A stretch of DNA of 64,000 bases, taken from Bdellovibrio sp. 22V (GTDB lineage Bacteria; Bdellovibrionota; Bdellovibrionia; Bdellovibrionales; Bdellovibrionaceae). The stretch is from assembly GCF_030169785.1 (NCBI RefSeq), contig NZ_CP125854.1:310001-374000 (forward strand), given 5' to 3'. Shown here in pieces: positions 1 through 64,000 of the stretch. The stretch's first letter is position 1. Every line of letters starts with the position of its first letter. The translations under genes and the position numbers were made by a program. Under the pieces are notes generated by a model. That model saw only the letters and a program-made list of their open reading frames with translations. It ran no database searches and had not been told where the DNA came from.

Positions 1-471
1 TAGCTCCATTCGAACGCGGCATTCACTGCTCAGAGTTTTAAAAAACTCCGCTTCAACTTTACCGACATTGATTTCGAAATGACCAATGGGAGCGTGGCGC
101 ATCCACAAAAGCTTGGCCGCCTCGATAGACGCTGTTGTTAACGCCCCTTCGTGCATGACATTGGCTTCGCTCATATTGCGCGTGCGAGCAGGAACTACCA
201 TCTCGACTTGCGTGTCAGAGAGACGAGAAATTCTCAGCCCCATGCCCGCTGAAAAAGGACGGACGATATCGAGCGCATAACTAAGCGCAGCATGAGAGGC
301 CTTCGGAGAAACTTCTTCGAGCAAAGCCGCCAAATCCGCCGCACTCAAGCGAATGCCTCGTTCTTCAAGTTGCGACTTCAATTCCTGTTTCGCACTTTGC
401 AGTTGCTGACGCAGACTTTGCTCCAGCTCAATCCCCTTTGACATTAAGATTGTCAGCCATTGTTGGTTCAT
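1..471 (-). CDS. hotdog-fold thioesterase-like protein (C-terminus cut off by window edge)
   Basis: Open reading frame of 157 codons running leftward off the window, beginning with ATG at 471 behind a GAGAGG ribosome site. The first ~60 residues are helical and charged (MNQQWLTILMSKG...). From about residue 80 the pattern GMGLRI...VEMVVPARTRN followed by HEGALTTASIEAA resembles the DUF4442/YiiD-C branch of hotdog thioesterases, where a small-molecule acyl thioester is the usual substrate. The hotdog assignment rests on this pattern alone and the substrate is unknown. It is divergent from the 572-1051 gene, with about 100 bases between them. Confidence 0.55.
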   Translation of the reverse strand, partial: MNQQWLTILMSKGIELEQSLRQQLQSAKQELKSQLEERGIRLSAADLAALLEEVSPKASHAALSYALDIVRPFSAGMGLRISRLSDTQVEMVVPARTRNMSEANVMHEGALTTASIEAAKLLWMRHAPIGHFEINVGKVEAEFFKTLSSECRVRMEL

Positions 472-571
472 GAGATATCCTCTCGCACTGATGTTGAAAA
501 AAACGAAATATCATGCTCGGATAAGGATGTCAGTTTTATCACACTGAGTAAATGGAGAGAGGACTCTAGAA

Positions 572-1051
572 ATGAAGAAAATTATTAGTCTCGTTGTTTT
601 CATCGCTGCCCTCGGTTGGACTTGGAACGTGATTCACACGTCGGAGGCAGTAGGATTTGAGACGCACTCCGGCATTCAAGCGAAATTGGCCGAGTTGATT
701 CAGCAGACTTTAGCTGTGAAAAAGCCGAATGCTAAAGAACTTTCGATCATGAGACTTTGGACTGAAACTTTGGCTGATAACAAGGTTCGCGCGGTATTTG
801 CCTACAAGTTCGTCGATATTTCTGAGTCCGGTGAAGCCCTTGAGCAAGTTATTGAAGGCGAAGCGGTTCTTCACCGTGAACTCTCTGAGGACTCCAATGT
901 GGACAAGTGGACTTTGCAATCTGTAAAAACAACGAACGACATCGTCGTTTTCACAGAAGGTTCGACAATCACTCCGGGCGAAGAAACACCGGCCGAAGCT
1001 CCAACAACAACTGAAACTCCTGCGGAAACTCCAGCCGCACCTCAAAAGTAA
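572..1051 (+). CDS. small membrane-anchored or exported protein of unknown function
   Basis: 159 residues with ATG start and an upstream GAGAGGA ribosome site. Residues 4-20 form one hydrophobic segment (signal anchor or signal peptide), followed by a soluble domain of about 110 residues. The last ~25 residues are a Pro/Thr/Glu-rich tail (APTTTETPAETP) typical of an extended extracytoplasmic linker. No family recognised. Its stop is one base before the start of the next gene, so the two are almost certainly co-transcribed, though nothing in either sequence explains the pairing. Confidence 0.7.
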   Translation: MKKIISLVVFIAALGWTWNVIHTSEAVGFETHSGIQAKLAELIQQTLAVKKPNAKELSIMRLWTETLADNKVRAVFAYKFVDISESGEALEQVIEGEAVLHRELSEDSNVDKWTLQSVKTTNDIVVFTEGSTITPGEETPAEAPTTTETPAETPAAPQK

Positions 1052-1052
1052 T

Positions 1053-2087
1053 ATGCCTATTCCCACACAATTCATCCAAATTGATGAAGAGGGTTATGGT
1101 CTGAGCCGCGAGGTTCGCATTCAAGACCCTCTTGTGGGACAAGAACTTCTGCAAAATTTAAAAATTCACGAGGGCGGAACTCTCCTCAGCACCATCGGCG
1201 CTACACCTGTGATCGTCGAAGCTTTTGACGAGCCTTACATTGCCCAACAGGTCCACGTTGAAGACGGTGTTTGGTCTCTGACTCTTCCTTACGGTCTCGA
1301 ATACAAGTTTGAATTGGCATCTCTTTCTCTTGATGAGTGGGATCGTTTTCACGGTTACACGGAAAATAAAATTCCTTTTGTTTTTTCCCGAAAAGCTCAA
1401 GCGGAGTTTTTCAACTTGCTTGATGAATACGGCGATGACTTCGTCGAATACGATGGCAAAATTTACGACGTTCCCAACTATTGGCCCGCCGATCCGAACG
1501 TTGAAAAAGAACAATACTGGTCACAGATTTACGAAACGGAAGCCAATCCCGGTTGGAATCTTGGCGAGCCTGCCGAGGCCTTGAAAGACATGATGCCGCG
1601 ACTGAAAATCTCTCCTTGTCGCGTGCTTGTTTTGGGTTGTGGCGAAGGTCATGACGCCGCTTTCTTTGCGAAGGCGGGACATTTTGTAACGGCTGTCGAT
1701 ATTTCTCCATTGGCTTTGGAAAAAGCGCGCAAAAACTACGGCGACATTCCTAATCTTAAGTTTGTCGAATCCGATTTATTTAAACTTCCGCGTGATTTCG
1801 ATCAGGCATTCGATCTTGTTTTCGAACACACTTGTTACTGTGCGATCAATCCTGCAAAACGCCAAGATCTTGTGAAAATCTGGAACCGCGTTCTCGCCCC
1901 TGGCGGACATTTGATGGGCGTCTTCTTCACATTCGAAAAACGCCAAGGCCCTCCTTACGGAGGCAGCGAGTGGGAACTTCGCCAAAGATTAAAATCCAGC
2001 TATCAGCCCATCTTCTGGGGCCGCTGGCAAAAATCCATCCCACGCCGCCAAGGAAAAGAACTTTTCATCTACACCAAAAAATCTTAA
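1053..2087 (+). CDS. class I SAM-dependent methyltransferase, thiopurine-methyltransferase-like
   Basis: 344 residues in two parts. The N-terminal ~150 residues form an acidic domain I do not recognise. From about residue 150 the protein looks like the TPMT/thiol-methyltransferase branch: YWSQIYE...NPGW, then SAM motif I VLVLGCGEGHDAAFFAKAGH and the acidic loop VTAVDIS. It probably moves a methyl group from SAM to a small thiol, halide or similar substrate in the cytoplasm; the substrate is not determined. Normal TPMT-like proteins are ~200 residues, so the N-terminal extension is unusual. Transcription probably ends in the long inverted repeat starting 7 bases after the stop. Confidence 0.75.
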   Translation: MPIPTQFIQIDEEGYGLSREVRIQDPLVGQELLQNLKIHEGGTLLSTIGATPVIVEAFDEPYIAQQVHVEDGVWSLTLPYGLEYKFELASLSLDEWDRFHGYTENKIPFVFSRKAQAEFFNLLDEYGDDFVEYDGKIYDVPNYWPADPNVEKEQYWSQIYETEANPGWNLGEPAEALKDMMPRLKISPCRVLVLGCGEGHDAAFFAKAGHFVTAVDISPLALEKARKNYGDIPNLKFVESDLFKLPRDFDQAFDLVFEHTCYCAINPAKRQDLVKIWNRVLAPGGHLMGVFFTFEKRQGPPYGGSEWELRQRLKSSYQPIFWGRWQKSIPRRQGKELFIYTKKS

Positions 2088-2093
2088 AAAAAA

Positions 2094-2162
2094 GTGCCTG
2101 GTTCTTTTTTCTGGCGATGGCGCGGCATTTGCGCGCTGTAGCCAGAAAAAAGAAGCAGGCAC
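2094..2162. repeat. REP-like long inverted repeat / terminator hairpin
   Basis: Two 22-base arms (2094-2115 and 2141-2162) pair at 21 of 22 positions. Each arm contains GTGCCTG next to TTCTTTTTTCTGGC. The 25-base centre holds a further GCGCG/CGCGC pairing, so the whole element can fold into one long stem. Runs of A before and T after make it a plausible bidirectional terminator. The GTGCC core is shared with the palindrome at 12841-12864, which suggests a dispersed intergenic repeat family. Confidence 0.8.
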
Positions 2163-2178
2163 CTTTTTGGGGGGACGT

Positions 2179-2703
2179 ATGCATATTGAGTTTACTCAGG
2201 CTGATGAGAGTCATGTGGAAAGTCTTGTGGAGCTTGTGAATTCGGCTTATCGCGGGGACAGCTCGAAAAAGGGTTGGACGACGGAAGCGGATTTGCTGGG
2301 CGGACAACGTGTAGACTCCCAAGGCATTGCGGAACTAATTCACAAAGATGATTCGATTGTACTCATTGCCGAAGACGATGACACCGGGAAACTCCTGGGC
2401 TGTGTTCACCTAGAACGACAAGGAACAAAGTGTTATCTCGGCATGCTCACCGTGGACCCGACCCTACAGAAAAAAGGCCTCGGAAAAATGCTCTTAGATG
2501 AATCAGAAGCTCTTGCACAATTCTGGGACTGTACTACGATTTTCATGACGGTGATCGTGCAGCGAACTGAGTTGATCGCTTGGTACGAAAAACACGGTTT
2601 CCGCAACACCGGGGAAAAGAAACCTTTCCCTTATGGAGATGAACGTTTCGGAATTCCTAAAGTCGAAGGACTGGAGTTCGTCGTTCTCGAAAAGAAAATC
2701 TAA
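2179..2703 (+). CDS. GNAT family N-acetyltransferase
   Basis: 174 residues from ATG 2179, chosen because GGGGGGA sits just upstream; an earlier in-frame TTG at 2167 lies inside that G-run. The acetyl-CoA binding core appears at LGMLTVDPTLQKKGLGKMLL, the V-x-P-x-x-x-x-x-G-x-G/A pattern of GNAT motif A. The C-terminal WYEKHGFRNTGE segment is the usual beta6-alpha4 motif. Predicted cytoplasmic acetyltransferase of unknown amine substrate. The long inverted repeat lies directly upstream, so the mRNA leader may start inside or after it. Followed after 10 bases by the exported EEP protein. Confidence 0.85.
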   Translation: MHIEFTQADESHVESLVELVNSAYRGDSSKKGWTTEADLLGGQRVDSQGIAELIHKDDSIVLIAEDDDTGKLLGCVHLERQGTKCYLGMLTVDPTLQKKGLGKMLLDESEALAQFWDCTTIFMTVIVQRTELIAWYEKHGFRNTGEKKPFPYGDERFGIPKVEGLEFVVLEKKI

Positions 2704-2713
2704 GGAGAGTCTT

Positions 2714-3511
2714 ATGCTCAAGGGATGGGCCGTTTCTGCACTGTTGTTTTTTACAACCGTTACCGTTCATGCAAAATACACCATCCCCGACGACAGAGAC
2801 GTTCTCACCCAATTCGGCACCTGCCACCAGGAATATCTTCCGGCACATTTTCAAGTTCTCGTCTGGAATATCAAAAAAGGCGAAGCTAAAGCGGACTGGG
2901 CTCGCGATTTCGAGATCTTCACTCCCCGCTCGGACCTCGTTCTTTTGCAAGAGTCGATGATTGATAATTTCGTTCCTGCCATCGCTCTTCGTCAGAAAGA
3001 TTTCTGCTGGGATTTCGCGACCAGTTTTTTGGACGGCAAAGATGCGACCGGAGTTATGAATGGTGGCCTGACCACGCCTCTTTCCGTGCAATTCCTGCGC
3101 AGTCCAGGCCGAGAACCCATCGCCAACACTCCCAAAATGGTGATTTTGAATGAATACGTGATTGCAAACTCCCAAGAAACTTTGCTGATCGCGAATATTC
3201 ACGGCTTAAACTTCGTGCAAAACAAACTCAATCGCGAACAAATTCTGCAAGTAGCGGCCGTTTTGAAGAAACATACAGGCCCCGTCATTTTTGCAGGAGA
3301 TTTTAATTCTTGGAATCAGGACCGCCTTGCCTATTTGGACGAGATTCTCAATCCCTTGGGTTTGCAAAAGTTGAAGTTCAAAAACGACAACCGTCGCCTG
3401 AAACTCGATCATATCTACGTGCGCGGATTGACGACTGTGGACACGAATATTCATCATGACATCAACAGTTCCGATCACAAGCCGCTGACAGCGGAATTCC
3501 GTTTGCAATAA
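2714..3511 (+). CDS. exported endonuclease/exonuclease/phosphatase (EEP) family protein
   Basis: 265 residues. ATG 2714 follows TAAGGAGAGT and begins a clear signal peptide (MLKGWAVSALLFFTTVTVHA), so the protein acts outside the cytoplasm. EEP motifs in order: VLVWNIKKG, LVLLQES (metal-binding Glu), IANIHG, FAGDFNSW (DxN), LKLDHIYV and SSDHKPL (catalytic Asp-His). The fold cleaves phosphodiesters in DNA, RNA, lipids or inositides. An exported member in a predator could degrade prey nucleic acid or phospholipid, but that role is inference. A hairpin terminator follows at 3532. Confidence 0.85.
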   Translation: MLKGWAVSALLFFTTVTVHAKYTIPDDRDVLTQFGTCHQEYLPAHFQVLVWNIKKGEAKADWARDFEIFTPRSDLVLLQESMIDNFVPAIALRQKDFCWDFATSFLDGKDATGVMNGGLTTPLSVQFLRSPGREPIANTPKMVILNEYVIANSQETLLIANIHGLNFVQNKLNREQILQVAAVLKKHTGPVIFAGDFNSWNQDRLAYLDEILNPLGLQKLKFKNDNRRLKLDHIYVRGLTTVDTNIHHDINSSDHKPLTAEFRLQ

Positions 3512-3531
3512 CGGATACCGACGAGCTTCCC

Positions 3532-3558
3532 GGAAAGCCTCTCTGGCAGAGGTTTTCC
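3532..3558 (+). terminator. hairpin, probable terminator
   Basis: GGAAAGCCTCT (3532-3542) pairs with AGAGGTTTTCC (3548-3558) with one G-T wobble and a 5-base loop. A T-rich stretch (CATTTTTTG) follows about 10 bases later. Placed 20 bases after the EEP gene. Confidence 0.6.
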
Positions 3559-3649
3559 TATGATTCATTTTTTGTATAATAACTTATTCTCTATGTATTA
3601 AAATTTTTCTCGTTTTAGGCGCATAGTCTTTCCATTGAAGGAGGTCACT

Positions 3650-4180
3650 ATGTTTCTTAAAACTACTGCAGCAGCATTGTTGGGTCTTTTGATCTCCTCA
3701 TCAGCCCTCGCAGATCAAATGGGTCCCAATGGCGATAAATTCTACGAAGAAGCTGCTCACTACGAGCACGCATGCCAAACGGAACCCTGCAAAACGCCTT
3801 ATTCTGAAGTGGTCGTTTACGATCAAAAAATGAATATCAATAAAATCGAAGTGGCGACAAAAGCGGCACTGAAAGAAATCGCCGTGGCGCAAGCGCAAAT
3901 CTGGGGCGATACGATTCTTGAAGGTGATTACCATGCTTCAGGCCGTACACGCTTGGACAGCGTTCTTGCTTTCTACAAAGGCAACGCTTTGATCGGATTT
4001 AAAATTCAGTACTCTGAAAAAGCTTGGTACACTGGCGAATGCGGCTTCAACGGCAAACGCGAATCGCTCAAAGGCTGCCAAGAAGGGCGAATTGTTGAGG
4101 GCAGCTATGTATCTGCCGATACGCAAACATACTTCAGCGACGAAGAACGTTACGCTGAGTTTTCTTTTGTACAAAATTAG
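3650..4180 (+). CDS. exported protein of unknown function with four cysteines
   Basis: 176 residues from ATG 3650, chosen for the AAGGAGGTCACT ribosome site. Residues 1-22 form a signal peptide ending SALADQ. The mature part carries two cysteine pairs (HACQTEPC and GECGFN...LKGC) that could form disulfides in the periplasm. No family recognised. The next gene starts 15 bases later, so it may lead the exporter operon or end its own unit. Confidence 0.75.
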   Translation: MFLKTTAAALLGLLISSSALADQMGPNGDKFYEEAAHYEHACQTEPCKTPYSEVVVYDQKMNINKIEVATKAALKEIAVAQAQIWGDTILEGDYHASGRTRLDSVLAFYKGNALIGFKIQYSEKAWYTGECGFNGKRESLKGCQEGRIVEGSYVSADTQTYFSDEERYAEFSFVQN

Positions 4181-4195
4181 TCTATAGTCGCCTGC

Positions 4196-5026
4196 ATGGC
4201 GATTGTTATAGAAACTCAAGACCTCTCCCGTGTATATCAAAGTTATCAGAAGCCCGAAGGATTCGTAAACTCCCTGAAGGGCTTCGTGAATCGCAAGTAC
4301 GTTTCCAAAGTCGCTCTTGATAAAACCACTCTGCAAATTGAATCAGGACAAATTGTCGGACTTGTCGGCGCCAATGGTGCAGGCAAAACGACGCTGTTGA
4401 AAATGCTTTCGGGTCTCGTTACGCCCACAAGCGGTGAAGCGATCGTACTTGGCTTTAAACCATGGGAAAGAAAAAACGCCTTTCTTCGTCAGATCAGTAT
4501 CTTGCTGGGCCAGAAAAATCAGTTGTGGTGGGATATCTCACCTGCCGATTCGTACGCTTTGCTTGCGCGCATTTATGATCTTGATTTGGTTCAAGCTCGC
4601 AAACGTGTAGAGCACTTGGCGGAAATGCTTCAGTGCACGCACGTGCTGCACACGCAATTGCGCCGCCTGAGCCTGGGTGAGCGCATGAAAATGGAAATCA
4701 TTGGATCTCTTTTGCACGAACCGAAAATTCTTTTTCTGGATGAGCCGACCATTGGTCTCGACATCGTCGCGCAAGAAACCATCCGCGAATTTTTGGATGA
4801 GTACGTGAAAGAGAAGGCTCCAACTGTGATTCTGACAAGCCACTACATGGACGATATTGCAAAGCTCGCCGACAAACTGCTTTTGATCAGCAAAGGCAAC
4901 ATCGTCTATCAGGGCACCGTTCCTGAATTCGTAGCGAAGTCGAATAGTGAATTGGCTGAAAATGAAGAGGTAGATTTTGAAGACGTCATTCGCCGTTTTT
5001 TGGAAACGGAATCTCGCGTTCGCTAA
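4196..5026 (+). CDS. ABC-2 type exporter ATPase subunit
   Basis: 276 residues. Walker A GANGAGKTTLLK, Q-loop in LGQKNQLWWD, signature LSLGERMKMEI and Walker B ILFLDEPTIGLD are all intact, so it should hydrolyse ATP. The AFLRQIS..LGQKNQLWWDIS segment is typical of ATPases paired with DUF990-type ABC-2 permeases. The two overlapping downstream permease genes confirm an A-B-C exporter. Substrate unknown; relatives export hydrophobic compounds or drugs. First gene of a five-gene operon ending at 7969. Confidence 0.9.
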   Translation: MAIVIETQDLSRVYQSYQKPEGFVNSLKGFVNRKYVSKVALDKTTLQIESGQIVGLVGANGAGKTTLLKMLSGLVTPTSGEAIVLGFKPWERKNAFLRQISILLGQKNQLWWDISPADSYALLARIYDLDLVQARKRVEHLAEMLQCTHVLHTQLRRLSLGERMKMEIIGSLLHEPKILFLDEPTIGLDIVAQETIREFLDEYVKEKAPTVILTSHYMDDIAKLADKLLLISKGNIVYQGTVPEFVAKSNSELAENEEVDFEDVIRRFLETESRVR

Positions 5027-5795
5027 GCTCGCGATTGTTTCGAATCTGGAATACCGTCTAAATTATTTTGTCGATGCCGTTGTGCAGCCGACTCTCACAA
5101 CGGGCATTGAGGTCTTGTTGTGGTTCGCCGTGTTTGCCGGCGCCGCTACATCCGAAATCAACGGTTTCGGTCGCGAGTTCTATTTGTCTTACGCGCTTTG
5201 GGGAGCTTTCTTTGCGCGTATCTGCACAAGCTGGATGTACGAATACCGCATGATTCAAGAGATCGACTCTGGCAGCGTCAACAGCCTGCTTGTGCGCCCG
5301 ATGAGTTTTTATGAATATTATTTCTCGCAATTGATGGGCTATAAATTTATTACGACTCTGGTCTCTATGATGATTCCTCTTTTGGCTGTTATGATTTTTA
5401 AACTGCCGACAAAGTTTGAGCGTCTGCCGCTCGCGTTTGCTTTAGAGTTTTACTATTTGATTCTTGTCCATTCGATCAGCTTCGTGATTGCGGCCGGCGC
5501 CTTTTACTTGAACAAAGTCTATGCGATCACGGGAGCAAAGAATCTCGCACTTTGGCTTTTCACCGGGGAACTTTTTCCTCTGGATCTAATGCCGGAGCCT
5601 TTTCGAAGCGCGGTGATTGCCTTGCCTTTTAGTGCGGGCGTGTACGTTCCCGTTGGTTATCTCACAGGACGTCTTGAGATCGCTTCTGTTTATCAAGCTT
5701 TTACCTCTGTCACTGTCGGTATCGTAATCGTGAATCTGATCGGTGCTTATATGTGGCGTAAGGGTGTGAATGTGTACACGGGAACGGGAGCTTAG
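4977..5795 (+). CDS. ABC-2 permease, DUF990-like, first subunit
   Basis: 272 residues starting at TTG 4977, which has GAAGAGG 7 bases upstream and overlaps the ATPase gene by 50 bases, a sign of translational coupling. About six hydrophobic segments. NSLLVRPMSFYEYYFSQ is the charged loop conserved in DUF990 permeases. Pairs with the next gene to form the heterodimeric membrane channel. The start could be further inside, but earlier and later ATG codons lack a ribosome site. Confidence 0.85.
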   Translation: MKTSFAVFWKRNLAFAKLAIVSNLEYRLNYFVDAVVQPTLTTGIEVLLWFAVFAGAATSEINGFGREFYLSYALWGAFFARICTSWMYEYRMIQEIDSGSVNSLLVRPMSFYEYYFSQLMGYKFITTLVSMMIPLLAVMIFKLPTKFERLPLAFALEFYYLILVHSISFVIAAGAFYLNKVYAITGAKNLALWLFTGELFPLDLMPEPFRSAVIALPFSAGVYVPVGYLTGRLEIASVYQAFTSVTVGIVIVNLIGAYMWRKGVNVYTGTGA

Positions 5796-5796
5796 C

Positions 5797-6591
5797 GTGG
5801 CAACCCTGAAAAAATATCTTTCACTCTATGCCGCCCTTTTTAGAACAAGCTTCATTGCCGATCTCGAATATCGTGTGAACTTTCTTACGAAGATCGTCAC
5901 AGATATTTTTTGGTATGCGGCGCAAATTATCACCTTTGAAGTTTTGTTTCAGCACACTCCCAAGATCGGAGATTGGAATCTTGAACAGATGCGCGTTTTC
6001 CTTGGCATCATGTTCGTCGTCGATGGTCTTTACATGATTATCCTCTCGGAAAATCTGGATCAGTTTTCTGAAAAAGTGCGCAAAGGAGATCTTGATCTCT
6101 TGCTCGCGAAACCCATCAACTCGCAATTTATGATCAGTTTGCAAAAAGCTGGTACAGCGATGATTGGCAATCTGGCATTGGGCACAGGATGGTTTATCTA
6201 TAGCCTCTCTCAGCTTTCTGATTTCGAATGGACTCGTCTGTTTTGGCTTTTGGTTTTGATCCCTTGCGGCCTTGTGGCTCTGTATGCGATGCGATTTTTT
6301 ATGGCGTCCACAGCGGTCATTTTTGCGCGCTCCGAAAATCTGCAGTTTATTTGGTATCAAATTTATCGCCTTGGTATGCGTCCTGATTCCATTTATGTCC
6401 CGTGGTTTAAGTGGTTCATCCTGACGGCTTTGCCTGTTGGCGTGATTGCCAGCGTTCCTGCCCGCGCCATCTTAGAACCACCGAACTTCGGTTTGTTCAT
6501 TTGGGTTGTCGTGCTTTCCGGCATCCTGATATATCTTTCCAATAAGTTTTGGAACTTTGCTTTAAGATTTTACTCGAGCGCCAGCTCTTAG
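5797..6591 (+). CDS. ABC-2 permease, DUF990-like, second subunit
   Basis: 264 residues from GTG 5797, one base after the previous stop and behind CGGGAG. An ATG at 5770 would overlap the upstream gene and lacks a good ribosome site. About six membrane segments; DLDLLLAKPINSQFM mirrors the LLVRP loop of its partner subunit. Part of the exporter with 4196-5795. Confidence 0.85.
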   Translation: MATLKKYLSLYAALFRTSFIADLEYRVNFLTKIVTDIFWYAAQIITFEVLFQHTPKIGDWNLEQMRVFLGIMFVVDGLYMIILSENLDQFSEKVRKGDLDLLLAKPINSQFMISLQKAGTAMIGNLALGTGWFIYSLSQLSDFEWTRLFWLLVLIPCGLVALYAMRFFMASTAVIFARSENLQFIWYQIYRLGMRPDSIYVPWFKWFILTALPVGVIASVPARAILEPPNFGLFIWVVVLSGILIYLSNKFWNFALRFYSSASS

Positions 6592-6604
6592 AAAGGACGT
6601 ATTT

Positions 6605-7219
6605 ATGATTAAAATTTGGGGATCTCCTAACTCCAGCGCAGGCCGTGTTTATTGGATGCTTGAAGAGCTCGGTCTTAAATATGAGACGATGCCGTTGGAT
6701 ATGCGTGCGAAAGAGCACAAAGGCGACGAGTATATGAAACTCAATCCGAACGGCAAAGTGCCAGTTCTTGTTGACGACGATTTCGTGATCTGGGAATCCA
6801 TGGCGATCACGACTTACTTGGCGAAAAAAGAAAAAAGTCCGTTAGCACCAGCAACGGCGCGCGAAGAAGGCCTGTCTATGCAGTGGAGCTTGTGGGCTTT
6901 AAATGAACTTCAAGAACCTGCCGTAAACTGGTTGATTCAAGAGATCTTTGTTCCAACAGAAAAGAAAAACTATCAAATCATCGAAGAGTCTAAAAGAGTT
7001 CTTCCGCACCTTTTGAAAGTTCTAAACGGCGAACTTGCGAAAACGACTTTCTTGGCAGCAGACCGCTTTACCGTTGCAGATCTTAACGTTGCTTCCGTAG
7101 TCAGTCTTATCCAGGCATTGGGTTTCGATATCGCTGCTTTCCCTCATGTACAAAAGTGGATGAGTATGTGCGCGGATCGTCCGGCTTTCCAAAAATTGGC
7201 TAAGATGAGAGGCGCTTAA
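6605..7219 (+). CDS. glutathione S-transferase family protein
   Basis: 204 residues, ATG after GAAAGGACG. The N-terminal thioredoxin-like domain has SPNSSAGRVYWMLEELGLKYE and NPNGKVPVLVDDDFVIWESMAI (cis-Pro and glutathione-contact ESxAI). The C-terminal helical domain ends with AADRFTVADLNVASV, the GST N-capping box. Conjugates or reduces electrophiles in the cytoplasm. Its place behind an exporter suggests a detoxification unit in which compounds are modified and pumped out; that link is inference. Confidence 0.88.
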   Translation: MIKIWGSPNSSAGRVYWMLEELGLKYETMPLDMRAKEHKGDEYMKLNPNGKVPVLVDDDFVIWESMAITTYLAKKEKSPLAPATAREEGLSMQWSLWALNELQEPAVNWLIQEIFVPTEKKNYQIIEESKRVLPHLLKVLNGELAKTTFLAADRFTVADLNVASVVSLIQALGFDIAAFPHVQKWMSMCADRPAFQKLAKMRGA

Positions 7220-7969
7220 GTGTCTAAGCAGTGGGTTCTGGTCCGAGGAATTATGAGCGAGGCTTTTCACTGGTGGGATTTTCTTCCTCAGTTGCAAGAG
7301 CGCTTTCCTCAGGATCAGTTCCACACGGCCGACATTTTGGGGAATGGGCGGCATTTTCAACACCATACGCCCATTAGCGTTCGAAAAAACATTCAAGCTC
7401 TTCGCAGCCAAGTGCCCGCCGAAGGAAAGAAGATCCTTATGGGATTTTCTTTGGGCGGAATGCTTTCTTTGGAGTGGGCCCATCATCACCCCGACGAAAT
7501 CGAAGCGATTGTTCTTATTAACTGCAGTCTTAGTAACTCAGCTTTTTATAAACGTATTACGCCTTATTCCCTGAAACACATCTTCAAGTCCGCAATGCAA
7601 AAGGACCTTTCCCGCCGAGAGCAAATGATCTTAGAGATGACGACAACAGGAATGCCGAAAGAACGTATTCAAGAAATTGCGATGCAATGGGGTCCGCGTG
7701 GGCAAGAGTATCCCGTGAAACCAATCAACTTTTTACGGCAAATCATGCTGGCGTCACAAATTCCACAAAGACCACAGCCACCGGCACCGGTGTTAGTGTT
7801 ATCCTCCGGAAAAGATAGAGTCGTACATCCCGATTGTTCCGAGAAAATCGCAAAGACCTGGAATCTGCCTCTTGTTCGTCATGAAGAGGCCGGGCACGAT
7901 CTGACCCTGAATGATCCCCAATGGGTTATCAAGCAAGTCAGCCACTTTCTTAGACACCATTCATCGTAA
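7220..7969 (+). CDS. alpha/beta hydrolase
   Basis: 249 residues, GTG start immediately after the GST stop with no gap. Nucleophile elbow GFSLGG (serine nucleophile), RVVHPDC (acid region) and EEAGHDL (catalytic His) give a complete triad. No signal peptide, so cytoplasmic. Likely an esterase or lipase-type hydrolase; substrate unknown. Last gene of the exporter/GST operon, converging with the PAP2 gene after 7 bases with no visible terminator between. Confidence 0.85.
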   Translation: MSKQWVLVRGIMSEAFHWWDFLPQLQERFPQDQFHTADILGNGRHFQHHTPISVRKNIQALRSQVPAEGKKILMGFSLGGMLSLEWAHHHPDEIEAIVLINCSLSNSAFYKRITPYSLKHIFKSAMQKDLSRREQMILEMTTTGMPKERIQEIAMQWGPRGQEYPVKPINFLRQIMLASQIPQRPQPPAPVLVLSSGKDRVVHPDCSEKIAKTWNLPLVRHEEAGHDLTLNDPQWVIKQVSHFLRHHSS

Positions 7970-7976
7970 TTAAGTA

Positions 7977-8612
7977 TTAAAGCGAAGCGATCCACGCATC
8001 AAGGGCTGGAGCCACACGCGACACAACGTCATGAGTCCACAACGCGGCAATGGCGCCGGCAAAAACATCCATCGTCCAATGCGCCCGCAGAAGAATCACC
8101 GTTGCGATTTCAAAAACGACAATGAAACACGCCAAAGCCATGTACATGCCGCCTCCCAACTGCGCGATTTCCAAAGCTCCCAAAACCGCCAAAGCCGTGT
8201 GACCTGAAAAGAACAGATCATTTGAAACATCATAGGTTACAAAAATCGAAGGCACTCCAGGGTTGCGCCAAATCATACCTTCGGGAGTTGGAAGTACTGT
8301 GATCGCCTGGTTGATTTGACGAAGCGTAAATAAAACGAGAAGTGCTAAAAGAGGACGAACCGTGTCGCCAAACAAAGTTTGTACGATCAGAAAAATCCCT
8401 ACCGCATCTATGACGAGTGAACTGGAAATTAAAAGTCCATTCGCCGCACGCGGAGAGTTGTTGAGATAAAGGCTCCACTTTTCCGTGAGCATGTGAATAA
8501 CGTCGCCGATACGATCTTTGAATTTCATTTGTCGACGCCCCAGAAGTTTCTGAGTGAACAACCACATTCCAATGGCAGCGACTGTCATTCCAATTTTAAT
8601 AGCTATTGTCAT
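7977..8612 (-). CDS. membrane PAP2 / sphingomyelin-synthase-like phosphatase
   Basis: 211 residues from ATG 8612 behind GCGGAGCC; the longer frame to 8663 lacks a ribosome site. About six hydrophobic segments. The active-site motifs FFSGHTALAV and LLRAHWTMDVF match the C-terminal PAP2_C group (SGHT plus HxxxDV), where two His and one Asp perform phosphoryl or phosphocholine transfer at the membrane. Relatives remodel lipid head groups. Bdellovibrio is known to carry phosphosphingolipids, so a lipid-modifying role fits, but substrate is inference. Confidence 0.75.
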   Translation of the reverse strand: MTIAIKIGMTVAAIGMWLFTQKLLGRRQMKFKDRIGDVIHMLTEKWSLYLNNSPRAANGLLISSSLVIDAVGIFLIVQTLFGDTVRPLLALLVLFTLRQINQAITVLPTPEGMIWRNPGVPSIFVTYDVSNDLFFSGHTALAVLGALEIAQLGGGMYMALACFIVVFEIATVILLRAHWTMDVFAGAIAALWTHDVVSRVAPALDAWIASL

Positions 8613-8835
8613 ATCGGCTCCGCACGTTCTCTCGAAATTATCTGCACTCTTAAGGAATAGCAAGAGGACGATGGTTTTGACAGGATCGCCGAAGAAATGT
8701 CACTCATCTCAGCCTGAGACAAAATTCCCGTCTGTTCCCGGAGTCTCCTGGAATATAGAGGCTTCCATAGCATCGCCTTTGGCACTCCCCTTGCCTCTAT
8801 TCAGGTTGAGACACTTTGCGTGTTGGAGGTATTCC

Positions 8836-11800
8836 ATGAAACGTCCATCTAAATACGGCCGCATCTTTACAGCAGGAATGATTGCCGGAAGTTTGACTTT
8901 GGGCTCTATCACTCCTGCCCATGCTCTGACATTGCCTTGGACTAAAAAGGCACAAGCGGCGACGCAAGCCCAACAAATCCAAACTGTTGTGTTGGCTGTG
9001 GATGGTTTCAGTTACTACGCTTTCCTCCAAGCGCAAAAACAAGGTCTCTTTAAGGAATTTATCAGTGCCGGCGCACACGTCGCACCTTTTCCTTCCATGA
9101 CGGATTTATCCTGGGCAACCGTTACTAACACGGCAGAGCTCTTTGGAGCTGCAGGAAGAATCAAATCCGTGGAAGCGACTTATTTTGACGAATCCTCTCA
9201 ATCCATCCAGGGCGACCCTCGCGATTATTATCGTCGTTTGGCTTTTCCTAAGTATTACATGGGCGCCTTCGATACGTTCTTCAATCCTTATGTTGAAGCC
9301 TTGATGTATTTCCCCACAGAAGAAGTTCCAAAATTGGAAGTGAAAACAGTTGTCGACGATTTGCTCTCTGCGAAACCTAAGAAATTTATGACAGGTTACA
9401 TCGGTGCGGTCGATTCTACGGCGCACACACAATTAAATCGCCTCTATCCGATTCTTAAAACGGTCGACTCAGAAGTAAAACGTCTTATGAAGGGCTTTAA
9501 AGAAAAAGGTCAAGACGTTGAAATCGTCCTTGTCTCTGATCACGGAAATATCGGCCGTTTCAGCGAAGGCCAACCGGAAGTGGAGCTTGAAGGCGTTGAA
9601 GTCGCTGACGTGGTTAAACGCGCGGGACTTAATTTCGTTCAACAGCTTAAAAATGAAAAAGACGTGGCCATGCCTTTGTTGGCGCTGGGCTCGTGGGCTC
9701 CTGTTTACCTTCATGATCGCAAACAAATGCCGGCTCTTATTGAAGAGTTCCGTAAAGAAATCTGGTTCGATATGGCGGTTTACATCAACCGCAATTCCGC
9801 TCGCGACACTTTGATGACTGTGATCACTCAAAGGGGTGAGGCGAAAGTTCAATACGACAAACAAACAAAAAAATACTTTTACTATCCAGTGACGGGCAAT
9901 CCGCTTTTCCTCGCCAAGGATCTTCATTCGACGAAATCCGCTCCTATTGCAATGGATGAGGCCCAAGTACAAAAAGCTTCTGAAGGGTCAAAATATCCGG
10001 ATGCGATCTATCGTATCATCGAGTCGGCCTCTGAAAGAAACTTCGATTTCCCTGATTTCATTCTGACAACAAAAGATGGCACATTCATCAAAAACTCACT
10101 GGGTGCTTTTGCAAAGATGTACCGCACGCATGGTTCTTTGACGGCGGCTTCGTCTTTTGGGCTCTTGGCTTCTACGAAACGAAAAGTTCCGGGGCAGATT
10201 CGCTCTAAAGACATCCTTTCTTTCGTCGGCGTCGATGCAAAAGATCTTTTCGCTGAAGCCGTACAAAAACATAACAACACGAACGATCAAGCTTTAAGAC
10301 AAGTTATCACGGACTACAAAAAAGGTATCAGAACGGACGCTAAGGACCTTAGCCAGCAACGCATCTTCCGCCACATCACGAAATTCGTGGCGGACACTCG
10401 TCCTTACTTCGTGGTTTCTGAGATTCAAAGCTTTATGGACGCCTTCAAATTCGATCCGTTTAAAGATCCATCGGGCCGCAGCCTGACGCCGATGAATTTT
10501 GACGTGACGAAGTTTGATGTGAAAACAATGATTTCTCCGGAAGACATTGGTTCTCTGACGGATGCTGTTCTAACGGCAGGTTCTGTCGAGAATCTTATGA
10601 ACGATCCGCGCATTGAAAAGCTTAAAGAAAAAGTGGGCATGCTGCAGGATCAGAAAACAGCAAACCTCGATCTTCAGCATGTTGATCTGAATAAGAGCGA
10701 AGACTTCATCGATAAAATCAAAGGCTATGTGCTCCCTGCAAAGAGAGCCGTCATGAAAATGTACCAAATGCCGTTCCTTCTTGAGAACTCTATCGTTATT
10801 CAGGAAAAACCTTACCTTCCTGACACACGCGATCTGCAATTCGCAAGACAATGGGTTAGCAAACAAAGCTCTGCAACGAAATCCTTCAAATCTTTGACGG
10901 CAACGTCACAAGGGCAGATCTCGACGGCGCAGTCTCTTCTTAAAGAAACAATTAAGGAAGCCGAATTTGAAGGCCGCATTTATCCGACACCTTTAACGAA
11001 GATCTACAACAGTAAACTTGACGACGTCACAATTGTTTATGTGCCTGGTATCTATAACTCCATCTTCGACAAAGAGATTTTCAGTCTTGGTCTGAGCGCC
11101 TTGAGCGACGAGATGGGTTTGCGCGTGATCCAACCGCCGGTAGAAAGCACATGTGCGAGTGATGTTAACGCCGATATCATTCTTAATTATCTCCAAAAAG
11201 ACTACCAAGACCGTGTAAAACGCGGCCACAAGGCTCCGAAATATCTTTTCTTCTCTTACTCGAAAGGTGCTGTCGATACGCTTCACGCTTTCTTGAAGCG
11301 TCCTCATTTTATCTCGTCTTCCGTGAAGGGAATGGTGGCGATTGCGGCTCCTCTTCACGGTTCGAGCATTTTGAACACGACGGACGTTCCTTTCGCATTG
11401 GTTTCCGCATTGACAGAAAATGAAGGTCCGGAAATCTGCAAAGAGAAAACAGCTTCAAAATCAATCACTCCAACCGCGATGGATGCATTCTGGAGAAAGA
11501 ACGAAAGAACTTTGACTGGTTTGACTCGTTACTTCTCTGTGACTTTTGAAAGTTCTCCGGAAGATTCGCACATCTTCATGAAAGCGACGAAGTTGATCGG
11601 TCAGTTTGACGAAGACAATGACGGTGTTGTGACGGTTTCTTCATCTAAATTCCCTGCGAAATTGAAAGCGGTGGATCTTGGGACAATCCATGCCGACCAC
11701 TTGGCGGGTATTCTTTCTTCTCGCTTCAACCAAAAAGCGTTCATGAAAGGTCTGACAAGCACGTTGGCTGAGCTTAATATTGAGAATGACAAGAATAACT

Positions 11801-12834
11801 TCGAGTGGAACACCAACGTCATTCTTGCGGCTGCAAACGCAAACGCTTTGAAAAGCAAAACCTACTTCCGTATGAAATCACCGGGCGTCGTTGAACAATT
11901 CAGCGTTACCGGCAAAAATCTTGTCGAGTTCCATCCTTACGGTACGCCGTACGAACTCAACCTTCAGATCTTGCCGAAGATCAACGACCCGGCTGACAGC
12001 TATGAAGTAAAAACGAAACTTCCGCAATCGGCTCTTCGTTATGACCCTTACAATGTTTTGGATGTGGCAAAGCTCGGTGATGTGATGGCGGCGGTGCGTG
12101 TTTCTCCGGCGACTCAGCAAAACATGCCTGAGGGAATTAACATCGAGTACGCGCATACGAACATGGTTCACTTCCGCATGGATCACCAGTTCAACTATGA
12201 GTCTCGCTCTCCAGGTGGATTGGACGACAACAAAGACTTCGGTTACATCACTTCCGAATTTGAAGGTGAAAAAGACTGGGCGTTGATGAGAAGTAAAAAC
12301 AACTCTATTCGCATGACGACGTTAGCGTATCGTTTCTCCCCACTCGATTTCTCTAAGATGTCGTTGAAGATGGCGGTAACAAAGGATGTAACGGGTGCTG
12401 ATCCAGTAAAAGGAAAAACCGGAAAAGACGATTCTGCTTTCCAAGTATGGTTTACGATCCGTAACGGCCGCGCGAACGGCGATAGATCGACAATTGATGC
12501 TAAGAACGACAAAGTCTTCTTGTTCGGCTACTACTACGCAGGCGCCGTTCCTGGAGAAAATCGCAAGGCCGGCGACATCTTTGAAAACTGGTACTCGAAC
12601 AAGAACGTCGTGGTTGCGACTCTTCCAGAAGCAAAACAATTGTTGCTGAACAATCCGGATCAACTTGGCAAAGCTCAGCTTTACCAGCGCAACTTAGCGG
12701 AAGACCTCAAAAAGGCCTTCCCCGACAAGAATGTCGCTGACATGGACATCGTGGCGATCACGATCCAACACGACTCGAACGACACAGAGTCGCAGTCAGA
12801 AACATTCTTCAAAAGCCTCAAATTCGCACCATAA
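8836..12834 (+). CDS. exported phosphodiesterase-like / lipase-like fusion protein
   Basis: 1,332 residues from ATG 8836 (TTGGAGGTATTCC ribosome site); signal peptide to about residue 29 (THAHA-type end PAHALT). Domain 1, roughly residues 45-560, is an alkaline-phosphatase/nucleotide-pyrophosphatase fold with the full metal set visible: D56, T89 (candidate nucleophile), D193, H197, D235 and H236. Domain 2, roughly 720-980, is an alpha/beta hydrolase: FSYSKGAVD gives S809 in an S-x-S-x-G elbow, D929 in DNDGVVTV and H952/H955 in IHADH. Residues ~980-1332 are unassigned. Both reactions would occur outside the cytoplasm, possibly on prey lipids. Fusion of these two enzyme types is unusual. Confidence 0.8.
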   Translation: MKRPSKYGRIFTAGMIAGSLTLGSITPAHALTLPWTKKAQAATQAQQIQTVVLAVDGFSYYAFLQAQKQGLFKEFISAGAHVAPFPSMTDLSWATVTNTAELFGAAGRIKSVEATYFDESSQSIQGDPRDYYRRLAFPKYYMGAFDTFFNPYVEALMYFPTEEVPKLEVKTVVDDLLSAKPKKFMTGYIGAVDSTAHTQLNRLYPILKTVDSEVKRLMKGFKEKGQDVEIVLVSDHGNIGRFSEGQPEVELEGVEVADVVKRAGLNFVQQLKNEKDVAMPLLALGSWAPVYLHDRKQMPALIEEFRKEIWFDMAVYINRNSARDTLMTVITQRGEAKVQYDKQTKKYFYYPVTGNPLFLAKDLHSTKSAPIAMDEAQVQKASEGSKYPDAIYRIIESASERNFDFPDFILTTKDGTFIKNSLGAFAKMYRTHGSLTAASSFGLLASTKRKVPGQIRSKDILSFVGVDAKDLFAEAVQKHNNTNDQALRQVITDYKKGIRTDAKDLSQQRIFRHITKFVADTRPYFVVSEIQSFMDAFKFDPFKDPSGRSLTPMNFDVTKFDVKTMISPEDIGSLTDAVLTAGSVENLMNDPRIEKLKEKVGMLQDQKTANLDLQHVDLNKSEDFIDKIKGYVLPAKRAVMKMYQMPFLLENSIVIQEKPYLPDTRDLQFARQWVSKQSSATKSFKSLTATSQGQISTAQSLLKETIKEAEFEGRIYPTPLTKIYNSKLDDVTIVYVPGIYNSIFDKEIFSLGLSALSDEMGLRVIQPPVESTCASDVNADIILNYLQKDYQDRVKRGHKAPKYLFFSYSKGAVDTLHAFLKRPHFISSSVKGMVAIAAPLHGSSILNTTDVPFALVSALTENEGPEICKEKTASKSITPTAMDAFWRKNERTLTGLTRYFSVTFESSPEDSHIFMKATKLIGQFDEDNDGVVTVSSSKFPAKLKAVDLGTIHADHLAGILSSRFNQKAFMKGLTSTLAELNIENDKNNFEWNTNVILAAANANALKSKTYFRMKSPGVVEQFSVTGKNLVEFHPYGTPYELNLQILPKINDPADSYEVKTKLPQSALRYDPYNVLDVAKLGDVMAAVRVSPATQQNMPEGINIEYAHTNMVHFRMDHQFNYESRSPGGLDDNKDFGYITSEFEGEKDWALMRSKNNSIRMTTLAYRFSPLDFSKMSLKMAVTKDVTGADPVKGKTGKDDSAFQVWFTIRNGRANGDRSTIDAKNDKVFLFGYYYAGAVPGENRKAGDIFENWYSNKNVVVATLPEAKQLLLNNPDQLGKAQLYQRNLAEDLKKAFPDKNVADMDIVAITIQHDSNDTESQSETFFKSLKFAP

Positions 12835-12840
12835 CGAAAA

Positions 12841-12864
12841 AAAGGTGCCAGGCCTGGCACCTTT
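12841..12864. terminator. perfect 24-base palindrome, bidirectional terminator, REP-like core
   Basis: AAAGGTGCCAGG joined directly to its reverse complement, with extra A bases on the left. It lies between two convergent genes (stops at 12834 and 12880) and gives a GC-rich stem with T/A ends on both strands. Shares the GGTGCC core with the inverted repeat at 2094-2162. Confidence 0.8.
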
Positions 12865-12879
12865 CATGGAAGTGGTGAG

Positions 12880-14709
12880 TTATTGAAAGGCCAATTTTTC
12901 GAAAGCGGAGATTTTCGTTTTGATGACGTCGATGGATTTTTGCCAGAACTCCGGACGACGGATGTCTTCGCCGAGATGTTTTTGCACAAGATCCTCGGCC
13001 GTCATGCGGCCCGTATCGCGCAAGATTTCGATATAGGTCTTCATAAAGTTTTGACCCAATTCTTCGCGACGAGCGTAGATACTCATGCTGAAAAGATATC
13101 CGAACGTGTAAGGGTAATTGTAGAAACTGGTTCCTGACATTGCAAAGTGCAGCTTCGTTGCCCAGTACATTTTGTCATTGTGACTTAACGTCGGACCGTA
13201 CCACTTCGTCCAGGCTTCATCCGTCATCTGCATAAGTTCATCGGAACTCAAAGTTTTCTTTTCGCGAGCTTTATAGAAATTATTCTCGAACTCGAAGCGC
13301 GCTGGAATATTAATCAAGAAGCTCGTTGCTCCTTCGATTTCTCCCCACGCAAATTCGATTTTTTCTTCGCGCGTTTTTGCTTCTTCGATCACGACATCAT
13401 GAAGAACTGTCTCGGCAAAGATACTTGCCGTTTCAGCCAAAGTCATAGGATAGCGGGTTTGGGCTCGCGGAAGATCGCGCATAACCCATGAATGAAAGGC
13501 GTGCCCCAGCTCGTGCGCCAAAGTCGCAACATCGCTGTTTGAACCCATGTAAGTCATAAACACGCGGGGTTCACGTCTTTTCGCAAAGCCCGTGCAATAA
13601 GCGCCGTTACGTTTATTCGAAAGAACGCGCGCTTCGATCCATCTTTTTTCCGCCATCATTTTTACAAAGTCAGACATTTGCGGGTCTACCTGCGCGAAGG
13701 CATTCTGGATCAGCTGCAATCCTTCTTCGTAATTGCGTTCTTTCTTTCCGCCAGAAACAGGGCTTTGTGCAAGAAGATCCCAAGGATCGAGAGCTTTTTT
13801 GCCCATCAGCTTCGCCATCATCAGCGGGGCCTTGCGCGTGGATTCAAGATTGTCGTAACAAGCCGTCAACATTGCATCCAAAGTTTCTTTCTGAATACGA
13901 CAGTGAAATAGCGACTCATCCAAGAAATGCACACTCTTCGTGCGTGAGCGTTTTTTATTTTCTTCGTGGCGCCAACCCGCAAGAGCATTGAGAATCGCCG
14001 CACCCGTATGCTTGTGTTCTCCCCATGCCTCTTGAATACTTTGCCATGCAACGCGACGAGTGTTTTCGTCATCACTGCGAATCATCGCGCTTGCTTGTGC
14101 CAGACCCACCGTCTCGGTTCTGTCGGCAAACTTAAGATGACAGCGCATCGAACCGCTGATTTTCGTGTAAAGATCTCCCCACGCGTGTTTGCCGGAATTA
14201 CCCATGGCTTCAAGCAATGCCTCTTCGGAATTTGAAAGCAGAATAGAAGATAATTTGCGCAATTCATTCCATTTGAAATCCGCAGCTTGCAGCTCTGGAT
14301 GCGACAAAACTTTCGCCATGTAACTGTTTGAACAACGTTTAAGGAAATTGCTCACAGGAATCAGAGCTTGCGCTAAACGTGAAGTAAGATTGTTAAGTTC
14401 CGACTTCTTGCCCTGAGCCTCATTCAAAGACGAATCCACAGAAAGAACACAATTCAGATAGGTCCCAAGATTCATCGCCAAAACCCAAGCAGCTTCGTTC
14501 TCGACTAAAACTTTTTGAATAGTCTCCAACGTCTGATTCCCTTGCGGATCGGAACCAGAATGATCCGCCTCGTGCAGAGCAGGCTCGATTGTTTTAATGA
14601 GTTTTTCAAGATGCTCCGTCTTAAGCAGAACTTCGTCGAAGTCCTTTTGATATTCCGGAGAGTTATAAGAAGAGTATTCAGATTCGATATTCCAAGCCAT
14701 TTTTTCCAT
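12880..14709 (-). CDS. pepF: oligoendopeptidase F family (M3) zinc peptidase
   Basis: 609 residues, near the family's usual ~600. Zinc site LAHELGHAFHSW (H399, E400, H403) with the third ligand in MTLAETASIFAET. The long helical N-terminal half (DSGSDPQ..., repeated helices to ~380) forms the channel that admits only short peptides. No signal peptide, so it trims oligopeptides in the cytoplasm, the last step of protein catabolism and useful to a predator living on prey protein. Start is either ATG 14709 or ATG 14700; neither has a strong ribosome site. Confidence 0.9.
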   Translation of the reverse strand: MEKMAWNIESEYSSYNSPEYQKDFDEVLLKTEHLEKLIKTIEPALHEADHSGSDPQGNQTLETIQKVLVENEAAWVLAMNLGTYLNCVLSVDSSLNEAQGKKSELNNLTSRLAQALIPVSNFLKRCSNSYMAKVLSHPELQAADFKWNELRKLSSILLSNSEEALLEAMGNSGKHAWGDLYTKISGSMRCHLKFADRTETVGLAQASAMIRSDDENTRRVAWQSIQEAWGEHKHTGAAILNALAGWRHEENKKRSRTKSVHFLDESLFHCRIQKETLDAMLTACYDNLESTRKAPLMMAKLMGKKALDPWDLLAQSPVSGGKKERNYEEGLQLIQNAFAQVDPQMSDFVKMMAEKRWIEARVLSNKRNGAYCTGFAKRREPRVFMTYMGSNSDVATLAHELGHAFHSWVMRDLPRAQTRYPMTLAETASIFAETVLHDVVIEEAKTREEKIEFAWGEIEGATSFLINIPARFEFENNFYKAREKKTLSSDELMQMTDEAWTKWYGPTLSHNDKMYWATKLHFAMSGTSFYNYPYTFGYLFSMSIYARREELGQNFMKTYIEILRDTGRMTAEDLVQKHLGEDIRRPEFWQKSIDVIKTKISAFEKLAFQ

Positions 14710-14741
14710 GGTCTTAGCGTATCACTGAAAAGAAGGCGGGA

Positions 14742-15127
14742 ACACGGTTTTGCTGTAAGCCGGATTCTGTCCCAATCACCAGGTCCCATAATTTGTCCCG
14801 ATAATCGTAGATGATCATTCCTCTGGGAGTGGCATTACTGACACCCTCAAGCGATCTTACCCGAAGACTACGGACTGGCCGTCCTACTAATGTCTCCCTA
14901 TTTGATCTTGCTCCGCGCAGAGTTTGGCTGTTTTCACTCCAGCGACTCCCCTAGAGGCTCCCGTTCCCGCCTCCAGGCTCATAGCCCTGGACATTCTCTC
15001 TGTTCCACTGTTCCTGACGTTACCGTCGAGGGGCGTTACCCCTTGCGCTGCCATATGGAGTCCGGACTTTCCTCTCTAATTTCAACATCTTACGATATCT
15101 CAAGAGCGATCATCCGCAAAACCGAAG
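14742..15127 (-). ncRNA. rnpB: RNase P RNA (bacterial type A)
   Basis: On the minus strand the 5' part holds GAGGAAAGTCCGGACTCC (the universal CR-I block) and the 3' part holds ACAGAATCCGGCTTACAG (CR-V). The outer helix P1 is visible as a perfect 9-base pairing: the + strand segments 14745-14753 and 15116-15124 are complementary. Length about 385 bases is normal for type A. This catalytic RNA removes 5' leaders from pre-tRNAs. No other gene fits this ~515-base region; the short open frames across it are accidental. Exact ends are approximate. Confidence 0.95.
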
Positions 15128-15224
15128 TGGATTTCTAACACCCCCCAGCAAAAAGCGCAAGAGGGTTTTCTTCAATCCCATTTTATTTTACTTTCTAAGG
15201 CATCGTTTACAAAAGGAATTAATC

Positions 15225-15713
15225 ATGAAGATCCTCGTATCTCTATTTGCGTTCGCTTTGACTCTAGCTTTGACCTCTCCTTCATTGGCTGACCAGGCTC
15301 ATGAACAACAAGGAAAAGGACACGGTGGTGGCCACGGGAATCTAGCTGAAAAAATGAATGCACTTTTCCCAGAAAAACAACCTCATGCTGAAAAACGCCA
15401 AGTGCCTTCAGCTCCAGAGCTTGTTTCGCCAGAATTTTACTCAACGGTAAAAAGCGACAAAGTCACTTTGCAATGGAAAGCCGTTAACGGCGCGGATGAG
15501 TACCATGTAGAAGTAGCGACAGATCCAAACTTCAAATGGATTGTGGCACAAGACTATCACCACAAAGGTACAAGCTTCGAGGCAACAGGTTTGGAAGCTG
15601 GCAAACATTACTTCTGGCGTGTCGCAGCTGTTGGTTCACAAAACTGGAGTACATTCCGTAAGAGTTTCTTCGCAAAATCTATGTTCGAAACTCCCGCTGC
15701 AGCAGCAAAGTAA
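15225..15713 (+). CDS. small exported fibronectin type III-like protein
   Basis: 162 residues: signal peptide to about residue 23 (PSLADQ), a Gly/His-rich stretch (GKGHGGGHGN), then from ~residue 65 one FnIII-like beta-sandwich with APELVSPE, VTLQWKAVNGADEYHVEVATD, and LEAGKHYFWRVAAV. Such single domains usually bind proteins or sugars at the surface. The His-rich stretch could hold metal, but that is speculation. Ends at a strong bidirectional terminator. Confidence 0.8.
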   Translation: MKILVSLFAFALTLALTSPSLADQAHEQQGKGHGGGHGNLAEKMNALFPEKQPHAEKRQVPSAPELVSPEFYSTVKSDKVTLQWKAVNGADEYHVEVATDPNFKWIVAQDYHHKGTSFEATGLEAGKHYFWRVAAVGSQNWSTFRKSFFAKSMFETPAAAAK

Positions 15714-15735
15714 TACGATCTAAGAAAGAAAAAGA

Positions 15736-15767
15736 AAAAGGCCTTTTGGTTTTCCAAAAGGCCTTTT
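15736..15767. terminator. bidirectional Rho-independent terminator
   Basis: AAAAGGCCTTTTGG and its complement CCAAAAGGCCTTTT flank a TTTT loop, followed by a T-run on + and preceded by an A-run (T-run on minus). Serves the convergent genes ending at 15713 and 15774. Confidence 0.9.
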
Positions 15768-15773
15768 TTATTT

Positions 15774-16184
15774 TTACATTCTTGCGCCAATTCCACGATC
15801 ACGCTCAACGCGCTCATGGTAAGGCATTCTGACCGTCATACCTGCCATACCTCTGCACGCTTCCGCACAGTCTCTGCAAGCCTCGGCGCACATTTCGATG
15901 ACATCGTCACCTTCGTAACGAGCACACTCGACAGCGCACGTATCGCAGAGTTGGAACGAAAGCTCGCAAGCCTGGTGGTGAAACTCAGACTCCGCGATCA
16001 TCAGCTTCGCAGAGAGATTGCAAGCATCCGAACAGAATTGGAGGAGTGCCAAGAGTTTCCCGGAATAGGCCGTACCTTTTTGATCTAAACAATAGTAGAG
16101 AGTTTCAATACAAATGCGCGCGCAGCTCAAGCAGCTGTTAATACACTTGGCCGTGTCGCTATCCTGAATTTGATTGATAGGCAT
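15774..16184 (-). CDS. four-helix-bundle, cysteine-rich copper-storage-like protein (DUF326)
   Basis: 136 residues, ATG 16184 behind AAAGGAGGAAG. Fifteen cysteines, arranged as helix repeats: C14-x3-C18-x2-C21-x3-C25, C51-x3-C55, C73, C80-x2-C83-x3-C87 and C99-x3-C103-x2-C106-x3-C110. This matches the DUF326/Csp family, in which cysteines line the core of a four-helix bundle and bind many Cu(I) ions. No signal peptide, so it would be a cytosolic Csp3-like form that buffers copper. The tail after residue 112 is Arg/Met-rich and probably disordered. Confidence 0.85.
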   Translation of the reverse strand: MPINQIQDSDTAKCINSCLSCARICIETLYYCLDQKGTAYSGKLLALLQFCSDACNLSAKLMIAESEFHHQACELSFQLCDTCAVECARYEGDDVIEMCAEACRDCAEACRGMAGMTVRMPYHERVERDRGIGARM

Positions 16185-16389
16185 AACTTCCTCCTTTCAA
16201 ATATTTTCTCTCAACTCACGCGCGAGAAATATATTTTCGAGGTGAAACTGTTAGAGTTCATGTCGCGAACCCAACGTTGCAGATTCGCAATCAAGCTTTG
16301 CACAAGAAAGCTTTTGCCAAATAACATACAAAACAAATTTTCCTTTTATATCCGAGTGAGAGTCAGATCAGCGAGGATTCGCGAGACGC

Positions 16390-16426
16390 AATTACAAAGT
16401 TTTAATCCTCATTGCATTTTGTAATT
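16390..16426. promoter_or_regulatory. AT-rich inverted repeat upstream of histidine kinase gene
   Basis: AATTACAAA (16390-16398) and TTTGTAATT (16418-16426) are perfect complements separated by 19 bases, ending 35 bases before the kinase start. The 277-base gap 16185-16461 between the divergent DUF326 and kinase genes holds no other convincing gene. Function as operator is a guess. Confidence 0.4.
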
Positions 16427-16461
16427 TTATTAAAATAAAACAATCTGGAAAACTAAATCCC

Positions 16462-19837
<3,376 letters not shown>

Positions 19838-19898
19838 AGTGCTTCCCGACGGACGTCCTGTTTAGCATTGTTTAAATTTCTTAACTGAGAGGTGAACA

Positions 19899-21044
19899 GT
19901 GTCTAAAAGTTTACAAAGTATTTCGTTAGGAGTTCTTCTTTCCCTTACGACAGCGGCAACCGCGTGGGCCGCAGTTCCAGGAAAGCCAAGCACAAAAGTA
20001 GCAAGACCTCCCCAATATGTGATGATCAGCTATGACGGCGGCTTGGATTTGAACCGCTGGCAAGAAACACGCAATTTCGCAGCGGAAATGCGCAAAATCG
20101 GTAAGCCGGTCAGCTTCACTTACTTCCTCAGTGGCGTTTATTTCCTGCGCGATATGAATCGCCACTTCTACACTCCGCCAAAACATGATGTCGGTTATTC
20201 TGCGATCGGATTTGGTGAAAGTGCTCAAGGTATCGCTTCACGCATTAACCTGATGAACGACTCTTTTGCTGAAGGCCATGAGATCGCTTCTTTGGCGAAT
20301 GGTGGTTTCAATGCTCACCGTGAAAACTGGGCGCAAACAGATTGGGAATCAGAATTCCGTCAATTCAATGACTTCATTTTCGGCGCTTATTTTAACAACG
20401 GAATTTCTCCGAATTCCAAATATCCACAAGGCTATGCACTGACAGAGAAAGACATCGTCGGTTTCCGTGCTCCCGCATTGGGCGTGAACGATGCTCTTTG
20501 GCCGGCAATGAAAGCGTTCCATTTCAGATATGACGTTTCAACTCCAGGTGAAATGACTCAGTGGCCGACAAAAGATAAGTTCAACGTTTGGAGAATCAAT
20601 ATTCCAATGATCGAACTTGTCGGCACCGGCAAAAGAGTTTTGGGTATGGATTACAACTTCTATTATGCGCACTCTAAAGCCAAAGAAGACGTTGCTAAGA
20701 AAGACCAATATAAGAAGTCGATGTTTGATTCCTACATGAACTACTTTGTCCTGAACTACTACGGTCGTCGTGCTCCGATCAGCTTGAGCCACCGTTTCGC
20801 TCACTACAATGGCGGCGCTTACAGCGAAGCTTTGAAGGATTTCATCAGATCCGTGTGCGGAATGCCGGAAGTAAAATGCGTGACTGTAAAAGAATACGCG
20901 AACTTCCTAGATACATTGACTCCAGAGGTTTTGCGCGCGTATCGCTTCGGTCAGTTTGACATGATGCCTCGCCCACGCCGTCCAGCTGCGGAAACGCCAG
21001 CGATCCCGCTTGCAGCAGAGACGGTTTCTAACGAAATCCAATAA
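19899..21044 (+). CDS. exported polysaccharide deacetylase-like protein
   Basis: 381 residues, GTG start after GAGAGGTGAACA. Signal peptide to ~residue 25 (TAWAAV). The fold shows YVMISYDGG at the N-terminal metal Asp position, VSFTYFLSG, GHEIASLANGGFNAH (the His pair) and FRAPALG (the R-x-P motif), all polysaccharide-deacetylase features. Likely removes N-acetyl groups from peptidoglycan or other glycans. Bdellovibrio is known to deacetylate prey peptidoglycan; whether this member does so is unknown. The C-terminal ~25 residues are Pro/Ala-rich. Confidence 0.8.
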   Translation: MSKSLQSISLGVLLSLTTAATAWAAVPGKPSTKVARPPQYVMISYDGGLDLNRWQETRNFAAEMRKIGKPVSFTYFLSGVYFLRDMNRHFYTPPKHDVGYSAIGFGESAQGIASRINLMNDSFAEGHEIASLANGGFNAHRENWAQTDWESEFRQFNDFIFGAYFNNGISPNSKYPQGYALTEKDIVGFRAPALGVNDALWPAMKAFHFRYDVSTPGEMTQWPTKDKFNVWRINIPMIELVGTGKRVLGMDYNFYYAHSKAKEDVAKKDQYKKSMFDSYMNYFVLNYYGRRAPISLSHRFAHYNGGAYSEALKDFIRSVCGMPEVKCVTVKEYANFLDTLTPEVLRAYRFGQFDMMPRPRRPAAETPAIPLAAETVSNEIQ

Positions 21045-21084
21045 GCTCTAAGTAACTCTTTTAGAAGTGGTTTTTTTCCTTGTC

Positions 21085-21118
21085 AGGGGGTTCAAAAGGT
21101 CCTAGAACCCCCTTTTTT
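21085..21118 (+). terminator. Rho-independent terminator
   Basis: AGGGGGTTC (21085-21093) pairs with GAACCCCCT (21105-21113) followed by a T-run. Placed between the deacetylase stop (21044) and the speD-speE start (21155), which supports separate transcription of the two genes. Confidence 0.9.
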
Positions 21119-21154
21119 ACAACGCAAAAAAGGGTTATCAGGGAGGGCTGCGAA

Positions 21155-22444
21155 TTGAAAGCTTTAGGTCGTCATATTTTGGTTGAGTTCAGTGGTTGCA
21201 ACGCTGAGGTTTTAAATGATGTTTCTGTGATTGAAAGAAGCATGATTGAGGCCGCGCAAATCGCCGGCGCTACTGTTATTAATTCAACTTTTCATCACTT
21301 TTCACCGTGGGGTGTGAGTGGTGTTGTGGTGATCCAGGAAAGCCATCTCGCAATCCATACTTGGCCTGAATACCGTTATGCAGCCGTAGATCTTTTTACT
21401 TGCGGCGATTCCGTTGATCCTTGGGTTTCTTTCGAACACTTGAAAAAAGCTTTCCAAGCTAACTACTCTGCGATCGAAATGAACCGTGGTTCGCTTCACG
21501 TTATCAAAAAGTCGGATTTCCAACCAAAACACCTTCGCACAGAGCCTTCTTTTGATCTTAAAAAAGGTTTCCAAATCGAACGTAACGTTTGGTTCACAGA
21601 TAAGGACGAAAATCAGGCGCTTTCCTTGCGCTATACCGGCGACGTCTTGTTTGACGAAACAAATCCATTCCAACGCGTGCGCGTTTTGGATTCTTACTCT
21701 CACGGTAAATTTCTTGCGATCAACAATATGGTGATGTGCACAGAGCGTGACGAGTTCCACTACCACGAGATGATCACGCACCCTGTGATGCAAGCCCACG
21801 GAAAAGCGAAAAATATTCTAGTCATCGGTGGCGGTGACGGCGGAACGATCCGCGAACTTTTCAAATATGACCAAGTGGAAAAAGTCACAATGGTGGAAAT
21901 TGATGAGGCCGTGGTCCGCGCTTCTAAGGAACATCTTCCTAGCATTGCTTGTGAATTTAACAATCCGAAATTGAATCTCATCATCGGCGACGGGATCCAA
22001 TTCGTGAAAGAGGCGGCTCCGAACTCTTACGATGTGATCATCGTTGACGGTTCGGATCCAGTGGGTCCAGCTCAAGGCTTGTTTACGGCGGAATTCTACA
22101 CGAACTGTAAGAATGCGCTGAAAGAGGGCGGCCTCATCATCACTCAAGGCGAATCACCAATGTTCCATGAAGGCACTTTTGTTGAGCTTAATCAGTGCCT
22201 TAAAGGGATTTTTGGAAAACCTCAAGTGCACACGATGTTGTTCCATGCGACGACATATCCATCAGGAATGTGGAGCTTGCAAATCGGTGTTAAGGGTTCT
22301 TCTCACCCTGCAAAAGACTTCAACAAAGACCAAGCGCGCCAATTCGCGAAGGCAAAAGGTCTTAAGTACTACAACGAAGACCTGCACACGGCCGCATTCT
22401 CTTTGCCTACCTTCGTCAAGACGATGCTCGGCGAAAATGCTTAA
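21155..22444 (+). CDS. SpeD-SpeE fusion: S-adenosylmethionine decarboxylase joined to spermidine synthase
   Basis: 429 residues from TTG 21155, chosen for GGGAGGGCTGCGAA upstream; earlier in-frame starts would translate through the terminator. Residues 1-~130 are SpeH-type AdoMet[26 protein letters not shown] places the self-cleaving serine at S63, the source of the pyruvoyl cofactor. Residues ~140-429 are an aminopropyltransferase: [16 protein letters not shown] (decarboxylated-SAM site) and [19 protein letters not shown]. The chain would make decarboxylated SAM and immediately use it to convert putrescine to spermidine. No ornithine or arginine decarboxylase is nearby. Self-processing at S63 would release a small beta chain from the fused alpha chain. 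Confidence 0.9.
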
Positions 22445-22453
22445 TTAATAGAC

Positions 22454-22505
22454 CGCCTCCTGTTTTCATTATAGTTTCAATTGGGACTAAACAAAACAGG
22501 AGGCG
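22454..22505 (+). promoter_or_regulatory. perfect 13-base inverted repeat covering the sodB ribosome site
   Basis: CGCCTCCTGTTTT (22454-22466) and AAAACAGGAGGCG (22493-22505) are exact complements with a 26-base loop. The right arm contains the whole AGGAGG ribosome site of sodB (ATG at 22510). If transcribed, the hairpin hides it. The loop holds a possible -10 box TATAGT (22470-22475), so a local promoter would start inside and drop the left arm. Confidence 0.75.
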
Positions 22506-22509
22506 TATT

Positions 22510-23130
22510 ATGTTCAAACTTCCCACTCTTCCCTACGCAAAAACAGCATTAGCTCCTTTGTTCAATGAAGAACAAATGACTTATCACTACGACAAACATC
22601 ACAAAGCCTACATCGACAACTTGAATAAATTCATGGAGACCGATGCTTCATTGAAAGGAAAATCTCTTGAAGAGATCGTTCTTTCTTCTTCTGGCGGTGT
22701 TTTCAACAATGCCGCGCAAGCTTGGAATCACACTTTCTTCTGGTTCGGCATGACAACAAACGGTCAATCTGGAAAACCGTCTGCGGATCTTGAAGCTGCT
22801 ATCAAACGCGACTTCGGTTCTATGGACGAGTTGAAAGCGAAGTTCGTTGACGGTGGTGTTAAGACTTTCGGTTCTGGTTGGATCTGGCTTTGCACGGATG
22901 CTTCTGGCAAATTGAGCTTGGTTTCTACATCGAATGCAGCAGTTCCATTCACAAATAACGGCCCAACACCTATTTTGGTAGCTGACGTTTGGGAACATGC
23001 TTACTACATCGACTACAGAAATCTTCGTCAAAAATTCCTTGAAACATTCTGGAGCCAAGTAAACTGGGCTTTCGTTTCAGAGAACTACGCTGCTAAAAAA
23101 GTGCGTGATTTGACAAAAGCGATGACTTAG
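22510..23130 (+). CDS. sodB: iron superoxide dismutase
   Basis: 206 residues. Metal ligands: H in MTYHYDKHHKAYIDNL, H in AAQAWNHTFFW, and D/H in DVWEHAYYIDY. AAQAWNHTFFW with FGSGWIWL is the pattern of Fe-type enzymes. No signal peptide, so it removes superoxide in the cytoplasm. Preceded by the inverted repeat at 22454 and followed by a terminator, so it is probably monocistronic, with speD-speE read-through as a second route. Confidence 0.95.
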   Translation: MFKLPTLPYAKTALAPLFNEEQMTYHYDKHHKAYIDNLNKFMETDASLKGKSLEEIVLSSSGGVFNNAAQAWNHTFFWFGMTTNGQSGKPSADLEAAIKRDFGSMDELKAKFVDGGVKTFGSGWIWLCTDASGKLSLVSTSNAAVPFTNNGPTPILVADVWEHAYYIDYRNLRQKFLETFWSQVNWAFVSENYAAKKVRDLTKAMT

Positions 23131-23161
23131 TCGTTAAGTCGAATTCAAATTATAAAAGTTT

Positions 23162-23191
23162 AAGGGAGCCGAAACGCTCCCTTTTCTTTTT
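23162..23191 (+). terminator. Rho-independent terminator after sodB
   Basis: AAGGGAGC pairs with GCTCCCTT around a CGAAAC loop, followed by TTTTCTTTTT. Confidence 0.9.
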
Positions 23192-23319
23192 CTCCCTCCG
23201 TCGTGCTTTCTGCAATTCAACAACGATAACACAGCGAATTTTGCTTTTTATGGATTAGCCTAGGACTGCTTGTCCTCTCGCTACAAAATGAAGATAACGG
23301 TTTCTTCGGGAGGATTGCC

Positions 23320-23712
23320 ATGAAAGCAAATTCGGTCTTTTTACTTTCATCTTTCGCTTCACTATTTAGCTATGCCGGAGATCGGTCTCCAATTGTTCTT
23401 CCGGCGATGGAGGATCAAAAACTGCAGTTCGGTTTTGGCGATATCTCGGTGGGAGAAACTTATTATACTGTGTTGGATATCACCGCTCCGGAAACGACAG
23501 CGATCATCTTCTCTCAGGTCGCGATCAAAGGAACAGCTTTTTCGGCAAAAACGAATTGTCCTAAAGAACTTCCGGCCGGTGAAAAATGTTCTATCTTTGT
23601 CTATTTCACACCCTCGGAAGCCATGGAATACTTTGGCGAGTTGGCGGTTGCGACCAATCTTGGAAAAACCCTTGTCAGATTTACGGGAAAAGGACTGGCT
23701 CTTAACAGTTAG
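23320..23712 (+). CDS. exported ASH/choice-of-anchor-D-like beta domain protein
   Basis: 130 residues after GGGAGGATTGCC. Signal peptide ~1-19 (SLFSYAGD). The mature chain is one immunoglobulin-like beta domain: LQFGFGDISVGETYYTVLDI, FSAKTNCPKELPAGEKCSIFVYFTP and LVRFTGKGL. These are the hallmarks of the ASPM/SPD-2/hydin or choice-of-anchor D domain (F-G-x-V-x-G start, C..L..G..C.I.V.F.P middle). Two cysteines probably bond. Stop codon shares 4 bases with the convergent flavin reductase gene. Confidence 0.75.
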   Translation: MKANSVFLLSSFASLFSYAGDRSPIVLPAMEDQKLQFGFGDISVGETYYTVLDITAPETTAIIFSQVAIKGTAFSAKTNCPKELPAGEKCSIFVYFTPSEAMEYFGELAVATNLGKTLVRFTGKGLALNS

Positions 23713-24275
23713 AGCCAGTGGCGTTTCGGATTTTTCTTGTCGACGGGCCATGTGTGCCACGCGATTTCAAGTTCGCATGCCAGCAAAAAGTTTCGCAGAA
23801 TCAGTTCAGCGTCCTCTTTTTGCCAGAAATCTTCAGCGTGAGAACTTTTCCCTTTAAGGGCAATGTCAGACACCAAAGAATAAACCATTCCACTCATTGG
23901 CGGAATCAGCAGACCCATCGTCGACAAAACGCCTTGTAAGCGCGAGAGCACGGCTTTGCCGCCCACGGAATGCATCAGCACAAACGCGGCACAGGGTTTT
24001 CCCATCAGCGCCGGAGAAGCCTCAAGCTCCGTCATGTCTTCGAGCAATTTTTGTAAAGGACTTCCCCAAGAGTCCCAGTAAGTTCCCGTGACAAAGATCA
24101 AACCCGCGGAATCTAAAATTTTCTTTTTCAGATTTTTGCTGTAGCCGTGTTTTGCAAGATGCACGACTTCGATGGCCGAGTGTTTTTTCAAAAGCGGAGT
24201 TATATTTTTAATCCACTTCGCACAGTTGCCTTTATCTCCAGAAGGACTGCCATTCAGAATAAGTACTTTCTTCAT
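23709..24275 (-). CDS. flavodoxin-fold NAD(P)H-dependent FMN reductase-like protein
   Basis: 188 residues from ATG 24275 behind GGAGAGC. VLILNGSPSGDKGNCAKW is the FMN phosphate loop; FVTGTYWDSWGSPLQKLLED is the W-x-x-P-x-x-L-K-x-x-x-D motif of the NADPH-dependent FMN reductase/flavodoxin-like family; GGKAVLSRLQGVLSTMG is the third conserved segment. Reduces FMN or quinones with NAD(P)H in the cytoplasm. Downstream of the hemerythrin operon but separated from it by a terminator. Confidence 0.8.
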   Translation of the reverse strand: MKKVLILNGSPSGDKGNCAKWIKNITPLLKKHSAIEVVHLAKHGYSKNLKKKILDSAGLIFVTGTYWDSWGSPLQKLLEDMTELEASPALMGKPCAAFVLMHSVGGKAVLSRLQGVLSTMGLLIPPMSGMVYSLVSDIALKGKSSHAEDFWQKEDAELILRNFLLACELEIAWHTWPVDKKNPKRHWL

Positions 24276-24310
24276 TGTCGATAGCTCTCCACTTTCTTGC
24301 ACTATCTTAA

Positions 24311-24346
24311 GAAAAGGAAAGGGCCTTCTGCAACAGAAAGCCCCTT
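24311..24346 (-). terminator. Rho-independent terminator of the stress operon
   Basis: On the minus strand AAGGGGCTTTCTG (24346-24334) pairs with CAGAAGGCCCTT (24330-24319) through a TTG loop with one bulged G, followed by TCCTTTTC. It lies 24 bases after the 36-residue gene. Confidence 0.65.
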
Positions 24347-24369
24347 AAAATCGACAAATACTTGGGCTG

Positions 24370-24480
24370 TTACGTGCAGCCTCTTAGTAAATAAAGGATA
24401 AGCAAGATTGGCAAAGGAATGCCTATCAGCCATAGAAGAATCCACCCAATCTTTCCTGATATATTTTTTTCTGGTTTCAT
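24370..24480 (-). CDS. 36-residue single-pass membrane protein coupled to hemerythrin
   Basis: Short gene: ATG at 24480, TAA at 24370. It starts MKPEKNISGKIGWILL and continues with a hydrophobic stretch rich in Leu, Ile and Pro (WLIGIPLPILLILYLL) before the tail RGCT. The start overlaps the hemerythrin stop as ATGA, so translation is coupled. One membrane segment with a G-I-P-x-P kink and a terminal Cys. I recall similar tiny proteins ending LYLLRGCT in other proteobacteria, unnamed; this is recollection, not a search. A terminator follows, closing the operon. Confidence 0.75.
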   Translation of the reverse strand: MKPEKNISGKIGWILLWLIGIPLPILLILYLLRGCT

Positions 24481-25013
24481 CTTTGTTCCATAGAGCGTCC
24501 CTGCTCTGAAAGCATCGGATGCATGAAAAGCTCAACATCTTCTGCCAAGGCTTCGTCGATTTTTCCTTTGTAGACCTCTTTCAATTCTTCGAGACTTTCC
24601 GCCATCTGGCGTGCATCGTCGTTTGAGAAAACTTTTTTAGCTTCTTTAAAGATTTCTTCTTCCTCTTCCTCAACGTGATGATCTACGAGTTCGGATAACA
24701 CTTTGAGCTTTGCCGCCCATTGATCGGAATCGAAAGGAATGCGGGAAAGTTCGTTTAAAAGAAGACAGATGACGTGATGTTCTTCTCCACCTTCCCAGGA
24801 AAGCTCGTGGCCTTCTTCGTCTTCTGCCATGACTTTAAGAGGTTCATAGAAAACTTCCTGCTCGGCCTTGGCATGTGCTGTGAGTTCCGTTTTCAAAGTA
24901 TCGAAGAGTTCAGGAACCATGTCTCGGTCATTTTCCAATGCATCTTCGATCTCTTCGAAGAGGGTTTCAACCTCACGGTGATCTTTTTCGAGCACTTCAT
25001 ATATAGTTTTCAT
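24477..25013 (-). CDS. hemerythrin HHE-domain protein
   Basis: 178 residues after ACGGAGGAACAC. Di-iron ligands: H in EKDHREVE, H in LTAHAKAEQEVFYEPL (H...E), HH in GEEHHVICLL and HH-E in VDHHVEEEEEEIF. Four-helix bundle, cytoplasmic. Relatives bind O2 or NO or sense redox. The C-terminal ~45 residues extend past the bundle. Eleven bases after the Gfo/Idh stop and overlapping the 36-residue gene, so it sits inside an operon. Confidence 0.88.
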   Translation of the reverse strand: MKTIYEVLEKDHREVETLFEEIEDALENDRDMVPELFDTLKTELTAHAKAEQEVFYEPLKVMAEDEEGHELSWEGGEEHHVICLLLNELSRIPFDSDQWAAKLKVLSELVDHHVEEEEEEIFKEAKKVFSNDDARQMAESLEELKEVYKGKIDEALAEDVELFMHPMLSEQGRSMEQR

Positions 25014-25024
25014 GTGTTCCTCCG

Positions 25025-26152
25025 TTAATCTCTTGAAGGTCCAGAAACATGGACCATCATAGGTTTTTTTACAGGTGGTCGACGAATCATCTGACTCAGA
25101 GTAGGTCGACCCTCTTTTGAGAACGCGGGAATACGAATCGGTCTGCCTTCGCGCAATGAGTGTTGCAAGGCCTCAATTACCATCAGATCCAAAAGTCCTT
25201 CACTGGCGTTGGGCTCTGGGTTTCGGTCATTGAGTACGCAATCAGAGAAATAAAGAAGTTCCGGCGCGAACTGATCGCTCTTCTTGAACGTTCGGGTCTC
25301 TTTGATTCCGGGTGGTTTCGTGATCGTCATTTCCATATCCTCGTAATATTCATACGCCGATTCCAGACGCAGACTGCCTTGCGTTCCAACGACGTCATAG
25401 ACGGCTAAAGGAGACGCTGAAAAACTCACGACGAAATTTCCCATGCGACCGTCAGAGAATTTCATATTCACTGAAACCATCTCGTCGACTTCCTTAAAAC
25501 GCTGGTCATATCCTCTGTTATTAAAGGCAAAAACCTGCTCTGGCAGTTCGCCAAAGAAACTGCGGGCCGCGTTGATACAATAAATGCCGATGTCGTAAAG
25601 GGGACCTCCGCCTTTGGCTCTTTCTAGACGGATGTTTCTATTTTTTACCCGCATTGTGAAAATAGAATTGAAGAAGCGAATATCCCCCAGTTGTCCTGAG
25701 CGCGCAATATTCATCGCCTTGAGATTAGCTTCTTGAAAATGCAGGCGATACGCGGTCATAAGTTTACAGTCATTGTTTTCGGCCGACTTGATCATGCGTC
25801 GAGCTTCGTCCACGTTTAACGCCAGCGGTTTTTCGCACAGGACGTGAATACCGCACTCGAGGGCTGCAACAACGTACTTGTAGTGCAGATGATTTGGCAA
25901 AGCGATGTAAACCGCATCAATAAGATCGGACTGAAGCAGCTCGAGATATTCATCATACGTAAAAATATCTTCCACACCGTATGCTCGCGACAGACGAGAA
26001 AGTTTTTCTTCGTCGCCGGAAACTAAGGCCGTGAGTTCTGAATTGTTTTTAGCGTGTTCAAATGCCGGCAAAACAGCGTTCTGCGCGATATGTCCCAGGC
26101 CGACGACAGCATAACGGATTTTTGTGGATCTATTGCGAAATCGAGTAGCCAT
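25025..26152 (-). CDS. Gfo/Idh/MocA family oxidoreductase
   Basis: 375 residues from ATG 26152 (AAAGGAAG upstream); the longer frame to 26206 lacks a ribosome site. Rossmann start IRYAVVGLGHIAQNAVLPAF, EKPLALNVDEA (the conserved E-K-P catalytic Lys) and GGGPLYDIGIYCINAARSFFGE (the D-x-G-x-H/Y region). NAD(P)-dependent oxidation or reduction of a sugar or similar. Homologues occur as glucose-fructose-oxidoreductase-like proteins; substrate unknown. Residues ~350-375 are a basic Pro-rich tail. Confidence 0.85.
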   Translation of the reverse strand: MATRFRNRSTKIRYAVVGLGHIAQNAVLPAFEHAKNNSELTALVSGDEEKLSRLSRAYGVEDIFTYDEYLELLQSDLIDAVYIALPNHLHYKYVVAALECGIHVLCEKPLALNVDEARRMIKSAENNDCKLMTAYRLHFQEANLKAMNIARSGQLGDIRFFNSIFTMRVKNRNIRLERAKGGGPLYDIGIYCINAARSFFGELPEQVFAFNNRGYDQRFKEVDEMVSVNMKFSDGRMGNFVVSFSASPLAVYDVVGTQGSLRLESAYEYYEDMEMTITKPPGIKETRTFKKSDQFAPELLYFSDCVLNDRNPEPNASEGLLDLMVIEALQHSLREGRPIRIPAFSKEGRPTLSQMIRRPPVKKPMMVHVSGPSRD

Positions 26153-26222
26153 TGACGAACTTCCTTTCTTTAAATCTTTTCCAGAATCAGAGAAAGAGCC
26201 CGTCAATGGACGGGCTGCAAAT

Positions 26223-26423
26223 TTAGCTCAAAGTTTTTTTCCAATCGCCGTACTTCTTTTTCGCTTCTTCGCGAGAAAGTCCGTACGTTTTTTGGATCTC
26301 GCCTTCAAGACGGTCCAAATTTCCTTCCGCGGAGTTGATCTGATCGTCTGTCAGCTTACTCCACGCCTGTTTGATTTTCCCTTTCATAACCTTCCAGTCG
26401 CCTTGCATAGTATCTTTGTTCAT
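26223..26423 (-). CDS. CsbD-like stress protein
   Basis: 66 residues after AAAGGAGACTCAT. MQGDWKVMKGKIKQAWSKL followed by EGNLDRLEGEIQKTYG is the standard CsbD layout (W...G..K...W..LT.......G....L.G.I...YG). CsbD proteins are abundant, disordered, general-stress proteins of unknown biochemical role. Starts 17 bases after the lipoprotein stop. Confidence 0.9.
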   Translation of the reverse strand: MNKDTMQGDWKVMKGKIKQAWSKLTDDQINSAEGNLDRLEGEIQKTYGLSREEAKKKYGDWKKTLS

Positions 26424-26440
26424 ATGAGTCTCCTTTGGGT

Positions 26441-27025
26441 TTATTCCATGATGACCATAATGATGGATTTCGATGCGTTGTTGGACGTGGTCTCGCCCAT
26501 TGCATCGGTCTTTGCGACACCTGCTTCCTCGAGGGATTTCTTCATCTTGACGTCATCTGTTTGCAGAAGACGAGACAAAGCATTCGGTCTTTCCGCCATG
26601 CTGTAAGTATCAACGTCTAACATGCCCTCTTTATCGTTGAGATACTTTGCGATTTCTTTGTTACGACGATCCGCGAGGTCACGATCCGCTTTCGACAAGC
26701 TGCTACTGCTGCCTGGTGGCATGACTTTGTCGGCCCAGGTGACAACTTTGACGTCATCAATTCGTCCCGAGACCTTCGCCTTATTGATGGTCTCATCCAA
26801 CTTTGCTTTGGCCTGGCTGCTCAACGTGGAAGAGCCTTTTTGAAAGTCGATTTCTGCTACGTAGGAAGCTTCCTGCTCTTGGGCGACACTACGCGCTTGA
26901 GCACTTGGCTTTGACGTCGCCGTCGAAGCAGAAGAATCTTTTTTATCTTTGGTCGTGCAGCCGACGGCCGCCATAACGAGAATACACAAACTAGAAATAA
27001 AACTGCGCTTCAAATTCATATACAT
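26441..27025 (-). CDS. OmpA-like lipoprotein
   Basis: 194 residues from ATG 27025 behind AAAGGAGCGAG. Lipobox VMAAVGC places the lipidated Cys near residue 23. A Ser/Ala/Thr linker follows, then a domain resembling OmpA-C (YVAEIDFQKGSSTLSSQAKAKLDETI... and DRDLADRRNKEIAKYLND, the A..R...V..YL segment). It would anchor in a membrane and possibly hold peptidoglycan. The usual D and R peptidoglycan ligands are hard to place, so binding is uncertain. First gene of a likely five-gene stress operon. Confidence 0.7.
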   Translation of the reverse strand: MYMNLKRSFISSLCILVMAAVGCTTKDKKDSSASTATSKPSAQARSVAQEQEASYVAEIDFQKGSSTLSSQAKAKLDETINKAKVSGRIDDVKVVTWADKVMPPGSSSSLSKADRDLADRRNKEIAKYLNDKEGMLDVDTYSMAERPNALSRLLQTDDVKMKKSLEEAGVAKTDAMGETTSNNASKSIIMVIME

Positions 27026-27112
27026 ACTCGCTCCTTTTTTATTCATGAGTAAATTTGTGCGCTGATTTCAGAAACGGAGCAAGGCGATTGGACTGGAGAT
27101 AATAAAAGACAT

Positions 27113-27140
27113 AAAAAAAGGGCGCCTCTTGCAGGCGCCC
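27113..27140 (-). terminator. Rho-independent terminator after hpf
   Basis: GGGCGCCT (27120-27127) and AGGCGCCC (27133-27140) pair around a 5-base loop; on the minus strand a run of seven T follows. Ends transcription from the HPF-like gene about 90 bases upstream. Confidence 0.9.
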
Positions 27141-27233
27141 ATACATGGAGGGATGGGAAAAGGACCGCACTTCATGATTTGTGAAATTTCATCAGGAGAC
27201 CTCCTTGAGGTTTCAGGATGTTAAGTAATTATG

Positions 27234-27614
27234 TTAAGCGACCCATTCCTCTGGAAGAGTCGTTTGCAACTCAAGCATCGGATCATGTCGGCCGTGCTGA
27301 GCTTTTCTAGAAGAACGCTTGCTTAGGATGACTTTCAACGCGTTCACCGTTCTAGCCACACATCGTTTGAAGTTCTCGTCCGTTTTTTGCACTTTAATAA
27401 CGGTGCGCATACGAGAAGGTTTCAAGATGACCTCACAGAGATAGCTCGGTTTACGAGTTTGCGTACGATGTCGATCGGTTTCGACTCGCACCGTGAGGTG
27501 AGCACCACTGTCATATTTGAAGAAGTCTTCAACCGCTCCTTCAACTTTCTCCATAAGATAGTCTTCGAGATTTTCAGTCTTAGTGATGTCTCTGTAGTAG
27601 ATGTCTGTTTGCAT
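27234..27614 (-). CDS. hpf: ribosome hibernation promoting factor (short HPF/RaiA-like)
   Basis: 126 residues, ATG after ATAGGAGGTAG. The S30AE pattern is present: MQTDIYYRDITKTENLEDYLMEK, VEDFF, HLTVRVETDRH, SYLCEVILK and a basic C-terminal helix (ENFKRCVARTVNALKVIL). Binds the 30S decoding area to make inactive ribosomes when growth stops. For a predator with a non-growing attack phase this is expected. It lacks the long HPF C-terminal dimerisation domain. The tail after residue 105 (RSSRKAQHGRHDP) is basic and disordered. Confidence 0.75.
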   Translation of the reverse strand: MQTDIYYRDITKTENLEDYLMEKVEGAVEDFFKYDSGAHLTVRVETDRHRTQTRKPSYLCEVILKPSRMRTVIKVQKTDENFKRCVARTVNALKVILSKRSSRKAQHGRHDPMLELQTTLPEEWVA

Positions 27615-27734
27615 ATCTACCTCCTATTCTTTTTTTATTATCGTAGAGAACAACAATTTCGTTAAATATATAATTTCGATGACATACTTAGTTTTAAGTT
27701 ATATATAATCCTAGACGCCTCGTGGAAAACGATG

Positions 27735-27771
27735 TGGTCTTCGCACGTTAAAGATGTGCAGCATAAGACCA
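27735..27771 (+). promoter_or_regulatory. hairpin in LysR leader
   Basis: TGGTCTT (27735-27741) pairs with AAGACCA (27765-27771), with GCAC/GTGC inside. It stands 48 bases before the LysR start, in a 204-base gap that otherwise holds AT-rich sequence (GTTATATATAATCC, a possible -10). Confidence 0.35.
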
Positions 27772-27818
27772 GTGCCAAAAAGGTTCCGAAAAAGGCGTGT
27801 TAAAAGGGGTCTAGTTTT

Positions 27819-28739
27819 ATGTTTAACTACAACCATCTTTATTACTTTTACGTCACGGCGAAATTAGGCGGGGTCAGCAACGCCGCAAAGTACCTTCATA
27901 TCAGCCAACCTTCTCTGAGTTCTCAATTAAAAGTTTTTGAAAATTCCATAGATCAAAAACTTTTCGAAAAGAAGGGCCGCAAACTGCAACTGACACCAGA
28001 GGGTGAACGGGCTTTCGCCTATTCGAAGAAGATGTTTGACATAGCCAATGAGTTTGCCGAATCCCTGCGCGCGCCCTCAGAAAAACAAAGCCAAAGAATC
28101 CGCATTGGTGTCACTGATCAAGTTGAACGACCTTTTATCGCCGACCTTTTAAGTCCGCTGATCCGTGAACAAAAACGCGGCATTGAAAAAACTTTTTTCG
28201 TCAGTTCCGCACCGTCTGAGATTCTTGTGAATCAGCTTCGCAGCGAAGAAATTGATTTGGTTCTTACAAACAAACCCATTTATGCCGAAGACGTAAAAGA
28301 GTTGGCATCTGCAAGCATGCCGGTGAATTTGATGGTCTCTACAAAGAATTTAAAAGATCTCAAAATTCGCATTTCCCGCAATACCTCGGCCCTCGAATTC
28401 TTAAACGCCGTTCCCTGGGGTTTAATTATTCCGTCTTATAAAATGAAATTGCGCCATGAAACGGATTTGTTCTTTCAAGAAATCAAAGCCCGCAAGAAAG
28501 TCGTTTTTGAAAGCGATATTATGTCGGTCGTCGGAAGAGCCATCATTGATGGAGCCGGTGTCGGTTTTTTACCGGTTCCCTACGTGCTTGATGAATATCA
28601 ATCCGGAGCCGTCACAGTCATCGGGCCTAAAGCCGGATACTGGAAACACACGTTGTACTTGCTTGGCAGAAAAGATGCCAAGCAAGATTTAACGATTGAG
28701 GAAGTAAAGAACAGTATCAAAAAACTAGAGCGAATCTAG
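27819..28739 (+). CDS. LysR-family regulator, NhaR-like
   Basis: 306 residues. The N-terminal winged helix MFNYNHLYYFYVTAKLGG, VSNAAKYLHISQPSLSSQL and FEKKGRKLQLTPEGERAF closely resembles NhaR, the LysR regulator that responds to Na+ in enterobacteria. The effector domain (residues ~95-300) is of the periplasmic-binding type. No antiporter gene is close, so the NhaR resemblance is structural only. Stop shares CTAG with the convergent aminopeptidase gene. Confidence 0.85.
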   Translation: MFNYNHLYYFYVTAKLGGVSNAAKYLHISQPSLSSQLKVFENSIDQKLFEKKGRKLQLTPEGERAFAYSKKMFDIANEFAESLRAPSEKQSQRIRIGVTDQVERPFIADLLSPLIREQKRGIEKTFFVSSAPSEILVNQLRSEEIDLVLTNKPIYAEDVKELASASMPVNLMVSTKNLKDLKIRISRNTSALEFLNAVPWGLIIPSYKMKLRHETDLFFQEIKARKKVVFESDIMSVVGRAIIDGAGVGFLPVPYVLDEYQSGAVTVIGPKAGYWKHTLYLLGRKDAKQDLTIEEVKNSIKKLERI

Positions 28740-29968
28740 TAAGGTTGGCGAGCTTCGCTGTTTGCCAAGTCCATCGCCATCACGACAGCGATTTTTGAAT
28801 ACATCGCTGAATGTTTGAAGTTCGACTCTGGCGAAATAACGTCGTTCACTGTGTGAATGTTTTTGTTACTTGCTCTGAAAGTCGCTTCAAACGGCATAAG
28901 CGCAGGGTAACCCTGACGGTGCCATGAAGCGTGATCGCTGCAACCATAACCGCATTTATCGTCCACGATGCGAGCGTGGATGTACGTCTCATTCAGCGCT
29001 TTCAAATAGTCACGTAACCAGGCGCTGGTGAAATCTGTCATGCTGCCAAGAACAAACTCTCCAGAACCAGCGAACAAAGTCATATCAAGCTGCAAAACCG
29101 CAACGACGTCTTTCTTTTCGGCTTTGTATTGTTTCGCCACTTCCGCGGAACCTAGCAAACCATTTTCCTCACCAGCGTACCAGAAGAACTCGACAGTTCT
29201 TTTTGGTTGCGGCTTATTCATGAGGACGCGCAAAGCTTCAATTAAGTTGGCAGAACCCGAAGCATTGTCATCCGCACCCGGCGCTGTTTTGGAATTTCCG
29301 CCCCAGGACTGATTGATCGAATCTAAATGGCCGCCAAGCACGACGATCTCGTTAGGACGCTCGCTTCCGACCAGACGAACACGCAATGTGTTTTGTTGAG
29401 TCGAAGAATGACGGATCTCTGAAATCTCCCAAGGAATCGTGGCATTTCCCAGCATAGCTTCCAAACGCTGCTTCATTTCAACAACGTGCTTATTCGGTTG
29501 GGAATCGCGGCTGGCACGGTTAGGGAAAGAAGAAAGCCATTGTACGTAACTGCGAAGATTGCTTTCACTCACTTCAGAAATCGCAGCTTCGATTTCGTTG
29601 GACTTGTTAAGTGCCAAAGCCTTAAACGGAGCGCGCTCGTAAAGATCGTTCTTCTCTTGAATCTTAGACAGATTCTCAAGCAAACCTACAAAGCCTGCAG
29701 AGTGCAAAAACGTATCTTGGCTAAGATCTTCAAAGCCACCGCATTTGCCAACAGCGTGAGAACGCTCTTGAATTCGTTGCAGCATCAGAGGTGTGACTTG
29801 GGCGTAGCCCACTTCCACTCTTTCATCCTTAGCAAGAACCGGGATGTTTAATGCGCGGAGATCATTGAGGTCCGCAAGAATCGGTTTTGTTTCGAAGTTC
29901 TCGAGAGGTGCAACATGCGCGACCGCAGTCGAAGTTGCAAATAAAAGCGCCATCATGGCAATCTTCAT
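28736..29968 (-). CDS. exported M28 zinc aminopeptidase
   Basis: 410 residues, ATG after AAAGGATTGAAAT; signal peptide ~1-17 (STAVAHVAP). Zinc ligands in order: H in LGGHLDSI, D in GADDNASGSAN, E-E in YAGEENGLLGS, D in LQLDM, H in KNIHTVNDVIS. The propeptide-like region occupies ~20-170. Matches the Vibrio leucine aminopeptidase type. Removes N-terminal residues from peptides outside the cytoplasm, plausibly during digestion of prey protein. Two Cys (DDKCGYGC) likely form a disulfide. Confidence 0.9.
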   Translation of the reverse strand: MKIAMMALLFATSTAVAHVAPLENFETKPILADLNDLRALNIPVLAKDERVEVGYAQVTPLMLQRIQERSHAVGKCGGFEDLSQDTFLHSAGFVGLLENLSKIQEKNDLYERAPFKALALNKSNEIEAAISEVSESNLRSYVQWLSSFPNRASRDSQPNKHVVEMKQRLEAMLGNATIPWEISEIRHSSTQQNTLRVRLVGSERPNEIVVLGGHLDSINQSWGGNSKTAPGADDNASGSANLIEALRVLMNKPQPKRTVEFFWYAGEENGLLGSAEVAKQYKAEKKDVVAVLQLDMTLFAGSGEFVLGSMTDFTSAWLRDYLKALNETYIHARIVDDKCGYGCSDHASWHRQGYPALMPFEATFRASNKNIHTVNDVISPESNFKHSAMYSKIAVVMAMDLANSEARQPY

Positions 29969-30078
29969 ATTTCAATCCTTTGAAAATAAATTACCGTACA
30001 GTAATGGTAGCTAAAATGTCCTCATGTTGGCAAAGACAATTCGCTTATTTTTTCAACATGCATTAGGATTGCTTTTGT

Positions 30079-31656
30079 ATGAACACCGATATCTTGCTCG
30101 TTACACTTAATTCGTCTTATCCACACAGCTCTTTTGGTCTTCGCTATTTGTACGCCAACTTAGGAGAATTGCAGCCCAGAGCTCAAATCATGGAGTTTAC
30201 GATTCAACGTGAACCTCGAGACATTGCCGAAGCTCTGCTGCGTCAAAATCCTAAAATTATTGGCCTCGGTGTTTACATTTGGAATGCGCACGAGTCTTTT
30301 GAACTGGTCTCTTTGCTAAAACGCATCAGCCCTGAAACGATCGTCGTACTTGGCGGCCCCGAAGTCAGCCATGAAGCAGAAGGACAGCCGATCTGCCAGA
30401 CAGCGGATTTCACTATCAAGGGCGAAGCGGATTTTTTGTTCTATGAGTTCTGCAAAAACTATTTAGTGAACGGTGTGCTTCCCGAAAACAAAATTATTTC
30501 AGGGGCTTTGCCGGACATTAAAGCCATCAAAACGCCTTATGAGTTTTACACCGACGAAGACATCAAGAATCGCGTGATCTATGTCGAAGTTTCCCGCGGC
30601 TGCCCTTATCGCTGTGAATACTGTTTGTCTTCTTTGGATAAAGCCGTGCGCAGCTTCGAAATCGACGATTTTTTAGTGGCCATGGAGAAACTGCTTCAAC
30701 GTGGAGCCCGCCAGTTTAAATTTATCGATCGCACTTTCAACCTGAGTCCTACAACGTGCACCAAAATCTTACAGTTCTTTTTAGACCGTATTGATTTAGG
30801 TTTATTCCTGCATTTTGAGATGGTTCCAGACCGTCTTCCGACAGAAATTCGCGATTTGATCAAACTGTTTCCTGCAGGTGCTTTGCAATTTGAAATTGGT
30901 ATTCAGACTTGGAACCCCGAAGTCGCACGTTTGGTCAGCCGCCGCAACGACTATGTGAAGGTTAAAGACAATTTCAATTTCTTAGCTTCCGAAACGGGCG
31001 TACATACGCATGCCGATTTGATTGTCGGCTTACCGGGGGAAGATCTGGAAAGTTTTGCGCGCGGGTTTGACACTTTGGCAGAGCTTCGTCCTGACGAAAT
31101 TCAAGTCGGAATTCTAAAACGTCTTAAAGGCGCACCGATTTCTCGTCATGATAAAGAATGGGAGATGGTTTATTCCAATATTCCGCCTTTCCAAATCCTC
31201 CGCACGAAAACGATGAACTTTGAGACCTTGCAAAAGATGAATCGTTTTGCAAAGTTTTGGGATCTTTACGCCAATAGCGGAAATTTTAAGAAGCTTGTGA
31301 CCACCATTCGTGAAAAAGCAATGGAGCGCGAGCACAAGTCGTTCTTTTGGGAGTTTTTCCAATTCAACGAGTTTCTTTCAAAGCGCCACGCGCAGTCTTT
31401 CGGTATTTCGCAAAACAGTTTGTTTGAGTCTGCATTGGCTTATTTGATCGAAGATCAAAACTGGTCTGAAGAAGATGCGAAGAATCTTGTCACCGAAGAC
31501 TTCATAACCGCGACGGGAAAGAAGGATTTACCGCGTTTCTTGCATCAAGTTTCGTTCGTTAAAAAGAGTGATGTGACGGAGTCGGCAACGCCGAAATCGA
31601 ATTTGCCTAAGCGACAACAAAAGCATCTTGGTGCGAAACAGGGTTCTTTTTCGTAA
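30079..31656 (+). CDS. B12-binding-domain radical SAM protein (DUF4080-like)
   Basis: 525 residues. N-terminal cobalamin-binding-like fold ~1-140 (GLGVYIWNAHESFEL, VVLGGPEVSHE), radical SAM core from ~170 with the cluster motif EVSRGCPYRCEYCLSS (C-x3-C-x2-C), and a C-terminal ~180-residue helical extension. The first ~30 residues (LVTLNSSYPHSSFGLRYLYANLG) are typical of the DUF4080 group. Substrate unknown. Its 3' end overlaps the convergent membrane protein gene by 50 bases. Confidence 0.85.
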   Translation: MNTDILLVTLNSSYPHSSFGLRYLYANLGELQPRAQIMEFTIQREPRDIAEALLRQNPKIIGLGVYIWNAHESFELVSLLKRISPETIVVLGGPEVSHEAEGQPICQTADFTIKGEADFLFYEFCKNYLVNGVLPENKIISGALPDIKAIKTPYEFYTDEDIKNRVIYVEVSRGCPYRCEYCLSSLDKAVRSFEIDDFLVAMEKLLQRGARQFKFIDRTFNLSPTTCTKILQFFLDRIDLGLFLHFEMVPDRLPTEIRDLIKLFPAGALQFEIGIQTWNPEVARLVSRRNDYVKVKDNFNFLASETGVHTHADLIVGLPGEDLESFARGFDTLAELRPDEIQVGILKRLKGAPISRHDKEWEMVYSNIPPFQILRTKTMNFETLQKMNRFAKFWDLYANSGNFKKLVTTIREKAMEREHKSFFWEFFQFNEFLSKRHAQSFGISQNSLFESALAYLIEDQNWSEEDAKNLVTEDFITATGKKDLPRFLHQVSFVKKSDVTESATPKSNLPKRQQKHLGAKQGSFS

Positions 31657-32065
31657 CAATTCGCGAAGCCAATAAAAGCCCAAAGGCTGTGAGTAATAGA
31701 GCAGAGCGAATGTAAAGCAAACGCACCCACTCTGACTGAATGTCAATCCAATGCGCTGGTGGAGTCAGCATCTGCCAGTCGCTGATCCACGACATAATCG
31801 CTTCATCAAGAACACAAAGGAGAGCGAAACCTACCAAGCGAAACTCGGAGGTTCGCCATTCTTGGCGCAGACAATACATACAAAGCCCCAACAACAACGC
31901 CAACGACAAATATGCCATGGGAGCCCAAGTCGGATAATTCATATGTAAAGCAAGATCTGAAATAAGCGGCGAACCTTCAATGTCGATGATAGCAATGATG
32001 GAATGTCCAGCCATCAAACCCACAAGCAAAAGGCTCGCATACTTTAGTAAAGTGGAAACGTTCAT
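31607..32065 (-). CDS. four-pass membrane protein of unknown function
   Basis: 152 residues with hydrophobic segments near 8-27, 48-64, 76-93 and 116-136. MSWISDWQM between segments 3 and 4 is the most distinctive stretch. No family recognised. The last 50 bases lie inside the radical SAM gene on the other strand. Confidence 0.65.
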   Translation of the reverse strand: MNVSTLLKYASLLLVGLMAGHSIIAIIDIEGSPLISDLALHMNYPTWAPMAYLSLALLLGLCMYCLRQEWRTSEFRLVGFALLCVLDEAIMSWISDWQMLTPPAHWIDIQSEWVRLLYIRSALLLTAFGLLLASRIVTKKNPVSHQDAFVVA

Positions 32066-32129
32066 GTGCCGACTTATATATTCTTCTGTTTAGTCCATCA
32101 CAAGTTTCTTTTTTGAAATCAAAAAGTCT

Positions 32130-32900
32130 TTAATGCTCACGCATTTTTTTGGCATAGCCCGTGTATCCAATGAGGGGGAATTTCGTGAATGTAAATCGAA
32201 AGTCCTTTGGCACCACACCAGTTCGCAGAAGTGAAAACATCGCTCTTTGAAAGAAGACCGGTCGGAGTCCGCGGATCGAGAGTGTCTCCAAACCGACGTC
32301 ATCGTTCCATTGCCGAAGTTTGTTGGGGTCAATAAATAGTGAGTAAACGTGATGGTCATGGGGAGTATTCTTTACAAACCATTGCACGCCCTTAATGACG
32401 ATCAACCACGACAGGAAATTCTTATTGAATGTATTAAAGAAGAAGAGTCCTCCTGGACGTAAAACTCTTTGCGCTTCTGAAATAACCTTCTGCGGATCGG
32501 AAACATGCTCTAACAAATCCATCGCCATCACGACATCAAAGCTTTCACGCGGAAAAGGCACTTGATAGACATCGCCTTGCATATACTTTACCGAATGCGT
32601 TTGATCTCGGTCTTCGGCGACTTTGAGGCTCGGTAATGAAAGGTCAATACCCGAAACACTGTGGCCGGCCAGCGCCAGATCGTTGGATAAAAATCCTCCC
32701 CCGCAACCCATATCAAGGATCTCAGCGTGATAACCTATGTTGCGACGGATGACTTCAAGGAGCCAGGGCAATTCTGCCTTGTGCTGGCAACGCAAAAGAG
32801 CGATTGGATCATCTTGGGCTTCATACCATCGTTCCGCCAACTCATCGTAGCTTTCGTTATTAATGATCTCTCTGTCTAACTTCGCTAGATCCATATCCAT
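32130..32900 (-). CDS. UbiG-like SAM-dependent O-methyltransferase
   Basis: 256 residues after GGAGGAAAGTGGC. ILDMGCGGGFLSNDLALAGH (SAM motif I), VSGIDLS, DVVMAMDLLEHVSDP and LRPGGLFFFNTFNKN are shared with UbiG, the quinone-ring O-methyltransferase. The N-terminal WYEAQDDPIALLRCQHKAELPWL also resembles UbiG. UbiG makes ubiquinone; no other quinone gene is near, so the substrate could differ. Confidence 0.8.
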   Translation of the reverse strand: MDMDLAKLDREIINNESYDELAERWYEAQDDPIALLRCQHKAELPWLLEVIRRNIGYHAEILDMGCGGGFLSNDLALAGHSVSGIDLSLPSLKVAEDRDQTHSVKYMQGDVYQVPFPRESFDVVMAMDLLEHVSDPQKVISEAQRVLRPGGLFFFNTFNKNFLSWLIVIKGVQWFVKNTPHDHHVYSLFIDPNKLRQWNDDVGLETLSIRGLRPVFFQRAMFSLLRTGVVPKDFRFTFTKFPLIGYTGYAKKMREH

Positions 32901-33034
32901 GCCACTTTCCTCCTCTGCCTTAAGGGTAACAAAATGGCGGTGTTCCTAAAAATTTAGCGAAGTCTAGTGGTAAGAATCATCTGGAATTGAAGTCCCCGCT
33001 TCCCTTCTATACAAAAACTAAATAAGCTGGGTTT

Positions 33035-33409
33035 ATGAGTGAATACATCGAGATCGGCTTACGCTGGATTTTTGGTTTTCAAATGTTGTTCTGGGGATTG
33101 AACGGTTTCTTTCACTGGGTGCCGATTCCTCCGTCGCCTAAGGTGATCGACGATTTTGTGGCGGCTTGCATGCAAACCCGCTTTATTCTTCCTACCGTTA
33201 AAATAATTGAAATCGTGTTCGGTGCGTTTCTTCTTTTTAATTTCATCGTGCCGGTCAGTCTTCTCGTCTTTGCCCCGATTATGTTTGTCGTATCGGGTTT
33301 GCATTTGTTACACAATCCAAAATGGGCGGCAGTTCTGATTCCGCTGAGCTTGCCTTATCTAGTTTTGTTGGTCGTACATAGCGGCTCTTTATTACGACTT
33401 GTTCACTAA
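33035..33409 (+). CDS. DoxX-like four-pass membrane protein
   Basis: 124 residues, four hydrophobic segments. LRWIFGFQMLFWGLNGFF, followed by VKIIEIVFGAFLL, is the DoxX/DoxD-like layout. Family members influence redox balance or quinone-linked electron flow, but this one has no assigned partner here. Ribosome site is weak (AAGCTGGGTTT). Confidence 0.7.
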   Translation: MSEYIEIGLRWIFGFQMLFWGLNGFFHWVPIPPSPKVIDDFVAACMQTRFILPTVKIIEIVFGAFLLFNFIVPVSLLVFAPIMFVVSGLHLLHNPKWAAVLIPLSLPYLVLLVVHSGSLLRLVH

Positions 33410-33471
33410 ACCGGATGGCTTGTTCGTAACTTGAAGATCGGGCTTTGTTTTTTGTAGATAAGCCTGACCTT

Positions 33472-35268
33472 ATGAAATTTAACAAAGCCCTCCTTTCAGA
33501 AAAATTTCTTTTCCTTATCAGTTTATTTGGCATTGTCGCCTCTTTGGCGTGGTTTCTTTATCTCTCTCCTGAGCCCGGTAAAATAGAAATTATTCAGCCG
33601 AGTTTAAGAACTATCTATAACGCTCCCCATACGATGCAGCACAAGAATTACGATCCTCGCAACAAAGGACTTTATTGGATCAAGTTCACAACGCCCGGGC
33701 GTGTTTTTGCGGTGGACAGTTTGCGCCTTCGTATCCGCAATTGCGTGCACAATCTGCAAACGAACCAAACGGAGTGGAAACTTCCCCCCTTGGACAAGTC
33801 TTGCGACAATCGCGAAGGCCTCATTCTTCGTTCCACGGCGAGCACACTGAAAGAAAATACGACTTGGCATATCGCCGGCAGCACACGCGGTGACACCTAT
33901 GGTGTTTCTTTGGAAAAAGACTGGCGAGATCCCAAACTTGTTGCGGGACTTGCGATTTTCTTTATTTCTCTAGCTCTTCTTCTTTACACAAAATTGCCGA
34001 TTCCACAGTCTGCACTGCGGATCTCTACCTCCTTACTTTTAGTTGGAGCTTTGGCTGTGCGTTTTTGGATGGTGTTTATAATAGCGCCTCCTGAAATGGG
34101 ATTGTTCTCGGATATGGGCGCGTATTTTCATCGCTCTTGGGAAATCGGCAGAGGTATTTACTATATAAGACAGTTATTCCAACCGGTGGGTTTTACTTTG
34201 TGGTCCTTGTGGATACGCGATTTGGGCGGGTTTGAACTTTTCAAGTGGACCCAGATTTTTCTTTCTTGGGGAACAGTGTTTTTAATTTTTCTTATCGCCC
34301 GAAATCGCTTTGGAAATGTCGCAGGCATCGCTTCTCTTGTATTAGCGGGCTTGCACGTTCCGCAGGCGGCGTTTGCCACCTTTCATATGGCGGAAACTTT
34401 TTATGCGTTCGTGATCACTTTGACGTTTTATTTTGCCTTGAAAGCTTTGGCGAATAAAAAACTGTCATATTTTTTCACTGTGGGATTTCTGTTGAGCCTG
34501 GCCTTTTATTTTAAAGGCAATCACGCTTACTTTATTCCTCTTTTTGCGTTATGGCTTTTTTATCGCGAGCGCAAAAGTTTTTCGAGTGGATTTAAAAAAG
34601 TTTTCGTCATGGGGCTAGGGTGTCTTCTGGTGACGACCGTCCACATGGCTTGGACTTGGCAGCATTATCAAAAACCGTTCTTGGGTCCCATGGCCGGGGC
34701 CCTTAATTTTGTCGAAGGAAAGTGTCCATCCAAAGACAATATCGATAGTACTGGCGCACGCTGGATGTCTCCGCTCTTTGGAATCCTCAATGAAACGACG
34801 GTGAAAATATGGTCCCGTCCCTTCACGGATCAAGGCTACTTTTGGAATGAAGGATTTAAATGCGTTCAAGAAAATCCGTTCGTGCTGGTCGAAAGCCTTC
34901 GCTATATTTATTATCTTTTCGGCGGCAATGATCTTTGGCCTATCATGACTAATGCGACAAGAAGCTGGTATATCCCGTGGGAATACTTCTTCCACTATGG
35001 ATTGTTGCCTTTAGCTCTTTTAGGCGCGTTAAGTTTGGCGCGAAAGAAAGATGACTTTACAGAGATCTCGGCATTGATGATGCTGTCCCTGTTCTTCACG
35101 GTTTGGTTTTTTAAATCAGAGAACCGCTTCCGTGTGCCTTTTGATGGAATTCTTTTGGTTTGGGGATCTGTAGGCGTCGCCTGGCTCGCGGAACAAGTCA
35201 AAGCCTTGGTCTTTAAAGGCACAAAGATTTCTGCCATCGATGCGCCGGTCGAGCCCGACGGCGTTTAA
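33472..35268 (+). CDS. GT-C fold membrane glycosyltransferase (GT39/ArnT-like)
   Basis: 598 residues from ATG 33472 (an earlier TTG at 33445 is possible). About 11 membrane segments with a ~110-residue extracytoplasmic domain after the first. SDMGAYFHRSWEIGRGIYY contains the acidic D-x-x-x-Y/D motif near the first loop seen in polyprenyl-phosphate-sugar transferases. Likely moves a sugar from a lipid carrier to a protein or lipid at the outer face of the inner membrane. Acceptor unknown. 3' end shares TTAA with the TM2 gene. Confidence 0.75.
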   Translation: MKFNKALLSEKFLFLISLFGIVASLAWFLYLSPEPGKIEIIQPSLRTIYNAPHTMQHKNYDPRNKGLYWIKFTTPGRVFAVDSLRLRIRNCVHNLQTNQTEWKLPPLDKSCDNREGLILRSTASTLKENTTWHIAGSTRGDTYGVSLEKDWRDPKLVAGLAIFFISLALLLYTKLPIPQSALRISTSLLLVGALAVRFWMVFIIAPPEMGLFSDMGAYFHRSWEIGRGIYYIRQLFQPVGFTLWSLWIRDLGGFELFKWTQIFLSWGTVFLIFLIARNRFGNVAGIASLVLAGLHVPQAAFATFHMAETFYAFVITLTFYFALKALANKKLSYFFTVGFLLSLAFYFKGNHAYFIPLFALWLFYRERKSFSSGFKKVFVMGLGCLLVTTVHMAWTWQHYQKPFLGPMAGALNFVEGKCPSKDNIDSTGARWMSPLFGILNETTVKIWSRPFTDQGYFWNEGFKCVQENPFVLVESLRYIYYLFGGNDLWPIMTNATRSWYIPWEYFFHYGLLPLALLGALSLARKKDDFTEISALMMLSLFFTVWFFKSENRFRVPFDGILLVWGSVGVAWLAEQVKALVFKGTKISAIDAPVEPDGV

Positions 35269-35651
35269 GCGCGGTTCACTTCAGAGACTTGTTCATTCAA
35301 CGTCCAAAAGTCGAAAAGATAACCGATCATAAAAAGACCGCCAGTGCACAGCCAGATAAGGCCCGTGAACCATTTTCCCATATAAAAGCGATGGATTCCA
35401 AAGACACCTAAAAATGTCAGAAGAATCCACGCGATGTTGTAGTCGACTCGACCGTTCTTATACCGGCGGTCCGCAGATTCATCCATGGAAGGGATAAGAA
35501 ATAAATCGATGAACCAGCCCACTCCTAATAATCCCAGCGTGAAAAACCAAATAGTTCCAGTCACGGGACGACCATAATAAAAACGGTGCGCGCCCATAAA
35601 GCCAAAAATCCACAATATATAACCGATCACAACTGAATGAGTGCTTGCCAT
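35265..35651 (-). CDS. double TM2-domain membrane protein
   Basis: 128 residues from ATG 35651 after AAGGAGATAGTG. Two TM2 units in tandem: FGFMGAHRFYYGRPVTGTIW and FLGVFGIHRFYMGKWFTGLIW, each with the G-x-H-R-F-Y-x-G signature and a pair of membrane segments. TM2 proteins are found widely in bacteria with unknown roles. Two copies in one small chain points to an internal duplication. Confidence 0.9.
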   Translation of the reverse strand: MASTHSVVIGYILWIFGFMGAHRFYYGRPVTGTIWFFTLGLLGVGWFIDLFLIPSMDESADRRYKNGRVDYNIAWILLTFLGVFGIHRFYMGKWFTGLIWLCTGGLFMIGYLFDFWTLNEQVSEVNRA

Positions 35652-35653
35652 CA

Positions 35654-37033
35654 CTATCTCCTTGCTTCGCTATTGAAGGCGGTCTTTCGGCGCAAGTAAA
35701 GACCAAAATTTTTCATCACAAAAACATGCACTAAAGCTTGTGTCCAACGATAGAAGTACCAAGGCAAGCGCGGTTCAAAATCATGAATCGCAGCTATCAC
35801 AGCTTCGCCTCCTAAAATTTCACGAAACTCCAAGCGCCCTCGCTCCGTTTTGCGCGCCAAGAGTCCGCCACGAACATAAAATAACTGCCGATGCGACCAG
35901 CTTCTTTCGGGAGAGTACTCAAGCACCAAAAGCGGCACGAACGGCAAGCGCAAACAAAAATGAATCCAACGGCCGCGCACTTCAACTTTCATAAAGCCAG
36001 GATTCATTTTTGGAAGAAACTCCATATAAGCTTGCGCCACATCCTCTGCCGTTTTTCCTTTTGGTAAAGGAAGCCTTTGGACCGAGCGCACGACTCTTCC
36101 TTCTTTTTTAGCTTCGCGGAATGCCGCCGGCGTCTGTTGTGGGTCATAGTTTTGAAGCGCCTCTTTGACAGCCTCATCAATCGACAGAAAATTTTTCCCC
36201 GGAACAGTGATTTTATTTTGCGGATTTAGCAGTAGCTCCGTCTTAAGACCTCGCACCAGGGGTTTAACCAATTCTTTGGGTGCTTTCGTAATTATACACA
36301 CCCATAAGGTTGAAAGTTGCGGACTCATAAACGGAAATGGAATAAAAAGGCGTTTCTTTCCCAACAGTCTCGCGATCTTTTTCATCATCTCTTTATAAGT
36401 AACAGGTTGGGAGCAACCGATATCGTAAACTTTTTCGAATGCTTCACTGTTGCCAACCACATGGGCGATACTCGCCGTCACATCGTGCAAAGCCACGGGC
36501 TGACTTTTCGTGTTTGTCCAGCGCGGGCACAGCATAACGGGCAGCCTTTCCACCAAACGGGTCATGATATGGAACGAAGAACCTTCGCCTCCTAAAATGA
36601 TGGCCGCGCGAAAAATCGTGTAAGGCACTTTGCTTTTTTTAAAAACGTCTTCGACTTCCCACCTGCTGCGCAGATGGCGCGAAAGACCCTGCGCTTCTTC
36701 CGGATGAAGTCCGCCAAGAAAAATAATTTGTTTCAACTGGCATCTTTCAGCCGCGCGAACAAAATTATCCGCGACGATCAAATCAAAGTCGTTAAAAGCT
36801 CCTTGCGTCAGTCTTGCTGACGGGCGCATGGAATGGACCAGATAAATTCCGACATCAACGCCTTGCAGTCCTCGTTCCGCATCAAGCAAACTGAAAAGAT
36901 CACAGAATCGCCATTCAATTTTTTCTGACTTTTTTTTGCCACGACTAAGAGCCACGATTTCGTGATTCTTTTCCAACTCTGCAATCAATGCGTGGCCTAC
37001 AAACCCGCTGGCTCCTGCAATCGCTACTTTCAA
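35654..37033 (-). CDS. NAD(P)-binding epimerase-like protein with C-terminal DUF2867-type domain
   Basis: 459 residues. Rossmann start MKVAIAGASGFVGHALIAEL, then VGIYLVHSM, FLGGLHPEE and YTIFRAAIILG, typical of atypical SDRs of the NmrA/YesF kind. Residues ~310-459 form a second domain (GRWIHFCLRLPFVPLLVLEYSPERS) with similarity to DUF2867, found in fused form in many bacteria. Cytoplasmic. Substrate unknown; its stop adjoins the TM2 gene with two bases between. Confidence 0.8.
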   Translation of the reverse strand: MKVAIAGASGFVGHALIAELEKNHEIVALSRGKKKSEKIEWRFCDLFSLLDAERGLQGVDVGIYLVHSMRPSARLTQGAFNDFDLIVADNFVRAAERCQLKQIIFLGGLHPEEAQGLSRHLRSRWEVEDVFKKSKVPYTIFRAAIILGGEGSSFHIMTRLVERLPVMLCPRWTNTKSQPVALHDVTASIAHVVGNSEAFEKVYDIGCSQPVTYKEMMKKIARLLGKKRLFIPFPFMSPQLSTLWVCIITKAPKELVKPLVRGLKTELLLNPQNKITVPGKNFLSIDEAVKEALQNYDPQQTPAAFREAKKEGRVVRSVQRLPLPKGKTAEDVAQAYMEFLPKMNPGFMKVEVRGRWIHFCLRLPFVPLLVLEYSPERSWSHRQLFYVRGGLLARKTERGRLEFREILGGEAVIAAIHDFEPRLPWYFYRWTQALVHVFVMKNFGLYLRRKTAFNSEARR

Positions 37034-37084
37034 CCTGGACTCCCTTTAAAATATGAGCCTATCACAAAAGTTCTTAGACACCAC

Positions 37085-37112
37085 CTTGACATTTTTGCGA
37101 CCGATCCCATGT
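37085..37112 (+). promoter_or_regulatory. sigma-32-like heat-shock promoter for hsp20
   Basis: CTTGACA (37085-37091), 13 bases, then TCCCATGT (37105-37112). This matches the heat-shock consensus CTTGAAA / CCCCATNT at nearly every conserved base. It lies 84 bases before the hsp20 start. Confidence 0.75.
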
Positions 37113-37196
37113 TAAGGATGTGCTTAGTGTATAAGTGCAAAGGAGACTCGGCCGGTCGCTTTGTTAAATTATAAAATGATTTAATAGGAGGATTTT

Positions 37197-37688
37197 ATGA
37201 GACTCTTAACACCTTATTTGGCAAATCGTCGTGATTTTTCTAATGATATCTTCAGCGAAATGGAACGCTTCTTTGAAGATTTCGCCGGTTTTCCTCGCGT
37301 AAACGTTGCACAAGACGGCAATACGTATACGCCCGCTATTGATGTGACTGAGGCAGACGAACACTATTTAATGAGTGTCGATCTTCCCGGCATGAAAAAA
37401 GAAGATATCAAAATTGAGATGGACGGCAATATGCTGACAATCTCAGGCGAAAGAAAGCGTGAAACAAAATCTGTTTCTTTCTCTCGCCGATTCACCATTC
37501 CCACAACGGTGGATGCGGAAAAAATTGAAGCCCATTATGAAGATGGTGTCTTGAATCTTTATCTGCCTAAAACACCTGTGGCGAAGGCACGTAAAATTGA
37601 AGTTCAAACTGATAAAGGGGGCTTCTTCGACCGACTCTTAACTTCTAAGAAGGACGTCGAGAATGCATCTGAAAAAACAGCTCACTAA
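37197..37688 (+). CDS. hsp20: Hsp20/alpha-crystallin small heat-shock protein
   Basis: 163 residues after AATAGGAGGATTTT. Alpha-crystallin domain ~40-135: TPAIDVTEADEHYLMSVDLPG, KKEDIKIEMDGNMLTISGER, and the closing EAHYEDGVLNLYLPK (A-x-x-x-D/N-G-V-L). ATP-independent chaperone that holds unfolded proteins. A sigma-32-like promoter and a strong terminator suggest monocistronic heat induction. The usual I-x-I anchor near the C-terminus reads KIEVQTD, slightly atypical, followed by a ~35-residue tail. Confidence 0.93.
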   Translation: MRLLTPYLANRRDFSNDIFSEMERFFEDFAGFPRVNVAQDGNTYTPAIDVTEADEHYLMSVDLPGMKKEDIKIEMDGNMLTISGERKRETKSVSFSRRFTIPTTVDAEKIEAHYEDGVLNLYLPKTPVAKARKIEVQTDKGGFFDRLLTSKKDVENASEKTAH

Positions 37689-37721
37689 TAAACATTAACA
37701 ATTCCTTTCTTCCCTTCCCTC

Positions 37722-37759
37722 GAGGGCTCCTGGTTCCCCGCCAGGGTCCCTCTTTTTTT
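37722..37759 (+). terminator. Rho-independent terminator after hsp20
   Basis: GAGGGCTCCTGG (37722-37733) pairs with CCAGGGTCCCTC (37741-37752), with one mismatch and one wobble, followed by seven T. Confidence 0.9.
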
Positions 37760-37796
37760 ATTTTGATTCGATTGAAATTTTCATTAAAGTAAAACC

Positions 37797-38345
37797 ATGA
37801 GTTCTTTCACGCCGAACGACATCTTGGATTTTTGGTTCGAGGAAATTGATCCCAGCTTTTGGTTCATGAAAGATGAGCTGTTCGATCAACGTCTTCGCGC
37901 CCGTTTTCATAAAGCTCACGAAGAAACCGTTGCGGGCGTCACTGCTCTTTGGCGAAACTCACCGGAAGGCCGCCTGGCGGAAGTTATCGTTTTGGATCAG
38001 TTTTCTCGAAACATGTTTCGTAATTCTCCGCAAGCTTTTGCCAGTGATCCTTTGGCGCTGCATTTGGCACAAGAAGCCGTTCGCGTAGGCGACGATCAAA
38101 AGTTACCCACGGTACAAAAAAGTTTTCTCTACATGCCCTATATGCACAGTGAGTCCCGGGAGATTCACGAAAAAGCCGTGACGCTTTTTTCTCAACCAGG
38201 TTTGGAAGACTCTTTGAAGTACGAGCTTCAGCATAAAGCGATTATAGATCGGTTCGGTCGGTATCCACATAGAAACAAAGTTTTAGGCCGCACGTCGACT
38301 CCTGAAGAAATCGAATTTCTAAAGCAACCTGGTTCTTCCTTTTAA
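37797..38345 (+). CDS. DUF924 family protein
   Basis: 182 residues. DILDFWFEEIDPSFWF, LAEVIVLDQFSRNMFRNSPQAFASD and FLYMPYMHSES are the three conserved blocks of DUF924, an all-helical TPR-like fold. Function unknown; widespread in proteobacteria. Cytoplasmic. Followed after 38 bases by the GreA-like gene. Confidence 0.88.
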   Translation: MSSFTPNDILDFWFEEIDPSFWFMKDELFDQRLRARFHKAHEETVAGVTALWRNSPEGRLAEVIVLDQFSRNMFRNSPQAFASDPLALHLAQEAVRVGDDQKLPTVQKSFLYMPYMHSESREIHEKAVTLFSQPGLEDSLKYELQHKAIIDRFGRYPHRNKVLGRTSTPEEIEFLKQPGSSF

Positions 38346-38383
38346 GTTTAAAAGAAGATACTTTAGAAAGCAGGAAGGTCATT

Positions 38384-38863
38384 GTGGATAAGAAAAAACT
38401 CGTCGAAGTCATTCGTACTCAGCTCGAGCAAGACATCGTGGTTCTAAAGGCCGCCGCATTGGCAACCTACGAAGCTGCGACTCACGAAGAAAGCAAACCC
38501 GAAAATGAGTACGACACGCGCGGCTTGGAAGCGTCTTATTTGGCGGGTGCTCAGGCAAAAAGAATTGCTGAGATTGAAGAGCTCTTAGTTATCTTAAAAC
38601 ATTTGGATGTGAAAAACTTTGGCCCGAATGACAAAATCACTTCATCCGCACTGGTCGAAGTTGAGAGCAACGGCAAAACAAACTTCTTTTTTATTCTCGC
38701 AAAAGGTGGCGGCGTCAGTGTGAAGTTCGAAGGCCGCACTGTGCAAATCATCACACCGAACAGTCCGTTGGGAGAAGCGCTACTTGATCAGAAAGAAGGC
38801 GGTTCTGCCGTTGTCGAAAACGGCGATCAATTTCGCGAATACGATATTATTAAAGTGTGGTGA
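38384..38863 (+). CDS. GreA/GreB-like transcription factor C-terminal domain protein
   Basis: 159 residues, GTG start after AGGAAGGTCATT. A helical N-terminal half (~1-75, predicted coiled coil, with ALATYEAATHEESKPENEYDTRG) and a beta C-terminal half ending ITPNSPLGEALLDQKEGG, the S-P-L-G-x-A-L-x-x-K-x-G-D motif of the Gre FKBP-like domain. Gre proteins enter the RNA polymerase secondary channel. The two acidic residues at the coiled-coil tip needed for RNA cleavage are not obvious, so it could be an anti-Gre or a different channel binder. Confidence 0.75.
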   Translation: MDKKKLVEVIRTQLEQDIVVLKAAALATYEAATHEESKPENEYDTRGLEASYLAGAQAKRIAEIEELLVILKHLDVKNFGPNDKITSSALVEVESNGKTNFFFILAKGGGVSVKFEGRTVQIITPNSPLGEALLDQKEGGSAVVENGDQFREYDIIKVW

Positions 38864-39421
38864 TTAATCTTCAGCAGGGCCCGGCTCTTGCTTTTCTTCC
38901 GCTTTTCTTTTGAGCGAGTCCAAACTTTTTTCAAAGGTCTCTCCCATGAATTTATCCATAAACAATGCCAGATAACGATATACGGGATTGGCCCCAACAT
39001 CTCCGGAATCTCTCCATTTCACTTGAGTTCCCTCGCCACTGGGCGTGAAAATGATTTCGCCTTTCATGCGAAACGAATTTCCTTCCATAAGCAGCTCAAA
39101 CTCTACACCGCTTAAAGGGTCGGCCTTCGTGATTGTTTGCGAGCCATTACCCATTTTCGCGGAAACCCATGAACGCGAAGCGCCTTTGCCTTCAAGTGGC
39201 CCTGAGTAGGCGTATTTTATCGCCGGGTCTTCGTAATCAAAAGCGCTCCACTGAGTCCAGCCTTCTTTAAAGTTTGCGACTAGGGGATAAATCGTGGTGG
39301 GTGGCGCCTGAATATACACAGATCTTTCCACACTCCACCGCGCCGGCAGGAGGAGCCCGATAAAAAGCAGAACAAGAATGACGATAGGAATAGTTATAAG
39401 GATTTTAAGCTTCGTATCCAT
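38864..39421 (-). CDS. membrane-anchored SRPBCC (polyketide-cyclase-like) protein
   Basis: 185 residues: one membrane anchor (~7-27), then a SRPBCC beta-helix cavity fold (VERSVYIQAPPTTIYPLVANFKEGWTQWSAFDYED, TQVKWRDSGDVGANPVYRYL). A lipid- or small-molecule-binding cavity held at the membrane. No active-site residues can be identified. Stop codon abuts that of the convergent GreA-like gene with no gap. Confidence 0.75.
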   Translation of the reverse strand: MDTKLKILITIPIVILVLLFIGLLLPARWSVERSVYIQAPPTTIYPLVANFKEGWTQWSAFDYEDPAIKYAYSGPLEGKGASRSWVSAKMGNGSQTITKADPLSGVEFELLMEGNSFRMKGEIIFTPSGEGTQVKWRDSGDVGANPVYRYLALFMDKFMGETFEKSLDSLKRKAEEKQEPGPAED

Positions 39422-39487
39422 CGAATTCTTCTCCGCAGGGGTTCTGTGTCTTGCTAGTTGCCCTATCTTAGCTTAGGATTCTGCCTC

Positions 39488-40006
39488 ATGGGCACTGCTA
39501 TTCAAGATGTTGTTATTATCACAACTGGTGGAACGATCGAGAAGACCTACAATGAATTTGATGGATCTTTAGAAAATCGCGGCACCAGCATCAAAAATCG
39601 TATTTTGTCAAAAATGCGTCTTCCTTACACAAACATTTCGGTGTATCCGCTTTTAAGCAAAGACTCGCTTTACATGACAGATGAAGACCGGTCGTTGATT
39701 GCAGCAACAGTCAAAGATCAAATGCAGCGCGGATGTCCGATTGTTATTCTTCATGGAACTGACACAATGAATATCACCGCGGAATATTGCTACAATGCTC
39801 TAGGTACGCCTCGAGTGCCTGTTGTCTTTACTGGAGCGATGATTCCTATGGGTTTCGATGACTCCGATGCCGCCCAAAATGTGACCGAAGCCCTGTTGGC
39901 AGCGAAACTCTTATCTCCCGGATTTTATATCGCGTTTCATAATCAGGTTTTCGCAGTACCGAATGTTCGTAAAAACAAAGAAAAAGGAACTTTCGAAAGT
40001 TTCTAA
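39488..40006 (+). CDS. half-length asparaginase-like protein (N-terminal domain only)
   Basis: 172 residues from ATG 39488; the earlier start at 39458 lacks a ribosome site. Asparaginase motifs TTGGTIEKTYN (first catalytic Thr) and VILHGTDTMNIT (G-T-D-T with the second Thr and Asp) are present and FTGAMIPMGFDDSDA follows. Full asparaginases are ~330 residues; the whole C-terminal domain is missing. Short asparaginase-domain proteins exist elsewhere, so this may be a stable family rather than a relic. No DNA remnant of the missing half is seen after the stop. Confidence 0.75.
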   Translation: MGTAIQDVVIITTGGTIEKTYNEFDGSLENRGTSIKNRILSKMRLPYTNISVYPLLSKDSLYMTDEDRSLIAATVKDQMQRGCPIVILHGTDTMNITAEYCYNALGTPRVPVVFTGAMIPMGFDDSDAAQNVTEALLAAKLLSPGFYIAFHNQVFAVPNVRKNKEKGTFESF

Positions 40007-40084
40007 ACGCATTTCTCAATTTGAGGCTGAGGATTCTTAGCCGTCTTCCGAAAAGAATTCTTTGTACTTTTCGAGGAGTCGGTT

Positions 40085-41818
40085 TTGAGAATTCTGCTTT
40101 CCACATTGATCAGTTTCTCTTTTGTTTTAAGTTCTTGCGTACACAGCCCGACGAAAGTCCAGCAAGCTTCTTTCGACACTGTCATGCCCTTAAGCGAAAG
40201 AACCCCCGCAGCTCAAGACATTGACTGGTGGTCCGCCACCGCCGAACAAGTGAAAAATGCAACCTGCCGAATCAAATATCCCGTAACAACAGCAGAGATC
40301 GAATCCTATTTCAAAAAGCTTTCAACGGAAGGTTTCGAACCTGGCATATCTGAAATTTCAGGTGTCGTTCTTGAAAATGAAAAACCTCGCCTGGTATTAG
40401 CACTTGCAAAACTTCTCAGCCCTGCGCGTGAATCTGCAGTCATCGATGATGCCCCTAAAAACTTTCAGGAAAAATTCAAAGTGAATCCTTCTTGCACAAA
40501 AGCGCTTTGTGCCGCGACCAAGATCTTTGGTAAAGACGTAGGGCCGCAAATGCTTTTCTTAATGGACCGCTTTGACGTCAACACGTCACCTTATTCTTTC
40601 ATCAATGCGGATCCTTTTACGGCTTCTGAAATTGCCGACGTCATTCGTTCCTTCGAGCTTGTTCATCCCGAACAAATTCCGTTCTCGCATAATAAACAGC
40701 TCACGAAGTTTAAACGCGGATACACAAGAGCGTCTTATGGAGAAGGCGGCGGCACTGTCGTCGCCAATGCGATGATCGAACTTTTTGACAGCTGGTCACG
40801 CCAACCGTCTTTGATGCGCCAATACACTCTTTATCACGAGATGGCCCACAATCATGCCGACAGTCAGTTTACTGATTACGATCGTTCCGCAACTTGGTTG
40901 AACTTCAGCAATTGGAAAGAAACTAAAGCTGGGGACTTCGCAAGCCAACGTCAGAAAGCGATGCAAGGTCATCCATTTGTATCAAAATACGGAGAGACCA
41001 ACCCCTTCGAAGACTTCGCCGAAAGCGTGACAGCTTACCGATTTAATCCGGAGCTTTTGAAACGTAAATCCATGGAAAAATACAATCTCATCAAGCTTCT
41101 GGTTCATGACGGTCTTGAATACACAACAGAAGCTGGGTGTAAAAAGCAAACCCTGTCAGGAAGCTACCAAAAGAAGATTGATGAAAACGGCGGTGACCTC
41201 ACAAAAAGCAATCTGGACACTATTAAGACGAATTGCCGTCAGTCTTACTATCAATCCATTCTTGGACATATGCCAACCAGTTTTTTCGGATCGTGTGTAG
41301 ACTATGAAGCAACCGTGATCTGGCAAAAAGAAAACGCTAATAAATATCCCGACATCGTTCCGCACGCTCTATTCAATGAAAGGCTTCGCCTGAGCACTCT
41401 TCATTTCGAAAAAGTCAGAAAAGAGCTTATCAAAGAATTAGCTCCGGAAACGGCTGATTGGATTTTAGAGTCAGTGCAAAGTTTTTCATACCGCATGGAT
41501 TCGTCGATGAGTAATAACGACTATTGCGATGTTTGGACGAATTTAAGTAACAAAGTATATCCAGGAATTACTTACGATAGTAATTGGAGTAAGAACGGCG
41601 TGTTCGTTTCCCGCGCTTATGCTCCACAACCGGGCGCTGCGCGCGGATTGTGTTTGGATCTTATTGGTGGTTTCACGCCGACTGCGAAATCTTCACTCTC
41701 GGCAATTCGTAAATGGGTTAAAGAAAAGGCTGTTCTGCAGACACAAGGTCCTATCGCTGAACGTGGGATCACACGGGATACTTTGCTGAAATATATCCTG
41801 GATCGAACTCTTCGCTAG
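40085..41818 (+). CDS. putative zinc metalloprotease lipoprotein
   Basis: 577 residues, TTG start after CGAGGAG. Lipobox SFVLSSC puts the lipidated Cys at ~18. At ~258 the segment YTLYHEMAHNHAD carries HEMAH (HExxH), followed ~60 residues later by FEDFAESVTAY, a likely third zinc ligand. The rest of the chain has no recognised domain; several Cys (SCTKALC, CKKQ, NNDYC) suggest disulfides. Would act at the outer membrane or periplasm, possibly against prey or own envelope proteins. Protease activity is inference from HExxH. Stop shares CTAG with the DUF72 gene. Confidence 0.65.
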   Translation: MRILLSTLISFSFVLSSCVHSPTKVQQASFDTVMPLSERTPAAQDIDWWSATAEQVKNATCRIKYPVTTAEIESYFKKLSTEGFEPGISEISGVVLENEKPRLVLALAKLLSPARESAVIDDAPKNFQEKFKVNPSCTKALCAATKIFGKDVGPQMLFLMDRFDVNTSPYSFINADPFTASEIADVIRSFELVHPEQIPFSHNKQLTKFKRGYTRASYGEGGGTVVANAMIELFDSWSRQPSLMRQYTLYHEMAHNHADSQFTDYDRSATWLNFSNWKETKAGDFASQRQKAMQGHPFVSKYGETNPFEDFAESVTAYRFNPELLKRKSMEKYNLIKLLVHDGLEYTTEAGCKKQTLSGSYQKKIDENGGDLTKSNLDTIKTNCRQSYYQSILGHMPTSFFGSCVDYEATVIWQKENANKYPDIVPHALFNERLRLSTLHFEKVRKELIKELAPETADWILESVQSFSYRMDSSMSNNDYCDVWTNLSNKVYPGITYDSNWSKNGVFVSRAYAPQPGAARGLCLDLIGGFTPTAKSSLSAIRKWVKEKAVLQTQGPIAERGITRDTLLKYILDRTLR

Positions 41819-42672
41819 AGTTTTCTGATTAAAGACTTGGCGTCTTCGGGCGCCCTGACTTTGATGTCGTTATCAAAATAAACGAAGACGTCTTTTTTCC
41901 CTTTGGGAAAAGCTTTGTCAGACATCGCTAAAGCGTCCTGAGGTTGCTTTCCTCCCCGCCACAATTTGATCCGGTCAGCCCACCAATTTAATGTCGGCTC
42001 GTCATATCCGCTTTTATAAATCTCTTCGTCGCCGTGCAAGCGCAAATAAACAAAGTCACTTGTGACGTCTTCGATATAAGGCCACTTGCCCGCGGTATCC
42101 GCAAAGACGAGCGCGACTTTATATTCGCGCAGCAAATCGATAAAATCGGGATTTTCAAAAGTATGACTGCGCACTTCCATCGCATGACGTAATATCTGTG
42201 AAGAACTTTTGGCGCCTTCCGGAAAACTGGGCTCTCTGCGATCGGATTTCTGCGCCAGCTTTGCCGCTTCCTTCATAGTTCGGGGTAATAGTTTAAAAAA
42301 GTTTTCTATTTTTTCTTCCTCAAAGCGAAAGCTCGGTGGAAACTGCCACAAAAAGGCGCCCAGTTTTTCTTTAAGATGCAAAACACCCGATGCAAAAAAG
42401 TTCGCCATAGGTATTTCTATATCGTTCAGTCGGCGAATATGCGTGATATAACGGGGACATTTCACAGAAAAAACAAAATCCTTGGGAGTTTCCGCATACC
42501 ATTTTTTGAAACTTTCCGGCGACTGCGTGGAATAAAAGGTCCCGTTGATTTCAATCGAATTGATCTGCCTGCTTGCGTAGAAAAGTTCTTTGTTTTGCGC
42601 GAGGTCTTCGGGATAAAAAACTCCTCGCCAAGGTTTATAGCGCCAACCAGAAATACCAACTCTTGTTTCCAT
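41815..42672 (-). CDS. DUF72 family protein (YecE-like)
   Basis: 285 residues. RVGISGWRYKPWRGVFYPEDL, INSIEINGTFYSTQSPESFKKWYAETP and FVFSVKCPRYITHIRRL are signature DUF72 blocks; the fold is a TIM barrel. ALVFADTAGKWP and FVYLRLHGDEEIYKSGY follow as expected. Function unknown throughout the family. Cytoplasmic. Confidence 0.9.
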   Translation of the reverse strand: METRVGISGWRYKPWRGVFYPEDLAQNKELFYASRQINSIEINGTFYSTQSPESFKKWYAETPKDFVFSVKCPRYITHIRRLNDIEIPMANFFASGVLHLKEKLGAFLWQFPPSFRFEEEKIENFFKLLPRTMKEAAKLAQKSDRREPSFPEGAKSSSQILRHAMEVRSHTFENPDFIDLLREYKVALVFADTAGKWPYIEDVTSDFVYLRLHGDEEIYKSGYDEPTLNWWADRIKLWRGGKQPQDALAMSDKAFPKGKKDVFVYFDNDIKVRAPEDAKSLIRKL

Positions 42673-42724
42673 GTCCTAAAGCTATTAGACTGACAAAGTT
42701 CCGTCGAGAATATTGAGGTTTCAT

Positions 42725-43588
42725 ATGAAGTACTTTGTCATTTCACTTTTATTCGTTCTATCGTCCGTTGCTTTTGCAAAGAAAGAAGTCAAACCGACTG
42801 AAAAGTCGCAAGGTTCGGCAACTGCCAGCGAGTTAAGTCTCAAATTTCTTGGCATGGATGGATGTGCTCTCCTTTACGATATGAACAAGAAAGTGTGGCT
42901 TGAAGAATTCAATCCTGAAAGATGTAAAAGACGTCATGCACCTTGCTCGACGTTCAAAGTTCCTTTGGCTGTGATGGCATTTGACAGCGGAACTCTTAAA
43001 GACGCTTCAACATTATTCAAGTGGGACAAAGTTCCGCGCAGTCTTGACGTTTGGAATCAGGATCACACCGCGCAAAGCTGGATGACAAATTCAGTTGTTT
43101 GGTATTCGCAAGAAATCACCAAAAGAATGGGTCGAAAAAAAGTGCAGGAGTATCTGACCAAATTCGATTACGGAAATAAAGATTTCTCGGGAGGTCTTCA
43201 AGACGCCTGGCTGACCCCCGCGCCGTTTTCTAAGAATGTAAAAACTTCCGTATTAATCTCGGCCTACGAGCAAATCTCTTTTTTAGAGAAGCTCTGGAAC
43301 CAGCAGCTTCCTGTCTCTGAGCATGCGATGAAAACCACCAAAGAGATCCTCTTATTAGAAACTTCCCCCTCGGGAGCAAAGCTCTATGGCAAGACAGGGT
43401 CCGGATACGTCGATTTTAAGCAAAATAAGAGACTTGGTTGGTTTATTGCCGTTGTGGAAAAAGGTTCCGAAAGATATTTAGGCGTTGTTACTTACAATGA
43501 TCTTGATCCGCAAAAAGAGCCTGCTTTTGCCAGCGGACCGGCGAAAAAGATTCTCAAGGAGATTCTTGCAGAGAAAGGCCTCTTCTAG
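42725..43588 (+). CDS. class D beta-lactamase (OXA-like)
   Basis: 287 residues from ATG 42725 (TGAGGTTTCAT upstream). Signal peptide ~1-18 (SVAFAKK). All class D motifs are present: S75-T-F-K78 (nucleophile and the lysine normally carboxylated), S123-V-V125, Y149-G-N and K223-T-G, plus WFIAVVEKG. So it should hydrolyse penicillins in the periplasm. In a peptidoglycan-digesting predator a role in wall metabolism is also possible. Followed after 16 bases by the ABC-F gene. Confidence 0.9.
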   Translation: MKYFVISLLFVLSSVAFAKKEVKPTEKSQGSATASELSLKFLGMDGCALLYDMNKKVWLEEFNPERCKRRHAPCSTFKVPLAVMAFDSGTLKDASTLFKWDKVPRSLDVWNQDHTAQSWMTNSVVWYSQEITKRMGRKKVQEYLTKFDYGNKDFSGGLQDAWLTPAPFSKNVKTSVLISAYEQISFLEKLWNQQLPVSEHAMKTTKEILLLETSPSGAKLYGKTGSGYVDFKQNKRLGWFIAVVEKGSERYLGVVTYNDLDPQKEPAFASGPAKKILKEILAEKGLF

Positions 43589-43604
43589 TACAAACTGACG
43601 CACT

Positions 43605-45191
43605 ATGATTAGTACGTCCAATGTCAGCCTTAGATTCGGTGGAAAAAAACTTTTTGAAGACGTGAATGTCAAATTCACGCCCGGCAATTGTTATGGCCTT
43701 ATTGGCGCCAACGGTGCCGGAAAATCCACTTTCCTCAAAGTTCTTTCCAAAGAAATCGAGCCGAACACGGGCGAAGTCCACATCGCCGCTGACTTGCGTC
43801 TTTCGATCTTGAAACAAGATCACTACGCTTACGATAACTTTACGGTTCTAAAGACCGTGCTCATGGGAAATTCAAAGCTCTACAAAGTCATGGAGGAAAA
43901 AGACGCTCTTTATGCCAAGGCGGATTTTTCCGAAGCAGATGGCGTGCGCGCTTCTGAACTCGAAACAGAGTTTGCGGAATTAAACGGCTGGGAAGCGGAA
44001 TCCGAAGCGGGCGTCATGCTGGCGGGCTTAGGCATTCACGAAGATGCCCACCAAAAACTAATGAAAGAAATGAACGCCGGCGAAAAAGTAAAAGTTCTTT
44101 TGGCACAAGCCTTGTTTGGCAAGCCCGACATTCTTTTGCTCGACGAGCCGACGAATCACTTGGATATCTACGCTATTCAGTGGCTTGAAGAGTTTCTGTT
44201 CAACTTTGAAAACACCGTCATCGTTATTTCGCATGACCGTCACTTCTTGAACAAGGTGTGCACGCACATCGCAGACATCGACTATGGCAAGGTCACGACT
44301 TACACTGGTAACTACGATTTCTGGAGAGAAGCTAGCGAACTCAAGCAACGCCTCTTGAGTGATCAGAACAAGAAAAGCGCTGAAAAAGCGGAAGAACTTA
44401 AAAGCTTCATCGCCCGCTTTAGCGCGAATGCTTCAAAGTCTCGCCAGGCCTCCTCACGCCAAAAACAACTTGAGAAGCTTGAGTTCAATGACCTTCCCGC
44501 TTCATCACGACGTCAACCCTTCATTGGTTTTGATATCAAACGTGAGTTAGGTAATGACGTCTTGACCGTTCAAGGTCTGACGAAAACTTTCGAAGGCGAG
44601 ACGTTGCTCAAGAACGTTAACTTTACTCTCAAAAAAGGCGACAAGGTTGTTCTTTTGGGTAAGAACGACTTGGCGAAAACACTTCTTCTGGAAATCATCG
44701 CAGGGGAAATGAACGCGGATGCGGGCTCATACACCTGGGGAATCACGACAAATCGCAGTTACTTTCCAACGGACAACTCAAAATACTTCCAAGGCGAAGA
44801 AGCGACTTTGGTCGACTGGCTTCGTCAATACTCTGAAGATAAGGACGAATCTTTCTTACGTGGCTTCTTAGGGAAAATGTTATTCAGCGGAAACGACGCT
44901 CTGAAACAGCCGAATGTGCTTTCTGGAGGCGAAAAGGTTCGCTGCATGTTCTCTAAAATGATGTTGTCTGGTGCGAATATTTTGATTCTCGACGGACCAA
45001 CGAATCACTTGGATTTGGAAAGCATCACAGCGGTGAACGAAGGGCTTAAACGCTTTAAAGGCACGGTGATCTTTACATCTCACGACCACGAGTTGATTCA
45101 GACTGTGGCAAACCGTGTGATCGAGCTCGAAGGTGGCGTGGTCTATGACAACCACATCACCTACGAGGAATATCTGGCTTTAAAGAAATAA
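43605..45191 (+). CDS. ABC-F ATPase, YbiT-like, with degenerate second site
   Basis: 528 residues, two ATPase domains and no membrane segments. NBD1 is intact: GANGAGKST (34-42) and LLLDEPTNHLD. The linker LKSFIARFSANASKSRQASSRQKQLEKL matches YbiT. NBD2 is altered: Walker A reads G352-K-N-D355-L-A357-K-T, replacing both P-loop glycines, and the Walker B catalytic Glu is Gly464 (LDGPTNHLD). Signature LSGGEKVRCMFSK is kept. ABC-F proteins bind the ribosomal E site. This one would hydrolyse ATP at one site only. Similar losses occur in some YbiT groups, from memory. Confidence 0.88.
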   Translation: MISTSNVSLRFGGKKLFEDVNVKFTPGNCYGLIGANGAGKSTFLKVLSKEIEPNTGEVHIAADLRLSILKQDHYAYDNFTVLKTVLMGNSKLYKVMEEKDALYAKADFSEADGVRASELETEFAELNGWEAESEAGVMLAGLGIHEDAHQKLMKEMNAGEKVKVLLAQALFGKPDILLLDEPTNHLDIYAIQWLEEFLFNFENTVIVISHDRHFLNKVCTHIADIDYGKVTTYTGNYDFWREASELKQRLLSDQNKKSAEKAEELKSFIARFSANASKSRQASSRQKQLEKLEFNDLPASSRRQPFIGFDIKRELGNDVLTVQGLTKTFEGETLLKNVNFTLKKGDKVVLLGKNDLAKTLLLEIIAGEMNADAGSYTWGITTNRSYFPTDNSKYFQGEEATLVDWLRQYSEDKDESFLRGFLGKMLFSGNDALKQPNVLSGGEKVRCMFSKMMLSGANILILDGPTNHLDLESITAVNEGLKRFKGTVIFTSHDHELIQTVANRVIELEGGVVYDNHITYEEYLALKK

Positions 45192-45192
45192 T

Positions 45193-45639
45193 TTACTGGC
45201 AGTAGCTCGCGACAGGAATGAGCAACTTCTTTGCGGCCTTCTTACAGGTAGGTCGCAAATCACCCAACGCCTTCGCATCCGCCGTTTGTGACTGCTCATT
45301 GAAAGCATCCGTATCCGCTTCCTTAACAACGACAGAAATATTCTTTCCATCCGCTGTTAGTTTTGCTGAGTGTGGTTTCACATCGCAAACAGCTTCAGAA
45401 TCCACCACCTCAAGTTTTTGCCACTGTGGAGCTTCTTTGGCACAACTGACCTTCAATTCGATTGTGTATGGCAGACCCAATCTTTCTTCCACTTTACGCA
45501 TGGAAACCAAAGCCTGGCCTTTACCGTCATTCAGCGTGATTGTCTTTTCTCCGACAAGATCCGTCGCCGCGAAAGAAAAAGATCCAAATAAAAATGTCGA
45601 TACAAGTGTTAAATTTCTAAATGTAGATTTCATATTCAT
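45193..45639 (-). CDS. exported protein of unknown function with four cysteines
   Basis: 148 residues starting at ATG 45639, which shares its A with the TAATG stop of the upstream gene (ATG 45633 is an alternative). Signal peptide to ~22 (FSFAAT). Four Cys (VSCAKE, AVCDV, PTCKK, SYCQ) imply two periplasmic disulfides. No family recognised. Translationally coupled to the M15-like lipoprotein, suggesting the two work together. Confidence 0.7.
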   Translation of the reverse strand: MNMKSTFRNLTLVSTFLFGSFSFAATDLVGEKTITLNDGKGQALVSMRKVEERLGLPYTIELKVSCAKEAPQWQKLEVVDSEAVCDVKPHSAKLTADGKNISVVVKEADTDAFNEQSQTADAKALGDLRPTCKKAAKKLLIPVASYCQ

Positions 45640-46463
45640 TACCCCGCGCATGTTGGAAAAGAAAGATGGATATGGTCGTTATGCAGACTGTTTCCGCCTA
45701 GAGCCGAACCAGGAATTCCGATGGATCCTGAATACTCTCTTTGGCCGGGCCGGCACTTCGATGGCATCGTGTCTTTCCAACACTGTCTAAAAGAGTTGTA
45801 GAACTTGACCGTGTTACCTTTAAAGTCTTTGACGTTCGTGCTGATTTGCACGGATTTCCCGTCACGGTCATAAACGACGAACTTCACGATATCGATCGCT
45901 CTAGCCAAAGCATGCATACTTAAACTGGAAGAGTTTCGTGCATTTCTATTCACGTATGTTCCCCAGTGCGTAAGAAAAACGCGGTCTGGTTGTTTCATAT
46001 CTGCCGCTCTCGCTGCGACTTCCACGCATCCAAAGAAGTGCTTGTTCAAATGAACAGCGAATGCCGGGTGCAAAGTCCCGTTACCGCACTTCGTGGTGCT
46101 TCCGTATCCGCCCATGACCATAGCATTTTTATCGCAGCCATTCCATGTTTGCCCTGGCCCATGTGCTAGCTGCGCGATTTTTGGCAACATAGAGAAATGG
46201 ATGCTTGGATCGGCGGGATCCGTGGGTACAGGACTTGGTGTCGGAGTTGTCGTCCCTGGTGAGGGCGTCTCAGTATCTGGAATCCCTTGCGAAGTGTCGG
46301 GCTCTCCTGAGGCCCAATCACCGTCTCCGCTGGCATTCGCACAACTAATAAGAGTCGACATGGAAACAAGAACAACGGCAGAGGCCAACATCTTTGTCAG
46401 TTTTGAAAAGTGAGTATTGTTACCTTTTAAAAAATTGTGTGGTGTAAAGTTGTTTTTTGTCAT
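45639..46463 (-). CDS. extensin-like / M15-type D,D-carboxypeptidase-like lipoprotein
   Basis: 274 residues. Lipobox STLISC near residue 41 after a long N-terminus; start ATG 46463 is uncertain. A Pro/Thr-rich linker (~50-85) leads to a domain with SLSMHALARAIDIVKF (S-x-H-x-x-x-x-A-x-D, the zinc His and Asp) and HNDHIHLSF (second His motif). These are the ligands of the extensin-like_C/VanY fold, which cuts peptidoglycan stem peptides. Zinc coordination H/D/H is complete. At least six Cys in the domain. Divergent from the L,D-transpeptidase gene, suggesting a shared wall-modification region. Confidence 0.75.
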   Translation of the reverse strand: MTKNNFTPHNFLKGNNTHFSKLTKMLASAVVLVSMSTLISCANASGDGDWASGEPDTSQGIPDTETPSPGTTTPTPSPVPTDPADPSIHFSMLPKIAQLAHGPGQTWNGCDKNAMVMGGYGSTTKCGNGTLHPAFAVHLNKHFFGCVEVAARAADMKQPDRVFLTHWGTYVNRNARNSSSLSMHALARAIDIVKFVVYDRDGKSVQISTNVKDFKGNTVKFYNSFRQCWKDTMPSKCRPGQREYSGSIGIPGSALGGNSLHNDHIHLSFPTCAG

Positions 46464-46748
46464 TGCCCGAGTCTTAGGTAACACGGCTGTAATTGAAAAG
46501 ACCTATAGACCAGTTTCTAGACCATATATGGACCAAGAGATAAAAATTTATTTTACGTAAGAACCGCTCTGGTAGCGGATTTCCGAGAATCTTATTTTTT
46601 GCAGTCGAGCGACGTTCGCACGATCCGGTGAGCATTAACACTCTATCTTAAGACAAATTTCATCTGTGTTTGCGCAGATTCGTCTCCGCGTCTGATGGTG
46701 CGCAGTAAAATGAAGCCAGAAAATCGCTTCTAACAAATGAGGTGTGAC
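46464..46748. other. divergent promoter region between two cell-wall genes, with four GACC repeats
   Basis: 285 bases without a gene. GACC occurs at 46500, 46508, 46520 and 46531, with TAGACCA repeated exactly at the second and third. An AT-rich stretch (ATAAAAATTTATTTTACG) follows. Likely holds promoters for the M15-like lipoprotein (leftward) and the L,D-transpeptidase (rightward). No activator is recognised nearby. Confidence 0.4.
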
Positions 46749-47405
46749 ATGAAAAACGTACAGCAAATAGCATCTCTCGCTCTCTCTCTCCTTTTGGTCA
46801 TTTCAAATCCTGTGGCCGCACAACCGGTGAAAGGACAACCGGCACAGAAAGACGCCAACACCACTAACATGATTGAAGAACTCAATCCCTTCGATCCGAA
46901 TGTCGAAGAGATCCTAGAGTACTACGATAGAATTTACGAAGAAGAGACTGGTAAGTCCGCGCATCTTGAAGATCTCGATGTGAACGACATCATCGGTCTT
47001 GCAAGTTGCTATCGAAGTTCATGCAACGTGTGGGCGCAAGTCGTGAAGTCATCACAAAGAATGTATCTTTACGTGAATGGCTCCCTTCGTGGTTCATGGG
47101 CTGTCTCGACAGGGATTTCAGGATACGGCACTCCAAATTTTGACAGACATCCCAATGGACGTATCTATGACCGATACACTTCATCGAAGTTTCCCGGTGG
47201 TGATTACAACGGTTTAGGCAACATGCCTTATGCTGTTTTTATCACAGGTGGTTTCGCGCTTCACGGAACTCCTCGGGGCAACTGGCCGAAGTTAGGTCAA
47301 CGGGCATCGCACGGTTGTATCCGTATGCATCCTGACAATGCTTACATGTTCAATCGTCTTGTCCGACAATACGGCAAAACCAATGTGTGGATCACGGTTC
47401 AATAA
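46749..47405 (+). CDS. exported L,D-transpeptidase (YkuD domain)
   Basis: 218 residues from ATG 46749. Signal peptide ~1-24 (PVAAQP). YkuD domain from ~95: YLYVNGSLRGSWAVSTG, FALHGTPRG and the catalytic S-H-G-C-I-R-M in RASHGCIRMH. Makes 3-3 cross-links in peptidoglycan or attaches proteins to it. Bdellovibrio is known to use several L,D-transpeptidases on prey wall during invasion. Whether this one acts on self or prey wall is not visible. Two extra Cys at SCYRSSC may bond. Confidence 0.9.
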   Translation: MKNVQQIASLALSLLLVISNPVAAQPVKGQPAQKDANTTNMIEELNPFDPNVEEILEYYDRIYEEETGKSAHLEDLDVNDIIGLASCYRSSCNVWAQVVKSSQRMYLYVNGSLRGSWAVSTGISGYGTPNFDRHPNGRIYDRYTSSKFPGGDYNGLGNMPYAVFITGGFALHGTPRGNWPKLGQRASHGCIRMHPDNAYMFNRLVRQYGKTNVWITVQ

Positions 47406-47431
47406 CTCCACAAAGCGAGAGAGTGTGGAAG

Positions 47432-47468
47432 CAATTATCCCTGAGAAAAATCAGGGATAATTGCTTTT
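47432..47468 (+). terminator. long perfect hairpin, probable terminator
   Basis: GCAATTATCCCTGA (47432-47445) pairs perfectly with TCAGGGATAATTGC (47451-47464) around GAAAA, followed by TTTT. It lies 26 bases after the L,D-transpeptidase and 35 bases before the PqiA start. Confidence 0.8.
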
Positions 47469-47502
47469 GAAGGATCGCGTCTTTCAGGGAAGATACAGAA
47501 GC

Positions 47503-48111
47503 ATGGAACAATCTAATGGTTTTGTTGTCTGTCACGTGTGCTCTCGCCATATTCCCATAGAAAATGGAAAAGATAATTCCGTGGTCTGCGACCGTTGTGG
47601 CGCGCGCAATCGTATCAAGCCGAAGACAACCCAGTTAACTCTTGCATACTCACTGACCGCTTTAATTCTGTATCTCCCCGCAAACGTTTTCCCTTTTATG
47701 ACGATTGAACTTTATGGCAACAGAAATACTTCGACGATTTGGACCGGCATTGTCGCTTTGATGGATACGGGCTATTGGCCCATTGCCGTGATTGTGTTCT
47801 TGGCCAGTCTGGTGATTCCTTTCCTAAAACTAGCGATTCTTTTTTATTTATCTTTTACGGCGAAGAATTCCCGCAACAAAAAACTCAAAACGCGTCTTTA
47901 TCAAATTGTCGAAGCCATTGGACGCTGGTCGATGCTCGATATTTTTCTGCTCGCAGTCCTAGTTGCGATTATGAAATTGGGCCCTTGGACAACAGTTCGT
48001 CCTGAAATCGGCTCCGTGATGTTTGCTTTAGTTGTGATTTTCACAATGCTCGCCTCTGCATATTTCGACCCGCAAATTATTTGGGAAGATGAAAATGGCA
48101 AAGAGACTTAA
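47503..48111 (+). CDS. single-unit PqiA/LetA-like membrane protein
   Basis: 202 residues from ATG 47503. N-terminal zinc-ribbon-like CHVCSRHIP...CDRCGARN, then four membrane segments (~53-70, ~98-115, ~150-165, ~180-195). LTLAYSLTALILYLPANVFPFMTI, MDTGYWPIAVIVF and RWSMLDIFLLAVLVAIMKLG are PqiA hallmarks. E. coli PqiA has two such halves (~417 residues); here there is one. Partner of the MCE gene that overlaps it. Together they are thought to move lipids across the periplasm. Confidence 0.85.
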   Translation: MEQSNGFVVCHVCSRHIPIENGKDNSVVCDRCGARNRIKPKTTQLTLAYSLTALILYLPANVFPFMTIELYGNRNTSTIWTGIVALMDTGYWPIAVIVFLASLVIPFLKLAILFYLSFTAKNSRNKKLKTRLYQIVEAIGRWSMLDIFLLAVLVAIMKLGPWTTVRPEIGSVMFALVVIFTMLASAYFDPQIIWEDENGKET

Positions 48112-48955
48112 ATCCATTTTTTCACTCTTTCGTTCTAACTGGTTTGTATGGCTTTTTCCTTTATTTGCCATCGGGATATCCGCTTGGCTTTTTGTGGAGT
48201 ATCTTGATGAGCGCGGGCCCATGATTAAAATTTCTTTTGACGATGGGGCTTCGATCCAGCCAGACAAAACATACATTCGCTTTCGTGGAGTTCCGATTGG
48301 CGTCGTTAAAAAAATTGAAATCTCTGACGACCGTAAGTCCGTCATCGCTTACGCAAGACTTAAGAAAGCAGCCGCCGTGTTTGCTGTCGAGGGCTCTCGC
48401 TTTTGGCTGGTGGCACCTAAAGTCACTCTGCAAGGAGTCAGCGGTTTAGAAACCCTGACCGAAGGAACCTATATTGCCGTTCAGCCCGGTGATTCTGGAA
48501 ACAGAATTAAAAAATATTTCAAAGGCAAAGAAGACTCTGACACCAAAGATCCTTTAGAGGACACCGTTTCATACTTTCTGGAATCTCCTAACGTGGATTC
48601 ACTGAATGACGGCGACTCGGTGACATTTCGGGGGCTCAGAGTGGGCTCGATCACGAAAGTAAGCTTGAACAAGACCGGACAGCTCGCCATTGTGCAAATC
48701 AATGTTCCTTACAAATATGTGCGGTTGATCAGAACCAACACCGTGTTCTGGAAGAAAGTCGCTGTTCAAGCCCGACTTGGAATTTTCAAATCAGAACTTA
48801 AAATAAATTCCTTCGAGTCCATACTTCACGGCGGAGTGGAACTTTTCACACCGGAGACTCCCGGCGAGATAGCTAAGGCACAAAGCAAATTTCCGTTGCT
48901 GGCGGCTCCTCCCAAAGACTGGGAAAAGTGGAATCCAAAACTGACATCTGATTAA
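48095..48955 (+). CDS. short MCE-domain (PqiB/LetB/MlaD-like) protein
   Basis: 286 residues from ATG 48095 (GGGAAG upstream), overlapping the PqiA stop by 17 bases. One N-terminal membrane anchor (~13-33), then two MCE domains: ISFDDGASIQPDKTYIRFRGVPIGVVKKIEI and ESPNVDSLNDGDSVTFRGLRVGSITKV. PqiB has three and LetB seven, so this tunnel would be short. Operon with PqiA. The third gene, a PqiC-like lipoprotein, is not present. Confidence 0.85.
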   Translation: MAKRLKSIFSLFRSNWFVWLFPLFAIGISAWLFVEYLDERGPMIKISFDDGASIQPDKTYIRFRGVPIGVVKKIEISDDRKSVIAYARLKKAAAVFAVEGSRFWLVAPKVTLQGVSGLETLTEGTYIAVQPGDSGNRIKKYFKGKEDSDTKDPLEDTVSYFLESPNVDSLNDGDSVTFRGLRVGSITKVSLNKTGQLAIVQINVPYKYVRLIRTNTVFWKKVAVQARLGIFKSELKINSFESILHGGVELFTPETPGEIAKAQSKFPLLAAPPKDWEKWNPKLTSD

Positions 48956-49046
48956 ACGCAGTTTTGGTTTTTGTCTTTTTCCGGAAGATTTCCTTTTGGG
49001 ATGAGCTTCTCCATTTTTTCTTCAAAATACCTTTTTGGAGGTCTGC

Positions 49047-50265
49047 ATGAAAAAAATATTTTCTCTTTTTTGGATCACTCTCGCCTTTGCGGGATGTAAT
49101 GACAACAGCTCTTCCACCACGAAGGGAAATCCATTTCAAAAACCGAGCGTAGACAATCCTCCAACTCTCACCCGGACGGATTTTCTTACGGGACTTGATT
49201 CTCCCTGGGATATGGCGTTTACGCCCGATGGAACCATGTTCTTTACAGAAAAATGCAAAGGACTTTCAGTCAGAAAGAACGACGGAACTGTCGCGCATCT
49301 GTTTGGCACGACTGGCGCCTCCCTGGTTGCTGAAGATCTTTTTTGCGAAGGTCAGTCCGGAATGAATGGCGTAGCTCTTGATCCTGACTACGCTAACAAC
49401 AGAACTCTTTACGTTTACATGGCTTCAAATCTCTCGACGAACCCAAGAACGAATCGTGTCGTTAAACTTGTCGTCGATTCGGATTTTGGCACAGCCTCTG
49501 AGCGAACTGATATCGTGACGGATATTTCCTATAAGAACGCCGCGAACAATTGGGGAAGTGCCGGTTCACACAGTGGCGGTCGTATTCGTTTCGGTCCCGA
49601 TGGGTTCCTCTACATAACAACGGGAGACAATCACAACGGTCCCCTTCCGCAAGACGCAAACAAACTGGGCGGAAAAGTTTTGCGCGTGACGACTGCAGGT
49701 GCTGCGGCTCCGGGAAATACTCCACCCGCAGGAGGCGATGCCCGCATTTTTACTTATGGGCATCGAAATCCGCAGGGTATCTCTTTTCACCCGGCGACAG
49801 CACAGCCTTTTATTTCAGAACATGGTCCTGAACACAGCGATGAGGTGACCCCTCTTGTTGTGGGTGGCAACGGAGGCTGGGATCCGAAACCAGATCCAGG
49901 TGTTACTTGACAATTACTGCGGTTACATCTCGAATAATAAAGAAGGTATTCCGACCCCCATGACGGATCTAAAAAAGTTTCCGAATGCGATGAAGCCGGT
50001 CAAAGTCTACGCGGACTCTATTGGCATGAGTGATTCCACTTTCTTAACGGGTCCTCAATGGAAAGGCTGGAGTAACGCTATGGCCGTGGGATCTCTCGCA
50101 GGCCAAAAAGTGGATATCCTGATTATGGATGAAAAAGGCGAAGTCTCTGAAACCGTGAAAGCGGATTTGCCTGACGCTCGCATGCGGGCTTTGGTGCAAG
50201 GACCTGATGGAAGCCTTTATATTGCCACCGACGAAGGCACTATTTGGAAGGTAACGCCTCAATAA
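49047..50265 (+). pseudogene. PQQ-dependent soluble sugar dehydrogenase, broken by a single-base frameshift
   Basis: Starts at ATG 49047 (GGAGGTCTGC). Lipobox LAFAGC at ~16. The GSDH-type beta-propeller follows: GLDSPWDMAFTPDGTMFFTEK, GMNGVALDPDY, SGGRIRFGPDGFLYITTGDNHN, YGHRNPQGISFHP and SEHGPEHSDEV. At 49908 the frame hits TGA after GVT. The match resumes in the +1 frame with DNYCGYISNN, GPQWKGWSNAMAVGSL and MRALVQGPDGSLYIAT. Removing one T at 49908 restores a ~405-residue enzyme. It is either a recent mutation, a sequencing error, or programmed shifting. PQQ oxidises aldoses in the periplasm. Confidence 0.85.
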
Positions 50266-50270
50266 AAAAA

Positions 50271-50292
50271 GAGGGGCCTTGGCCCCTCTTTT
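50271..50292. terminator. bidirectional Rho-independent terminator
   Basis: GAGGGGCC and GGCCCCTC form a compact stem, with A-run before and TTTT after. Lies between the dehydrogenase relic and the convergent OPT gene. Confidence 0.85.
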
Positions 50293-50294
50293 CA

Positions 50295-52163
50295 TTATCC
50301 AACGGCATTTTCCAGAAGGATCAGAATAATTCCGATAATAGACCCGCCGGCGATCACTCCTGCAGCGAGCGTTTCCTGATTGTCTACGAAGGCACGATAG
50401 CCAAAGCTATTTGTATCCTTGAAGCGTTTGCGCGCAATCCAGAATAATAAAGTTCCCAAAGCCATTGACCACGCATCGACAAAACGCAAAACAAAACCTA
50501 AACCCAATCCCACACCTGAAAGCGGAAAGCGTCCTTTTGTTTTTTTATTTAGAATCTCGATGACAATTCCAAGAATCGCACCAATCGCAGCGGCTCCTTG
50601 TGCTGTCGGATGTAAATTGCTTAAGCCCTTTGTTAGAACTTCTGCGACACCTTTCCAAATGGAGGCGCCCGGAAGCGGCAGACTTTCTGACGTGAATAAC
50701 GAGATGTCTCCGTGGAATAGAGAATAGAAAACGGGTACTGCCACCAATCCACCGGCAAAAATTCCTAAGATGTGACCGATAGCCTGGTGACGAGGTTTAC
50801 CACCCAGCATGTAAGCCGGTTTAATGTCCATCAAGAGATTGCTCGCATTCAACGAAACTTCAGAGGTGATTCCGGCTGTCATCAAATTTGTCGTCACGTT
50901 ACCAGGGGCTGCAATTCCATAAGTAATCTGTGTGAGTTTTCCTAAAGCCCCGCCTGGTGTGATACCGGTAAGTCCCGTCGACGTCACGGCGATCAATGTG
51001 AAAATGAAAACCAGAGGAATCGCAAGAAGGCCTAGCCAATAGTGAATTCCAAACCACATATGACCTAGATAAACGACAATGGCGCCCACAACCGGGATGC
51101 CTACTGCGAAAATCCACATTGGAAGTTCGATCTTCTCCAAGGCATCCACTTTTGTTTTTTTCTTCGAAAAACTTTTACGGAAAGTTTCAACGATGATTTG
51201 CGGTTTAGAGAAGAATGCAAACAAGGACGAAGTCGTCATGACCGCGGCGCCGCCCCACAAAGCCCACATCGTAATCGCTTTGAACTTCGCTTCGGGGATA
51301 ATGCCCATGTTAATAAGAACAGGTGCACACACGAAATAGTTAATAAAACCACCAAGCAGAATCGACATGGCCGTTTTCATGCTCATCAAGCCGCCCGTTC
51401 CCATCATAACGATAGAAGTGTCGAATTGAATTGTCAGATCCTTAAGAGGACTTCCCAGAATTTTTGGCGTTGCGAATTTATAAATGAAGTCATCCCAATA
51501 GTGCGGCAAAGCTAAGAATTTTAATTTGATGGCACCTAAAATAGTATCCGCTCTTAAAAACTCGATCAACGCTGAAAGCGAAGCACCCGCCATAAGAAGT
51601 TTGGCTTTGAACATACCCTGTTTGCCTTCTTCGGAATGCAGACTGTCCAGCACCACACCTGCTGCGTAACCTTCCGGAAAGGGCATCTGTTCTTCGTTGA
51701 TGAAACGTTTTTTCAGAGGAAAAGCAAAGAGCACTCCCAAAATCGCCAGTGCGACAATCCACCAGAATGTCTGCCACATCGGGATCACCTCACCTGTCAC
51801 CATCATATACGCAGGAATGGATGCCATCATGGGCGCCGTCATGTATCCCGCACTCGTCGCAATACTTTGCATGGCATTGTTTTCAAGAATAGTCATGTGC
51901 GAACCTAATTTTAGTTTCGACATCAATTTGAAAAACGCGTAAGAAAGAATCACCGAGGAAATTCCGACTCCCAATGTCCACCCGGTTTTAATCCCGATAT
52001 AGAGATTGGTCAGACTTAAAATGCCTCCTAAAATCATTCCCGTCAGAGCAGAACGAAGATTGAGCTGAGGCATATCGCCTTTGTAAACGTTCTTCAGCCA
52101 CCACTCGTCTTTTTCCGCCAACGTCATGGAGTGTACTTGATCTTCTGATAATTCTTTAATCAT
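50295..52163 (-). CDS. OPT family oligopeptide transporter
   Basis: 622 residues from ATG 52163 (AGAGGGACTACC); the ORF to 52196 has no ribosome site there. About 15 membrane segments. LTGMILGGILSLTNLYIGIKTG near the N-terminus, GYAAGVVLDS, and GKLTQITYGI with the conserved NLMTAGITSE stretch are OPT features. Uses the proton gradient to import oligopeptides or metal chelates. Peptide import is a logical nutrient route for a predator. Flanked by the dehydrogenase relic and the propeller gene. Confidence 0.88.
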   Translation of the reverse strand: MIKELSEDQVHSMTLAEKDEWWLKNVYKGDMPQLNLRSALTGMILGGILSLTNLYIGIKTGWTLGVGISSVILSYAFFKLMSKLKLGSHMTILENNAMQSIATSAGYMTAPMMASIPAYMMVTGEVIPMWQTFWWIVALAILGVLFAFPLKKRFINEEQMPFPEGYAAGVVLDSLHSEEGKQGMFKAKLLMAGASLSALIEFLRADTILGAIKLKFLALPHYWDDFIYKFATPKILGSPLKDLTIQFDTSIVMMGTGGLMSMKTAMSILLGGFINYFVCAPVLINMGIIPEAKFKAITMWALWGGAAVMTTSSLFAFFSKPQIIVETFRKSFSKKKTKVDALEKIELPMWIFAVGIPVVGAIVVYLGHMWFGIHYWLGLLAIPLVFIFTLIAVTSTGLTGITPGGALGKLTQITYGIAAPGNVTTNLMTAGITSEVSLNASNLLMDIKPAYMLGGKPRHQAIGHILGIFAGGLVAVPVFYSLFHGDISLFTSESLPLPGASIWKGVAEVLTKGLSNLHPTAQGAAAIGAILGIVIEILNKKTKGRFPLSGVGLGLGFVLRFVDAWSMALGTLLFWIARKRFKDTNSFGYRAFVDNQETLAAGVIAGGSIIGIILILLENAVG

Positions 52164-52215
52164 GGTAGTCCCTCTACTATGTTTCTCTTTTACCATAGAG
52201 AGGGACTGAAGCTTA

Positions 52216-53136
52216 CTATTTTTCGAACTGCTTTAATTCTCGAAACCACAGTGCGCCATCAGAGCCCACAGCGAATACCATTAATTGGGCGGAATCACGA
52301 GCTGCCGCTCCAGGGCCCGAAATGATTCTTCCTCCCAGCGGCACCCAAACAGACCAGAAACCATTTTTCTGCATCTTGTACCAAAGTGAATTATCGGATT
52401 TGCGCGCAAAGGCGACCATCACTCCATTGGTCAATGAAATCACATCTGGTGAAGGCATCAGTTCTGTAACATCGTTACTCAGCCACGATCGCCAAGAATT
52501 TCTGGTGAAAGTTTTTTGAAAAAGATTGGAGCCACTTAAACCAAAGACATCCATTTTTCCCGAAGCTAACGAAGTTGCTGCAGGATCACTTGTCGATTTT
52601 AAACCGATAGACTTCCAGCCATTCCAACTACGCCCATTCCACGTGCGATGCCAGAATGAGGTATCAGGCCCACGCACAAAAAGATCGATACGACCCCCGC
52701 CCCATGACGTCGCCGCAGGTCCCGATGTCCAATTTCCCTTTAACGAAATCCAGTTAGACCAAAACCCACTTCTGAAAGTCCGCTGCCAAAGAGCATTGTC
52801 AGATCCCACAGCAAAAACGTCGAGCCGACCAGGACCTGAGGAGACACATGCAGGATTGTATTTAAAACTTCCGCCAAGAGAGGACCACGGCAACCATTGC
52901 GATCCATTCCACGTTCGAATCATCAGCGTATTATCAGGAGCGATAGCGACGACCGAGGTCGCCATGCCTGAGGTGCATGCGGCAGGATCGGAAATAAAAT
53001 TCCCCTGAAGGCTTTGCCAATCCGTCCAGCGCCAATTAGCCGATGGTTTTGTTTTTTTCGCGGAACCTTGTACGACAGTTGACACAAGGACAACTGCAAG
53101 AATGGAAGCCAAAAGTGATCTGATATTGAAGTTCAT
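52216..53136 (-). CDS. exported PLL/lectin-like beta-propeller protein
   Basis: 306 residues; signal peptide ~1-25. The mature chain is six repeats of ~45 residues, each with W-x-x-W near the start and D-x-x-x-W/F-x-R-T-W later: DWQSLQGNF, PWSSLGGSF, NWISLKGNW, GWKSIG, SWLSND and VWVPLGG. This is the pattern of PLL-like and fucose-binding-lectin-like propellers. A secreted sugar-binding propeller could contact prey surface polysaccharides. Sugar specificity cannot be read from the sequence. 19 bases separate it from the OPT promoter side. Confidence 0.8.
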   Translation of the reverse strand: MNFNIRSLLASILAVVLVSTVVQGSAKKTKPSANWRWTDWQSLQGNFISDPAACTSGMATSVVAIAPDNTLMIRTWNGSQWLPWSSLGGSFKYNPACVSSGPGRLDVFAVGSDNALWQRTFRSGFWSNWISLKGNWTSGPAATSWGGGRIDLFVRGPDTSFWHRTWNGRSWNGWKSIGLKSTSDPAATSLASGKMDVFGLSGSNLFQKTFTRNSWRSWLSNDVTELMPSPDVISLTNGVMVAFARKSDNSLWYKMQKNGFWSVWVPLGGRIISGPGAAARDSAQLMVFAVGSDGALWFRELKQFEK

Positions 53137-53294
53137 TTTTTTCCTCCCTCTTTTGAGCTTTCTAAGAAAACTTTAAGCAGGAAGAAATTTTCTCAACAGA
53201 TCCGATGCTAAAAGACCCGTTCCGTGCAGGACAAACGGAATTGAGTATTGCAAAAGAGGTTCGCTTTCCAATGTCTCTTGTCGCTGGATGGGAC

Positions 53295-53801
53295 TTAATG
53301 AGAGGACTTTAAAAGCTCTGTTTCAAATCTTTCAAAAGACTGGATCCACCCGTCTTCTACGCCATAGCGTTTAGCGATAGACACGGGAATTCCATAATTC
53401 AACGTCACTTTTGTTTTCTTGTCTAACTCAGCAAAAGTCACCGTCAAGACGGCTTCCGAAGGAAAGTCGGTGCCCATTCCATAGGCCGAAGGCGGCACAA
53501 AGTTTCCCTCTTCATCGCAGAAGTAAAGAGTCGATACGATTTTTTGCTCTGGAATAATTTCTTGAAACATTCCCTTGTTCCAATAGTCATCTCCTTCAGG
53601 GGAACGCATGCAGATAAGGAATGTGCCACCGGGCCTAAGATCTATTTCGCAATGAGGTACTTTGAACTTATGAGGTCCCCACCATTTTTCAATGTGTGCG
53701 GGTTCCGTCCAAACTTTGAAGACCAACTCGCGTGGACCATCGAAAGTACGCTCCATCGTGAGTTGTGGCTCTTTGGGAGAGTAGAGTGTTTTTTCAGTCA
53801 T
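53295..53801 (-). CDS. SRPBCC (AHSA1-like) protein
   Basis: 168 residues. RTFDGPRELVFKVWTEPAHIEKWWGPHKFKV, RPGGTFLICMRSPEGDDYWNKGMF and EAVLTVTFAEL are the AHSA1 pattern. Cytoplasmic; binds a hydrophobic ligand or client. It is a paralogue of 55456-55992 (WWGP, GGTF, VVP/FVPPS). Seventy-five bases after the TetR gene on the same strand, so likely its operon partner. Confidence 0.85.
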   Translation of the reverse strand: MTEKTLYSPKEPQLTMERTFDGPRELVFKVWTEPAHIEKWWGPHKFKVPHCEIDLRPGGTFLICMRSPEGDDYWNKGMFQEIIPEQKIVSTLYFCDEEGNFVPPSAYGMGTDFPSEAVLTVTFAELDKKTKVTLNYGIPVSIAKRYGVEDGWIQSFERFETELLKSSH

Positions 53802-53876
53802 TCTTCAACTGTGTCTTCATCCCACGGAGGCTGTCATCCATATATTTAACAGTCTCGGCCTTCTGCCCTTTAACAG

Positions 53877-54470
53877 CTATTTTTTGATTCTTAAAGAGTG
53901 AATGTAGTGAAGCGCTTGAGCCGCAGCATTTTCAAACGTCTCTGGACTGCGTTTTATTTTTGTTAAAAGCATCCCGCCTTGCATGATCGAGATACAAAGA
54001 TCTGCCAATCCTTCAGGCGAAGCCATCGCCACAAGTTCTCCGGCAGCTTTTCTTTCCGCAAAGAAGCGGATGAATTGATTGCGACACCACTCCAAAAAAA
54101 GTCGAACGTCTTGGCGTAAAAGTTCTTGCTCATTAGAAATGTCATTGCCAATAGTGCCAATAGGACAAGAGAGTTCGAAAGACACCGACCTTTGAAAGTC
54201 GATATATTTTTGAAACCAGGTCTCCATATCTTCCCATGATTTGATGTCGTAACCTGTAGGAGCCGCTCCACTTTTGATCACGTCATGCAAAAACTGAATC
54301 ACGGCGTGGACAAGACCTTCTTTATTTTTGAAATAATGCGTGAATTGACTTTTCCCTGTCCCCGAGCGCTCCAGGACCTGATCAATGCTTGTCGCGTTCA
54401 CCCCTTGAAGGTGAAAGAGCTCCAGAGCGGAGTTGATCATTCGAAGTCGTGCGTCCGATTTTATCGCCAT
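53877..54470 (-). CDS. TetR-family repressor
   Basis: 197 residues. HTH domain ~7-52: RMINSALELFHLQGVNATSIDQVLERSGTGKSQFTHYFKNKEGL. The ligand domain has FELSCPIGTIGNDIS, which resembles the YxaF/LmrA branch. Its own promoter and the divergent VOC gene both carry an 18-base palindromic operator (54489 and 54578), so it probably represses itself and two divergent operons. Ligand unknown. Confidence 0.88.
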   Translation of the reverse strand: MAIKSDARLRMINSALELFHLQGVNATSIDQVLERSGTGKSQFTHYFKNKEGLVHAVIQFLHDVIKSGAAPTGYDIKSWEDMETWFQKYIDFQRSVSFELSCPIGTIGNDISNEQELLRQDVRLFLEWCRNQFIRFFAERKAAGELVAMASPEGLADLCISIMQGGMLLTKIKRSPETFENAAAQALHYIHSLRIKK

Positions 54471-54488
54471 ACCTTTTATCTATCATAC

Positions 54489-54506
54489 CTGTTCTAATTA
54501 GTACAT
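54489..54506. promoter_or_regulatory. TetR operator O1
   Basis: CTGTTCTAATTAGTACAT: near-palindrome TGTTCTAA/TTAGTACA with 7 of 8 matched, 19 bases from the TetR start. Identical to O2 at 15 of 18 positions. Confidence 0.7.
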
Positions 54507-54577
54507 ATCTGTCTTATAACAGGCTGATTTTCCCTAGAAATGTCTTAAAATGATAGGACCTCTTATTTTCTGTTGAA

Positions 54578-54595
54578 CTGTACTATTTAGTACAG
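54578..54595. promoter_or_regulatory. TetR operator O2
   Basis: CTGTACTATTTAGTACAG, a perfect 18-base palindrome 35 bases before the VOC start. It sits exactly in the 17-base spacer between TTGAAC (54573-54578) and TAGAAA (54596-54601), the place a repressor would block RNA polymerase. Confidence 0.75.
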
Positions 54596-54630
54596 TAGAA
54601 ATAAAAGCAAGGGAAACAGAAAGGATGAAT

Positions 54631-55032
54631 ATGGAAAAGAAAATCTTCGTAAATCTTCCGGTGAAAGACCTAAAAAAGTCGATGCAGTTTTTTTCACAAC
54701 TAGGTTTTGAGTTCAACAAACAGTTTACCAACGAACAAGGCGCGTGCATGGTTATCAGTGATTCCATCTTCACGATGCTTTTGGACGAGAAGTTCTTTAA
54801 AACTTTCATTAAAAAAGAAGTATCAGATGCAAAGAAAAGCACCGAAGTACTTATTGCTCTTTCCGCTGATAGCAGAAAAGAAGTGGACGAGATGGTGGAA
54901 AAGGCCGTGAAAGCCGGCGGCACGACTTATCGTCCTCCTGAAGATCTGGGGTTTATGTACCAGCATGCCTTCGAAGATCTCGACGGTCATATCTGGGAAG
55001 TCTTTTGGATGGATCCTTCTCACGTTCAATAA
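54631..55032 (+). CDS. VOC superfamily protein (glyoxalase/bleomycin-resistance-like)
   Basis: 133 residues from ATG 54631 (ATG 54625 is alternative). FVNLPVKDLKKSMQFFSQLGF is the VOC opening; EDLDGHIWEVFWMDPS is the metal-His/Glu closing. Metal-dependent lyase or binding protein for a reactive small molecule. First gene of the rightward operon under O2, followed after 6 bases by Nudix and 3 bases later by SRPBCC. Confidence 0.85.
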   Translation: MEKKIFVNLPVKDLKKSMQFFSQLGFEFNKQFTNEQGACMVISDSIFTMLLDEKFFKTFIKKEVSDAKKSTEVLIALSADSRKEVDEMVEKAVKAGGTTYRPPEDLGFMYQHAFEDLDGHIWEVFWMDPSHVQ

Positions 55033-55038
55033 GCAATA

Positions 55039-55452
55039 ATGGCTTCGTCTTTCAGACTCTCCGCAGGCATTGTTCCCGTATTCGCAGCAGAAAGAACTCA
55101 GTATCTTCTGCTACGCAGTTACAACTATTGGGACTTTCCAAAAGGCTTGGTTGAAAAAGACGAAGATCCTTTCGCCGCAGCTCAAAGAGAGCTTCTGGAA
55201 GAAACAGGAATTTCTGATGTCGAATTTCCGTTCGGCAAAGAGTTTCTGGAAACGGAACCGTACTCGAATGGAAAAGTCGCCCGGTATTATCTTGGCGCTG
55301 TGACTGAAACCGAAGTCGTTCTGGGTGTGAATCCCGAACTCGGTCGTCCCGAGCACCAAGAATACAGATGGGCGACATATGAAGAAGCTAAAAAACTTTT
55401 AGGCCCTCGGGTTTTGCGCGTGCTGAACTGGGCCCACGGAAAGATGAAATAA
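55039..55452 (+). CDS. Nudix hydrolase, Ap4A-hydrolase-like
   Basis: 137 residues. Nudix box G-LVEKDEDPFAAAQRELLEETGI with the G-x5-E-x7-R-E-x2-E-E-x-G pattern intact; YNYWDFPKGLVEKDE is typical of Ap4A hydrolases. Cytoplasmic. Hydrolyses nucleoside polyphosphates or dinucleotides. No ribosome site of its own; six bases after the VOC stop, so likely coupled. Confidence 0.88.
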   Translation: MASSFRLSAGIVPVFAAERTQYLLLRSYNYWDFPKGLVEKDEDPFAAAQRELLEETGISDVEFPFGKEFLETEPYSNGKVARYYLGAVTETEVVLGVNPELGRPEHQEYRWATYEEAKKLLGPRVLRVLNWAHGKMK

Positions 55453-55455
55453 AAT

Positions 55456-55992
55456 ATGTGGAAAAAAATCTTTGTAGGACTTATTGCAATCGTTGTTGTT
55501 CTTGGTGTTTTTATTTACATCGCACAAAAGAAAACTAAAACCGTCGTTGTCGAACATACATTCAATGCGCCGGTCGCGAAAGTCTGGACTTTGTGGAATG
55601 ACCCTGAGTCCATGAAAAAATGGTGGGGCCCTAAAGGCTTCTCGGCTCCTGTTATCAAAAATGATCTGCAAGTCGGCGGTACGTTTCTGCTTTCTATGAA
55701 AGCGCCGGACGGTAAAGTGTCATGGAACGTGGGGAAATACACCGAAGTCCTTCCAAACGAAAAAATCGCAGCGGTGATGTCCTTCTCTGACGAAAACGGA
55801 AATGTCGTACCTGCATCCACTTACGGCGTACCCGGAGAGTGGCCGATTGAGGTGACTGTCACAGTAGAGTTCAAAGATCTTGGCGACAAAACGCACATCA
55901 AGATCACAGAGACTGGCATTCCCATGATTATGTACGTCTTTGCAAAGATGGGCTGGGAACAACAGTTCGTAAAATTTGCAGAGCTTCTTTAG
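55456..55992 (+). CDS. membrane-anchored SRPBCC (AHSA1-like) protein
   Basis: 178 residues: membrane anchor ~3-21, then the AHSA1 fold (EHTFNAPVAKVWTLWNDPESMKKWWGPKGF, VGGTFLLSMKAPDG, VVPASTYGV). Paralogue of the soluble protein at 53295-53801, at the other end of the island. The anchor places it at the membrane. Third gene of the VOC operon. Confidence 0.82.
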   Translation: MWKKIFVGLIAIVVVLGVFIYIAQKKTKTVVVEHTFNAPVAKVWTLWNDPESMKKWWGPKGFSAPVIKNDLQVGGTFLLSMKAPDGKVSWNVGKYTEVLPNEKIAAVMSFSDENGNVVPASTYGVPGEWPIEVTVTVEFKDLGDKTHIKITETGIPMIMYVFAKMGWEQQFVKFAELL

Positions 55993-55998
55993 TTTTCA

Positions 55999-56029
55999 AA
56001 GGAGGGTTTCATTAATGAAACGCCTCCTT
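55999..56029. repeat. hairpin between convergent genes
   Basis: AAGGAGG-G-TTTCAT and ATGAAA-CG-CCTCCTT form a 13-base-pair stem with a small internal bulge. It covers the end of the minus-strand gene. No T-run on either side, so terminator function is weak. Confidence 0.5.
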
Positions 56030-56890
56030 AAGTTTCGCGAGGTCGAGCTTTTTCATTCCAAGCATTGCTTTCATGACTTTCTCGGCTTTCGCGACATCTT
56101 TACTGGCCATCATTTCCGCCAGCTCCACCGGAACAATTTGCCAAGAGACGCCATACTTGTCCTGAACCCAGCCACAAGGCAGAACCACGCCATCTTTAGA
56201 CAGCTTTTCAGAATATTGATCAATCTCTTCTTGAGTTTTACAGTTCACGACGAAGGACATCGCAGCCGTTATCTCATTATCCTTTTTGTCTTGTCCCTCC
56301 ATTAAAGCAAATTCCTGCCCATCAAGAGAGAACATTGAATGCATAACTGAGTTGGATTGAGGATCTTTTTGCAAGGATTCAATTTTTGAATTTTTAAACT
56401 GCGAGACGTAATAATGGATCGCTTCTTCGCCTTTGCCGTACATTTTTCCAGTAAAAAGTAACGAGGGCGCAATCTTCTGACCTTGTTTGCCCTCCCACAA
56501 CATTAATTGCCAAGGAACGCCAAACTTATCCTGGCACCATCCATATTTCTTTGCCCAAGGATACTCTTTGAGCTCGAACATCGTAGAGCCCCCCTTACTG
56601 AGCTGGCTCCATAGTTCGTCTATTTCCTTTTCTGAATTGCATGAAACAAAAAATGATACGGCCGGAGTGTGCTTAAAAGCCGGTCCTCCATTGAGTGCCA
56701 TGAAAGGCTGACCTTCGAGGTGAAACTCTACCGTCATCACCGATCCTTCTTTCTGACCGGAAGCTACAGCGCCCGCTTTATTGTAGTGCGCGACTCTGTC
56801 CGTTTTTGAATTTTTAAAGAGTGACGTATAAAACTTCACCGCTTCTTCCGCCTGCGTATCAAACCAAAGACAAGGATAAATTCTATTCAT
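56012..56890 (-). CDS. double PhnB-type VOC protein
   Basis: 292 residues from ATG 56890 (GAGGAAACTTTT). Two PhnB/3-demethylubiquinone-methyltransferase-like VOC units: ~1-135 (CLWFDTQAEEAVKFYTSLFKNSK...DKFGVPWQLM) and ~140-265 (LLFTGKMYGKGEEAIHYYVSQFKNSK...DKYGVSWQIV). Internal duplication visible. Function of PhnB family unsettled. A helical tail of ~30 residues follows. Confidence 0.85.
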   Translation of the reverse strand: MNRIYPCLWFDTQAEEAVKFYTSLFKNSKTDRVAHYNKAGAVASGQKEGSVMTVEFHLEGQPFMALNGGPAFKHTPAVSFFVSCNSEKEIDELWSQLSKGGSTMFELKEYPWAKKYGWCQDKFGVPWQLMLWEGKQGQKIAPSLLFTGKMYGKGEEAIHYYVSQFKNSKIESLQKDPQSNSVMHSMFSLDGQEFALMEGQDKKDNEITAAMSFVVNCKTQEEIDQYSEKLSKDGVVLPCGWVQDKYGVSWQIVPVELAEMMASKDVAKAEKVMKAMLGMKKLDLAKLKEAFH

Positions 56891-56961
56891 AAAAGTTTCC
56901 TCGATGGTGTTCATTACACCTTCGAGGCGCAGCCTTCGTCAATGTACGAACCGACAATATG

Positions 56962-57849
56962 TTATTTACAATTTTTAAGAAGTTCTTCCCAAATGATGCG
57001 GGCGACCGGGCCCATCGGTTTAAGCTTCAGTCGCATGATATGCAAATCCAGAAAAAATGGCTTCACACTTTCGTTTTTTATCTCGATAAGACGGCCTTTT
57101 TTAAGATCTTGTTCAATTTCATTGCGAGGCAAGCGCCCCCAGCCAAAACCATTCAAGATCATTTTGTGTTTGAGCGCATGATCCGTGACGTAACATCTCT
57201 TCGTCCCCGCACCAATGCCCTTGATATCTCTTTTAAGAAGTTCTTCTTTATTTCCCTGCGGAAGCACGACAATTTGAGTAAAGCGCTGAAGAAATTTTCC
57301 GCCCCCTGTCGTCGCATTCTGTTTTGCAAGCGACTTCGCAACCACCGGAATCATTTCTATTTTATCGAAGGCGACACTCTCAATATCTTTATTGCCTTCG
57401 TCCTTCGTGGAAATCGCAAAATCAGCATCGCCGGAAATAAGCGACTGAATGCCACCGCTCATGATCTCGGATCGGAAGGTCATCTCGGTTGGATATTTAC
57501 CTAAAACAGTTTCAGAGAAGACGCTTTCAATTGCTTCAAAACGCACCAATGGATCTAAAACAACCGTTAAAAAAGGTTCCACCTTCTTTGTTCCAAGTTC
57601 TTGACCTATGGATTTTAACTCGCGAAAGGACTGCAGAGTTTGCTTTGCCCAATTGTAAAAAACAATTCCTTCCGCCGTTAGCTTGGGCCGGTACTCTTGG
57701 CGATTGAAGATTTGCAGATCAAACTCTTCTTCCAGTTTCTTAATCGCCACGCTGAGACTGGGCTGCGTTTTATGAAGATGCTCAGAAGCCGCCTTAAAAC
57801 TTCCTTTTTCCACAATCATTTCAAGGGTTTCTAGCTGATCTATGGTCAT
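56962..57849 (-). CDS. LysR-family regulator
   Basis: 295 residues. HTH: LETLEMIVEKGSFKAASEHLH, TQPSLSVAIKKLEEEF. Effector domain from ~90. Divergent from the pirin gene, with a palindrome (57877-57888) between. In E. coli the LysR gene yhaJ lies beside the pirin gene yhaK, so the pairing is a recurring one; the effector is probably sensed by the pirin pathway, but this is inference. Confidence 0.88.
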   Translation of the reverse strand: MTIDQLETLEMIVEKGSFKAASEHLHKTQPSLSVAIKKLEEEFDLQIFNRQEYRPKLTAEGIVFYNWAKQTLQSFRELKSIGQELGTKKVEPFLTVVLDPLVRFEAIESVFSETVLGKYPTEMTFRSEIMSGGIQSLISGDADFAISTKDEGNKDIESVAFDKIEMIPVVAKSLAKQNATTGGGKFLQRFTQIVVLPQGNKEELLKRDIKGIGAGTKRCYVTDHALKHKMILNGFGWGRLPRNEIEQDLKKGRLIEIKNESVKPFFLDLHIMRLKLKPMGPVARIIWEELLKNCK

Positions 57850-57860
57850 TATTCCGCCTT

Positions 57861-57888
57861 AATCTATATAAATATAATCTATATAGAT
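57861..57888. promoter_or_regulatory. candidate LysR binding site
   Basis: AATCTATATA occurs at 57861 and again at 57876; the second copy is part of the perfect palindrome ATCTATATAGAT (57877-57888). It lies 27 bases from the LysR start and about 65 from the pirin start, the usual place for LysR regulation of a divergent gene. Confidence 0.6.
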
Positions 57889-57953
57889 CTTAAATTCTTA
57901 TTAATTTTTTTCAAAGCCTTTTTCGCCGATACTAGGTTCAGTGGAGGTCACGT

Positions 57954-58763
57954 ATGTCGCACAAAAACTCTTCACCACGACGAAAGTTTTTAGTGGGAGC
58001 TTTGACAACAACATTGGGCTTCGTCGCAGCAGCGGCATTCGGTTTTAAACGAAAGGAGAAAGGTATGCTTACAATTAGAAGATCAAATGAAAGAGGACTT
58101 GCGGAACATGGTTGGTTGAAATCACGTCATACCTTTTCTTTTGCGGAATATTACGATCCTCAACATATGGGGTTTGGCCCGTTACGCGTGATTAACGAAG
58201 ACCGTATCGCCGGCGGCAGTGGTTTCGAAACGCATCCGCACAGAGACATGGAAATCATTTCTTATGTGATTTCGGGCGGACTTCGCCACAGAGACTCCAT
58301 GGGAAATGTCGCGGTCATCAAACCCGGCGAAGTGCAACGCATGAGTGCTGGCACCGGCGTTCTTCACTCGGAGTTTAACGATGAGGATAATAAAGAAACG
58401 CATTTCTTCCAAATCTGGATTATGCCGAATCAACGTGGCGTAAAACCTGGATACGGTCAGAAGTCTTTTGAACAGGAATTGAACTCGCAAAAACTTGTTC
58501 ATGTGATTTCAAAAGATGGCAAAGACGGTTCGATCAGCATTCACCAGGACGCGGATATGTATATTTCGCGCTTGAAAAAATCCGAGACCTTGGATTTCAA
58601 ACTCGAAGCTCCACGCCGTTTGTGGCTTCAATTGGTGAAAGGATCTGTCGAGGTGAACGGTGAAAAACTGGAAACTGGCGACGCCGTTGCCGCGACCGAT
58701 ATCGGCACAGCAAAGATTGTTGCCAACGACGATTCCGAAATGATTCTTTTCGAACTTCCTTAA
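57954..58763 (+). CDS. pirin-family bicupin with Tat-like signal and internal second start
   Basis: 269 residues from ATG 57954 (GTGGAGGTCACG). Residues 1-30 are a twin-arginine-like leader (SSPRRKFLVGALTTTLGFVA). A second ATG at 58065 (residue 38) has an even better site (AAAGGAGAAAGG) and begins MLTIRRSNERG, where ordinary YhhW-type pirins begin. Cupin metal ligands: THPHRDMEI (His, His) and GTGVLHSEFN (His, Glu). Members oxidise quercetin or act as redox-linked regulators. It may be made in exported and cytoplasmic forms. Confidence 0.85.
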   Translation: MSHKNSSPRRKFLVGALTTTLGFVAAAAFGFKRKEKGMLTIRRSNERGLAEHGWLKSRHTFSFAEYYDPQHMGFGPLRVINEDRIAGGSGFETHPHRDMEIISYVISGGLRHRDSMGNVAVIKPGEVQRMSAGTGVLHSEFNDEDNKETHFFQIWIMPNQRGVKPGYGQKSFEQELNSQKLVHVISKDGKDGSISIHQDADMYISRLKKSETLDFKLEAPRRLWLQLVKGSVEVNGEKLETGDAVAATDIGTAKIVANDDSEMILFELP

Positions 58764-58765
58764 AG

Positions 58766-58797
58766 CTAAAGGCGCGGGTTTCAACCCGCGCCTTTAG
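58766..58797 (+). terminator. hairpin terminator after pirin gene
   Basis: CTAAAGGCGCGGGTT pairs with AACCCGCGCCTTTAG. The T-run is short (CTTTAGACTT), so it may act mainly as an RNA-stabilising hairpin. Confidence 0.7.
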
Positions 58798-58975
58798 ACT
58801 TCCGCCGTAATTCTAAATTCTTGTAATTTCTTGAAAATTTAAAATTCAAAAACCGCCCCCTTGACAAATTTTTCGGTGATATCAAAATTTATTTAAGGAG
58901 CGGCCTGACTGTTCCGGATAACAAAATCTTTTTCTGTTTCTATATACAAATGCCATGTGAAAGGAGGAATTGGTT

Positions 58976-59344
58976 ATGAAACAGATTCATCAAATAGACA
59001 TTGAAGAACTTTGTATTAAGTTTCAAGGTTTTCACCCGACTGACTTTACTCGCTCTTATCTAAGAGGAGAAATGTCAGCCATTCACGACGAAGCTCCCTA
59101 TGGTTCCGCGCTGAAAGCGATCTTTTCACGCAGGAATCAATCTTTCAAAGGAGTTGTCGCTATTCACTCTTCCGCAGGGAGATTCTTCGCCGTGGCTTCA
59201 GGAACAAAATTGAAAGAAGTCGTTCAACGATTGGTTGAACAACTTCGCAAGCAATTGCAGAAGTGGAAAGACCAGCGGTTCCAAAAGAACGGAAAGGAGG
59301 ACCTCTATGAAAACTTTGACGGTTTGGCGCAATCTGGCTCATAA
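58976..59344 (+). CDS. RaiA/S30AE-like ribosome-associated protein
   Basis: 122 residues from ATG 58976 behind AAAGGAGGAATTGG. FKGVVAIHSSAGRFFAVASG with LKEVVQRLVEQLRKQLQKWKDQRF resembles the second beta strand and long C-terminal helix of HPF/RaiA, but the first half (IDIEELCIKFQGFHPTDF) does not match well. If so it is a second hibernation-type factor besides 27234-27614. Assignment is tentative. A TTGACA box lies ~115 bases upstream. Overlaps the next gene by 38 bases. Confidence 0.5.
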   Translation: MKQIHQIDIEELCIKFQGFHPTDFTRSYLRGEMSAIHDEAPYGSALKAIFSRRNQSFKGVVAIHSSAGRFFAVASGTKLKEVVQRLVEQLRKQLQKWKDQRFQKNGKEDLYENFDGLAQSGS

Positions 59345-59615
59345 AATTTTCACAGCCGTAAGCTTCTTGGCTCTTCTTGCCGTTGTCACTAGCTCAAAGG
59401 TCAATGCAAGCAATACAAGCTTTACCTTGACTGACGAGATGCTGATGCCTCGGTGGCAAGTGCCTTCTCCTCTTTTAATTCAAAAGTGTGAACGAAAGGA
59501 GCATGCATCCGATAGAATCCGACTTTGGAAGTATGAACCTTCTGAAGTTTGCTCAGAGGAAAAAGTAAATATAAATAAAAACGTAGAGGAAGAAAAATCT
59601 TCCTCTACGCTCTAG
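59307..59615 (+). CDS. small exported protein of unknown function
   Basis: 102 residues from ATG 59307 behind AAAGGAGGACC, overlapping the RaiA-like gene by 38 bases. Signal peptide ~1-34 (SSKVNAS). The mature part, ~65 residues, has two Cys (QKCERK, EVCSEE) and ends in an acidic Ser-rich tail. No family recognised. Its last bases form the left arm of a terminator for the opposite gene. Confidence 0.65.
   Translation: MKTLTVWRNLAHKIFTAVSFLALLAVVTSSKVNASNTSFTLTDEMLMPRWQVPSPLLIQKCERKEHASDRIRLWKYEPSEVCSEEKVNINKNVEEEKSSSTL
59582..59609 (-). terminator. terminator of the MBL gene, inside the end of the opposite gene
   Basis: CGTAGAGGAAGA pairs with TCTTCCTCTACG around AAAA. Only the minus strand has a T-run afterwards (TTTTTATTT), so it ends the leftward MBL gene while lying within the 59307-59615 reading frame. 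The MBL stop codon falls inside the stem. Confidence 0.8.
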
Positions 59616-60927
59616 ACTGAATTTTCTTGAGTTGCGCTTTTTGATACGAAGCGACGGCTCCATTAAACAGACAGCGAAGCAATGGATCTTCCATAATATC
59701 CACGGACTGAGTCGGGATATTATCATTGATCCGCACATACATCGAAGTGAGTGACTCTCCCAACTCCAGAGCGGCATATAATTTCGCTATGGAGACTTCA
59801 GTCAACCAACCGATAGGTTCGCTCTTGGTGTCGGCGATTTTTATTCCTTCGAGGGAAATCCGATATTCAAAGGACATCGGTGTTCCCCTGTGGTCATACA
59901 AAACAAGTTTCCAGATGCGCGGGACTTCGAAGTATGCATCTTGTGGTGGCTCCATCGCGTTGTACTTTTCTAGCAACCCTTTCCGGCAGTAGCGAAGCAC
60001 AGACTCAGTTTGTTCATCGGTCAAAGCTGCAAAGTGTTTTGCAATTTCTGACGTCGCGGGCGGGATGAGGGTGTCGTCGTACTCGTAGTCGACGTTCTGC
60101 TCTCCGACCGGGTGCACCCAGTCTAACGAGGGCGCTGGCATGATGGAATCTTGTTGTAAATAGACTGACATTGAAGGATTTAAGCGCACGACTTTGGTAT
60201 TCGGCAGCACCGTCGAAATGTCTTTTTCAAATTGTATATAGGTAATCGGAAAAAACGCTTTGTTATACCAAGACCACTCCTCCATGCGGAATTGACAAGA
60301 GCTCGGCACGATCGCTTTCGGATTTAATTCTTGAATTTGCTCTATCCACTCTGGAGGAAGCTCGCGCGAAGCAGGTTCCGCCTGCGCCGGAGAAAGCACC
60401 TCGATCTCGCGCATAGTTTGAAAAGGCCAAAGCACAAGGTCCCAGGAGGTCTTTTTAAGAAGATCGAGAGTTTCGTAATCGATCCATGAATCAACGACGT
60501 TAAGAATGTTTAGATTTTCCGCTTTGACATGAAAAATAGAATCCACATCCTCGTCGAGCGCCCGGCGCGGAGTGACTACAAAAGGACCTATAAATACCGG
60601 CTCATTCAGTTGGAGCGAATGAACATTCTGAAACCCAAGCTCCTTGAGTAACGAAAAATATTCGTCAAAAAGACAATACATATAAATCGGGATTTCACGA
60701 TCAAGATGATTCAAGCTCTCCAAAGAACAGTGGTCATCATGAAAATGCGAAATAAAGACGGCGGCGAATCTTTCTTGTTCGATCCGCTTATAATCGAAAC
60801 TCACATTTGGAAAAGCATGGCAGTTTCGGCTGAATGGATTCTCAAAGAGAGGATCAAAGGCAATCTGAACGCCCTGACTTTCTAAAACATAACCTGCATG
60901 AAGAATTCTAGAAACTTTAATACCCAT
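59605..60927 (-). CDS. MBL-fold metallohydrolase with C-terminal extension
   Basis: 440 residues. Zinc motif FISHFHDDHCS (H-x-H-x-D-H) near residue 63; FDPLFENPFS is the start of the fold; further ligands are hard to place. The first ~250 residues match UlaG/ComA-type hydrolases. The C-terminal ~170 residues carry ALTDEQTESVLRYCRKGLLE and a KIADTKSEPIGWLTEVSIAKL segment that might be an SCP2-like binding domain. No signal peptide. Substrate unknown. 5' end lies near the exonuclease III gene, which is transcribed away. Confidence 0.75.
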   Translation of the reverse strand: MGIKVSRILHAGYVLESQGVQIAFDPLFENPFSRNCHAFPNVSFDYKRIEQERFAAVFISHFHDDHCSLESLNHLDREIPIYMYCLFDEYFSLLKELGFQNVHSLQLNEPVFIGPFVVTPRRALDEDVDSIFHVKAENLNILNVVDSWIDYETLDLLKKTSWDLVLWPFQTMREIEVLSPAQAEPASRELPPEWIEQIQELNPKAIVPSSCQFRMEEWSWYNKAFFPITYIQFEKDISTVLPNTKVVRLNPSMSVYLQQDSIMPAPSLDWVHPVGEQNVDYEYDDTLIPPATSEIAKHFAALTDEQTESVLRYCRKGLLEKYNAMEPPQDAYFEVPRIWKLVLYDHRGTPMSFEYRISLEGIKIADTKSEPIGWLTEVSIAKLYAALELGESLTSMYVRINDNIPTQSVDIMEDPLLRCLFNGAVASYQKAQLKKIQSRA

Positions 60928-60987
60928 CGCCGAACTGATCCTACCTCTGGTCTTGCGTCTTTTTCAAGATCGGCCTATGGTAAACCT

Positions 60988-61761
60988 ATGAAAATGATCT
61001 CTTGGAATGTGAACGGCCTTCGCTCTGTACATAAGAAAAACTTTCGTGAGTGGTTTGAGAAAGAGAAGGCGGATATTGTCTGTCTTCAAGAAATTAAAAT
61101 CACTGAAGACGTGCTTCAGGATGATGAGGAATTTTATCATCCTGCCCGTTATCATTCTTCTTGGGCCTTTGCAGAAAAAGCGGGCTATTCAGGATTAGCA
61201 CTTTATTCTAAGAAAGAGCCGGATGAAGTCCGTATTGGCTTGGGTATTCCTAAATTTGATAAGGAAGGCCGCTGGCTTGAAGCGGACTTCGGCCCGATCA
61301 CTGTCATCAATAGCTATTGGCCGAACTCGCAACGCGATCACGCTCGCCTGCCTTTCAAGTTGGAATTTTGTGCCGCTGCGGAGAAAAGACTGCAAGCTTT
61401 GCGCAAGAAAGGCCGTGAAGTCATGATTTGCGGTGACTTCAATATTGCACACAAGGAAATTGATCTTAAAAATCCAAAATCTAATATGAAAAACGCAGGC
61501 TTTCTTCCCGAGGAGCGTGCGTGGATGACAAAGTTCCAAGACAAACTTGAGTGGGTCGATGCCTTCCGCAAATTCGAACAAGGCCCAGGGCACTACACCT
61601 GGTGGAGTTACCGTCCAGGCGTTCGCGAAAAAAATATCGGTTGGCGCTTGGATTACTTCCTTGTGAATAAGGAAGCGTCCGATCGTTTAAGGGCCGCTGC
61701 CCATTGCCCAGATGTGATGGGTTCAGACCACTGCCCTGTTCGTTTGACGCTAAAGAAATAG
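60988..61761 (+). CDS. xthA: exodeoxyribonuclease III
   Basis: 257 residues from ATG 60988 (ATG 60994 also possible). Motifs: MISWNVNGLRS, IVCLQEIKI (metal Glu), VINSYWPNSQ, MICGDFNIAH (DxN), WRLDYFLVN and MGSDHCPV (Asp-His). E. coli ExoIII is 268 residues. 3'-5' exonuclease and AP endonuclease for base-excision repair, cytoplasmic. An upstream extension of this frame overlaps the MBL gene and lacks a ribosome site. Confidence 0.95.
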   Translation: MKMISWNVNGLRSVHKKNFREWFEKEKADIVCLQEIKITEDVLQDDEEFYHPARYHSSWAFAEKAGYSGLALYSKKEPDEVRIGLGIPKFDKEGRWLEADFGPITVINSYWPNSQRDHARLPFKLEFCAAAEKRLQALRKKGREVMICGDFNIAHKEIDLKNPKSNMKNAGFLPEERAWMTKFQDKLEWVDAFRKFEQGPGHYTWWSYRPGVREKNIGWRLDYFLVNKEASDRLRAAAHCPDVMGSDHCPVRLTLKK

Positions 61762-61778
61762 ATTTGGTTCCGAAAGAA

Positions 61779-62000
61779 TTATCTTTTAAATAGCCAGCTT
61801 ATAAGACCAATGACGGCACTGATAAGCAGGCATGTTGTCAGTGGAAAATAGAATTTGAAGTTTTCTTTTTCTATACGAATGTCGCCTGGAAGTCGTCCTA
61901 ATCGCAAAGATTGAATCCAACCAAAGTGCCATGCAACTCCGACTAAGATCAAAACGATTCCGATTAAGACTAATACTTTCGCGATGGGGTCGAGCTGCAT
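61779..62000 (-). CDS. DUF2905 membrane protein
   Basis: 73 residues from ATG 62000 (ATAAGGTGCC). Two membrane segments with GRLPGDIRIEKENFKFYFPLTTCLLIS between, the exact DUF2905 signature. Function unknown. Seven bases separate it from the upstream methyltransferase stop, so co-transcribed. Confidence 0.92.
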   Translation of the reverse strand: MQLDPIAKVLVLIGIVLILVGVAWHFGWIQSLRLGRLPGDIRIEKENFKFYFPLTTCLLISAVIGLISWLFKR

Positions 62001-62007
62001 AGGCACC

Positions 62008-62865
62008 TTATGTCGTCGCTACCAAAAATTCCTCTCCCGTTGATGGTCTCAGGCCATCAGCTCTTCCGGCAAAGTATTTGGGAACCAAGTCCGTCGTTGA
62101 GAAATGCTCAACCTTTTTGAAGCCCGCTTCCTTTGCAAGAAACAACATTTCTTGAGGAGAGAAAAAACTAATGAATGGCGTTCCTGAGCGTTGCGCCCCT
62201 TTTAAAGACATTTCATAACCGGGTTTCTCTTGAGCGTCGACCAGATCCAGCGGCAGCATAAATGTCATAATAAATTTCGATCCAGGAGCCAGACTCATCA
62301 TTTGTTTCAAAGTTTCTTTAATCGCATCCAAGGTGAGATACATACTTACGCCCATCGAAGTTACAATCGCTGGTTTCTTGGGATCAAATCCGGAAGCGGC
62401 AAGTTTTGTCCACCATGACTCTCCCGATTCAAAATCGACAGGAACAAAGTGCAGCCATGACGGAGTTGAAAATCCGATCTCTTGCAGACGCTGCTGTTTC
62501 CACGCTTGGGTGCTTGGTTTTTCCACTTCAAAAACTTGCAACTTCGATGCTATGTCAGGACGTCGTTGGGCAAAGGTGTCTAAGCCAGCACCCAACATCA
62601 CGTACTGACTGATTCCTTGGTGAGCTTGCTCTGTCACAAAATCTTCGACGAATCTGGCGCGACCTACAATGGACGCGCGAAAAGGTGCTGTGCCTTGCGG
62701 GTGCATATCACCTCGCTGACGCCAACCCTCTTCAGGCGCTACAAGCTTTACACCGATATCATCTTCTAAAATATGCGGAGGAGCATCCACTTCCACGTGC
62801 AATGCTCTCCATAGGGCTACGCGTACGGCCGTGCTATCAGGAACGTTGTTGTGCTTATCTTGCAT
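62008..62865 (-). CDS. LCMT-type (PPM1-like) SAM-dependent methyltransferase
   Basis: 285 residues from ATG 62865 (TGAGGTGGTTT). RARFVEDFVTEQAHQGISQYVMLGAGLDTFAQR is the family's SAM-binding start, then FEVEKPSTQAWKQ, VTSMGVSMYLT and FKKVEHFSTTDLVPKYF. This bacterial group (TIGR00027-like) methylates carboxyl or hydroxyl groups of unidentified small molecules. The chain ends GLRPSTGEEFLVATT. Confidence 0.88.
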   Translation of the reverse strand: MQDKHNNVPDSTAVRVALWRALHVEVDAPPHILEDDIGVKLVAPEEGWRQRGDMHPQGTAPFRASIVGRARFVEDFVTEQAHQGISQYVMLGAGLDTFAQRRPDIASKLQVFEVEKPSTQAWKQQRLQEIGFSTPSWLHFVPVDFESGESWWTKLAASGFDPKKPAIVTSMGVSMYLTLDAIKETLKQMMSLAPGSKFIMTFMLPLDLVDAQEKPGYEMSLKGAQRSGTPFISFFSPQEMLFLAKEAGFKKVEHFSTTDLVPKYFAGRADGLRPSTGEEFLVATT

Positions 62866-62925
62866 AAACCACCTCACATGGTGAAATGACCAATGCAAAG
62901 ATTCTAAGAAATCGAGCGCGTTGGT

Positions 62926-64000
62926 TCAAGGCCGATCTGCCAAATCATAACGATCCAGATTCATCACCTTATTCCAAGCCGATACGAAATCGCGCACGAA
63001 TTTGTCTTTAGCATCGTCGCTCGCGTAAACTTCCGAATAAGCTCTTAGTTGCGAGTGATACCCGAAGACCAAGTCCACACTGGTCGCCGTCCACTTTGTT
63101 TTGCCACTGGCGCGATCTCGCCCTTCGTAAACACCTGAGGTGGCCGAAGCACTCCATTCGGTTCCCATATCAAGAAGATTCACGAAGAAGTCATTCGTCA
63201 AAACGCCCGGCCGATCCGTGAAAACTCCATGCGGTGACTTAGCAACGTTCGCTCCGAGCACTCGCATCCCGCCAATAAGAGCCGTCATCTCTGGAGCCGT
63301 TAGTTTTAATAAATTAGCTCGGTCCAACAAAAGAGTTTCCGGAGAAAGTTTTCCCGAGCGCACGTAATTGCGGAAGCCATCCGCTTTGGGCTCAAGCACT
63401 GCAAACGATGCCGCATCCGTTTGATCTTGTGAAGCATCTGTACGACCCGGCGCAAACGGCACAATAACATTATGACCTGCTTTCTGCGCGGCACTTTCGA
63501 CGGCAGTACATCCTCCTAAAACAATCACATCGGCGAGAGAAACTTTTTTCCCACCGCTCGCTTGCGATTTATTAAAATCTGTCTGCACTTTCTCAAGGGC
63601 TTGTAAGGCTTTGGCAAGCTCTGCAGGTTCATTCACTTCCCAATCTTTTTGCGGAGACAAACGAAGCCGTCCTCCGTTCGCGCCTCCTCGCATATCTGTT
63701 CCTCGGAAAGAGGAAGCCGCAGCCCATGCTGTAGCAACGAGACGCGAAATACTGAGGCCCGACGCCAGAATTTTTTCTTTAAGATTCTTTATGTCTTGGT
63801 CATCAATAAGTTTATGATCAACCTCGGGCACCGGGTCTTGCCACAACTGCGCAGGCGCAACCCACGGTCCCCAATAACGGGAAAGAGGTCCCATATCGCG
63901 ATGAAGAAGTTTGTACCAAGCTTTGGCAAAAGCCTCGGCGAAGTCTTTTGGATTGTCGTGATAATGTTTTGAAATTTTCGCGTAGGCAGGATCCGTTTTT
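62926..64000 (-). CDS. katG: catalase-peroxidase, C-terminal part (start beyond window)
   Basis: 358 codons run off the right edge. TDPAY...[28 protein letters not shown] is the join between KatG's two domains, and the remainder ([58 protein letters not shown]) is the heme-free C-terminal domain. Degrades H2O2; the catalytic half lies outside. KatG enzymes are ~720-740 residues, so about half is present. Complements sodB in peroxide defence. Confidence 0.95.

Follow-up and report, generated by a model that had tools for sequence, protein, structure and literature searches.

Organization of the locus

The window, a stretch of 64,000 nucleotides from Bdellovibrio sp. 22V (NZ_CP125854.1, positions 310,001 to 374,000), contains a gene for a fusion protein of 1,332 residues. 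The features of the locus, in coordinates of the window, are:

7220..7969, + strand: gene for a 249-residue alpha/beta hydrolase (esterase; PF00561, E 7e-14)
7977..8612, - strand: gene for a PAP2_C/plant-PDCT-like membrane lipid head-group transferase or phosphatase (PF24788, E 4e-13; PF14360, E 3e-7)
8697..8721, + strand: conserved upstream element ATGTCAC..YTCA-N3-TGARACA, a possible activator binding site
8780..8795, + strand: sigma-54-type -24/-12 promoter TGGCACTCCCCTTGCC (TGGCAY-N5-TTGCC)
8836..12834, + strand: fusion gene, 1,332 residues (ORF call; orthologues in related genomes)
8836..8922, + strand: Sec signal peptide as read from the sequence, residues 1-29, likely cleavage after A-H-A
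8977..10215, + strand: NPP/alkaline-phosphatase-type phosphodiesterase domain, residues 48-460 (PF01663, model, fold match)
9001 (D56), 9100 (T89), 9412 (D193), 9424 (H197), 9538-9543 (D235-H236), 10129 (H432), + strand: metal-site codons
10216..10905, + strand: helical linker of uncertain fold, residues 461-690 (pLDDT mostly 30-60 in both overlapping models)
10906..11835, + strand: lipase-fold alpha/beta hydrolase, residues 691-1000 (5d8m profile, fold match)
11260 (S809), 11620 (D929), 11698 (H955), + strand: triad codons (triad aligned with 5d8m)
11953..12831, + strand: C-terminal beta-sandwich, residues 1040-1332 (strands in the model; Foldseek)
12547-12816, + strand: DUF3047-like stretch (weak profile match)

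A sequence-only reading had assigned an open reading frame of 1,332 residues to 8836-12834, and the sequence bears this out. The frame stays open back to a GTG at 8554, ahead of the ATG at 8836. The latter is the likely start because it is preceded by a GGAGG site at 8826-8830 and because a conserved promoter lies directly 5' of it. The N-terminus shows a basic start, a hydrophobic stretch and an AxA motif, and the orthologues are alike in the alignment. Export, which the same reading had claimed, is supported by this Sec-type sequence; the protein is expected to be exported via the putative Sec signal peptide.

The fusion protein consists of four parts: a phosphodiesterase, a helical linker, a lipase-fold hydrolase and a C-terminal beta-sandwich. 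Searches with the whole protein yielded only two Pfam families, PF01663 and, below threshold, DUF3047, while an NCBIfam search gave no matches. The structure was predicted in two overlapping AlphaFold2 models of residues 30-720 and 480-1332 with alignments of window-family proteins as input; the mean pLDDT of the second was 68.6. Both enzyme folds that had been read from the sequence were recovered in the predictions, an ENPP6/ENPP7-type fold with Z 21-23 and the fold of MGS0156 with Z 21.4.

The phosphodiesterase domain

PF01663 matched the first half of the protein with 32-34 bits, above its curated cut-off of 23, and 24 of 25 aligned members matched it at E<=0.01. The two-metal pattern D, T/S, DxxxH, DH, H is complete (D56, T/S89, D193-x3-H197, D235-H236, H432). 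In the alignment D56, D193, H197, D235, H236 and H432 were invariant in 19/19 full-length orthologues, and residue 89, the nucleophile position, was T or S. The metal site proposed earlier (D56, T89, D193, H197, D235, H236) is thus conserved with T or S at 89, yet its seventh ligand, H432, had been overlooked. Three distant full-length relatives with 35-37% identity have kept all catalytic residues of both domains.

The core of the domain was modelled with a pLDDT of about 90. Its best fold match was ENPP6 (Z 22.6, rmsd 3.6 over 305 residues), followed by ENPP7 (Z 20.9), Xac NPP (20.7) and phosphonoacetate hydrolase (20.0); nucleotide-type NPPs of bacteria and animals scored within 2-3 Z of ENPP6. 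Because these scores are so close together the modelled fold alone leaves the substrate unnamed, and the near-equal values of Xac NPP and phosphonoacetate hydrolase mean that it cannot tell lipid from nucleotide or phosphonate substrates. ENPP6 and ENPP7 act on choline phosphodiesters of lipids. With these two enzymes and Xac NPP, all of the PF01663 type, the domain has in common the fold, the two-metal site with its ligands and the nucleophile. It differs from them in identity (12-15%), in being fused to a lipase and in the sequence around the nucleophile, where the full-length members carry T/S-D/E-x-S-W directly after it. This segment is presumably unlike the nucleotide-pocket motif of NPPs. 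Taken together, profile, two-metal site and fold all agree that the first half is an NPP-type phosphodiesterase with predicted activity.

Stand-alone phosphodiesterases of about 410-470 residues were seen in other families of the same order (six loci, L021-L026). They keep the metal ligands at about 19-25% identity and have Ser as the nucleophile; most possess an exported-type N-terminus.

The lipase-fold domain and the C-terminal beta-sandwich

None of the 19 orthologues matched any Pfam alpha/beta-hydrolase family at E<=0.01, and the lipase domain is a member of a family without a Pfam entry. A profile of the domain matched 5d8m, the structure of MGS0156, with E 3.9e-8 and placed S809, D929 and H955 opposite its Ser, Asp and His. 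Phmmer against solved structures produced a single match, again MGS0156 (E 9e-5, residues 803-967). MGS0156 was also the top fold match (Z 21.4, rmsd 3.5 over 255 residues), followed by a next match at Z 17.0 and classical bacterial lipases at Z 15-17. The second half, earlier claimed to be an alpha/beta hydrolase, therefore has this fold in the model. The segments bearing D929 and H955 had a pLDDT <50, so that the geometry of the triad depends on the sequence alignment. S809, K810, G811, D929 and H955 were invariant in 19/19 full-length orthologues. The triad S809, D929, H955 of the sequence-only reading was therefore retained, while H952, offered as an alternative histidine, was rejected because residue 952 is H, K, N, P or T across the orthologues.

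The S-Y-S-K-G elbow had been pointed out as a departure from G-x-S-x-G. It is not unusual: the orthologues have either S or G at position 807, and many read GYSKG. The elbow of MGS0156 is THSKG and that of BlEst2 is SYSKG, identical to the one in the window. Since the S-K-G elbow is common to these solved lipases we regard it as a trait of this lipase group and not as a special feature of the fusion. MGS0156 (5d8m) and BlEst2 (6wpx/6wpy) share the lipase fold and the aligned Ser-Asp-His with the domain but are single enzymes of about 20% identity, whereas the lipase domain of the window lies mid-chain in a four-part protein. MGS0156 hydrolyses long-chain lipids and also breaks down polylactic acid and polycaprolactone (PMC5341072). 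We concluded that the second half is a lipase-fold alpha/beta hydrolase with a complete predicted triad.

The approximately 350 residues at the end that had been left unassigned are mostly a beta-sandwich in the model (the last ~290). This part was compared through Foldseek only, as the VIA-align rows of the second model concern the lipase domain; the GH11/GH12-type beta-sandwiches found denote a common fold only. The end of the DUF3047 profile (PF11249) matches the C-terminal beta strands. The window copy reached 21.6-25.3 bits, under the curated cut-off of 27, yet 18/19 orthologues matched at E<=0.01 with a best E of 2e-7. DUF3047 is a family without known function, and we found no literature that names it together with Bdellovibrio.

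Promoter and upstream region

TGGCAY-N5-TTGCC was by far the most conserved stretch upstream of the fusion in 16 orthologous regions. Ten of its 16 columns were invariant in 16/16 regions compared with a mean of 0.8 in other 16-column windows. It fits the sigma-54 criteria with TGGCAC-N5-TTGC and 12 bases from GG to GC, and RpoN is encoded in the genome (E 7e-66). An exact match to TGGCAYNNNNYTTGCC occurred once in the window's genome, and a reversed-pattern control likewise gave one hit. Furthermore, 10 columns between 8681 and 8720 were invariant in the 16 regions, and the element at 8697-8721 is a possible binding site for an activator protein. A search with the pattern of activator site plus promoter recovered the fusion gene in 9/10 genomes with extra matches in four genomes; it is not independent because the pattern was built from these same promoters. 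The sigma-54-type motif was not present at three more distant loci (L018, L019, L030). A Pho-box-like repeat gave no consistent signal upstream, with 1/19 at p 0.015 and the others not significant.

Distribution of the fusion

Among 61 genomes, i.e. that of the window and 60 relatives, 20 carried the fusion: 17 of 24 Bdellovibrio and three from other genera of the family. These include one fragment at a contig end and one copy split over two contig ends. The gene was absent from 7/24 Bdellovibrio, from most other Bdellovibrionaceae and from most other genomes of the order. Thus the fusion is an accessory factor, and its patchy presence argues against an essential role in predation. All matches to the lipase domain in the order lay within ORFs of about 1,240-1,430 residues, i.e. 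every such match is a fusion. A draw of 340 genomes of the phylum added three more (G244, G346, G241), and no split form was found elsewhere in the phylum. The search for the domain pair that the sequence-only reading had suggested thus showed the two always fused, in 20 of the 61 genomes and the three distant ones. A contig scan with a single protein, which detects close relatives only, yielded seven loci, each of which belonged to Bdellovibrio, Bdellovibrionaceae or a 'Deltaproteobacteria' MAG.

Among stand-alone proteins, those most closely related to the lipase domain were hydrolases of about 400 residues in the same phylum (family f18, E down to 8e-33); in the 340-genome draw they were found in over 50 genomes from a single family. 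Unlike the fusion they lack the phosphodiesterase and the beta-sandwich and are located in a housekeeping cluster. At the 12 loci that were read (L068-L079) the hydrolase is clustered with genes resembling dnaX, ybaB and recR, with a roadblock-like gene and with the gene for a small MglA-like GTPase. The L068 protein matched no Pfam family.

In genome G168 a C-terminal remnant with several stop codons was seen (L183, L184; G168:C14:80670-81211), and the fusion gene appears to be decaying in this lineage.

Neighbouring genes

The PAP2_C gene occurred in 11 of the 61 genomes searched, always adjoining the fusion and never without it. Close copies of the esterase gene (52-78%) were found in the PAP2_C-bearing genomes, next to the PAP2_C gene. 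Fusion, PAP2_C/PDCT-like gene and esterase gene lay within about 1.1 kb in 12 genomes including that of the window; one of the other 11 (G087) was counted from one of the searches only. The linkage has been kept through rearrangement, in four gene orders or orientations and three genera, which supports a functional link; as the linked genomes are related by descent we assigned no probability to it.

The HD100 group lacks the PAP2_C gene and the close esterase copy; here the fusion has sixA-ppk on one side and, on the other, ppx, a porin-like gene, phoU and a response regulator/kinase pair. In the genome of the window ppx is 2.3 Mb away from the fusion, so the location in a phosphate cluster is specific to the HD100 group. 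At four loci (L080, L082, L088, L091) ppk, sixA, ppx, phoU and a PhoB/PhoR-like pair are clustered around the fusion, and a transposase-like gene adjoins it at L080 and L091. New in this work are the conserved promoter, the adjacency to the PAP2_C/PDCT and esterase genes and the location in a phosphate/polyphosphate cluster in the HD100 group.

The orthologue in B. bacteriovorus HD100

One of the genomes (G006) is presumably that of B. bacteriovorus HD100. Published anchors of HD100, namely the secreted deacetylase Bd0993, the ABC ATPase Bd0995 and the operon Bd0997-Bd1000, agree with its gene order, and counting onward puts the fusion at Bd1011-Bd1012. None of the other nearby HD100 genes tested was an alpha/beta hydrolase. 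By this gene counting the HD100 orthologue of the fusion is most likely Bd1012.

Bd1012, termed 'AB-hydrolase', is one of the proteins of the predator that Tyson et al. (2024) list from killed, uninvaded E. coli (PMC11003981). The authors caution that few peptides were obtained per protein and that some predator cells had burst (PMC11003981). From its genome position this protein of the empty-bdelloplast proteome is likely the direct orthologue, with 72% identity; the passages of that paper on Bd1012 contain no description of a phosphodiesterase half, a promoter or neighbours (PMC11003981). If the orthologue is indeed Bd1012, a use of the fusion against prey probably has outside support.

Proposed function

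We propose that the fusion is an exported hydrolase with two active sites which would dismantle phospholipids, most likely in the digestion of prey; we give this an even chance of being correct. Transcription would start at the RpoN (sigma-54) promoter, turned on by a putative activator. After Sec-dependent passage of the inner membrane the protein would be released to the periplasm and might plausibly move on from there into prey. The lipase domain (S809-D929-H955) would cleave acyl esters. The phosphodiesterase, with T89 as the nucleophile and metals at D56/D235/H236 and D193/H197/H432, would cleave the phosphodiester bond in that type of lipid or in its deacylated glycerophosphodiester, in whichever order the cuts may occur, and liberate head groups bearing phosphate. 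The beta-sandwich probably attaches the enzyme to a surface or substrate. We favor phospholipids because the two complete active sites stay invariant in relatives of as little as 35% identity, because ENPP6 and ENPP7 are among the nearest folds of the first half and MGS0156 is the nearest of the second, and because of the PAP2_C/PDCT-like and esterase neighbours and the phosphate cluster in the HD100 group. That the HD100 orthologue is likely Bd1012, a protein seen in killed E. coli cells that were uninvaded, favors prey digestion. A fuller scheme is rather improbable in all its parts and is put forward tentatively: an RpoN-switched enzyme delivered into prey would deacylate phospholipid and then cut the glycerophosphodiester, the predator regaining fatty acids, head groups and phosphate; the PDCT-like partner would reuse the head groups in many species, and the gene would be tied to phosphate storage in the HD100 group.

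The same neighbours can be read in another way. The fusion may remodel or recycle the envelope lipids of the predator itself in its periplasm, saving phosphate under nutrient control while the PDCT-like neighbour shifts head groups, with prey not being the target. The phosphate/polyphosphate surroundings in the HD100 group, the head-group transferase-like neighbour in other genomes and a patchy distribution not linked to predation would suit this reading, which we consider possible but rather improbable in view of the probable presence of Bd1012 in killed prey and the inconsistent Pho-box-like repeat.

It is unlikely that the fusion is a general digestive enzyme whose halves have no common substrate, with nucleotides or fragments of nucleic acid as substrates of the phosphodiesterase and, separately, acyl esters as those of the lipase. 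The long, poorly predicted linker means that the two sites may be independent, and the nucleotide-type NPPs are close in fold; on the other hand, the segment after the nucleophile is presumably not of the nucleotide-pocket type and the neighbours are of lipid type. That the lipase half is chiefly a polyester or cell-envelope ester hydrolase and not a phospholipase is very improbable. The polyester degradation by MGS0156, its nearest solved relative, speaks for it, but activity on synthetic polyesters is a poor guide to the natural substrate, and the attached phosphodiesterase points to a lipid that carries phosphate.

Thus we favor the view that the fusion acts on phospholipids of prey. To our knowledge, the genes for the breakdown and reuse of prey membrane lipids by Bdellovibrio are largely unassigned. 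A conserved single chain that joins a lipase to an ENPP6/7-type phosphodiesterase, and that was probably seen in killed prey, provides a concrete candidate gene.
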